DNA of 37,387 nt, taken from contig JAABTM010000015.1 in assembly GCA_011389855.1 (NCBI GenBank), forward strand, positions 1 to 37,387. Reading direction: 5' to 3'. How positions within the stretch are numbered: the first letter of the stretch is position 1; each line of letters starts with the position of its first letter. The position numbers were made by a program, and so were the translations under genes. The notes under the pieces are model-generated. The model had not been told where the DNA came from. It saw only the letters and a program-made list of their open reading frames with translations, and did not search any database. Of the stretch, positions 1-37,387 are shown one piece after another. This DNA comes from Desulfobacteraceae bacterium. Lineage in GTDB: Bacteria; Desulfobacterota; Desulfobacteria; Desulfobacterales; JAABSP01.

Positions 1-2
1 TG

Positions 3-428
3 TTCCAACCAGACTGGGCTTTTGCCGGAGAAACGCATCCGGTTGAATCGATCCCGGTGGAGAAATTCGATAAAAAGATGAAAGCATCTCACAATGACGC
101 ACTCATCCTGGTTCTGGCGGCCTGGTGCGCGCCCTGCCGAAAGGAGTTGCCCCTGTGGGTCGATCTTTATAACCAGTACAAATCGGAAGGGTTGAACCTC
201 ATCGGCATGAGCATCGATTATGGCGGCGTCGATGCGATCCAGCCCATGGTCGACCGCTATGGCGTCTCGTTTCCGGTCTACTGGGTCGGAGAAAAAGGGA
301 TCGAGACGTATGGCATCTCGGCCATTCCCCTGGTGATGGTTGTCGAAAGGGGGGAAATCTCCGACCGAATCGCCGGCGTTCAGACCAAAGAACAGTTGGA
401 GGCCCTGGCGCGCCGGGTTATCGACTGA
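3..428 (+). CDS. TlpA-like thioredoxin-fold protein, 5' end cut by window edge
   Basis: The reading frame is open to the left edge, so the true start lies outside the window; the GTG at 57 is only an internal codon. The first visible residues (DWAFAGETHP) resemble the end of a signal peptide with an AFA cleavage site, so the protein is probably exported to the periplasm. The redox-active CxxC is seen as WCAPC, followed by the cis-Pro region (SAIPLVMVV), typical of TlpA/ResA thioredoxins that reduce disulfides or serve cytochrome c maturation. The frame ends at TGA 426-428, overlapping the end of the convergent citrate synthase gene by 11 bases. The specific substrate cannot be read from this fragment. 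Confidence 0.85.
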   Translation, partial: FQPDWAFAGETHPVESIPVEKFDKKMKASHNDALILVLAAWCAPCRKELPLWVDLYNQYKSEGLNLIGMSIDYGGVDAIQPMVDRYGVSFPVYWVGEKGIETYGISAIPLVMVVERGEISDRIAGVQTKEQLEALARRVID

Positions 429-1713
429 CCGTTTCCCGCTGATCGACGGGGATATACGGTTTTTCCGTCGGGCCGATGTAAATCTGCCGGGGCCGGTTCA
501 GTTTCCCGTCGGGGGAATCGATGCTTTCCTTCCACTGGGCGATCCATCCCGGCAAGCGGCCGATGGCGAACATCACCGTGAACATATTGGTCGGGATGCC
601 GATGGCCCTGAGCACGATGCCGCTGTAAAAGTCGACATTGGGGTAGAGGTTGTGATCGATGAAATACTCATCTTCCAGAGCGATTCCCTCCAGTTCCTTG
701 GCGACATCCAGCAGCGGATCGTCGATGTTTAATTTTTCCAATATGATGTCGCACATTTTTTTCATTATTCTGGCCCTGGGGTCGTAGGTCTTGTAGACCC
801 GGTGTCCGAAACCCATGAGCCGGAACGGATCGGTTTTGTCCTTGGCCCGCTCGACGATCCGTTTGAGGGAGATGTTGTTTTTGACGATATCGTTCAACAT
901 TTCGATGACCGCCTGATTGGCCCCGCCGTGCAAGGGCCCCCACAGGGCGGCGACGCCGGCTGAAATGGCGGCGTAGAGGTTGACCCGTCCGCTGCCCACT
1001 ACCCGGACCGCCGCGGTGGAGCAGTTCTGCTCATGATCCGCATGGAGGATCAGAAAGATGCTGAGGGCCTGAACCACATCCCGGTCGATTTCATAAGGTT
1101 TGACCGGAGAATCGAACATCATATTGAGGAAATTTTCGCAATAGGTCAGGTCCGGACGGGGATAGATCACCTTGTGGCCCCGGGAGATTTTATAGGACAT
1201 GGCGGCCAGGGTGCGGATTTTAGAGATGAGACGGGTTACCGTGATGTTGGTCTCCTCCTCCAGGTCTTCCAGGTAGGGATAGAAGCTTTTCAACGCGGTG
1301 ACCATCGACGAGAGAATTCCCATGGGATGGGAGGCCCTGGGAAAGTTCTGGAAAAAAAACTGCATGTCCTCGTGAACGAGGGATTGGTCGTTGAGAAACA
1401 CCGAGAACCGGTTCAGCTCTTTCTGGGTCGGCAGAACGCCGTTGATCAGCAGGTAGGCCACCTCTCTGAAGCTGGAGCGCTCCGCCAGCTGATCGATGGG
1501 AATGCCCCGATATCGCAGAATCCCTTTTTCGCCGTCCATAAACGTGATGGCGCTCCGACAACTGCCGGTGTTGGCGAATCCGGGGTCCAGCGCGATATGG
1601 CCGGTTTGCTGACGCAGTTTCGAAATATCGATGCCTTTCTCCCCTTCGGTGCCGACAATAATAGGGAGTTCGTAGGTTGTTCCATCCAAAATCAGTTTCG
1701 CGGTATCCGTCAT
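418..1713 (-). CDS. gltA: Citrate synthase (Si-type, bacterial hexameric class)
   Basis: Condenses acetyl-CoA with oxaloacetate to citrate at the entry of the TCA cycle, in the cytoplasm. The 431-residue product matches the bacterial type II length and carries the catalytic triad in order: His262 in GPLHGGAN, His304 in MGFGHRVYK and Asp361 in NVDFYSG, equivalent to E. coli His264/His305/Asp362. The start is the ATG at 1713, which has an AGAGGA ribosome site 6 bases upstream. The frame is open up to 1821, but that would run into the -10 box of the promoter at 1810-1837. It is transcribed alone, leftward, from that promoter and meets the thioredoxin gene tail to tail. Many sulfate reducers use the unrelated Re-citrate synthase; this one is clearly Si-type. 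Confidence 0.97.
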   Translation of the reverse strand: MTDTAKLILDGTTYELPIIVGTEGEKGIDISKLRQQTGHIALDPGFANTGSCRSAITFMDGEKGILRYRGIPIDQLAERSSFREVAYLLINGVLPTQKELNRFSVFLNDQSLVHEDMQFFFQNFPRASHPMGILSSMVTALKSFYPYLEDLEEETNITVTRLISKIRTLAAMSYKISRGHKVIYPRPDLTYCENFLNMMFDSPVKPYEIDRDVVQALSIFLILHADHEQNCSTAAVRVVGSGRVNLYAAISAGVAALWGPLHGGANQAVIEMLNDIVKNNISLKRIVERAKDKTDPFRLMGFGHRVYKTYDPRARIMKKMCDIILEKLNIDDPLLDVAKELEGIALEDEYFIDHNLYPNVDFYSGIVLRAIGIPTNMFTVMFAIGRLPGWIAQWKESIDSPDGKLNRPRQIYIGPTEKPYIPVDQRETVSR

Positions 1714-1809
1714 GGTTGTCCTCTTGTCATTAATTTTTTGATGATCCCTTTGGAATGATTCAGAATAAAGATTCGGAATTCTTGGGATGCGGCGCGGTCG
1801 TTCCGGAAT

Positions 1810-1837
1810 ATTATAGCCCAACGCGCTCGTTTGTCAA
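1810..1837 (-). promoter_or_regulatory. Consensus sigma-70 promoter of gltA
   Basis: Read leftward, a perfect TTGACA (-35, 1837-1832) and a perfect TATAAT (-10, 1815-1810) are separated by 16 bases. Transcription should start near 1803, giving a leader of about 90 bases before the gltA ATG. Confidence 0.85.
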
Positions 1838-1934
1838 TCGTATCCGCGGGGGGATCGTCCACGGCATAAGCCTTTCCGACAGGAGATTCGGAGGACATGG
1901 CGTCGCTAAAATGAACTCACGATGAATCTGGGGC

Positions 1935-1964
1935 TTGACGAGACCGCGGAATATTTTGTATGAC
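1935..1964 (+). promoter_or_regulatory. Candidate promoter of the sugar-nucleotide dehydratase gene
   Basis: TTGACG (1935-1940) and TATGAC (1959-1964) are 18 bases apart, ahead of the rightward gene at 2045. The 331-base gap 1714-2044 otherwise holds only the gltA promoter and leader; no RNA gene or small ORF with a ribosome site was seen. The match is imperfect and the spacing one base long. Confidence 0.35.
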
Positions 1965-2044
1965 ACCATCATACTCCGATAAGGAGAGCAGGCGGCGCCG
2001 AACTCAACCCTGACAACCGTCCAAAGGAACACCGTCTTTAGAAT

Positions 2045-4036
2045 ATGAAGCCAAGGATTTTCAACAGAAATTTTTTTTTAGTGTTGCTTGCGGACGCCCT
2101 GCTCATCTTTGCGTCCTGGTACGGGTCGCACCTCTTGCGGTTCAACTTCGAAATTCCGCCCAAAAGCCTCGACGTCGTCGCCCGCACATTTTTCGCGGTG
2201 CTGTTGATCAAAATCGGCGCCTTTTACTTTTTCGATCTCTATCGGGGCATGTGGCGGTACGCCAGCATCAACGACCTGTTCCGTATCATCATGGCCGCGT
2301 CGCTGGCGTCGAGCCTCATCTTTTTTTATATCCTGTCGGCCCATGGGTTCGTTGGTTTCGCCAGATCCATTTTTATCATCGACTGGCTCCTGACGGTCCT
2401 TCTGATCTCCGGATGCCGGTTCAGCGTCCGGTTCTTCTTTCAACTCATCGGCAAGGACGATTCGGTCAAGGGCGTCGCCTTCCGCTTTTTTCCCATGCAC
2501 AGGCCCCGGAAGACCGACGCCAAAAATCTGCTGATCATCGGCGCCGGCGATTTCGGCGAGAAGATCTATCGGGAGATCCAGGACAATCCCGATCTTCGGT
2601 ACAATGTGGTCGGATTTGTGGACGACGACAAATCCAAAATCGGAAAGCAGATCCATGGGATCCCGATTCTGGGGCCGACGGGCGAGATCGGCCATATCGC
2701 TCACCGGCTCCATGCCGACGAAGCCCTGATCACCATCTCTTCCGTCTCCTCCCAGCGGATGCGCGCCATCGTATCGGCCTGTGAAAACAGCGGCATCGCC
2801 TTCAAAACCCTTCCCGGCATGGGGGAGTTGATCGGGGGCAGGGTGAGCGTCAGGGCGATCCGGGACGTGGCCTATCGCGACCTTTTAGGCCGGGAGGTGA
2901 TCCGGCTGGAGGAAAAGCGTATCGGATCATACCTCCGGAACGGATGCGTGATGGTGACCGGCGCCGGCGGGTCCATCGGATCGGAGCTGTGCCGGCAAAT
3001 CTGCCGCTTCGAGCCGGCGGCGCTGCTTCTGTACGATCAGGCCGAGAGCCCCCTTTACGACATTGACATCGAACTCAAAAAGAATTTTCCGGATGTCGAG
3101 GTCATCCCCCTGCTGGCCGACGTCCGCAACCGGGTTCATCTCACCTATGCGTTCAAGACCTACGGCCCCGACGTCGTTTTCCACGCGGCGGCCTACAAAC
3201 ATGTCCCCATGCTGGAGATGCACCCCTGGGAGGCGGTGACCAACAACATCGTCGGAACCCGGAACATAATCGATTTCGCCAACCGGTACGACGTTGAAAA
3301 ATTCGTGCTGGTCTCGACGGACAAAGCGGTCCGGCCGGCCAACGTCATGGGCGCCAGCAAGCGGGCGGCGGAACTCCTGGCCCAGGGACAAAATTCCTGC
3401 GGTCTTTCCGGGACCAAGTATATCACGGTCCGTTTCGGCAACGTCGTGGGGAGCGTAGGGAGCGTGGTGCCGCTCTTTAAAAAACAAATCGAAAAGGGCG
3501 GCCCGGTGACCGTGACCCACCCGGATGTCATCCGCTATTTCATGACGATTCCCGAGGCCTGCCAGTTGATCCTCCAGGCGGGCGCCATGGGAGATGGCGG
3601 GGAGATCTTCATCCTCGATATGGGCCGACCGGTCCGGATTCTTGATATGGCGAAGGATCTGATCGCCTTTTCCGGATTCGAGCCGAACAAAGACATCAAG
3701 ATCGAATTCATCGGGCTGAGGCCCGGTGAAAAACTCTATGAGGAATTGATCACCGAGGGAGAGAACATCGTCCCCACCCAACATCACAAGATCATGGTGC
3801 TCCGGGGACAGTCCTGCAACCAGCACGTGCTCAACGGGAACATCGACGCCATCCACCGGCTGGCCAAGAACCAGGATCATAAGGGCATCCGGTTGAAATT
3901 GAAAGAGATCGTGCCGGAATACATGCCCAATGACATCCCCTCCGTCAGATCGGAAGCCAGGAAAAAAGGGGAACCCGCCCCCGCGGCCGACCCGGCTCCT
4001 TCCCCGCTCCGGAAGACGGGCCTGCCCATGGGATGA
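2045..4036 (+). CDS. CapD/WbpM-type membrane UDP-sugar 4,6-dehydratase
   Basis: Likely converts a UDP-N-acetyl-hexosamine to its 4-keto-6-deoxy form, the first step to modified sugars of surface polysaccharide or protein glycans. Residues about 8-130 form four hydrophobic membrane segments. Residues 160-290 are a first Rossmann-like domain (IIGAGDFG at 164-171). The catalytic short-chain dehydrogenase domain starts near 300, with TGAGGSIG at 305-312, STDKAVRP at 424-431 and MGASK at 435-439. The usual catalytic Tyr of YxxxK is Met, as in WbpM, PglF and FlaA1. The Pro/Ala-rich tail after residue 630 looks disordered. No strong ribosome site lies near the ATG; an AGGA is about 17 bases upstream. 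The 663-residue length suits the large membrane-bound class. No other glycan genes are nearby, so the exact sugar is unknown. Confidence 0.9.
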   Translation: MKPRIFNRNFFLVLLADALLIFASWYGSHLLRFNFEIPPKSLDVVARTFFAVLLIKIGAFYFFDLYRGMWRYASINDLFRIIMAASLASSLIFFYILSAHGFVGFARSIFIIDWLLTVLLISGCRFSVRFFFQLIGKDDSVKGVAFRFFPMHRPRKTDAKNLLIIGAGDFGEKIYREIQDNPDLRYNVVGFVDDDKSKIGKQIHGIPILGPTGEIGHIAHRLHADEALITISSVSSQRMRAIVSACENSGIAFKTLPGMGELIGGRVSVRAIRDVAYRDLLGREVIRLEEKRIGSYLRNGCVMVTGAGGSIGSELCRQICRFEPAALLLYDQAESPLYDIDIELKKNFPDVEVIPLLADVRNRVHLTYAFKTYGPDVVFHAAAYKHVPMLEMHPWEAVTNNIVGTRNIIDFANRYDVEKFVLVSTDKAVRPANVMGASKRAAELLAQGQNSCGLSGTKYITVRFGNVVGSVGSVVPLFKKQIEKGGPVTVTHPDVIRYFMTIPEACQLILQAGAMGDGGEIFILDMGRPVRILDMAKDLIAFSGFEPNKDIKIEFIGLRPGEKLYEELITEGENIVPTQHHKIMVLRGQSCNQHVLNGNIDAIHRLAKNQDHKGIRLKLKEIVPEYMPNDIPSVRSEARKKGEPAPAADPAPSPLRKTGLPMG

Positions 4037-4103
4037 TCTCTCCCGGCTGCTTAAGACCGCCGAGAATCGACAACTACAAAAACGGACGGAGGAAAACGCG
4101 AAT

Positions 4104-4892
4104 ATGGCTTATGATAACATCCTATACGAGGTGCAAGACGGGATCGCGACCATTATATTCAACAGACCCAAGGCCCTCAACGCCCTGAATGGCGACCTGT
4201 TGTCGGAATTTGAAAACGCCCTGGAAATGATCGAAGGCGACGAATCGATTCGGGTGCTGGTCCTGACGGGTGCTGGTGAAAAGGCATTTGTGGCGGGCGC
4301 CGACATCTCCGAACTGGCCGCGTTCGATGCGTTGCAGGGGAAGTCGTTTTCAAGAAAAGGACAGCAGGTCATCGGGAAGCTGCAGGATCTCGCCATCCCC
4401 GTCATCGGAGCGATCAACGGATTCGCCCTCGGCGGCGGCGGCGAGATCGCCTTGGCCTGCGATTTTGTCTATGCCGCCGACACCGCCAAATTTGGATTGC
4501 CGGAGATCAACCTGGGCATCATCCCGGGGTTCGGCGGAACCCAGCGGCTGCCCTCCGTCGTCGGCCCGGCCATGGCCAAGGAGATGATCTTCACCGGTAA
4601 AATGATCTCGGCGGAAGAGGCCCATGAGGCCGGCATGGTCAACCGGGTGTGTCCGGCGGACGCCCTTATGGACGAGGTTCGCGAAACCGCCAAAACCATC
4701 GCGGGAAAGGGCAAGGTCTCCCTGAGGGCGGCCAAGCAGGCGGTCAACAGCGGGCTTAAGGTGGACATCGGGACCGGATGCCACATCGAATGCGACGCCT
4801 TTGCCCTCTGCATGGCCAGCGAGGACGCCAAAGAGGGAACGACGGCCTTTCTGGAAAAGCGGAAACCCGAATTCAAAGGCCGGATACATTAA
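4104..4892 (+). CDS. Enoyl-CoA hydratase / crotonase family protein
   Basis: Hydrates trans-2-enoyl-CoA to 3-hydroxyacyl-CoA in beta-oxidation or butyrate-type pathways, in the cytoplasm. The 262-residue product has the crotonase oxyanion-hole region (AGADISEL, 64-71) and both catalytic glutamates: Glu114 in GGGGEIALACD and Glu134 in GLPEINLGIIPGFGG. A bifunctional fusion is excluded by length. The start is the ATG at 4104, with GGAGG at 4088-4092; the open frame upstream lies inside the previous gene. It sits 67 bases after the sugar dehydratase and is followed by a strong terminator, so it ends its transcription unit. Whether it prefers crotonyl-CoA or another enoyl-CoA cannot be told from sequence. 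Confidence 0.93.
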   Translation: MAYDNILYEVQDGIATIIFNRPKALNALNGDLLSEFENALEMIEGDESIRVLVLTGAGEKAFVAGADISELAAFDALQGKSFSRKGQQVIGKLQDLAIPVIGAINGFALGGGGEIALACDFVYAADTAKFGLPEINLGIIPGFGGTQRLPSVVGPAMAKEMIFTGKMISAEEAHEAGMVNRVCPADALMDEVRETAKTIAGKGKVSLRAAKQAVNSGLKVDIGTGCHIECDAFALCMASEDAKEGTTAFLEKRKPEFKGRIH

Positions 4893-4926
4893 GAGCCTAT
4901 CCCGATTCACCGACCCGACGATTCAG

Positions 4927-4957
4927 AGGCCGCGGAACCGACACCGCGGCCTTTTTT
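4927..4957 (+). terminator. Rho-independent terminator after the crotonase gene
   Basis: A perfect 9-base stem (AGGCCGCGG, 4927-4935, with CCGCGGCCT, 4944-4952) closes an 8-base loop and runs into a T tract. Confidence 0.92.
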
Positions 4958-5027
4958 GCGCGCCAAAAAGAACCGTCTTGCAACAATATGGAAATGCAGT
5001 AAAAAAGATTGAAAGGAAAGTGCTTTC

Positions 5028-6332
5028 ATGATCTATGACATCGAATATGAAACCCTGCCCCGGGAGGCGCTGGAGGCCATCCAGCTTCGCCGGCTGCGGG
5101 CCACTCTGGAACGGGTCCATGCGACGGTCCCGTTCTATCGGAAGCAGTTCGCCGCGGCCGGCGCGACCCCGTCGGATATCCGGTCCCTCCGGGATTTGAC
5201 GGAGCTTCCCTTTACCACCAAGCAGGATCTCAGGGACAATTATCCCTTCGGCATGTTCGCCGCGCCCATGGACAACGTGGTCCGCATCCACGCCTCATCC
5301 GGCACAACGGGACAACCCACCGTGGTGGGCTATACGGCCAGGGACATCGATACATGGTCCACCCTGATGGCGCGGTCGCTCATGGCCGGCGGCGCCAACC
5401 GGGGCGACATCATCCACAATGCCTACGGATACGGGCTGTTCACCGGGGGGCTGGGGGTCCATTACGGCGCGGAAAAGCTGGGCGCTTCCGTCATCCCCGT
5501 TTCAGGGGGCAACACCAAGCGGCAGATCGTCATCATGCGGGACTTCGGCCCCACCGTCCTGACCGCGACCCCTTCCTATGCCCTCCACCTGGCGGAGGCG
5601 GCCGATGAAATGGATGTCGATATCCGGAAATTGCGCTTCAAATTCGGCATATTCGGCGCGGAGCCCTGGTCCGAGCGCATGAGAACCGAGATCGAAGCCA
5701 AACTCAACATCACGGCGGTGGACATCTACGGCCTGAGCGAGGTTATCGGGCCCGGCGTCGCCGTGGAGTGCCGCGAGGCCCGAAGGGGGCTGCACATTTT
5801 CGAAGATCATTTCATCCCCGAAATCATCGATCCGGAGACCGGCGAGGTTCTGCCCCATGGGGAGACCGGCGAGCTGGTGTTTACGAGCATTTCCAAGGAG
5901 GCTTTCCCCATCGTCCGGTATCGGACCCGGGATATCTCCACATTGCATCCGGAGCCCTGCATCTGCGGCCGCACCCTTATCCGGATGGACAAAGTGAGCG
6001 GACGAACCGACGACATGCTGATCATCCGCGGGGTGAATGTGTTTCCTTCCCAGATCGAAAGCGTGCTGATGGAGGTGGAAGGGATCGCCCCCCATTATCA
6101 ACTGGTGGTGGATCGGGAGGGCAATCTGGACACCCTCGCCGTGATGGTGGAGATCGGCGACGCGCTTTTCTCGGACGAGGTGCGCCGCCTTCAGCGGCTG
6201 GAGCGCGCCATTTCCCGGAACATCAAAGAATACCTCGGCGTGACGGCAACGGTTAAGCTCGTGGAACCCAAGGTCATCGCCCGAAGTCAGGGCAAGGCGA
6301 TACGGGTCATCGACAATCGCGAAAAACATTAG
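5028..6332 (+). CDS. paaK: Phenylacetate-CoA ligase
   Basis: Activates phenylacetate, or a related aryl acid, to its CoA thioester with ATP: adenylation, then thioesterification, in the cytoplasm. The 434 residues are the usual PaaK length. The phosphate-binding loop SSGTTGQPT lies at 90-98. Further ANL-superfamily motifs are YGLSEV and RYRTRDIS, with the hinge and C-terminal domain after about residue 320 and the late lysine region (RSQGKAIRV). The ATG is preceded by AAGGAAAG about 8 bases upstream. In anaerobes this gene is commonly followed by a tandem-ACT protein. Here that partner starts 10 bases downstream but is broken. With the crotonase it suggests aromatic or fatty acid degradation, although a terminator separates the two. 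Confidence 0.93.
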
Positions 6333-6342
6333 GGGGACAGCC

Positions 6343-6542
6343 ATGAATGTGGAACAAATTTCGATTTTCCTGGAAAACCAGAGCGGTCGTCTGGCGGAGG
6401 TCGCCGGTTTTATGCCTTCGTCCGTCAAAGCGGCGACAGAGCGGTGATGATTTTCCGGTTCGAAAACCCGGGCGAAGCCATTCGCCTGTTGGCGGAAAAT
6501 CAGGTCTTGGTCATTGACGGCGAGACGCTTTATGGTTTATAA
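6343..6542 (+). pseudogene. Tandem-ACT-domain protein remnant, middle deleted and frameshifted
   Basis: The gene begins 10 bases after paaK, at ATG 6343 behind an AGGGGGA ribosome site. It reads as the start of an ACT protein (VEQISIFLENQSGRLAEV) before stopping at TGA 6445-6447 after 34 codons. In another frame, from about 6408 to TAA 6540-6542, the DNA encodes what looks like the end of the same family (FYAFVRQSGDRAVMIFRFEN, then a segment ending DGETLYGL). The intact family is about 140 residues with two ACT domains and typically sits beside paaK. The remnant therefore joins the first third of ACT 1 to the last two thirds of ACT 2, with roughly 80 residues missing and the frame lost at the junction near 6405-6410. 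A sequencing error alone would not explain the missing length. Confidence 0.8.
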
Positions 6543-6642
6543 AGATCTTGCATCATATGCGCTAAATTCATGGGGGCCTTTTCCGCCGAAGGCGGGCGGG
6601 GCCGATTCGAATAAGGATTTTTTGGATAACCTCGGTATGTGT

Positions 6643-6671
6643 TTGACACAACCCCCTCGTTCGGTTTATAT
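6643..6671 (+). promoter_or_regulatory. Sigma-70 promoter for the small membrane protein / GAF-ATPase genes
   Basis: A perfect TTGACA (6643-6648) is followed after 17 bases by TTATAT (6666-6671), or TATATT one base later. The predicted start near 6678 leaves a leader of about 27 bases before the ATG at 6705. Confidence 0.75.
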
Positions 6672-6704
6672 TTCTGCGGTCAGTCACAAAACCGGAAGCG
6701 ACGC

Positions 6705-6980
6705 ATGATGCCGAAAGATAAAGATACTATTCAGTTAATCTGGGGGATTGTACTCATCGTGGCGGGCATCGGCATCTTTTTCGCCATGCCCGGTAAAATG
6801 GCGCAGCTCCAACGGGCGGGGCATACCGATTTTTTTATTTTAGTGACCCGGCTTTGCTTCTATCTCATTGCCGTCCTGCTCATGGGCGGCGGGGCCAGGA
6901 AGCTTTACGGGAAGTATCTTGGCGAGGCAAGGGGCGGCGGCGACCAAAACGGCAAAGGTCAACACGGCCGGAACAGATAG
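6705..6980 (+). CDS. Small two-helix inner-membrane protein of unknown function
   Basis: I do not recognise the family. The 91-residue product has a short charged head (MMPKDKDT), a hydrophobic segment at about 10-28 (IWGIVLIVAGIGIFFAM), a short polar loop, a second hydrophobic segment at about 45-62 (FILVTRLCFYLIAVLLMGGG), and a Gly/Lys-rich tail that is probably cytoplasmic. ATG codons at 6705 and 6708 are equally possible starts; the ribosome site (GGAAG) is weak. The gene directly follows the promoter at 6643-6671 and ends 35 bases before the GAF-ATPase gene, so the two are probably cotranscribed. It may be an accessory to that ATPase, but only position supports this. Confidence 0.7.
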   Translation: MMPKDKDTIQLIWGIVLIVAGIGIFFAMPGKMAQLQRAGHTDFFILVTRLCFYLIAVLLMGGGARKLYGKYLGEARGGGDQNGKGQHGRNR

Positions 6981-7015
6981 GGAACCGGGAACAACACCCA
7001 CATCGACACGCCATT

Positions 7016-9439
7016 ATGTTACGAAATACCGACACCAGCGCCAAACAGAAAGCGCCTAAACTTCGACAGGTGAAGGAAGACGCTCAGCCGGCTTCCGACG
7101 CGTCGAAGGGCAATGTCACGCGATTGAAAACAGCGGATGCGGCACAACGACGGCAGCCGCGGCCGGAAATGCAGTTCAAGATCCGGCTTCAGAAGATCGC
7201 GAGCAAAGTATACGGCGCTAAAAACCAGAACGAACTCTTCATCAGCCTCATCGACGAGATCGTCGATCTGTTCGAAGCGGAGCGGATGACCATCTACGTC
7301 CTCGACGGGGAGCGCCGGGAACTGATCTCCCGTTACAAGACGGGCAGCGAGATCAAAGAGATCCGCATCAAGGTGTCGACCGACAGCATCGCCGGCTTCG
7401 CCGCCCACCGCCAGAAGGTCGTCAACATCGCCAATGTCTACGACGATAAAGAGCTGGCCGCCATCGATCCGGATCTCAAATTCGATAAGAACTGGGATGT
7501 GAAGGGCGGGTTCACCACCCGTCAGGTGCTGGCGGTGCCGGTGTTCTTCCAGCGCTATCTTATGGGCGCCATTCAACTGGTCAACCGGAAAGCCGATGGT
7601 CCCTTCTCCAGGATGGACGAGAAGGCGGCGCAGGAACTGGCCAAAATCATCGGCATCGGCCTCCACAACCTCAAAAAGACCCAGCGCCAATCCAATAATA
7701 AATTCACCTACCTTCTCCAGAAGCACCTGATATCCCCCAAGGATCTGAAAAAATCCCAGGACGAGGCGGCGCGGACCCGCGACAGCGTCGAAAACGTCCT
7801 GATGAAGCAGTTCAGCGTTCCGAAAAAAGACCTCGTGGAATCCCTGGCCAAATACCACGGCGCCCCGGCGGTGGAGTACGACGAGGCGACCCCTATTCCC
7901 AAAAATCTCATCAAGGGGCTCAAAGTGCCCTTTATGCGGAGCAACCTCTGGGTGCCCCTGCGGGCTGAAGGCGGTAAGATCGTCATCGCCATCGACGACC
8001 CCCAGAACTTCCAGAAAATCGGCGGCGTCAAATCGGTCTTTCCCAACACCCCCCTGGAATTCGTGGTCGCGACCAAAGAGGACATCCTCGACTTCATCAC
8101 CCTCTTCACCGAAGAGAAAAAGCAGAAAAAAGAGACGAAGGAATTCGATATCGAAGCCATCTCCGACGAGCTGATGAAAGGCGTCGATGTGGAGGGGGGG
8201 GAAGAGGAGGAGGAAGAGGAACTCGTCAGCGAAGAGAGCAGCGCGGTGGTGAAGCTGGTCAACAAGATCATCATCGATTCTTTCCAGCAGAACGTCTCCG
8301 ATATTCATATCGAGCCGCAGCCGGGAAGATCCGACGTCAAGGTTCGGACCCGCATCGACGGCGCCTGCCAGCTCTACCCCATGGCGATCCCCTACAGCTA
8401 TCGAAACGCCATCGCCTCCCGAATCAAGATCATGTCCGGACTCGATATCGCCGAACGCAGAAAACCCCAGGACGGGAAGATCCCTTTCAAGAAATACGGC
8501 GGCTTGAACATCGAACTTCGTGTGGCCACCGTCCCTACACAGGGGGGGATGGAGGACATCGTCATGCGGATCCTCGCCGCCGGCGAACCCATCCCCTTCG
8601 ACAGCCTTGGGCTTTCGGACTGGAACAGGCAGCATTTCCTGGAAACCATCCAGCAGCCCTACGGCATCATCTTTGTCTGCGGCCCCACGGGTTCCGGTAA
8701 AACCACCACCCTCCATTCGGCGTTGAAGGTCATCAACACGGTGGATCGTAAGATCTGGACGGCCGAAGACCCCGTGGAAATTACCCAGAAGGGGCTGCGG
8801 CAGGTCCAGATGCATCCCAAGATCGGCCTCAACTTCGCCGCCGCCATGCGGTCGTTTCTCCGGGCCGACCCCGACGTCATCATGGTGGGCGAGATGCGGG
8901 ACAAGGAGACCACCGCCATCGGCATCGAGGCTTCCCTGACCGGGCACCTGGTCTTCTCCACTCTCCATACCAACAGCGCGCCGGAGAGCATCACCCGGCT
9001 GCTGGATATGGGCATGGACCCCTTCAACTTCGCGGACGCCCTCCTGGGGATTCTCGCCCAGCGGCTCGTCCGGACCCTCTGCAAGGACTGCAAGCAACCC
9101 TATACGCCGGAAAAGGATGAATACGAGTTCATCGTCCGGGAATACGGCGAGAAGATGTTCGCCAAGGATTTCGGCCTGGACCGGAAAGACATGACCCTCT
9201 ATCGCGCCGAGGGATGCGAAAAATGCCGCAACACCGGCTACAGGGGCCGGATGGGCATCCATGAACTCCTGCTGGGCAGCGACGAGATCAAGAAACTGGT
9301 CCAGACGCAGGCCCGGGTCAAGGACATCCAGGGGCAGGCCATCAGCGAAGGCATGCGGGTTCTGAAGCAGGACGGCGTGGCCAAAGTGGTCAAGGGGTTC
9401 ACCGACATGGCGCAGGTCAAGAAGGTCTGTATAGCCTGA
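7016..9439 (+). CDS. GAF-domain PilB/GspE-type secretion ATPase
   Basis: A hexameric P-loop ATPase of the kind that drives type IV pilus extension or type II secretion. Residues 60-220 are a GAF sensor domain. Residues about 230-360 resemble the N-terminal domain of PilB/GspE. A strongly acidic Glu run lies at 395-402, and the motor domain follows: Walker A GPTGSGKT at 557-564, Walker B/Asp box around 617-628, and His box STLHTNS at 648-654. Two CxxC pairs (Cys689/692 and Cys734/737) form the usual zinc site. At 807 residues it is longer than PilB (about 570) because of the GAF domain. The ATG at 7016 has no good ribosome site, so the start is less certain. No pilin, PilC or secretin gene lies nearby, so it is an orphan ATPase here. 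Confidence 0.9.
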   Translation: MLRNTDTSAKQKAPKLRQVKEDAQPASDASKGNVTRLKTADAAQRRQPRPEMQFKIRLQKIASKVYGAKNQNELFISLIDEIVDLFEAERMTIYVLDGERRELISRYKTGSEIKEIRIKVSTDSIAGFAAHRQKVVNIANVYDDKELAAIDPDLKFDKNWDVKGGFTTRQVLAVPVFFQRYLMGAIQLVNRKADGPFSRMDEKAAQELAKIIGIGLHNLKKTQRQSNNKFTYLLQKHLISPKDLKKSQDEAARTRDSVENVLMKQFSVPKKDLVESLAKYHGAPAVEYDEATPIPKNLIKGLKVPFMRSNLWVPLRAEGGKIVIAIDDPQNFQKIGGVKSVFPNTPLEFVVATKEDILDFITLFTEEKKQKKETKEFDIEAISDELMKGVDVEGGEEEEEEELVSEESSAVVKLVNKIIIDSFQQNVSDIHIEPQPGRSDVKVRTRIDGACQLYPMAIPYSYRNAIASRIKIMSGLDIAERRKPQDGKIPFKKYGGLNIELRVATVPTQGGMEDIVMRILAAGEPIPFDSLGLSDWNRQHFLETIQQPYGIIFVCGPTGSGKTTTLHSALKVINTVDRKIWTAEDPVEITQKGLRQVQMHPKIGLNFAAAMRSFLRADPDVIMVGEMRDKETTAIGIEASLTGHLVFSTLHTNSAPESITRLLDMGMDPFNFADALLGILAQRLVRTLCKDCKQPYTPEKDEYEFIVREYGEKMFAKDFGLDRKDMTLYRAEGCEKCRNTGYRGRMGIHELLLGSDEIKKLVQTQARVKDIQGQAISEGMRVLKQDGVAKVVKGFTDMAQVKKVCIA

Positions 9440-9442
9440 TTT

Positions 9443-9498
9443 CCGGGGGTTGAATCCGGACCCCGGCCTGTTTTGTAAACCGGCGTTTCGACCGGTTT
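9443..9498. terminator. Two hairpins between convergent genes
   Basis: CCGGGG (9443-9448) pairs with CCCCGG (9461-9466) and is followed by a short T run. AAACCGG (9477-9483) pairs with CCGGTTT (9492-9498), just beyond the stop of the leftward protease gene. They fill the gap between the two stop codons and probably serve both directions, although neither has a long T tract. Confidence 0.5.
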
Positions 9499-9499
9499 C

Positions 9500-11344
9500 C
9501 TATCTTGCGCGGTTTTCACCGCCTGTCCGGGCTTTCCGGAATTTTTCCAGCTGTTCCCCATAGTACCCCCGGTTTTTGTCGGCCATCCGAAACGCCGCCC
9601 TGGCGGCCGCGACTGCTTCGCCGATCTCTCCGTTGATATAGTGGGCTTCCGCGAGGGTATCGAGGATATGGGGGGACCGGGATAGCCCCGCCGCTTTCCG
9701 GGCCAGTTCCAGGGCCTTTTGGGGGTTCCGGTACGCCGGGTCCTCCGAAGTCGCATACAGCCAGGCCAGATTGTTGAGCACTTCGGGGTTGTCCGGCTTC
9801 AGCGCCAGGGATTTTTCATAGGCGGCGGCTGTTTCCGCGTAGTCTTCCCGGCTGAAATAGTAATCGCCGAGCATCCGGTAGAGGCTCGGATCCTGGCGGC
9901 CTTTCTCGATTTCCCGGAGGATGACCTTTTCGAACAGTTGCGCGTCGAGCCGTTTCCCCGCTTCCCCGAAGTTCAAATGGTAGCTGACGATCCCCATGAG
10001 GAGAATTCCCACTCCATAAATGGCGATGGACCGCTTGACCTTCCGGTCGTGCCGACCGATCCATCGGCGATCAGTCTCGCATTTTTGAAGGTAGCCGACC
10101 CGTTCCGAGATGCTGTAATGATGCCAGTTGGGTTTTTCCGGCGGTTGCCCGCTGGTGAGGGTGATCTTTTCGAAGGTCGATATCAGCGGCTGGGCCGAGT
10201 CGAAGAGCCGGTAGACGTAAGTGTCGGCCTGGCGTTCGAAATTCCGCATGAAATACCCGAAAATGAACCGGAAGTAGACCAGGAAGATGGCGATGATCAT
10301 CATGCTCAGAACCACCGAGGTGACGGCGGCCCCGTCGAACCCCGCGCCCTTGACGATGCCGTACAACGGCTCCAGGTAGATGAGGGCGTAGACGATCAGG
10401 TCGAAGGAGGCATAGGAGATGAGCATGTAGCCCACAAAGAAAAAGAGATAGAAGAGCAGATGGTAACGCTTGATGTGGCCGATCTCGTGGGCGATGACCG
10501 CCTCCACCTCTTCGGGCTTCAGGTAGGCCAGGAGGGCTTCGGTTACCAGGATGTACCGGAACCGCTTCACCAGCCCCATGACGCCGGCGGTGATCATCCG
10601 CCCGCCGAAAATTGGCCAGTTGAGGATGTCGGCGTATTCCAGCCCGGCCTTTCGGCAGATCGCCTCGATCCGGCGCCGTTCATACCCCGGCGCCAGGGGC
10701 TTGCACCGCCAGAATTTCTGGATCAGCAGGGGGCCCAGGATGGCCATGGCGAAAAGAAAAACCAGAAAATAGAGAATTTCGCCTTCGGTGGTGGTCAGAA
10801 ATTCCCGGGCCGGTTGGTAGGGAAGCAGATGGATGAGATCGGCGACGGTGGACAGCGCCAGCCAGGGCAGGAGGACCGGAACGGCGAATGAGATGTTGGA
10901 GACCACGTAAGACCGCCGGGAGACGGTCGCGGCGTAAAGCCGGCGGTAGACCCGATGCCCGATGGACCAGATAATGGCCAGATAGAGGACGAACAGCCCC
11001 AGAAAAAGGACGGCTTCCAGTGTGGGGAAGACGTTGAAAAGCGGGAAGCCCGAGAAGAGGGCTCCCATATCCAGGAGATAGATGTCCAATGCGAACAGGA
11101 GGATCGCCAGGATGGACAGCCGGGTCAGGGAGGTGGTGAACTGGTGATCGAGCCGGTGGAACGGGTCCCGGGAGAGCCGCTTTTCGAGTCGGCGGAACCG
11201 GAGCCAGACAATGAGGACAAAGACCAGGAGGAACCCCAGAAACAGGAGCAGCGTCTCCGGAAGCAGAATTTCCGCATCATCGGCCGGCTGGTAGGTGGCG
11301 TAGATGAGGAGAACGACGATGAAGTAGATGAAGTTGCCGAACAT
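9500..11344 (-). CDS. Multi-pass membrane M48 metalloprotease with C-terminal TPR
   Basis: A zinc endopeptidase of the HtpX/Ste24 class, probably acting on inner-membrane or envelope proteins. About seven hydrophobic segments are spread over residues 3-360. The zinc-binding HEIGH lies at 286-290 and the third ligand is probably Glu370 in NFERQADTY. A further hydrophobic segment at about 440-455 is followed by TPR-like helices at 485-600. HtpX is about 290 residues, so this 614-residue form has a long membrane N-terminus and an added TPR tail. It is the last gene of a leftward operon, starting 8 bases after queH, and no strong ribosome site is visible, which suggests translational coupling. 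The substrate is unknown. Confidence 0.9.
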   Translation of the reverse strand: MFGNFIYFIVVLLIYATYQPADDAEILLPETLLLFLGFLLVFVLIVWLRFRRLEKRLSRDPFHRLDHQFTTSLTRLSILAILLFALDIYLLDMGALFSGFPLFNVFPTLEAVLFLGLFVLYLAIIWSIGHRVYRRLYAATVSRRSYVVSNISFAVPVLLPWLALSTVADLIHLLPYQPAREFLTTTEGEILYFLVFLFAMAILGPLLIQKFWRCKPLAPGYERRRIEAICRKAGLEYADILNWPIFGGRMITAGVMGLVKRFRYILVTEALLAYLKPEEVEAVIAHEIGHIKRYHLLFYLFFFVGYMLISYASFDLIVYALIYLEPLYGIVKGAGFDGAAVTSVVLSMMIIAIFLVYFRFIFGYFMRNFERQADTYVYRLFDSAQPLISTFEKITLTSGQPPEKPNWHHYSISERVGYLQKCETDRRWIGRHDRKVKRSIAIYGVGILLMGIVSYHLNFGEAGKRLDAQLFEKVILREIEKGRQDPSLYRMLGDYYFSREDYAETAAAYEKSLALKPDNPEVLNNLAWLYATSEDPAYRNPQKALELARKAAGLSRSPHILDTLAEAHYINGEIGEAVAAARAAFRMADKNRGYYGEQLEKFRKARTGGENRAR

Positions 11345-11352
11345 GGCGGGGA

Positions 11353-11928
11353 TCAGGATCTGTAAACGTCGCCGTTCGGGCCGTCGGTCCGCGGCGGTTC
11401 TTTGTAATACCGTTCTTTTTCGCTGAAGATGCAGCCGCAGTAGGACTGGCGGTAAAGCCCCATTTCCCTGGAGGTCTCGATGCCTTCCTTCCAGCCCGGG
11501 CGAAAATCCTCGTAGTGGAACGGAACGCCGACGCTTTGGCCCACCGATTCGCCGATGGACCGAATGACCTCGTGGTTCTGGAATTTGCTGTAGAGAAGGG
11601 TGGTGGAAAAGGCGTCGAATTTGCCCCGCCGGGCCATGAGGGCCGTCGTCCGGAGCCGGTCATGGTAGCAGAAGCGGCACCGGTGGGCCTCCCGGAACGC
11701 GATGTTTTGCAGAAAACCGGTCAGGTCGTACCCTTTTCCGTAGATAACCTTCAGATCGACGGCCTCCGCATAGGACTGCAAGGTCTCCCTTCGCCTCAGA
11801 CATTCCGTGTAGGGATGTATGTTGTGGGGGTAGAAATACCCAATCACCGTCAGATCCCGTTCTCTCAGAATCCGCACCGGGTAGACGGCGCAGGGGCCGC
11901 AACAGACGTGGAGGAGGAGCTTTTTCAA
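11353..11928 (-). CDS. queH: Epoxyqueuosine reductase QueH
   Basis: Carries out the last step of queuosine synthesis, reducing epoxyqueuosine in tRNA (the non-orthologous replacement of QueG; DUF208). The 191-residue product shows the family cysteine motifs: HVCCGPC at 7-13, CRFC in the middle and SYCGC near the C-terminus, which bind an iron-sulfur cluster and a second metal. The start is a TTG (11928-11926) overlapping the TGA of yggS in a TTGA arrangement, with GGGGAA just upstream, so translation is probably coupled. The neighbours are housekeeping genes, so the operon does not add to the function call. Confidence 0.93.
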   Translation of the reverse strand: MKKLLLHVCCGPCAVYPVRILRERDLTVIGYFYPHNIHPYTECLRRRETLQSYAEAVDLKVIYGKGYDLTGFLQNIAFREAHRCRFCYHDRLRTTALMARRGKFDAFSTTLLYSKFQNHEVIRSIGESVGQSVGVPFHYEDFRPGWKEGIETSREMGLYRQSYCGCIFSEKERYYKEPPRTDGPNGDVYRS

Positions 11929-12611
11929 GTCCGTTCCCCGAAGATGGCCGTGCCGATGCGCACCAGGGTGGCCCCTTCCTGGATGGCGGCCTCGAAATCG
12001 CCGGTCATCCCCATGGACAGTTCGGCCATCCCGACGTTGGGGATCTTTTCGTCTTCTATCCGATCCCTGAGCCGCCGGAGTTCGGCGAAGAAGGGGCGGG
12101 CCGCTTCGGGATCATCGAAATAGGGGGGCATGGTCATGAGCCCCTGGATGGAAATGTTGTCCAACCCGGACGCCGCTTTGATCAGCTCCAGGAGATCCGT
12201 TTCATGGACCCCCGATTTGGTCGCTTCTTCGGCGATGTTCACCTGGATTAGGATCTTCTGGACCTTATCGATTTTGGCCGCCCCCTTGTCCAGTTCACGA
12301 ACCAGCTTCAACCGGTCCACGGAGTGGATCAGATCGAAGATCCTGACCGCATGTTTGGCCTTGTTGGACTGGAGATGACCGATAAAATGCCAGGAGACCG
12401 CACCGTCCGAAAGGAGGTGGTGTTTCTCCAGGGCTTCCTGGATGTAATTTTCCCCCAGAATGGAGACTCCGGCGTCGATGGCCTCCCTCACCCGATCCGC
12501 CGGCACGGTCTTGCTCACCGCCACCAGCCGGATCTCGCCGGGATCACGGCCGCAGGCGTCGGCGGCTTCCCGGATTCGGGTTCTCACCCCTTCCAGTCGT
12601 TCTGTCACCAT
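11925..12611 (-). CDS. yggS: YggS/PROSC family PLP homeostasis protein
   Basis: A pyridoxal-5'-phosphate carrier and homeostasis protein of the alanine-racemase N-terminal fold, cytoplasmic. The 228-residue product has the PLP lysine at Lys34 in VAVSKT, GENYIQEA at about 53-60, the SNKAK helix after HFIGHLQ, and the phosphate-binding region near the end (SMGMTGDFEAAI). The ATG at 12611 is preceded by a strong AGAGGGA site. It lies 21 bases after maf and overlaps queH by 4 bases. Length and motifs fit the family fully. Confidence 0.95.
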   Translation of the reverse strand: MVTERLEGVRTRIREAADACGRDPGEIRLVAVSKTVPADRVREAIDAGVSILGENYIQEALEKHHLLSDGAVSWHFIGHLQSNKAKHAVRIFDLIHSVDRLKLVRELDKGAAKIDKVQKILIQVNIAEEATKSGVHETDLLELIKAASGLDNISIQGLMTMPPYFDDPEAARPFFAELRRLRDRIEDEKIPNVGMAELSMGMTGDFEAAIQEGATLVRIGTAIFGERT

Positions 12612-12632
12612 GGCGTTCCCTCTCCCTGACCG

Positions 12633-13244
12633 TTAACGTCCGGCCCCACCGGATCCGAGGGCGTCGAACCCCACCACCCCTTCTCCGATGAGGTCTTCCA
12701 GCACCTCGCAGACAGGCAGTCCCACCACATTGGTATAGGACCCGTTGATGCGGCGGACCAAAAAAGTCCCGATTCCCTGGATGGCGTAGGCGCCCGCCTT
12801 GTCGAAGGGTTCGTCGGTGTGGACGTACCATTCGATCTCTTTTTCGCTCAGCGTCTTGAAAACGACGTCGGTCCGGACCGCGCCGCGGCGGCGGAAATTC
12901 CCCTCGCCCCGGTACAGGCAGTACCCGGTAAAGACCTGATGGGTCTGACCGCTGAGCCGGCGGAGCATCTCCCGGGCCTCGTCCATGGACTTGGGCTTGC
13001 CCAGCACGGCGTCCCCGATGACGACGATGGTGTCGGCGCCGATGACCCAGCGGGTGGGATGTCGCTTCCCCACCTCGGCCGCCTTCCCCATGGCCAGGGT
13101 TTTGACGTAGGGTTCCGGCGCGGTAAAGGGGACCGATGCTTCGTCGTAACCGCTGGGGATGATTTCGATGGGGAGGCCGGCCTGTTCCAGCAGGTATCGA
13201 CGCCGCGGCGAGGCCGAGGCCAGAATGAGACGGGGTGCATCCAT
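12633..13244 (-). CDS. maf: Maf-like nucleotide pyrophosphatase
   Basis: Hydrolyses non-canonical nucleoside triphosphates to monophosphates (house-cleaning; YhdE/YceF class). The 203-residue product has the N-terminal SASPRR motif at 10-15, GADTIVV in the middle and the C-terminal YAIQGIG and INGSYTNVVGLP motifs. The ATG at 13244 gives the usual N-terminus (APRLILASASPRR); the frame is open farther up, but that extension overlaps mrp and lacks family similarity. The ribosome site is weak, and the gene follows mrp by 22 bases. Some Maf proteins inhibit septation when overproduced; that is family knowledge, not visible here. Confidence 0.94.
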   Translation of the reverse strand: MDAPRLILASASPRRRYLLEQAGLPIEIIPSGYDEASVPFTAPEPYVKTLAMGKAAEVGKRHPTRWVIGADTIVVIGDAVLGKPKSMDEAREMLRRLSGQTHQVFTGYCLYRGEGNFRRRGAVRTDVVFKTLSEKEIEWYVHTDEPFDKAGAYAIQGIGTFLVRRINGSYTNVVGLPVCEVLEDLIGEGVVGFDALGSGGAGR

Positions 13245-13266
13245 GCTTACGTTAATATCAGATGGA

Positions 13267-14109
13267 TCAGACCGACGCCGCCACCTTCCGGGCCACCGAC
13301 GTGAAGGCTTCCGTCGCTTCCGCATCGGGGTAGGTTTCCTGGAAAGAGACGCCCGTGTCTCCGGCCGTCACCACATTGGGGTCGAAGGGGATCTTCCCCA
13401 GAAAGGCGAGTCCGAAGGTTTCGGCGGTCCGCTCTCCGCCCCCGCGGCCGAAGAGATCGACGACCTCGTCGCAATGGGGGCATTTGAAGCCGCTCATGTT
13501 CTCCACCACCCCCAGAATGTCCATCTTGACGGTCTTGCAGAAATTGATGGATTTGCGCACGTCGGCCAGGGCCACTTCCTGGGGCGTGGTGACGATGACA
13601 GCCTTGGCGTCGGTGATGACCTGGGCCACGGAAAGCGGTTCGTCCCCGGTGCCCGGGGGTGCGTCGATGATTAGGAAGTCGAGATCCCCCCACTCCACAT
13701 CGCCTATGAACTGGCGGATGACGGAATGCTTGATGGGTCCCCGCCAGATGATGGCGTCGTCCTTGTTCTGACTCAGGGATTCGATGGAGACCGCTGCCAG
13801 ATGGTCGTCGAATTTGATGGGGACCAGCCGCTGATCGGCCGTCACGCCCAAAAGCCCGTCCAGACCGAGCATCCGGGGGACGTCCGGCCCATGGATGTCC
13901 ACGTCCATGATCCCCACTTTGAATCCTTTTTTGGCAAGGGCCATGGCCAGGTTGACCGATACGCTGGTCTTCCCGACGCCCCCCTTGCCGCTCATAACGA
14001 TCAGCTTGTTTTTGATCCGGCCCAGAGATCCGTTAACGGCGGCGTCCACATCCGCCTGGGACCGCTGGCCCTGAGCGGACGCGCAGTCGCCCGTTCCACA
14101 GTTGCCCAT
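13267..14109 (-). CDS. mrp: Mrp/NBP35-type Fe-S cluster carrier ATPase
   Basis: A cytoplasmic ATPase that carries and delivers iron-sulfur clusters. The 280-residue product has the deviant Walker A GKGGVGKT at 41-48, DVDIHGPD at 69-76, DAPPGTGD at 149-156 and the cluster-bridging CPHC at Cys210/Cys213. Extra N-terminal cysteines (Cys4, Cys9) resemble the N-terminal cluster site of NBP35. AAGGAGA lies about 11 bases before the ATG. It follows the DUF134 gene by 36 bases, an association common in anaerobic bacteria. Function as a cluster carrier is established for the family; the client is unknown. Confidence 0.94.
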   Translation of the reverse strand: MGNCGTGDCASAQGQRSQADVDAAVNGSLGRIKNKLIVMSGKGGVGKTSVSVNLAMALAKKGFKVGIMDVDIHGPDVPRMLGLDGLLGVTADQRLVPIKFDDHLAAVSIESLSQNKDDAIIWRGPIKHSVIRQFIGDVEWGDLDFLIIDAPPGTGDEPLSVAQVITDAKAVIVTTPQEVALADVRKSINFCKTVKMDILGVVENMSGFKCPHCDEVVDLFGRGGGERTAETFGLAFLGKIPFDPNVVTAGDTGVSFQETYPDAEATEAFTSVARKVAASV

Positions 14110-14145
14110 GATGGCGTTCTCTCCTTAGCGGGTTTGTGAGTGTGA

Positions 14146-14568
14146 TTATTCGACGGGTTCGAGGATCCGGCGGAACTGCATTCCCCGGCAGCCGGGGCAC
14201 CCTTCCGGCCGGCCGGTGCCGCAGGGCTCCTCCCACTCCCGTTCGCACTCCAGGCACACGAATTTGCGGGGTGAGTCCACAAAGGTGTAGTTGCCGCCCT
14301 CTACATTGATGGCCTTGCCGTTGATGAGGGCGTCGGCGATGATGCCGCGCGCCCGTTGGACGATGCGGCCGAAGGTAGCCCTGGATATGCCCATCTCCCC
14401 GCCGGCTTCCTCGTAAGAAAGCCCGAGAAGGTCCGCAAGACGGATGGCCTCCCGTTCGTCGATGGTCAGTTTCACTTCTTCCAGATCGAGCAGCGGAATG
14501 CCCCGCGGCTTGAAATAACTGACCTCCGGGCTGAATCCGACAATTCTGTTTTTTTTTGGTCGCGCCAT
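14146..14568 (-). CDS. DUF134-family DNA-binding protein
   Basis: A predicted transcriptional regulator. The 140-residue product has a sigma-factor-like helix-turn-helix at about 35-72 (LTIDEREAIRLADL, then GISRATFGRIVQRAR) and a C-terminal Cys-rich segment (CLECE, then CGTGRPEGCPGC) that could bind zinc or an Fe-S cluster. AGGAG lies 7 bases before the ATG. It heads the six-gene leftward operon and is directly ahead of mrp, suggesting it senses iron-sulfur or metal status and controls its own operon; this is inference. An inverted repeat just upstream (14580-14620) is a candidate target. Confidence 0.88.
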   Translation of the reverse strand: MARPKKNRIVGFSPEVSYFKPRGIPLLDLEEVKLTIDEREAIRLADLLGLSYEEAGGEMGISRATFGRIVQRARGIIADALINGKAINVEGGNYTFVDSPRKFVCLECEREWEEPCGTGRPEGCPGCRGMQFRRILEPVE

Positions 14569-14579
14569 TATGACTCCTG

Positions 14580-14620
14580 TTCTCTAACTAGTGGGAATAT
14601 ACTCGCAAACGACTAGAGAA
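14580..14620. promoter_or_regulatory. Inverted repeat upstream of the DUF134-mrp operon, candidate operator
   Basis: TTCTCTA (14580-14586) is matched by TAGAGAA (14614-14620) with 27 bases between. ACTAGT and GACTAG sit at the inner edges. It starts 11 bases upstream of the DUF134 ATG, where an autoregulator could bind. No clear -35/-10 pair was assigned. Confidence 0.4.
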
Positions 14621-14680
14621 AATAATGGCTTTAAGTCGGAATGTCAAGAGCTGTCCCGAAAAAAAGGAGGGGCAACGACC

Positions 14681-14716
14681 ATGGCTCAACGCATAGCCTC
14701 CGAATGGACCGTTTAG
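14681..14716 (+). other. 11-codon ORF with a strong ribosome site
   Basis: AAAAGGAGGGG followed by ATG at 14681 opens an 11-residue frame (MAQRIASEWTV) that stops at TAG 14714-14716. The ribosome site is better than that of the following 922-aa gene. It could be a leader peptide or a gene remnant. The candidate promoter of the next gene lies downstream of it. Confidence 0.35.
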
Positions 14717-14726
14717 CAATTGTGTC

Positions 14727-14787
14727 TTGATAAGTGCCGCATGTTTTGCTATTGATCAGGGTTTATCGAAACCCTTTCGAAAGGGGG
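14727..14787 (+). promoter_or_regulatory. Candidate promoter and overlapping leader hairpins of the Hsp70 side-operon
   Basis: TTGATA (14727-14732), a 17-base spacer and TATTGA (14750-14755) form a weak promoter. Immediately after, AGGGTTT/AAACCCT (14758-14775) and CCCTTT/AAAGGG (14772-14785) are two short hairpins that share the CCCT and so cannot form together. No good ribosome site precedes the ATG at 14829. Confidence 0.35.
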
Positions 14788-14828
14788 GATACATCGTTCA
14801 TCTCTTCGGATAGAAATGTGATTGATCC

Positions 14829-17597
14829 ATGGCAAAGAAAAAAAAGAAAAAAAAGAAGACATCCCCGGCGGCCCAAAGCCAGTTGCAGAACCTCTCGTTC
14901 AGGGAGCTGATCGAAAGGGGAGAGCGATTCATAGACGCCGGCCGCCCGCGGGACGCCATTTCGGTGCTCCGGTTCGCCCTCAAAAAGCACGGTCAGACCG
15001 ACGAAACGACCCACCCCCTTTTCCGGGCCTATGTGGCCCGGGCGGCCCAGCTCCGGGAAAAGGGGATGCACGGCGAAGCCCAGTCCGTGAAAAAGAACGC
15101 CCAGGAGTATCTCCCTGCCATGGCGGATCTGACGCCCGCCGACATGGCCGTTTATTTGACCCTCTGCACCGACAGGGAAGCCTTCGATCTGTATCTGAGT
15201 TATGTTCGGGTCCACGGGGTCCAGCCGGCCGCCGACCGGATCCTGGCCGACCGGCTGGTGAAGGGGGGCGGATGGGAGGCGCTGGACCCGCTGGACGACG
15301 ATCTGCCCCTGAAGCGGGACAGCGAGGTGGTGCGGCCCGCCGTGGACGCGATGGCCGAAGGCCGCTGGGAAACGGCCCATGAGATGCTCAAACCGGTGCC
15401 CCGAACCTCCCCCTTTGCCCCGGTACGCCTCTTCTGCCGGGCCATGGCCGCTTTCTACGATCAGGACGACGCCGCCGCCCGGGCCGCCTTTTCCCGGATT
15501 CCCGAAGATTTTTTCCTGTGGCCCGCGGCCCGGGATCTCCAGACCGCCCTGGCCGGCGACGGAGAAGTTTCCGGCGGGGAGAAGGCCGGGGCCCTGGCCC
15601 GGCTCGACTGCATCTGGGACGTTCCCGTTCATCTGCCCGCCGCCATGCGGGAGGTCATCCGCCACCTGGAAAACGAACGGTTGTCGGAGGCGCGGAAAGG
15701 GCTTCAGGCCGCCGCCGACGCGCTGCTCCCGTCCGATCCGGAGGGGGCCCTCTTCGCCATGCTCCAGGCCCTCTGGCGGATGGTCCTCGAAGGCCGGCTG
15801 CCCGATTACGCCCACGAGAAACTGGTCAAGGACCTGCTCCCCAAAAAGCGGGCCGATCTCCTCCTGTCCAAAACGGCCGTCATGGACGACATCGACCACC
15901 CCTACACCGCCATGGGCAACTATCTGAAACGGATCGAACTGGAGTTCCCCGAAGATCCCGAACGGTCCATGGCCCGGTCGGTGATCCTGGAAGGGCTGGC
16001 CCGTTTGGGGGAATCGGACCGTTTCGAACGCGTTCTCAAGGCGGATGCGTCGGGACTGATTGCGCATCGGTCTCTGTTCGGCGTCGAATCGGACCCCTCG
16101 GACGCGGAGATGATCCCCATCGAACTGGCGCTTTCGAGCATCCGGGTCGATCCGGAGAACCGGACGGCCTACGAGTTGCTGTCCCAGTTGCCCCGGGGCG
16201 GCCGGGCCGCCAAGAATGCGGTGGAAAAGGGGCTTCTGGCCATGATCGACCGCTTTCCCGGCGACCCCTACCCCCATCTGGAACTGGCCCGGCTCTACTA
16301 CGAAAAGTCGGCCTTCCGGAAGGCCGAACGGGTGCTGGGGGAGGCCCTGGCCCAGGCGCCCCACGACCCGCGGGTGGTGGAGAAAAACGCCCTGGCGTGT
16401 TTGATCGCGGCGGAGAAGAACCTCGGCCGGGACAAACTCCACCTGGTGGAAAAGGACATGGACCGGGCCGGCGATTTCGACGCCAAAAAACTGGCGCCCT
16501 ACGTTATCGAAAAGCGGATGCTCCTGCGCCTCCATCGGGGCGAATCGCCGGACGATTTCCTGGAAGAGATGCTCGATGATCGGTCGCTCTTTGAACAAAT
16601 CCGGACCCTTGCCGTCCTGATCATGGACATCGAAAACAGGGCGTTCCAGCTCAAGAGCAACCACTTCCGGAAGCTGGAACTGGCGTTGAACCGCCGTCTG
16701 GACAACGGCGACCGTCTCGCCTCCGAGGAGGCGGCGCGGCTCCTCATGCCCCTGGACCGGAGCCTGCTGCGGATCTACGATTCTATCCAGACGGCTCCGA
16801 TCCTGCTGTCCCGGAAGCCGGATATCCTCAAGCGGGCGGCCGACGCCGACGCCATCGGGCTCTACGACCGGATTCTGTCCGACGCCACAATGGACGCCGT
16901 TAAAAAAGACCTCAAACGCCGGAAGAAAAAAGCCCAAAAAAACCATGGGATTCTCCTTTCATTTATAGAGGAGGTGCTTCGCCAGATCGAAAAGCGGAAT
17001 TTCAAAAGCAAACCGCTGCTGAATCTGCGGGCGGAAGCGTCCGGCCCCCTGGAAGAGGAACTCCGGGGCCTTTCCCGGCGGCTGGCCCCCTTCGCGCCTC
17101 AGCCCCTCAAGGAGGCCCTGGAGATGTTCCGGTTCGAGATCCTGGATCGCCCCCTTTTCTCCTTGGGCGGATTCTTTGACGGCTTCGACGATTTCGACGA
17201 TTTCGAGGACGACGATCCGTTCGGGGACGACGATCTGTTCGATGACGAGGACGCCCCCGTCCCCAGCTTTTTAGATCCCGACGAGATTGAGCAGTTAGAG
17301 GAGCTGGTGCGGAGCATGGAGCGGATGCAGCGACAAGGCATACCGCTCGACGTCGTCCCCCGGGATATAATCCAGGGGATGGTGGACGAACTCGAGGATC
17401 TGGTCGATGAACTGGGGGTCCGGAACCAGCCAGAGGGGATAATCCTGACCATGAGGGACATGATGGAGTTGGGCGGGCCGTTCAAGCGGGGAATGAAGCT
17501 GATGGGCCGTTTCATGAACCTGGCCGGCGGCAAGTCCCACCTGTCCCGGGAGGCCCGCATCCTGCTCTACGGAAAACAGAAAGGCAAGAAATCCTGA
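14829..17597 (+). CDS. Large TPR-like protein, first gene of the Hsp70 side-operon
   Basis: I do not recognise a named family. The 922-residue product is almost wholly helical with TPR-like pairs (for example RFIDAGRPRDAISVLRFAL near 37-55 and YPHLELARLYYEKSAFRKAE near 480). It begins with eight lysines (residues 3-10) and has a strikingly acidic Phe-Asp tract at 782-810, followed by a helical C-terminus ending in a basic tail (KQKGKKS). No signal peptide or membrane segment is seen, so it is cytoplasmic. Its stop TGA overlaps the next ATG by one base (TGATG), coupling it to the J-like protein. Its place ahead of J, GrpE and Hsp70 genes suggests a substrate-binding or scaffolding role in that chaperone set; this is inference from position and TPR content. 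Confidence 0.85.
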   Translation: MAKKKKKKKKTSPAAQSQLQNLSFRELIERGERFIDAGRPRDAISVLRFALKKHGQTDETTHPLFRAYVARAAQLREKGMHGEAQSVKKNAQEYLPAMADLTPADMAVYLTLCTDREAFDLYLSYVRVHGVQPAADRILADRLVKGGGWEALDPLDDDLPLKRDSEVVRPAVDAMAEGRWETAHEMLKPVPRTSPFAPVRLFCRAMAAFYDQDDAAARAAFSRIPEDFFLWPAARDLQTALAGDGEVSGGEKAGALARLDCIWDVPVHLPAAMREVIRHLENERLSEARKGLQAAADALLPSDPEGALFAMLQALWRMVLEGRLPDYAHEKLVKDLLPKKRADLLLSKTAVMDDIDHPYTAMGNYLKRIELEFPEDPERSMARSVILEGLARLGESDRFERVLKADASGLIAHRSLFGVESDPSDAEMIPIELALSSIRVDPENRTAYELLSQLPRGGRAAKNAVEKGLLAMIDRFPGDPYPHLELARLYYEKSAFRKAERVLGEALAQAPHDPRVVEKNALACLIAAEKNLGRDKLHLVEKDMDRAGDFDAKKLAPYVIEKRMLLRLHRGESPDDFLEEMLDDRSLFEQIRTLAVLIMDIENRAFQLKSNHFRKLELALNRRLDNGDRLASEEAARLLMPLDRSLLRIYDSIQTAPILLSRKPDILKRAADADAIGLYDRILSDATMDAVKKDLKRRKKKAQKNHGILLSFIEEVLRQIEKRNFKSKPLLNLRAEASGPLEEELRGLSRRLAPFAPQPLKEALEMFRFEILDRPLFSLGGFFDGFDDFDDFEDDDPFGDDDLFDDEDAPVPSFLDPDEIEQLEELVRSMERMQRQGIPLDVVPRDIIQGMVDELEDLVDELGVRNQPEGIILTMRDMMELGGPFKRGMKLMGRFMNLAGGKSHLSREARILLYGKQKGKKS

Positions 17598-17911
17598 TGC
17601 TGACGTATTACCTGACACTCGGCCTGACCCCCGACGCCGACGACGCGACCATCCGCGGCCGCTATCTGGAGCGGGTGAAGCGGTATTCCCCGGAAAAGGA
17701 TCCGGAGACCTTTCAACACATCACCGAAGCCTACGAAGCCCTGAAGGATCCGCGCTCGCGGGTGCGGGGCTGGCTCTTCGGCCCCTTGAGCGTCAAGGAA
17801 ACCGATACGGCGCTGCTGAATCTCGCCGCCGCCCGGACCCGCTGCCCGGAGCGGCGTCGGGTCGGCATTGCAGAGCTTTCGGCCGCCGCCGGGAAAGCCG
17901 GGGGGCGATAG
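17597..17911 (+). CDS. J-domain-like protein with SPE in place of HPD
   Basis: The 104-residue protein is little more than a J domain. Residues 2-62 follow the DnaJ pattern: YYLTLGLTPDADDATIRGRY for helices I-II, then a loop, then FQHITEAYEALKDPRSRVRG for helix III. The loop tripeptide HPD, needed in classical J proteins to trigger Hsp70 ATP hydrolysis, reads SPE (RYSPEKDPE). The remaining 40 residues are Ala/Arg-rich with no known domain. The start overlaps the TPR gene stop by one base and the stop is 3 bases before the GrpE-like gene, so stoichiometric expression is likely. It probably docks on the operon's own Hsp70, perhaps without stimulating ATPase in the usual way. Confidence 0.82.
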   Translation: MLTYYLTLGLTPDADDATIRGRYLERVKRYSPEKDPETFQHITEAYEALKDPRSRVRGWLFGPLSVKETDTALLNLAAARTRCPERRRVGIAELSAAAGKAGGR

Positions 17912-17914
17912 ACC

Positions 17915-18700
17915 ATGGCGTGGTTTCAACGGATTTGGCTCGCCGTCAAGCGATGGCCCCGGACGATGGACCGACGGCTGGTGGTCCCGTTCCTGGAATG
18001 GTGGCTCGCGTTTTTCGCGGCCCGGCTGGAAAAACGAGGCGAGGCGGTGGAGGGACTGGCCCAATGGAAGCAGCGGGCCCTGATGGATTTTCGGCTCTGG
18101 GTCATGGACCTGCCCGAGGATCCGCCCGTCGAAGGGAAAACCGACCTGCCGTCCCCGGACCTGTTCACTTTGTTGTCCGAATTCGCGGCCCTTCGCCAGG
18201 AGATCCAGATGCAGAACCGGGAGCAGAACCGGACCCTCCGCGAACTGACGTCCATTCACGAGGCCGGCCGGGAGGCCGCCGATCTCTTCCGGGAGAAATC
18301 GAACGCCCTGGAGACCCTGGAGGAACGGGTTCGTCTGGCATCTGAAAAGCGGGCTCTCCGGCCCTTCCTGGAGGTTCGGGACGCCTTGGAGCGCGGTCTT
18401 TCGGCCGCCCGGGCCGCGGCCGAGGCCAAGGGCGGCTGGTTCCGGTCCGCGCCCAAAGAGATGGACGGGGTGATCGAAGGATACGAAATGGCGCTCCGGC
18501 GGTGCGACCGGGCCCTGGCCCAGGCCGACATCCGGCCGACGGCGGCGCCGGGCGATTCCTTCGACCCGGAGCGGATGCGGGCCGTGGGCACGCAACCCGG
18601 CCCGGAATCGGAAAAGGGGCGGGTGGCGGCCGTCCAGTTGACGGGATTTGTCCGGGGCGACGAGGTCGTCCGGACCGCCGAGGTGATCGTCGGCGAATAA
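17915..18700 (+). CDS. GrpE-like nucleotide exchange factor with Trp-rich N-terminus
   Basis: Predicted to release ADP from the neighbouring Hsp70. The 261-residue product ends in a GrpE-type beta domain (FDPERMRAVGTQP, then GRVAAVQLTGFVRGDEVVRT, then AEVIVGE) preceded by a long helical or coiled-coil region at about 85-200. The first 62 residues are unlike GrpE: seven tryptophans (3, 8, 14, 29, 30, 51, 62) among Arg/Leu/Phe, suggesting an amphipathic membrane-surface or protein-binding segment. It is longer than typical GrpE (about 200 residues). It starts 3 bases after the J-like gene stop, with a G-rich ribosome site, and is followed by an 82-base gap before the Hsp70 gene. Confidence 0.8.
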   Translation: MAWFQRIWLAVKRWPRTMDRRLVVPFLEWWLAFFAARLEKRGEAVEGLAQWKQRALMDFRLWVMDLPEDPPVEGKTDLPSPDLFTLLSEFAALRQEIQMQNREQNRTLRELTSIHEAGREAADLFREKSNALETLEERVRLASEKRALRPFLEVRDALERGLSAARAAAEAKGGWFRSAPKEMDGVIEGYEMALRRCDRALAQADIRPTAAPGDSFDPERMRAVGTQPGPESEKGRVAAVQLTGFVRGDEVVRTAEVIVGE

Positions 18701-18782
18701 GAACCGTCCGCCGGTATGAAACATTCACCATTATCATTTTAGACATGCATCATCTTAAACATACAGGAAGCAAGGAGTTTAT

Positions 18783-20525
<1,743 letters not shown>

Positions 20526-20588
20526 CCCCATGACGACGCTTGCAATCGGCCCTTTCCGGGGGTACACTGTTTTAGGAGAAGGCGGCGC

Positions 20589-20906
20589 GTGATGGACCGA
20601 TGTCCGGCGTGCAACGCCCGGTACGCGGGGAAACCGACCTGCCACCGGTGCGGAACCGATCTGGCGCGTCTTACCGGCATCGAGACCGATGCGGCGGATC
20701 GGCTGGCGCGGGCGTCGGCGGCTTTCCGGGCGGCGGATTACGGCGCCATGTATCGACACGCCCTACGCGCCTGCCATCTCCGGCGGACCCCGTCGGCCAC
20801 CGCAGCCCGGGCGGCGGCGGCCCTCCTGACCGGGCGGTTCAGAGACGCCCTTGGCGAGTGGTTCCGGCTCGCCGGCGACCGGGATGCGGACGAGGCGGAC
20901 CGGTGA
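20589..20906 (+). CDS. Zinc-ribbon protein with helical tail, end of the Hsp70 side-operon
   Basis: I do not recognise a named family. The 105-residue product starts with a four-cysteine zinc ribbon (CPAC and CHRC, 14 residues apart) followed by Ala/Arg-rich helices resembling two TPR repeats (ARASAAFRAADYGAMYRHAL and TAARAAAALLTGRFRDALGE). GTG 20589 is preferred because AGGAG lies about 10 bases ahead; the ATG at 20592 is the alternative. It follows the Hsp70 stop by 63 bases, and its TGA overlaps the GTG start of pyrD. It may be a further member of the chaperone set; the evidence is position and TPR-like content only. Confidence 0.75.
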   Translation: MMDRCPACNARYAGKPTCHRCGTDLARLTGIETDAADRLARASAAFRAADYGAMYRHALRACHLRRTPSATAARAAAALLTGRFRDALGEWFRLAGDRDADEADR

Positions 20907-21835
20907 ACGATCCGACGGAAAACGGCCCGGATCTCCGGACGACCATCGGCGGGCTGGTCCTGAAAAATCCGGTCCTGACCGCCTCCGGAACCTTCGGCTA
21001 CGGCCGGGAGTTCATGGATCTCATCGACCTCGACCGGTTGGGGGGGATCATCCTCAAAGGGGTGTCCCTGTCGCCGACCCGGGGAAATCCGCCGCCCAGG
21101 GTGGTGGAGACCGCCTCCGGCATGCTCAACGCCATCGGTCTCGAAAACGTCGGGTTCGACGCGCTGGTCCGGGAGAAGCTGCCGTTACTGGAAACGCTCG
21201 GAACCCCGGTCTTCATCAACCTGTACGGGACGACCGTTGAGGAATACGCGGTCCTGGCCGCCGCGTCGGATAGAGTGGACCGGATCGACGCCGTAGAGGT
21301 CAACATTTCCTGCCCCAACGTCAAGGCCGGCGGCGCGGCCTTCGGGGTCGATCCCGCATCGGCGGCGGCGGTGACGGCGGCCGTCCGGTCCCGCACGACA
21401 AAGCCGGTGATGGTCAAGCTGTCGCCCAATGTGGCGGACGTGGCCGCCATCGCCAGAAGCGTCGAAGACGCGGGCGCCGACGCCGTTTCCCTGATCAACA
21501 CCATCACGGGGATGGCTGTGGATCTGAAGACCCGGCGGCCGAAGCTGGCCAACGTCACCGGCGGTCTGTCGGGGCCGGCCATCAAGCCGGTGGCCCTGCG
21601 AATGGTGTGGCAGGCGGCCGGCGCCGTGTCGATCCCGGTGGTGGGCATAGGCGGCATCATGACGGCCGAAGACGCCCTGGAGTTTATCACCGTCGGGGCG
21701 TCGGCGGTGCAGGTGGGCACGGCCAACCTCGTGGACCCGTCGGCATCGGTCCGGATCGTCGAGGACATCAGCGCGTTTTTATCGGAAAACGGGATCGCCC
21801 GCGTGACCGACATGGTCGGCGCGCTGACGGTCTGA
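20903..21835 (+). CDS. pyrD: Dihydroorotate dehydrogenase, class 1B catalytic subunit
   Basis: Oxidises dihydroorotate to orotate in pyrimidine synthesis using FMN, in the cytoplasm. The 310-residue product has the class 1 active-site cysteine (Cys137 in VNISCPNVK), FMN-binding Gly motifs (VGIGGIMTAEDALEF) and ASAVQVGTAN near the C-terminus, which suit the PyrDB subunit. The GTG start at 20903 overlaps the preceding TGA (GTGA), giving the N-terminus VNDPTENGPDLRTTIGGL typical of the family; upstream residues in the frame belong to the previous gene read out of frame. PyrDB normally needs the electron-transfer subunit PyrK, which is not in this window. Confidence 0.94.
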   Translation: MNDPTENGPDLRTTIGGLVLKNPVLTASGTFGYGREFMDLIDLDRLGGIILKGVSLSPTRGNPPPRVVETASGMLNAIGLENVGFDALVREKLPLLETLGTPVFINLYGTTVEEYAVLAAASDRVDRIDAVEVNISCPNVKAGGAAFGVDPASAAAVTAAVRSRTTKPVMVKLSPNVADVAAIARSVEDAGADAVSLINTITGMAVDLKTRRPKLANVTGGLSGPAIKPVALRMVWQAAGAVSIPVVGIGGIMTAEDALEFITVGASAVQVGTANLVDPSASVRIVEDISAFLSENGIARVTDMVGALTV

Positions 21836-21898
21836 CCGGTTTCTAAGAGCCTATCCGACCCTACAGCAAGAGTCCATAACCAACGAAAGGAGCGTCAG

Positions 21899-22366
21899 AT
21901 GCAATTTGAAAACCTGGAAGACATCGTCGATTTCGCCATTGAGAAGGAAAAGGAAGCGGCCGAATTTTATGAAACCGCGGCAAGGGAGGCCTCCATGTCC
22001 GGCGTCAAGGACATGCTCCTGGAGTTCGCCGACCAGGAACGCAACCACCAGAAGATGCTGGAAAACATCGAGGGCGAAGGGATCCGGAAAAACATCGAGA
22101 ACTACGACTGGAAATGGATCAAGGACATCAAGCGGAGCGACTACATGGTCGATATGACCTTCCAGCCGGGCATGGCCTACAACGAGATTCTGGCCATCGC
22201 CATGAAGCGGGAGGAAAAGGCCCTGGCGCTCTACAACGAGCTGTATGATCAGGCGAAGACCGACGCTCAGAAAGAGGTCTTTAAACTGTTGCGCCAGGAA
22301 GAGGCCAAGCACAAACAGTTCCTGGAGACCCGATACGACGACTTCATGGCCAAGATGGGAGACTGA
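21899..22366 (+). CDS. Rubrerythrin-like ferritin-fold diiron protein
   Basis: Probably a peroxide-scavenging or iron-handling protein of the cytoplasm. The 155-residue helical product has the paired diiron motifs of the ferritin-like superfamily: an early Glu (EKEKEAAEFYE), then DQERNHQKM, an Glu in the third helix (MKREEKALALY), and EEAKHKQFLE. The C-terminal rubredoxin domain of classical rubrerythrin is absent. GAAAGGAG lies about 7 bases before the ATG at 21899. It is followed after 2 bases by the chalcone-isomerase-like gene and then by uspA, a likely stress operon ending at the terminator at 23403-23438. Confidence 0.88.
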   Translation: MQFENLEDIVDFAIEKEKEAAEFYETAAREASMSGVKDMLLEFADQERNHQKMLENIEGEGIRKNIENYDWKWIKDIKRSDYMVDMTFQPGMAYNEILAIAMKREEKALALYNELYDQAKTDAQKEVFKLLRQEEAKHKQFLETRYDDFMAKMGD

Positions 22367-22368
22367 TC

Positions 22369-22959
22369 ATGGTCCGAACCTGGCTGACGGCGGCCCTGGC
22401 CGCGGCGCTGACGATCATCTGGACGGTCGTCCCGACGGCCCTGACGCCGGCGTATGCCCTGGAGATCGGGGGCGTCGCCCTGCCGGAGACCCTCGACGCC
22501 GGCGGAAAGACCCTGGTTCTCAACGGCGCCGGCCTCCGGAAGAAATTTTTCTTCAAAATCTACGCCGGCGCGCTTTACCTTCCCGAAAAGGAAAGCGACC
22601 CCGGAAAGATCGTGCCGGCGGACAAGCCCATGGCCGTCCGGATGCACTTCATCTATGACGGCGTGTCCGCCGAAAAGCTGATCGAAACCTGGAACGAAGG
22701 ATTCGAAAAGACGACGGGCGGACGGCCCGGCCCGCTGTCGGACCGGATCAGCGCCTTCAACGGCCTGTTCACCGGGGAGGCCGGGGAGGGGGATGTGTAC
22801 GACATCGTCTACACGCCGTCCGAAGGCGTCCGGGTGGTAATGAACGGCCGCGCCGCCGGGACGATCAAGGGGCTCGATTTCAAAAAGGCGCTGTTCGCCA
22901 TCTGGCTGGGGGACGACCCCGCCGACAAAGGACTGAAGAGAGAAATGCTGGGACGATGA
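22369..22959 (+). CDS. Secreted chalcone-isomerase-like protein
   Basis: A 196-residue exported protein of the chalcone-isomerase-like fold. A signal peptide covers residues 1 to about 30 (hydrophobic core AALAAALTIIWTVVP, probable cleavage after AYA). The family pattern follows: GAGLRKKFFFKIYAGALYLP at 53-72, MHFIYDGVSAEKLIETW, FNGLF, and a closing IWLGDDPADKGLKREML. Bacterial members are periplasmic and are not known to isomerise chalcone; some bind lipid or fatty acid. It starts 2 bases after the rubrerythrin stop, so the two are cotranscribed and probably coupled. Its role with rubrerythrin is unknown. Confidence 0.87.
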   Translation: MVRTWLTAALAAALTIIWTVVPTALTPAYALEIGGVALPETLDAGGKTLVLNGAGLRKKFFFKIYAGALYLPEKESDPGKIVPADKPMAVRMHFIYDGVSAEKLIETWNEGFEKTTGGRPGPLSDRISAFNGLFTGEAGEGDVYDIVYTPSEGVRVVMNGRAAGTIKGLDFKKALFAIWLGDDPADKGLKREMLGR

Positions 22960-22978
22960 GAACGAAGAGGAGAAACAC

Positions 22979-23374
22979 ATGAAAATCGTCGTGGGATATG
23001 ATGGGTCGAACGCCGCCAAGGACGCCCTGCGCCTGGCCAGAACCCATGGCAAGGCATTCGACAACGCCGGCGTCTTTGTCTTACGGTCCATTTCCGGCCG
23101 GTCCAGCGAGGATGCCGAGGACATCAAGGAGGCGGAAGGGGATCTGGAATACGCCCAAAAGCTTTTCGATGAGGCCGGCATCCCCTGTGAAACCCATCTC
23201 CTGGTCCGGGGGCTGAGCCCCGCCGAGGACATCATTCAATTCGCGGAGGACAACAAGTCGGACGAGATCATCGTGGGGGTCCGGCGCCGATCCCGGGTGG
23301 GCAAGGCCCTGTTCGGCTCCACGTCCCGCCACGTCATCATGGAAGCCCCATGCCCGGTGGTGACCGTCCGGTAG
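22979..23374 (+). CDS. Universal stress protein, UspA family
   Basis: The 131-residue product is a single Usp domain. The N-terminal beta strand and loop are MKIVVGYDGSNAAKDAL. The C-terminal nucleotide-binding motif, of the G-2x-G-9x-G(S/T) type, is seen as GVRRRSRVGKALFGSTSRHV, followed by APCPVVTV; the first Gly of the pattern is replaced. It may therefore bind ATP weakly or not at all. AAGAGGAGA lies directly before the ATG. It is the last gene of the rubrerythrin operon and is followed by a strong terminator. Specific role unknown. Confidence 0.92.
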   Translation: MKIVVGYDGSNAAKDALRLARTHGKAFDNAGVFVLRSISGRSSEDAEDIKEAEGDLEYAQKLFDEAGIPCETHLLVRGLSPAEDIIQFAEDNKSDEIIVGVRRRSRVGKALFGSTSRHVIMEAPCPVVTVR

Positions 23375-23402
23375 CCGTTCCCTTTAACAATTGCGTTTTT
23401 TG

Positions 23403-23438
23403 AACCCCCGGCGTTTGTCGAAAAGCCGGGGGTTTTTT
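23403..23438 (+). terminator. Rho-independent terminator after uspA
   Basis: A perfect 10-base stem (AACCCCCGGC, 23403-23412, with GCCGGGGGTT, 23425-23434) and a 12-base loop run into TTTT. On the opposite strand the hairpin is followed by A residues, so it terminates well only rightward. Confidence 0.92.
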
Positions 23439-23463
23439 CGTATCATCACCGGTTCATGTGGTT

Positions 23464-25011
23464 TTATTCCGGCGGCGTCCGGTCGGGAATAAACGTGCAG
23501 GCGTCCGGGATCTTCGGCGTGAACCGGCGGGGTCCGGAAAGAATCGGTCGCCCCGCGGCCCGGGCGATGGCCTTCTGCATGCCGCGGAATATCCATTGGT
23601 GAAACGGGTAGAGCGTCCACCAGTAGAGCATCCCGGCCAGCCCCCGGGGCAGAAACCGGGAGAGAAATTCGAATTCGGATGTGCCGTCCCCCAGGGGGTT
23701 TATCCGGATTTCCAGCAAAGCCTCGCCGGGCATCTTCATCTCGGCCAGCAGGATCAGCCGCCGGGGCGGTTCCAAAACCATCACCCGCCAGAAATCGAGG
23801 GCGTCGCCCACCTGGAGTTCCGTGGGATGACGTCTGCCCCGGCGCAGTCCCATGCCGCCGGCCAGCCGGTCCAGAGCCCCCCGGAGCCACCAGAGGCTGT
23901 CGCCGAAATAGTACCCGGTCTTTCCGCCCATGCGGATCACCGGATCCCAGACCGCCTCCGGGGGCGCATCGATCCGGATGCGGTACCCGCACTCCAGAAC
24001 CGTGCCGCCCGTGTAGTCCGCGTCGCCGCAAAAGGCCCATTCCGGCGGCGTCAGGGTTCCGGCGTCGGACCAGCAGGTTTCCACCATGTTCTGCCGGACT
24101 CGCTCCAGGGCGATGCGGACCGCTTCCCGGCACGGGGTGAGGGGCAGGGGGATGCGGTCCTGAATCCGGTGCTCCCGGCAGACCACCGGAACCGCCAGCC
24201 CCTCGGCCAGGGGTTGGGCGATGTCGGCGGGGACGGGGGTGATCAGGTGAATCCAGTAGGCGCTCAGCTTGGGGGTGAGTAATGGCACGGGGATGATCCG
24301 CCGCCGGGCCAGCCCCGCTTCTTCGGCGTAGATGTCGATGATCTCCCGGTAGGAGAGGACGTCGGGCCCGCCGATGTCGTAGGTCCCGGGCGGCAGGTCC
24401 GTTTTGACCAGGCTGCCCATGAGATAGGCCAGGATGTCCCGGATGGCGATGGGCTGGCAGGGGGTGTGGACCCACCGGGGGGTGATCATCACCGGCAGCC
24501 GTTCCGTCAGGTACCGGAGCATCTCGAAGGAGGCGCTCCCCGACCCAAGGATCATGGCGGCCCGGAGCACTACCACCGGGACGGGGCCGTCGGCCAGAAT
24601 CGTTTCCACTTCGTGGCGGGACCGGAGGTGGGGGCTCAGGTCGGCGTCGTCCGGGTCGCCGAGGCCGCTGAGATAGATGATCCGGTCCAGACCGCCGGCG
24701 GCCGCGGCCGCGGCCATATTTTGGGCCCCGGTCCGGTCGGCCCGGGCGTAGGCTTTTTTCTGGGCCGTCATGGAATGGACCAGGTAAAAGGCCGCGCCGC
24801 ACCCGTCCGCGGCCCGTTCCATGGAGTCGGCGTCCAGCACGTCTCCCCCGGCCAGTTCCACATTGGGGTTCCGGCCCCAGGGACGGCAGGCCAGTTTCTC
24901 GACGGACCGTCCCAGGGCCCGGACCCGATACCCGGCCGACAGCAGCCGGGGCACGAGCCGGCCCCCCACATATCCGGTGGCGCCGACGACCAGCACCTGT
25001 TCGTTTTCCAT
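23464..25011 (-). CDS. NAD(P)-binding SDR protein with C-terminal DUF2867
   Basis: The 515-residue product has an atypical short-chain dehydrogenase domain at 1 to about 300: the cofactor motif GATGYVGGRL at 10-19, YLVHSM at 86-91, and LRAAMILGSGSASFEMLRYL at about 157-176. A DUF2867 domain follows at about 345-490 (WALRGALDR-like WWLRGALDRL, then VGDALDFWRV, then WTLYPFHQWIFRGM). This two-domain architecture is widespread in bacteria and uncharacterised; it may act on a lipid or quinone-like substrate. AAGGAGG lies 5 bases before the ATG. It is the last gene of a leftward operon, 24 bases after the helicase-like gene. Confidence 0.9.
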   Translation of the reverse strand: MENEQVLVVGATGYVGGRLVPRLLSAGYRVRALGRSVEKLACRPWGRNPNVELAGGDVLDADSMERAADGCGAAFYLVHSMTAQKKAYARADRTGAQNMAAAAAAGGLDRIIYLSGLGDPDDADLSPHLRSRHEVETILADGPVPVVVLRAAMILGSGSASFEMLRYLTERLPVMITPRWVHTPCQPIAIRDILAYLMGSLVKTDLPPGTYDIGGPDVLSYREIIDIYAEEAGLARRRIIPVPLLTPKLSAYWIHLITPVPADIAQPLAEGLAVPVVCREHRIQDRIPLPLTPCREAVRIALERVRQNMVETCWSDAGTLTPPEWAFCGDADYTGGTVLECGYRIRIDAPPEAVWDPVIRMGGKTGYYFGDSLWWLRGALDRLAGGMGLRRGRRHPTELQVGDALDFWRVMVLEPPRRLILLAEMKMPGEALLEIRINPLGDGTSEFEFLSRFLPRGLAGMLYWWTLYPFHQWIFRGMQKAIARAAGRPILSGPRRFTPKIPDACTFIPDRTPPE

Positions 25012-25035
25012 CTGATCCTCCTTTTTAGCCCATTT

Positions 25036-27234
25036 TCAGAAAGTAACCGTTACCCGTTGCCAGAGATCCGCGGCGTCTTGGGTGAGACGGGCGAAGCCGC
25101 CGGTCGTCAGGCCGGTCCGGCGGACCAGGGTTTCGGAATCGGCGCCCTGTCGCCACGCCAGCAGGGCCGCCGATCCGTCCCGGTCGTAATCCGGGGAGAG
25201 GATGCCGAATCGGAGCAGTTCTTTTCGGGTCTTTTCCAGAACCGGCGTCAGCCCGTCCCAGTGGTCCGCCAGCCGTCGGACGCTGTCCGACAGGGCCTCG
25301 GCCGCTTCCGGGCGGGGCGGCCGGTCCGTCTTCACGAAGCCTCCCACCAGGGCGAACGCGATATCTTCGTCCGCGTCGGGCGGCAGGGGCAGGACGCTGT
25401 TCCGGACGCATTCGATGAGCGGTTGCGGCGTTTCCAGGCCGGAGCGAAAGGCGGTTTCGCCCCAGGGAGAGAGCCCGTCCGGGTCCGCCATTAGACCGAA
25501 GGCCGACAGGCAGGCCCGGGCGTGGAGAAAATCTTCCCACAGTCCCGTGGCGGTTTCCCGCAGCCGGTCCGCCAGTTCATAAAAGGAGGACGCCGCCTCC
25601 CGGAATCTTTTGCTGCCCCGTCCGTGGCAGAGGTTGCGATGGGGGCATGACTCGCAGGGAAGCCGGCCCAGGAGGGCTTCCGCGGCCGATTTTTCCGCCA
25701 GCAGTTCGCGCCGGCGCCGGCCGGTGGCTGATCCGGCCTTGTCCTCCAGCCGGCCCAGGCGGAGTTCCAGCCGAAGGCGCAGGTCCCGGAGAGCGGCCAC
25801 CGACTGGAGATGGCCGCTGCACACCGGCGTCGGCAGTTCCTCGGCCATGTCGTCCCTGACGGCGTCCAGGCAGAAGCGGCCGAAGGCCGGCTCGCGGGAC
25901 CCCTTGAGGGTGCGTTTCAGGGTGTCGGCGGGATCGGCGTCCATGGCCAGAAGGGCCAGGGTCGTCCGGAGGTCGCAGGCCAGGGCGGACGCGAGGGGCC
26001 GCTCCGGCTTGACCAGGTGGTCCTTGATGAACACCGGATCCACGTCGGCGGTGTGGACGGCGGCGACCAGCCCGTTGGGGTCGGTCCCCGGGCGGCCGGC
26101 CAGCCGGATGAGCCGATCCATCTCCCAGTCCGCTAGGGGATCCTTTTTGGGGTCCGGCTCTGTGCCCGATGCGGCCAGGAGGACGCTCCGGAACCGGCCG
26201 GCGGACCGGACCGCCGATTCGGGGGTGGCGAAGACCGCGTCGAGGCCGTCCAGGGCGAGCCATTCCTCCACCAGCCGGTTCCAGAGGGGATGGTGGCCCC
26301 GGTGGCGGGGCGCGGCCCGCCGGGAGAGGGCGGGTTGGAGGGCCGGGTAATCCTTCAGAAACGGATGGTCGTCCAGGAGGGCGGTAATCCGGGGATGGGT
26401 CAGGAGGTCGCCGGGGGTGGGGGTCCGGTCCCCCTTGGGGCAGACGGCGGCGGCCCGGTCGCAGGCATCGGGGTCGGCCATGAGGATGAGGGCCGGCGTC
26501 AGGTCCGCCGTCCGCAGCCCTTTGACCATATCCCGGACGAACCGGCCGGCGGCCGGGTCGTCCGCCGGTTTTTGGGCTTTGAGGCGCTTTTTGGCTTTGT
26601 TGGCCACCCGTTTACGGTCGGTCAGGGGCGTCATCTCGCCGTCGGCGGTATACAGGGCGGCGACCCGGGGCATCTCCGGGAGGTCGAGGACCTCGGCGCG
26701 GCAGGGGCGGGACCGGGCGGCCGCCAGCCAGGCCGCGGCCCCGTCGGGGTCGGAGACCGGGTCGCAGAGGCAGAGAACGGGCGAGCCCGGGGCCACGCGG
26801 AGAAGAAGGATTTCCAGGTCGGGCCCGCCGTCTGCGGCGCCCATCTCCTGAAGGTCGTCGAGGATCAGGAGGTCAGGGTGGATGGGGGGGCGGCCCCGGA
26901 GGGCTTCCGGCCGCAGAAGGGTCGCGCCTTGGGAGATGTCCCCTTGGGGAACGGCGTCCGAGACGGGCCGGCCGTCGGCGGCCAGGGCCGAGGCCATGCG
27001 GGCCGCGGCGAACGGGGTGAGGCGGGGGCTCACGTACAGGGCCCGGCGCGTCGGGTCCAGGCGGCCGAGGACCGACCGGGCCAGGGTCGTCTTTCCCGAT
27101 CCCGGCGGGGCGAAGACCAGCACATCGGTTCCGGATCGAAGATCCCCGATCAGCCGGTCCGGCAGGTCCTCGGGCGGGGCCGCCGGTTTCGGGCCGTCGG
27201 CGCCCAGAAGCTTTCTGAGTTTGTCGTCGATCAA
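25036..27234 (-). CDS. Ski2/HelY-like helicase with eroded motifs
   Basis: The 732-residue protein follows the Ski2-like superfamily 2 layout from end to end, but most catalytic motifs have decayed. Motif I is intact (APPGSGKTT, 42-50). Motif II is DDLQ (126-129) instead of DExH; motif III is CDPV (157-160) instead of SAT. The second RecA domain is recognisable (HHPLWNRLVEEWL from 314, FATPES at 335-340). Motif VI is RLIRLAGRPG (374-383) instead of QxxGRAGRxG, keeping only the last Arg. A Cys cluster (CESCPHRNLC, 527-536) precedes a Ski2-type helical C-terminus. The start is TTG 27234, overlapping the flavin-oxidase TGA, with GGGAGGG upstream. It may bind ATP and RNA or DNA without unwinding. 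The family call rests on my motif alignment. Confidence 0.75.
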   Translation of the reverse strand: MIDDKLRKLLGADGPKPAAPPEDLPDRLIGDLRSGTDVLVFAPPGSGKTTLARSVLGRLDPTRRALYVSPRLTPFAAARMASALAADGRPVSDAVPQGDISQGATLLRPEALRGRPPIHPDLLILDDLQEMGAADGGPDLEILLLRVAPGSPVLCLCDPVSDPDGAAAWLAAARSRPCRAEVLDLPEMPRVAALYTADGEMTPLTDRKRVANKAKKRLKAQKPADDPAAGRFVRDMVKGLRTADLTPALILMADPDACDRAAAVCPKGDRTPTPGDLLTHPRITALLDDHPFLKDYPALQPALSRRAAPRHRGHHPLWNRLVEEWLALDGLDAVFATPESAVRSAGRFRSVLLAASGTEPDPKKDPLADWEMDRLIRLAGRPGTDPNGLVAAVHTADVDPVFIKDHLVKPERPLASALACDLRTTLALLAMDADPADTLKRTLKGSREPAFGRFCLDAVRDDMAEELPTPVCSGHLQSVAALRDLRLRLELRLGRLEDKAGSATGRRRRELLAEKSAAEALLGRLPCESCPHRNLCHGRGSKRFREAASSFYELADRLRETATGLWEDFLHARACLSAFGLMADPDGLSPWGETAFRSGLETPQPLIECVRNSVLPLPPDADEDIAFALVGGFVKTDRPPRPEAAEALSDSVRRLADHWDGLTPVLEKTRKELLRFGILSPDYDRDGSAALLAWRQGADSETLVRRTGLTTGGFARLTQDAADLWQRVTVTF

Positions 27235-28628
27235 TTCGCGCCCTCCCGGTCCGGAAAGATTTTGCCGGGGTTCATCAGCCCCTTGGGGTCGATGAGGTCC
27301 TTGATGGACCGCATGAGGTCGAGCCCCCCGCCGTGTTCCAGTTCCATGAACTTCCGTTTGCCGATCCCCACCCCGTGCTCGCCGGTGCAGGTGCCGCCCA
27401 CCTGGATGGCCCGCTCGACGATCCGGTGGTTGATCCGCTCCAGGGCCGCCCATCCGGTTTCGTCGGCGGGGTCGCCCACCATGACCACGTGGAGGTTGCC
27501 GTCGCCGGCGTGGCCGAAGACATACCCGGCGGCCCCGGCCGCGTCCACCAGGTCCTGGGAGAACCGGATCATCTCGGGGTAGCGGGAGATGGGGACGGCG
27601 GCGTCCACGATAAGGCTCTTTTCGCCGGGATGGGCCCGGTGGATGGTCTCCCAAGCCTCGTGGCGGGCCCGCCACAGCTCCTGCCGCTCGGCCGCTTCCA
27701 CGCCGGATCGGAAGCCGGTGGCGCCGCGGTCTTCACACAGCTCTTTGGCCAGTTCGGCGGTCTCCATGAGGGCGTCCTTGCTGATGCCGTGGAACTCGCA
27801 GAAGAGGGAGGGCGCTTCGGGGATGCCCAGCCCGTTTTCCCGGTTCATGAGCCGGATGAGGGGGACCGGCAGCAACTCCAGGGCCGCCGGTTCCAGCCCG
27901 GCGCCCATGAGCACGGCGGTGGCCTCGGAGGCGGCGGCCAGGTCCTTGAACGTGACCGTGGCGGCCAGATGGTGGTTGGGGCGGCCGGTGAGCTTGACGG
28001 TGGCTTCGGTGACGACGCCGAGGGTTCCTTCGGAGCCGACAAAGAGGCGGGTGAGGTCGTACCCGGAGGAGGATTTGGCGGCCCGGCAGCCGGTGTGGAT
28101 CGTCTTGCCGTCGGGGAGGACCACGGTGAGGCGGCGGATGTAGTCCCGGGTGGCGCCGTATTTGATGGTCCGGACCCCGGAGGCGTTGTTGGCGATCATG
28201 CCGCCGATGGTGGCGTCGGCGCCGGGGTCGGGCGGAAAAAAGAGGCCGTGCTGGCCGGCCTCCCGGTTGAGGGTCTTGCGGAGCACGCCGGGCTGGACGT
28301 CGGCCTGGAGGTCTTCGGGCCGGATGCCGATGATCCGGTCCATCCGGGTCAGATCCATGACGAGACCGCCCACCGCCGGGACGGGGTTGCCCTCGGTGCT
28401 GGTGCCGGCGCCCCAGGGGGTGACGGGGATGTCGTTTTCGTAGGTGTAAGCGAGAATCCGGGCCACTTCGTCGCCGTCGATGGGCCAGATCACCCCGGCG
28501 GGGAGGACGCCGTCATGGGCGGAGATGTCATGACGGTGGAGGTCCCGGCTCGACTGGCCGGTGGTGAACCGGTCGGAGGGGACGAATCCGCTTAAGGCCG
28601 CGATCTGGCTTTCGGTGAACGCGTTCAC
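27231..28628 (-). CDS. GlcD/LldD-like FAD-linked 2-hydroxyacid dehydrogenase
   Basis: Probably oxidises D-lactate, glycolate or a similar 2-hydroxy acid. The 465-residue product has the FAD-binding domain of the vanillyl-alcohol oxidase class (VTPWGAGTSTEGNP at about 84-97, PDPGADATIGGMIANNASG at about 147-165, GSEGTLGVVTEA) and the C-terminal oxidase domain (FGHAGDGNLHV, then CTGEHGVGIGKRKFM). The start is GTG 28628, overlapping the nitroreductase TGA (GTGA) with AAAAGGAG 5 bases ahead; the frame extends upstream but within that gene. No Fe-S partner (GlcF type) is adjacent, so the electron acceptor is unclear. It overlaps the helicase-like gene by 4 bases. Confidence 0.93.
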   Translation of the reverse strand: MNAFTESQIAALSGFVPSDRFTTGQSSRDLHRHDISAHDGVLPAGVIWPIDGDEVARILAYTYENDIPVTPWGAGTSTEGNPVPAVGGLVMDLTRMDRIIGIRPEDLQADVQPGVLRKTLNREAGQHGLFFPPDPGADATIGGMIANNASGVRTIKYGATRDYIRRLTVVLPDGKTIHTGCRAAKSSSGYDLTRLFVGSEGTLGVVTEATVKLTGRPNHHLAATVTFKDLAAASEATAVLMGAGLEPAALELLPVPLIRLMNRENGLGIPEAPSLFCEFHGISKDALMETAELAKELCEDRGATGFRSGVEAAERQELWRARHEAWETIHRAHPGEKSLIVDAAVPISRYPEMIRFSQDLVDAAGAAGYVFGHAGDGNLHVVMVGDPADETGWAALERINHRIVERAIQVGGTCTGEHGVGIGKRKFMELEHGGGLDLMRSIKDLIDPKGLMNPGKIFPDREGAN

Positions 28629-29164
28629 GAGGGCTCCTTTTGTCCGTACCGGTTGTAGTGGACTTTTTCCCATTTCAGATCGTTGTCGGTATAGGACCGT
28701 TTCTCCTCGGCCGGGTAGCCCACGGCGATGATGGCCTCCACCGCATACCCCGTCGGGAGGCCGAGCAGTTCGGCGACGCGGTCGGCGGATGAGGTTTCCT
28801 CGTTGTAATTCCGTTTCCGGATCTGGGACCAGCAGGCGCCCAGGCCTTGGGCTTCAGCGGCCAGGAGAAGGTAGACCGAGGCGATGGATGCGTCCTCCAC
28901 CCAAACGTCGGATCCGGACGGGTCGGCCACCACCGCGATGCCGAGGGCCGCGCTTTTCAAAAAGCTAGCCCCGTGGGGTTTGCACTGGGAGAGGGCGGTC
29001 AGGGTCTCCCGGTCGTCGACAACGACGAATTCCCAGGGGCGGATGCCCCGGGAAGAGGGGGAGAGGAGGGCGGCCTTCATGAGTCCGTCGATCTTTTCTT
29101 TCTCGATGGGTTGATCGGTGAATCGGCGGATGGAACGGCGTTTTTTTAGGAGGTCGAAGAACAT
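28625..29164 (-). CDS. Nitroreductase-family flavoprotein
   Basis: A 179-residue FMN-dependent NAD(P)H oxidoreductase of the nitroreductase superfamily. The N-terminal FMN-phosphate motif (KKRRSIRRF, 7-15), SPSSRGIRPWEFVVV at about 35-49 and AEAQGLGACW at about 104-113 are all present. The natural substrate is unknown; the superfamily includes quinone, flavin and nitroaromatic reductases. AAAAGGAG lies 6 bases before the ATG. It heads a leftward operon with the flavin oxidase, helicase-like and SDR genes, each joined by a 4-base overlap or short gap. It is the last gene of the GC-rich block; DNA to its right turns AT-rich. Confidence 0.92.
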   Translation of the reverse strand: MFFDLLKKRRSIRRFTDQPIEKEKIDGLMKAALLSPSSRGIRPWEFVVVDDRETLTALSQCKPHGASFLKSAALGIAVVADPSGSDVWVEDASIASVYLLLAAEAQGLGACWSQIRKRNYNEETSSADRVAELLGLPTGYAVEAIIAVGYPAEEKRSYTDNDLKWEKVHYNRYGQKEPS

Positions 29165-29344
29165 GGGGGCTCCTTTTAGTGTGTTTTGGGGTTGACTTGA
29201 CTTATTTCAATGCCTGTTTTGGCCTTACCGGATTTATGCTGAAGATCATGACGTAATCTAAAGTGCCCGATTCCTGGGGTTGCTGAATTGTTACAATGGG
29301 TTGAGATTGACTGTCGGATGAAGAGCATGTCGGGTTTCGAGATT

Positions 29345-29644
29345 CTAAATGATATCTGGAGTTCCTCTCGATGCGTGCCAGACCCTTGCAATTTCAACGA
29401 AACGTTGTTCTTTGTTTACCCTGTAGACGATCCTGAATGGCTTGCGAATTAATTCACGGATAGCCGGATCGCCGAACTCGGGTACCATTCGTCCGGATTC
29501 GGGAAAGTCGGTCAATTGTTCCACTGCATTGAAAAGACTTTTTATGAGTCTTTCGGCGGTTATTGGTCTGTCCTGTTCAATGAAAGCGGCGATGTCTTTC
29601 AGGTCATATTTGGCGCTGGGCGCCCAGATCAGTCTAAAAGCCAT
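29345..29644 (-). CDS. ParE/RelE-type toxin
   Basis: The 99-residue product has the ParE-toxin pattern: WAPSAKYDLKDIAAFIEQD at 7-25, SLFNAVEQLTDFPESGRMVPEF at about 41-62, then IRKPFRIVYRVN and FVEIARVWHASR near the end. ParE toxins poison DNA gyrase and RelE toxins cut mRNA on the ribosome. The segment after PFRIVYRV and the shape of the N-terminal helices favour ParE. The ATG at 29644 lies 16 bases inside the antitoxin gene, the usual overlap in such pairs. It is the first gene past the change to AT-rich DNA. Confidence 0.9.
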   Translation of the reverse strand: MAFRLIWAPSAKYDLKDIAAFIEQDRPITAERLIKSLFNAVEQLTDFPESGRMVPEFGDPAIRELIRKPFRIVYRVNKEQRFVEIARVWHASRGTPDII

Positions 29645-29814
29645 TCCTTGAACTCTTCCCTGATCATTTCGTGGGGAATGCCCCTGCCTTCATCGAGTTC
29701 ACGTAAACCTTTGCGGACTCCGGCCATGAAGTTGATTCTCTCCTGGATATCTTCCCATCCAACATTTTCCGGCAGCTCTTGAATGCTTTTTATAGCCATT
29801 TTTTTTATGGTCAT
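29629..29814 (-). CDS. Antitoxin partner of the ParE-type toxin
   Basis: The 61-residue product (starting MTIKKMAIKSIQELPENVG) has a central VGWEDIQERINFMAGVRKGL and a C-terminus ending in FKEWLLD. I recognise it as the small acidic protein commonly paired with ParE/RelE toxins in Proteobacteria; no classical DNA-binding motif is obvious. The start is the ATG at 29814 behind AGAGG; the longer open frame upstream (to 30063) crosses the SEC-C gene antisense-free but lacks a ribosome site and looks spurious. It overlaps the toxin start by 16 bases, consistent with coupled expression. Confidence 0.82.
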   Translation of the reverse strand: MTIKKMAIKSIQELPENVGWEDIQERINFMAGVRKGLRELDEGRGIPHEMIREEFKEWLLD

Positions 29815-29887
29815 AAACGAACCTCTTTTTTGTTGATCAAACAATGTTTGTGGTTCAAGGATGGGAGCGATCAAACCATATGTGATT

Positions 29888-30412
29888 TCAAGCCATACAG
29901 CAAAATTTGAATTTTTTACCGCTTCCGCAAGGACAAGGGGAATATTTGTTAAAGCCCTTATAGATTTTTTTGATGGCCTTTCCCCCCAATCTCGCTTTAA
30001 ACATGGCATAATGCCGTTTGATTCGCTCGATATAGGCCGGATCGCTGAGAAATTTAGACTCAAAAAATTCTAAAAAACGTTCCGCGTATTGTGATTGTCT
30101 TTGAATCCTTTCCAGGGCCGCGCCTTTCATCTCCGCGGCCATTTCTGATGGCAGGTAGGGCGACCAGGATAAATAAAAATCCAAATCTTCCCATCCATAG
30201 GAAATTGTCGCGGCGTGGAACACTTTATAATCTGTGTCTATTTGGAGAACGTGAAAATACACGCGCCGGCAATCGCAGTGTTTATCCTCACAAAAAGAAT
30301 CAATAAAAGCGTATTCTCCATCCGGAGCTTGCGGATCGTTTCGAAGTGTGATTCGACGGGTTTCCTTTTCGGCTATTTCCGGAAAAAATTCCATAAAACG
30401 TTTAAAAATCAT
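29888..30412 (-). CDS. SEC-C zinc-motif protein
   Basis: The 174-residue product ends in a SEC-C zinc-binding motif (SPCPCGSGKKFKFCCMA), the metal site also found at the end of SecA and in YchJ. An internal Cys-rich stretch (FCEDKHCDCRRVYF, about 40-53) and mixed alpha/beta content make up the rest. The first ATG with a good ribosome site is 30412 (GGAGG about 8 bases ahead); a TTG two codons earlier is too close to that site. Function is unknown. It lies between two toxin-antitoxin pairs in AT-richer DNA and runs in the same direction. Confidence 0.85.
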   Translation of the reverse strand: MIFKRFMEFFPEIAEKETRRITLRNDPQAPDGEYAFIDSFCEDKHCDCRRVYFHVLQIDTDYKVFHAATISYGWEDLDFYLSWSPYLPSEMAAEMKGAALERIQRQSQYAERFLEFFESKFLSDPAYIERIKRHYAMFKARLGGKAIKKIYKGFNKYSPCPCGSGKKFKFCCMA

Positions 30413-30462
30413 TTCCAAATCCTCCGCGACTGCTTCGGCGCCATACGATTATGGCCGCTTAC

Positions 30463-30534
30463 TCATGCCGCTACCTTGAATAATTCGTGGAGATCAGGTA
30501 TTTTTTCTTCATGTCCCAAACGTTCAGCTATCAT
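30463..30534 (-). CDS. 23-residue ORF just after the MazF-type toxin
   Basis: Ten bases after the mazF stop, AAGGAA and ATG 30534 open a 23-codon frame (MIAERLGHEEKIPDLHELFK, then VAA) ending at TGA 30463-30465. The ribosome site spacing is good. It could be a true microprotein of the operon or the leftover start of a larger gene. I do not recognise it. Confidence 0.35.
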   Translation of the reverse strand: MIAERLGHEEKIPDLHELFKVAA

Positions 30535-30544
30535 ATGTTGTTCC

Positions 30545-30874
30545 TTAATGCGCGAAAAGCTCTTGCAAACAATTGATAATTTTAATCCGCGCGCTTTGGG
30601 AAATTACACCAAGTTTTTGAATCAACCTGGATTTGTCAACGGCTCTCATTTGGTCAAGCAAGATCAATCCTTTTTTACCCTGAAATGTATATCGAATTCT
30701 GGTTGGGTAGCTAAATCCTTTGGATGTCATTGGAGCAACAATCGCGGTCTTCAGCGCGGACATTTCATCGGGGGAGATAACAACACAAGGCCTTGCTTTT
30801 TTAATTTCAGAACCTTGTGCGGGATCAAGTTGAACGGTCCAAATCTCAAATCTATGAATGTCTTTTTTTACCAT
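30545..30874 (-). CDS. MazF/PemK-type toxin
   Basis: The 109-residue product is a PemK/MazF endoribonuclease, cutting mRNA to halt growth. Key pattern: FEIWTVQLDPAQGSEIKKARPCVVISPDEM at the N-terminal half (the conserved Gly-Ser-Glu-Ile and Arg-Pro-x-Val-Val), then IVAPMTSK, ILLDQMRAVDKSRL and a final helix. The ATG at 30874 lies 7 bases inside the antitoxin gene, with the usual order of antitoxin first. It is expressed from the promoter at 31153-31181. Confidence 0.93.
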   Translation of the reverse strand: MVKKDIHRFEIWTVQLDPAQGSEIKKARPCVVISPDEMSALKTAIVAPMTSKGFSYPTRIRYTFQGKKGLILLDQMRAVDKSRLIQKLGVISQSARIKIINCLQELFAH

Positions 30875-31122
30875 TCCCAGTTCTCTTCATCCACCAGGGG
30901 GGCATCCAACCACTCCTGATCCGCTTCGCTTGATTCCTGGGATGTAAGGGCTTTATCAAATTGTTCTTTCCACCCTTCCCTGTTTTTCTTGACAGGTTTT
31001 ATTAAGAGTCCGTCGTCGACTATTTTGAATTCCAATTGCTTGTCTTCTAATCGCGCCTGCTCGATTACCGCCTTTGGAATACGGATACCCTGCGAATTTC
31101 CTATTCTGATTAAAGTCGTCAT
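30868..31122 (-). CDS. MazE/AbrB-type antitoxin
   Basis: The 84-residue product has an N-terminal SpoVT/AbrB-like swapped-hairpin DNA-binding domain (LIRIGNSQGIRIPKAVIEQ) and an acidic C-terminus (ADQEWLDAPLVDEENWEW) that would bind and block the toxin. The ATG at 31122 has GGAG 7 bases ahead; the TTG four codons earlier would place the ribosome site inside the gene. It overlaps mazF by 7 bases. As for other MazE proteins it probably represses its own promoter with the toxin. Confidence 0.92.
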   Translation of the reverse strand: MTTLIRIGNSQGIRIPKAVIEQARLEDKQLEFKIVDDGLLIKPVKKNREGWKEQFDKALTSQESSEADQEWLDAPLVDEENWEW

Positions 31123-31152
31123 TTTCGGCTCCAATTGTGTTTAAGTAATTAC

Positions 31153-31181
31153 AATGTACACACAAATGGATCTGTTGTCAA
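31153..31181 (-). promoter_or_regulatory. Promoter of the MazEF pair
   Basis: Leftward, a perfect TTGACA (31181-31176), a 17-base spacer and TACATT (31158-31153) lie about 30 bases upstream of the antitoxin ATG. The AT-rich region around the -10 is where the antitoxin would be expected to bind. Confidence 0.75.
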
Positions 31182-31220
31182 ATCATACTTGTTTTTATTT
31201 TGAGAACGCAAAAGTCAGCG

Positions 31221-31427
31221 TCAATCGGGGCCTGGATCGCTAGCGGAAGCCCCTAATTGTCCGCTGGACCGCCGGATTCTGGGGCCAGGAATTTCGTATA
31301 CGATACGGCCATCTCGCCAAATTGGAATTTTATAGTTATTTCTTCTTGCATCTTCAGAAACTTTAAAAGCAGCTCGCTTTAAAGCTTTCAGGCCTATTAT
31401 TGCATATTTATTATGTCCTTCTTCCAT
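31221..31427 (-). CDS. Small partner of the zeta-like kinase, with an odd GC-rich tail
   Basis: The first 47 residues (NKYAIIGLKALKRAAFKVSE up to WRDGRIVYEIP) match a small protein usually found beside zeta-like P-loop kinases, possibly the antitoxin. The last 21 residues (GPRIRRSSGQLGASASDPGP and D) come from a GC-rich stretch (31221-31290) out of keeping with the AT-rich gene body and are probably encoded by DNA joined here later. The 31224-31253 region can fold with GGGGC/GCCCC arms. The gene starts 5 bases after the kinase stop. Confidence 0.65.
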   Translation of the reverse strand: MEEGHNKYAIIGLKALKRAAFKVSEDARRNNYKIPIWRDGRIVYEIPGPRIRRSSGQLGASASDPGPD

Positions 31428-31432
31428 GATTG

Positions 31433-31945
31433 TTACTCCGATTCATCTGTTATCAGTGGTATATTTCCTGATGTGTCAAATACAATCCACGAATCAGCTA
31501 ATTCTTTGTAAAAGTTATTGAAATTGTACCAGCTTCTTTCAAAACGACGACGAATATCTTGCTCTGGAACGTTATGGCCTCCTTGAGCTACTCGCAGTTT
31601 CACTCTCTCAATGGCGAATTCAACTGATGGGAGTTTGAAAAAATAAATAATAATTTCATATTGTTGCTTTTTCCAATCATATACCTTCTTTATATATCCT
31701 TTTCCGCTGAGTGTTGTTTCAAAAGCAAATGATTCATTCTTTCTGATACACTCATTTATATGCCGAATCATTAACCTTCCAGCTTCGATCGCCACCCTAT
31801 CGGGTTTGAATGGTGAGAGACCTTGAGCTATCAAGTCGGCATTTATGAAATTGATACACTCTGCTTCTTTGGGGAGAAACTCATTGGCAAAAGTTGTTTT
31901 TCCTGACCCATTTGGGCCGCCCAATATATAGCATTTTTTCTTCAA
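31433..31945 (-). CDS. Zeta-toxin-like P-loop kinase
   Basis: A 170-residue P-loop protein with Walker A GGPNGSGKTT at 9-18, INADLIAQGLSPF at about 34-46 and FAFETTLSG at about 74-82, the pattern of zeta toxins (UDP-N-acetylglucosamine kinases) and their chromosomal relatives. The start appears to be TTG 31945 (AGGA about 11 bases ahead); no ATG lies in frame before the P loop and a stop lies not far upstream. It pairs with the small gene at 31221-31427. Whether it is an active toxin or an uncharacterised kinase cannot be told from sequence. Confidence 0.8.
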   Translation of the reverse strand: MKKKCYILGGPNGSGKTTFANEFLPKEAECINFINADLIAQGLSPFKPDRVAIEAGRLMIRHINECIRKNESFAFETTLSGKGYIKKVYDWKKQQYEIIIYFFKLPSVEFAIERVKLRVAQGGHNVPEQDIRRRFERSWYNFNNFYKELADSWIVFDTSGNIPLITDESE

Positions 31946-32037
31946 AAAACTATATTCCTGAATACATTTTCAGTATTAACCACAGAACCCCGGTATTCAG
32001 CCGCGCGGCTTTTTGCGTCGGCAGAATTAACCTTGTT

Positions 32038-32263
32038 GTGTGCCGGGCACGGCACGTATTCTAATGGGTGCGCCCCGGCGGCGAAGCAGCGCCGGCGGCA
32101 AGTCCCTGATCCAGTCTGATGGAGGCGAAGGATGTAGCCGACAGTGCAACGGGGTATCCGGCAACGGACCTCGGGAGGAAGCCGTCCCGCCGAGGCGGGA
32201 TGCCGCAAGCGCACGGGGCGATGTACAAGAACTGAGTCAGGCGGGCCTGACCCCATAGGGGGC
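32038..32263 (+). mobile_element. Probable 5' fragment of a group II intron
   Basis: A GC-rich 225-base island in AT-rich DNA starts with GTGTGCCGGGCACGGCAC, matching the GUGYG 5' end of bacterial group II introns. It continues with folded, non-coding sequence that I recognise as domain-I-like (for example GTCTGATGGAGGCGAAGGAT and GAACTGAGTCAGGCGGGCCT). No reverse transcriptase ORF or domain V follows; the similarity stops at about 32263, just beyond the stop of the leftward membrane-protein gene. The element is therefore a truncated, immobile remnant. The call rests on remembered intron sequence and needs a covariance-model check. Confidence 0.5.
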
Positions 32264-32266
32264 TTG

Positions 32267-32446
32267 TTATGAACCATTTTTAGGTTTTTTCTTAAAAACA
32301 AAAGTAATCATACGACAAAAAAGTTGAAAACAAAATGCAAGAGCAAAAAATAATAGTTCAAAAAAGCCAGCCACTAAAGACAAAATCTCTAAACCACAAA
32401 ACAAAAAAACTATGGCTAAGATGACTATAACGATAATCCAAGTCAT
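32267..32446 (-). CDS. 59-residue two-helix membrane protein
   Basis: A leftward frame from ATG 32446 to TAA 32269-32267 encodes 59 residues with two strongly hydrophobic helices: 3-20 (WIIVIVILAIVFLFCGLE) and about 25-45 (VAGFFELLFFALAFCFQLFC), then a basic tail (KKKPKNGS). AAGG lies about 10 bases before the ATG. The amphipathic spacing, basic C-terminus and ribosome site argue for a real gene. It sits 125 bases downstream of the MORN protein gene in the same direction. Function unknown; no family recognised. Confidence 0.6.
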   Translation of the reverse strand: MTWIIVIVILAIVFLFCGLEILSLVAGFFELLFFALAFCFQLFCRMITFVFKKKPKNGS

Positions 32447-32571
32447 TACGTATTACCTTTTATATATTTCTTTTTTAAATATCAGTGAAAAATTAAGTAA
32501 ATACCGAAAAGTTATAGAATCATGTAATTAATTGCAACCACTAAGGCCTACTTTGTAATCTATCTAAAAAC

Positions 32572-34863
32572 TTACTTACCCTGATTTTCTTTTAATTTTC
32601 TATAAGCATTATTATAGAAATCGGCGTTTTCAATTGTAAACCTGTATTCTGTGCTCGGAGAATCGATACGATTTATGATAAATTTTAATGTTCCACCTTT
32701 CATCAAAGCCTTATGTAGTGAATATGATTTTTCTGTAATGCTAAATCTATCCGAATAATTAGAAGCTAGCCCCATAAATCGTTCCCCCTCTTTATCTTGA
32801 ACATGGATATAATAAGCGGTTATAATATTAGATTTTAGAGGATTAAGTCCACTATACTCAAAAAGTTGAAAATCAATATTTTTAGCATCGACAATTATAA
32901 AATCTACTCTTAACTTTGAATTATTTGTAGCTGTATTGCTAAAAGTCCCTAATATAGGTATTTTATTGGTAATATAAGGTTTGTTTGTTGATACACCGAA
33001 TTCATCGACAAAATAGCGGACATTCCAAATTCCTGTATTATGAAGATATTTTTCTCTTTGCTCTTCTCCATTTTTAAACTCGCCCTCAAAAACTTCAGCT
33101 ATTTTACCATTTATATACCATACATATGTGCCCTTTCCATACGGTTCACCATTTCTATACTCACCTTCAAATGATTTAGTTTTTCCATCATCTTTATACC
33201 AAACTGAAATGCCTACGCCAAATAATTTTCCATTTCTATGTTCACCTTGATGAGTCCTGATCTTTTTCTCACTTGTAAACATTGTCGAAGCACTTTCATA
33301 CCAAATAGAAGTCCCTTTTCCATATGGTTTTCCGTCTTTATGTTCACCTTTGTACGATCTGATCATCGAACCATTTCCATCATACCATTCATACACGCCG
33401 AGGCCATTAGGTTTTCCATTCTTATATTCACCTACATAATTTTCAATTTTACTATCAGCCTTGTACCATGTTGAATAGATTTTTTTGGATAATTTCCCAT
33501 TTTTAAATTCGCCTTTAAATTTACTGATTTTTTTTCCGCTTTCATAGTGTGTCAAAATGCCTTTCCCATGTTGTTTTCCATTCTTAAATTCACCCTCATA
33601 ATAATCGCCTTTATGCATCTCACCATTTTTAAATTCACCTCTAAAAAATCCAGTCTTATTGCCATTATTATAACATGTTGAAACTCCTTTTCCATGCATT
33701 TGACCGTCTTTATATTCGCCACTATATGTCCTGCTCATTTCGCCATTTTCATACCATGTACATTCACCTTGACCATTAGCTTCTCCATCTTTGTATTCTC
33801 CTTCATAATATTCCACTTTTTCGCCTTTTTTTAACAATGTATTTTTAAACACTGTATAGGAACCAATACCGTGCCTTTTCCCATCTTTAAATTCCCCTTC
33901 GTAATATCCAGTTTTTTCGCCTTTACTGAGCCATTTATCACTATACCACGTATAAGATCCAATGCCATTAGGAATTTCATCTTTAAATTCACCTACATAA
34001 TATGTTGTTTTTTCGTCATTTTCATACCATGTTGAAGAAATTTTTCTAATTAGTTTACCCTTTTCATATTTACCCTCATAAGAATTGATTTTTTTGCCAT
34101 TTTTATAGTATGTTACAGTGCCTTTACCGTGTTGAATTCCATTTTTAAAACCGCCCTCATAGCAATAGCCATTGTGCAACACGCCATTTATAAAAAATCC
34201 ATAAAAAGCTTTGATCTTTTTGCCATTTTCAAAGTAGGTTAAAATGCCATTCTTTTGCATTTTCCCGTCTTCATGGTCGCCTTCATAGAGCCTGATTAAT
34301 TCGCCGTTTTCATACCATGAAGAAGAGCCTTTTCCTAGCATTTTCCCTTCATTATATTCGCCGTTATAATATCTAACCTTTTCGCCATTCTCATACCAGA
34401 TATATTGCCCCTTGCCGTGCGGTTTACCGTCTTCAAAGTCACCTTTGTAATACCTAATTTTTTCGTTTTTATTCAGCCAAGTATTGTTGTACCAAGTACA
34501 TGCACCCATGCCGTGGGGGTTGCCTTTTTTAAATTCGCCTTCATAATGTCTAGTTTTTTTGTTTTTATTTAGCCATCCATTATCATACCACACATAAACG
34601 CCCTTACCATGGGATTTACCCCTTTTATAATCACCCTCATAATATCCGATTTTTTTGCCTTTTTCGTACCATATGTTGGAACCTTTCCCTTGTGCATATC
34701 CCTTATTACATTTCCCTGAATAGTCAACAGTGAGTGTGGTATGCGATACTGTTATAGGGTTCCATAATCTACAACCAGACTCGGTGTCAACAATCCATTC
34801 TCCAGCAAATACTTGTGTTGAAATAAAAAACATTGTCAGATGAAAAATAATTCGCCTACTCAT
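32572..34863 (-). CDS. Secreted MORN-repeat protein
   Basis: The 763-residue product starts with a signal peptide (RRIIFHLTMFFISTQVFA, cut before GEW) and is exported. Residues about 55-600 hold some 20 MORN-type repeats (pattern YxGEFKxGKxHGKG then WYxNG). Residues 106-287 and 288-475 are a duplicated block of seven repeats. The C-terminal 150 residues form a separate beta-rich domain (FVDEFGVSTNKPYI, then GTFSNTATNNSKLRVDFIIV) that I have seen in other bacterial exported proteins without a known role. AAGGA lies about 9 bases before the ATG. MORN proteins often act at membrane surfaces; here the repeats would face the periplasm or outside. Composition is strongly AT-rich. Confidence 0.88.
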   Translation of the reverse strand: MSRRIIFHLTMFFISTQVFAGEWIVDTESGCRLWNPITVSHTTLTVDYSGKCNKGYAQGKGSNIWYEKGKKIGYYEGDYKRGKSHGKGVYVWYDNGWLNKNKKTRHYEGEFKKGNPHGMGACTWYNNTWLNKNEKIRYYKGDFEDGKPHGKGQYIWYENGEKVRYYNGEYNEGKMLGKGSSSWYENGELIRLYEGDHEDGKMQKNGILTYFENGKKIKAFYGFFINGVLHNGYCYEGGFKNGIQHGKGTVTYYKNGKKINSYEGKYEKGKLIRKISSTWYENDEKTTYYVGEFKDEIPNGIGSYTWYSDKWLSKGEKTGYYEGEFKDGKRHGIGSYTVFKNTLLKKGEKVEYYEGEYKDGEANGQGECTWYENGEMSRTYSGEYKDGQMHGKGVSTCYNNGNKTGFFRGEFKNGEMHKGDYYEGEFKNGKQHGKGILTHYESGKKISKFKGEFKNGKLSKKIYSTWYKADSKIENYVGEYKNGKPNGLGVYEWYDGNGSMIRSYKGEHKDGKPYGKGTSIWYESASTMFTSEKKIRTHQGEHRNGKLFGVGISVWYKDDGKTKSFEGEYRNGEPYGKGTYVWYINGKIAEVFEGEFKNGEEQREKYLHNTGIWNVRYFVDEFGVSTNKPYITNKIPILGTFSNTATNNSKLRVDFIIVDAKNIDFQLFEYSGLNPLKSNIITAYYIHVQDKEGERFMGLASNYSDRFSITEKSYSLHKALMKGGTLKFIINRIDSPSTEYRFTIENADFYNNAYRKLKENQGK
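33439..34548 (-). repeat. Tandem duplication of a seven-MORN block
   Basis: Block A (34003-34548, residues 106-287) and block B (33439-34002, residues 288-475) align unit by unit. Both begin with the longer unit containing a WLxKxEK insertion (TWLNKNEK; KWLSKGEK). Both contain a shortened unit (GFFINGVLHNG; GEFKNGEMHKG) followed by EGGFKNGIQHGKG / EGEFKNGKQHGKG. Both end with a GKL-R/S-KI degenerate unit followed by STWY. Sequence has diverged since duplication. Confidence 0.8.
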
Positions 34864-35246
34864 TTCAAAATCCTTTTCTATTTCTTACGGGGATTGATAA
34901 GTAAATCTCTAAACCCAATAAAAACAAAACAATATATATTTGTCATATCGCAAGGATAGCTGAGAGTTATTGATATGAATTTGAAGTGAATGAGACTTTT
35001 ATCCTTACAGTATTTCAAAATTTTTCAACCGAATTTTCATATGGCATTTTACGGCAATTTAGAAAAGAACTCATGTTGGGTCCCAGGGTGCTATTGAGCG
35101 CTTAATGCATTAACCATTTGAATTATATGCGAAATATCTCCGGTCGCTCGAAACGCGTAATTGACAATATAGCACATAATTACAATTAGATACATCTAAC
35201 ATCGAGAATAGACCCTGGAATCCAACATGAGCCAAAATCTTTTTTT
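34864..35246. other. 383-base AT-rich gap, no gene found
   Basis: Stops are frequent in all frames and no ORF longer than about 20 codons has a ribosome site. The part from 35080 to 35160 is less AT-rich than its surroundings and may be a leftover of older DNA. The leftward promoter of the MORN gene should lie at its left end but no convincing -35/-10 pair was seen. Confidence 0.6.
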
Positions 35247-35846
35247 CTACTTCTCTTTGGATTTAATTAGAAAAGATTTTATGTTTTCACAACATCTTGA
35301 AAATGTCGGAAAAATCATATACTTTAAGAATAAACTTTTTCTTAAACTTTTTGAAAGATTGTTACGAAGATTATATATTTCATCTTCCATATCCAACAAC
35401 CCTTTTAAAAGCTTATCATTGTCAATTATTGGAAAAGATGACATAGCTTCAACCTTATTTTTTGAATTTTCATATAGCCTCTCAATTTTATGAAAAGTGT
35501 ATGAACATTCAGGATCATTGAAATAGAGATTCAGTTCTATAATTATCTTTCTTAGATCCCATATCGAAAAAAACTTATCTAATTTACTATTATAAGCCGA
35601 TTCAATCCTTTTCTCTTCAGCGTCATCTGAGCAGGCCATTAGCCTTTCCTTTAGGTGGTAAAGACTATTTGACACACGCCAAAGATCGTCCAGATATTCC
35701 TCTATCTCTATCAATACTCTTATTCTCTCCTTACGGAGTGTTGATAGGTGGACAATAAAAGCGCTAATCAAGGCGCCAGAAATTGAACCCAAAATGGCCC
35801 CAAAAACACCAATTGCACCTACAAATAGATCATGTTGAAAATTCAT
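35247..35846 (-). CDS. N-terminally membrane-anchored helical protein
   Basis: I do not recognise the family. The 199-residue product has one N-terminal hydrophobic helix at about 7-33 (VGAIGVFGAILGSISGALIS), rich in small residues, followed by a long, charged, mostly helical body with coiled-coil character (RIRVLIEIEEYLDDLWRVSN and LLDMEDEIYNLRNNL). The body is probably cytoplasmic. The ribosome site is weak. It lies between the MORN and Shedu-like genes in the same direction; a role in phage defence is possible from position only. Confidence 0.72.
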   Translation of the reverse strand: MNFQHDLFVGAIGVFGAILGSISGALISAFIVHLSTLRKERIRVLIEIEEYLDDLWRVSNSLYHLKERLMACSDDAEEKRIESAYNSKLDKFFSIWDLRKIIIELNLYFNDPECSYTFHKIERLYENSKNKVEAMSSFPIIDNDKLLKGLLDMEDEIYNLRNNLSKSLRKSLFLKYMIFPTFSRCCENIKSFLIKSKEK

Positions 35847-35934
35847 AAATTTACTGACTCTGCGTAAAACCAGTAATGCGGTTTCCAGTCAACATTAAAA
35901 TAAAACTGGGGTATCTACTTGATTCAAGGCCATA

Positions 35935-36030
35935 CTATATATTGTAATCAGCCATTCCAACGTCGTCGGTATCGAATTCGTCCTCTTCATCATTTTTGCC
36001 CGGCGGCCCGCTTGACCGACTAGTTATGCC
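35935..36030 (-). pseudogene. Possible remnant of a protein C-terminus
   Basis: Leftward, an open stretch without a start codon encodes SSGPPGKNDEEDEFDTDDVG followed by MADYNI and TAG 35937-35935. The acidic run and GC-richer codons differ from the AT-rich genes on both sides. No family recognised; it may be chance. Confidence 0.25.
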
Positions 36031-36047
36031 TTAGTTATCTATTCTTA

Positions 36048-37229
36048 TTAGAAAAGATAAGGATGATTTAAAGGTGATCCATCAAATTCCATAGCACCAT
36101 AAAGATTTTCTATAAGCCAGTCATAAGTATGAATATGAATATCATTATTATCTCTAGATTGGTTACGAGCAATTTCTTTCGTTTCTCTCATGTATGTACG
36201 CCGACCAACAATAACAATTGCTTTACTTTTAGGACGGATGTCAATTAAACCTAAACCATTTTGACTTATTTTATTAGTTGCATATCCAATATTGCGTAAT
36301 AGCCATTCTCTCCACTCTTGAATCTGTGCTACTCCTTTCCGAGCGTATTGATCAAGCTGACCATTTAATTTAAGATAAATACCAGATTTTGGAGTCTCTA
36401 ATTCGATTAATATCCAGTTAATACCTAAAGAATCCGTTGAACCTATTAAAAAATCCGGTCTATACTCTGCTCCCAAAAATTTTTGTGGTATGCAATATTT
36501 ATATCTTCCACCTAACAAAGTCGTAATAAGATGAGGATTGTTTTCGATATGTTTTTGTATTGGTTTTTCATCGTTAGCCTGAGAAATAACTTTTTCAAAT
36601 AAATCAATGTCATACTTATTAGCATAACTATTGATACTATATTTGATTAATTCTCTATGTTTAGATCCTGACCATTGCCTGATTGGGGCTAATTGTCTTG
36701 AGTGATTAGAAGATTGTTTTCTAAATGCACTAGCCTCTAAAGATTGATCATCCCTTTTTGCACGAACTTCCAGTAAATCAGGCCATGAAGCAGCACCATT
36801 ACCTCCTTTAAAATAAACACGTCCCTCCTCACCGATAGATGAAACCTCAGCAAAATAATTTTCGGATATAACTTCAACAATATCACCAGATTCAATCTGA
36901 AGTCGTTTAAGATGTTCCATACGCCTAATGAGGCTAAGATGTTTACCCCAAGCTTCAGCTTCTGAATTAGACTTAGGCTCAATTATACCATCACTATCAA
37001 TTTTTAAAAATTCAATTCGTGACATTTGAAACAAATTAGGTTCTTTAGGCCTAGGCATGTCTAAAATTTTAGCAAGATTATCTCGTAATTTTGCAGCAAC
37101 AACAAGATATGGTAAATTGCTTGATAAATTTATTCCAAGAAAGGTTAAAAGCTTTTTCTGTTCTTTTGTCGCTCCACCTATAATAGGGTTTATTGCATCT
37201 ATAACTTCTGACCAGTTTTTTTTACTCAT
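36048..37229 (-). CDS. Shedu-like (DUF4263) phage-defence nuclease
   Basis: The 393-residue product has an N-terminal part with a small beta-barrel-like region (GDIVEVISENYFAEVSS, about 115-131) and a C-terminal DUF4263 nuclease domain from about 205: an N-capping EKPIQKHIENNPHLIT helix, then RPDF (Asp259), ILIELETPK (Glu276, Glu278), and QLDQYARKGVAQIQEWREWL. The fold is PD-(D/E)xK; the third catalytic position reads Glu in ELE rather than the usual Lys, a variant I have seen in this family. Single-gene Shedu systems protect against phage, probably by DNA cleavage on infection. The ATG at 37229 has only a weak ribosome site (GAG). It ends the window's gene-bearing part. Confidence 0.8.
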   Translation of the reverse strand: MSKKNWSEVIDAINPIIGGATKEQKKLLTFLGINLSSNLPYLVVAAKLRDNLAKILDMPRPKEPNLFQMSRIEFLKIDSDGIIEPKSNSEAEAWGKHLSLIRRMEHLKRLQIESGDIVEVISENYFAEVSSIGEEGRVYFKGGNGAASWPDLLEVRAKRDDQSLEASAFRKQSSNHSRQLAPIRQWSGSKHRELIKYSINSYANKYDIDLFEKVISQANDEKPIQKHIENNPHLITTLLGGRYKYCIPQKFLGAEYRPDFLIGSTDSLGINWILIELETPKSGIYLKLNGQLDQYARKGVAQIQEWREWLLRNIGYATNKISQNGLGLIDIRPKSKAIVIVGRRTYMRETKEIARNQSRDNNDIHIHTYDWLIENLYGAMEFDGSPLNHPYLF

Positions 37230-37267
37230 ATTATACTCAAAAAAAAATTAAGATGGCATAAAATAGT

Positions 37268-37273
37268 ATTATA
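37268..37273 (-). promoter_or_regulatory. Candidate -10 box of the Shedu-like gene
   Basis: Leftward, a perfect TATAAT lies 38 bases upstream of the ATG. No -35 match is found at 16-18 bases, so only the -10 element is supported. Confidence 0.4.
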
Positions 37274-37387
37274 CAGAATCATGGTATAACAGATATTGCA
37301 GAATCAGTAGTGTTCGGTGTACCATTTGCTGAGAAGGCGTTGGCTTTTATTAAGCCATAAATCATATGTTTATTGAATGAAATCAAT

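Follow-up and report, generated by a model that had tools for sequence, protein, structure and literature searches.

The gene encoded on the minus strand at positions 25036–27234 of the window (the entire 37,387-nucleotide stretch of Desulfobacteraceae DNA analysed here) is, judged by its sequence relationships, one of the Ski2-like pseudohelicases that form an old lineage in the Desulfobacterota. The term pseudohelicase denotes lineage-wide loss of the catalytic motifs in a gene that is retained under selection, and both were found. The reading we prefer, at a probability of about 0.6, is that the protein acts as an ATP-independent scaffold or clamp for nucleic acid and/or protein, and that it descends from a lineage of long, active helicases possessing a four-cysteine element.

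Gene and domain organisation

The 732-codon open frame reported in a preliminary description of the window was found at the coordinates given there, and lies on the minus strand. The gene model (732 aa) is based on the TTG start, the open frame and the homologues. The TTG occupies 27234–27232, the final codon ends at 25039 and the stop codon is located at 25038–25036. The sequence GGGAGGG is found six bases 5' of the TTG (27247–27241, minus strand), and the TTG overlaps the TGA of an upstream gene encoding an FAD-linked oxidase. Upstream of the TTG the frame is still open, giving 879 aa if read from a GTG; homology begins at the TTG. The motifs listed in the preliminary description (Walker A, DDLQ, CDPV, RLIRLAGRPG and CxxCx(5)C) could all be read in the translation as described.

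Profile alignment to residues 61–244 of human MTR4 places a RecA1-like domain at about residues 1–195 (26650–27234; all features of the protein are on the minus strand). This domain contains an intact Walker A or motif I, APPGSGKT (residues 42–49, 27088–27111), followed by DDLQ in place of DEAH at the position of motif II (residues 126–129, 26848–26859) and CDPV in place of SAT at the position of motif III (residues 157–160, 26755–26766). A basic linker, PLTDRKRVANKAKKRLK (residues 203–219, 26578–26628), was recognised by column conservation; located within residues 196–235, it is the best conserved stretch of the pseudohelicase clade, with P203 and K219 invariant. A RecA2-like domain and the subsequent helices were placed by profile alignment at about residues 238–456 (25867–26523), with FATPESAVRSAGR in place of FATSTVAAGVNFP at the position of motif V (26194–26232) and RLIRLAGRPG in place of QMTGRAGRRG at that of motif VI (residues 374–383, 26086–26115). 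These are followed by Cys472 (25819–25821), the first invariant cysteine of the four-cysteine element, and by CESCPHRNLC (residues 527–536, 25627–25656), which contributes C527, C530 and C536. A diverged DSHCT-like C-terminal helical domain (residues about 561–732, 25039–25554) was delimited by profile alignment to MTR4. The window copy has no match to the DSHCT family (PF08148), and the copy of the sister genome scores 23.7 bits against a Pfam cut-off of 22.7.

Homology to Ski2 and MTR4 helicases

Searched alone against Pfam and NCBIfam, the window sequence gave P-loop and helicase matches that were all sub-threshold, and a profile was therefore needed for the Ski2 assignment. A phmmer search of the PDB with the window protein returned a Ski2-type helicase (1.5e-4). 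The clade profile matched human MTR4 at 2.6e-52 across RecA1, RecA2 and the DSHCT helical domain, and also matched DOB1, SKI2, FRH, Hel308 and Brr2. Furthermore, it matched the profile of the active bacterial paralogue at 1.2e-61 over 636 columns. By profile homology the window protein is a relative of the Ski2/MTR4-type helicases, and the earlier statement that the overall Ski2 layout remains agrees with the order RecA1, RecA2, DSHCT in the alignment to MTR4. An AlphaFold model of the window protein, computed from an alignment with one relative only, had a pLDDT of 35 and a pTM of 0.22.

By profile alignment, the domain order RecA1-RecA2-insertion-DSHCT is common to the window protein, Ski2/MTR4 (DOB1) and the bacterial DSHCT-type relatives. 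The pseudohelicase differs from this family in its degenerate motifs II, III, V and VI, and in having a short four-cysteine stalk at the position of the arch.

Distribution and phylogeny

Homologues of two kinds were found in 58 related genomes: a canonical DSHCT-type Ski2-like helicase, present in almost all of them, and a few homologues that match the window gene over its full length (identities of 90, 38, 35, 30, 25 and 24%). A class-wide search of 389 genomes gave full-length matches of at least 391 bits in 12, and the remainder, including the active paralogues, reached at most 256 bits. The presence of the pseudohelicase was patchy, even within single genera. Among 395 genomes sampled evenly across the phylum, 11 matches reached an E value of 1e-85, namely the window protein, a pseudohelicase in genome G726 (656 bits) and nine proteins with canonical motifs and the four-cysteine element. 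The clade has 13 members in total, 12 from the 389 genomes of the class and one (G726) from elsewhere in the phylum.

A maximum-likelihood tree of 54 proteins separates the 12 divergent proteins from all the others by a single branch, whose support is 100/100. The branching order inside the clade is unsure because its branches are long, as flagged by the tool.

Loss of the catalytic motifs

Alignment of the clade revealed that motifs II, III, V and VI are non-canonical in all 13 proteins; the orthologues of the 12 other genomes share this loss with the window copy. In 51 canonical proteins the motif columns have a mean identity of 0.91 and the other columns one of 0.52, whereas the corresponding values in the pseudohelicase clade are 0.30 and 0.28, a difference that is not significant. 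Furthermore, 80 of the 169 residues that are near-invariant in the canonical paralogues are retained by no more than two clade members out of 13. The two comparisons indicate that catalytic constraint is lost lineage-wide and that the altered motifs are not a matter of local decay. A lone decaying copy among orthologues with canonical motifs is not what we observe, since 12 genomes share the motif loss together with retention of the layout and the cysteines. The same clade-wide pattern lends good support to the proposal of a former Ski2-like helicase that has been retained for another role.

Selection

The gene had been said to be under selection on account of its open frame, and comparison between genomes agrees with this. 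The dN/dS is 0.45 for the closest pair (the window and its sister genome, G001) and 0.31 for the pair G092/G284. Constraint on the pseudohelicase is modest, as these values exceed those of neighbouring genes (0.07–0.20). When the same base changes are placed neutrally, 105.5±5.2 amino-acid differences are expected between the window and G001, and 75 are observed (5.8 SD below); between G092 and G284, 137±5.7 are expected and 96 observed (7.1 SD below). Both pairs evolve under purifying selection. The frames are full length (700+ codons) in all 13 genomes, which represent several families and two higher groups, and K219, K404 and L278 are invariant in this clade specifically. Chance is excluded by 12 further full-length orthologues that are open over more than 700 codons, taken together with the deficit of amino-acid changes in both pairs. 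The observation is real, and is neither an artefact nor the decay of a single copy.

The four-cysteine element

C472, C527, C530 and C536 (C…CxxCx5C) are invariant in 13 of 13 clade members. The preliminary description was right that a Cys-rich element remains, but the element is not peculiar to the window protein: the same four cysteines are present in all of 19 long, motif-intact helicases (10 from inside the order and nine from outside), although these were recruited by their high score against the clade profile and are not a random sample. The segment is absent from 32 short canonical forms. Most simply, the element would have been inherited from active long helicases.

The element is located between the RecA2 part and DSHCT, where MTR4 and Ski2 carry the arch insertion; the correspondence is one of position only. 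The cysteine stalk may be a metal site, putatively for Zn or [4Fe-4S]. We take the CxxCx5C spacing of AddB to be similar to that of the pseudohelicase element. In the four-cysteine Fe-S 'staple' of AddB and Cas4, one distant cysteine is combined with a three-cysteine cluster (PMC3466216), and the pseudohelicase has the same arrangement. Unlike AddB and Cas4, the pseudohelicase has no match to a RecB-type nuclease domain in Pfam or NCBIfam. The resemblance is in spacing, and we do not claim homology.

Genomic context

A nitroreductase-family gene is located upstream (28625–29164, minus strand). It is found upstream of the pseudohelicase in all three genomes of the window's family (the window's own, G001 and G002) and not elsewhere. 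Across families, no conserved operon, neighbour or partner was found in the neighbourhoods compared. An operon-based function was rejected, the nitroreductase being the sole kept neighbour and confined to one family. A mobile-element reading was likewise rejected after tblastn gave no match among plasmids or phages, as was a role in a defence system, where the match to PADLOC mad8 is at the level of the P-loop only (22.7 bits, residues 31–73).

Several features of the loci are worth recording in their own right. The FAD-linked oxidase gene (glcD-like, 27231–28673), situated between the nitroreductase and the pseudohelicase, is intact in the window. In the sister genome (L037 at 6632) about 1.27 kb of it (window positions 27280–28553) is missing and both ends are left, the result of either a deletion or an assembly fault. 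Starting 25 bases past the pseudohelicase stop is a gene for an SDR (NmrA-like) protein with a C-terminal DUF2867 (23467–25011, minus strand); it is 97% identical in the sister genome and has a dN/dS of 0.11, a far stronger constraint than that on the pseudohelicase. The window also contains a toxin-antitoxin-like cluster (29351–32301) with a ParE toxin (29351–29644), a MazE-type antitoxin (30874–31134) and a zeta-toxin-like P-loop protein (31436–31945) adjoining a small gene (31945–32301), and a 763-aa MORN-repeat protein with 11 passing Pfam stretches (32575–34863, minus strand).

The pseudohelicase frame of G002 (L032:7107-11921) is not closed by a stop and continues into a pepN-like M1 aminopeptidase, giving a frame of 1605 aa in which the aminopeptidase match covers residues about 790–1350 and an ATGATG is found past the linker at about 9452. 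This represents either a fusion or a missing stop. In G320 (L078:2868-10207) the pseudohelicase is located downstream of a gene for a 1075-aa protein, with two genes of the same direction between them; the start of the 1075-aa protein resembles a CRISPR RAMP protein by eye only.

Proposed role

A long active helicase with four cysteines would be the ancestor of the pseudohelicase lineage, with a duplication or an early split as the probable route. At the level of sequence, motifs II, III, V and VI, whose residues link ATP hydrolysis with unwinding, have been lost, and the missing P-loop suggests that ATP binding has also been lost in most members. The protein would have neither ATPase nor unwinding activity. 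Two RecA-like lobes, the conserved basic linker, the four-cysteine stalk and the DSHCT helical domain are kept; the lobes, the linker and DSHCT would bind nucleic acid, a partner protein or both, with no movement driven by ATP. The nucleic-acid clamp named in the preliminary description is a plausible candidate role. A purely ATP-free role leaves the perfect Walker A of the window protein unexplained.

The same description had put forward an ATP-dependent switch. For the clade as a whole this fails, because the GKT of the P-loop is kept in only four of the 13 proteins, from two genera. Within the clade the full [AG]xxxxGK[ST] Walker A is kept only by the window's genus, and GKT with an altered first residue by G092 and G284, the two g76 genomes. 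By parsimony, the P-loop would be ancestral and several losses would have followed. For the window's genus alone a switch is possible, if doubtful: its Walker A would bind ATP without fast hydrolysis, and thereby open and close the lobes on nucleic acid. Consistent with this, the two genomes of the genus both have an unaltered APPGSGKT, and GKT persists in the g76 pair. A nucleotide pocket is also retained in the C-terminal cassette of Brr2, which has no enzymatic activity (PMC8220420). Moreover, no canonical helicase was found in the window's genome (95% complete) or in that of its sister (98% complete) with the window protein, the canonical profile and the DSHCT family as queries, so the window protein may have needed to keep more. 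However, nine of the 13 members lack the P-loop, among them G002, the closest relative beyond the genus, which argues that the P-loop is not required for the common function. Motifs V and VI, which read the gamma-phosphate, are likewise degenerate.

Less probable still is an inactive partner subunit resembling RecC or AddB, which would form a heterodimer with a canonical Ski2-like helicase, or pair with a helicase/nuclease partner, in order to regulate or guide it. The active paralogue is indeed co-present in most pseudohelicase genomes (G002, G026, G034, G037, G041, G092 and G320, with a DSHCT protein in G726), but it is near-universal in the order, and co-occurrence thus says little. Nor are the two genes neighbours or close together in any of the loci examined, and the absence of an active paralogue from the searches of the window and sister genomes also speaks against a heterodimer of this kind.

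That the gene has no current function and is slowly decaying as selection on it is relaxed is largely refuted and in our view very unlikely. It would agree with a dN/dS of 0.45, well above that of the neighbours, and with the patchy presence within genera; it is opposed by 13 intact frames of 700+ codons, by amino-acid changes 5.8–7.1 SD below neutral and by newly invariant residues. A helicase or translocase still active despite its unorthodox motifs, as the intact Walker A and the DD at motif II of the window copy might suggest, is hardly credible when the arginine-finger region of motif VI and motifs III and V are unconserved in the clade and the motif columns bear no extra constraint.

Comparison with known pseudohelicases and significance

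Inactive helicases have been described before. PriA of Deinococcus radiodurans is without ATPase or unwinding activity and has kept DNA binding and contact with DnaB (PMC4504706), and yeast Utp25 is a DEAD-box pseudohelicase (PMC9539457). As in the present clade, the helicase motifs of both were lost lineage-wide and the protein was kept, but they belong to helicase families other than the Ski2-like. In Deinococcus the PriA orthologue itself has been inactivated, whereas here a separate lineage is usually found alongside an active paralogue. The C-terminal cassette of Brr2 is an enzymatically inactive Ski2-like helicase fold under selection (PMC8220420); for our protein, inactivity is read from sequence. 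That cassette is spliceosomal and fused to an active one, whereas the pseudohelicase is free-standing and bacterial, and has four cysteines and DSHCT. No inactive bacterial Ski2 paralogue turned up in our literature search, and a full-text search on 'pseudohelicase' returned very few proteins so named, none of them of the bacterial Ski2/MTR4 type.

A more specific speculation, which we regard as doubtful, is that of a dedicated bacterial Ski2-type pseudohelicase with an Fe-S stalk, in which passive and possibly redox-sensitive binding of RNA or DNA has taken the place of ATP-driven unwinding, and which filled the role of the active helicase once the latter had been lost from the window's genus.

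Genomes that carry both a motif-dead lineage and its highly conserved active sister offer a clean comparison for a Ski2-type protein without its motor. Such a comparison would also bear on the role of the four-cysteine element common to both. In the window's genus, where the active copy has apparently been lost and the P-loop is kept in the dead copy, there would be a natural test of substitution.
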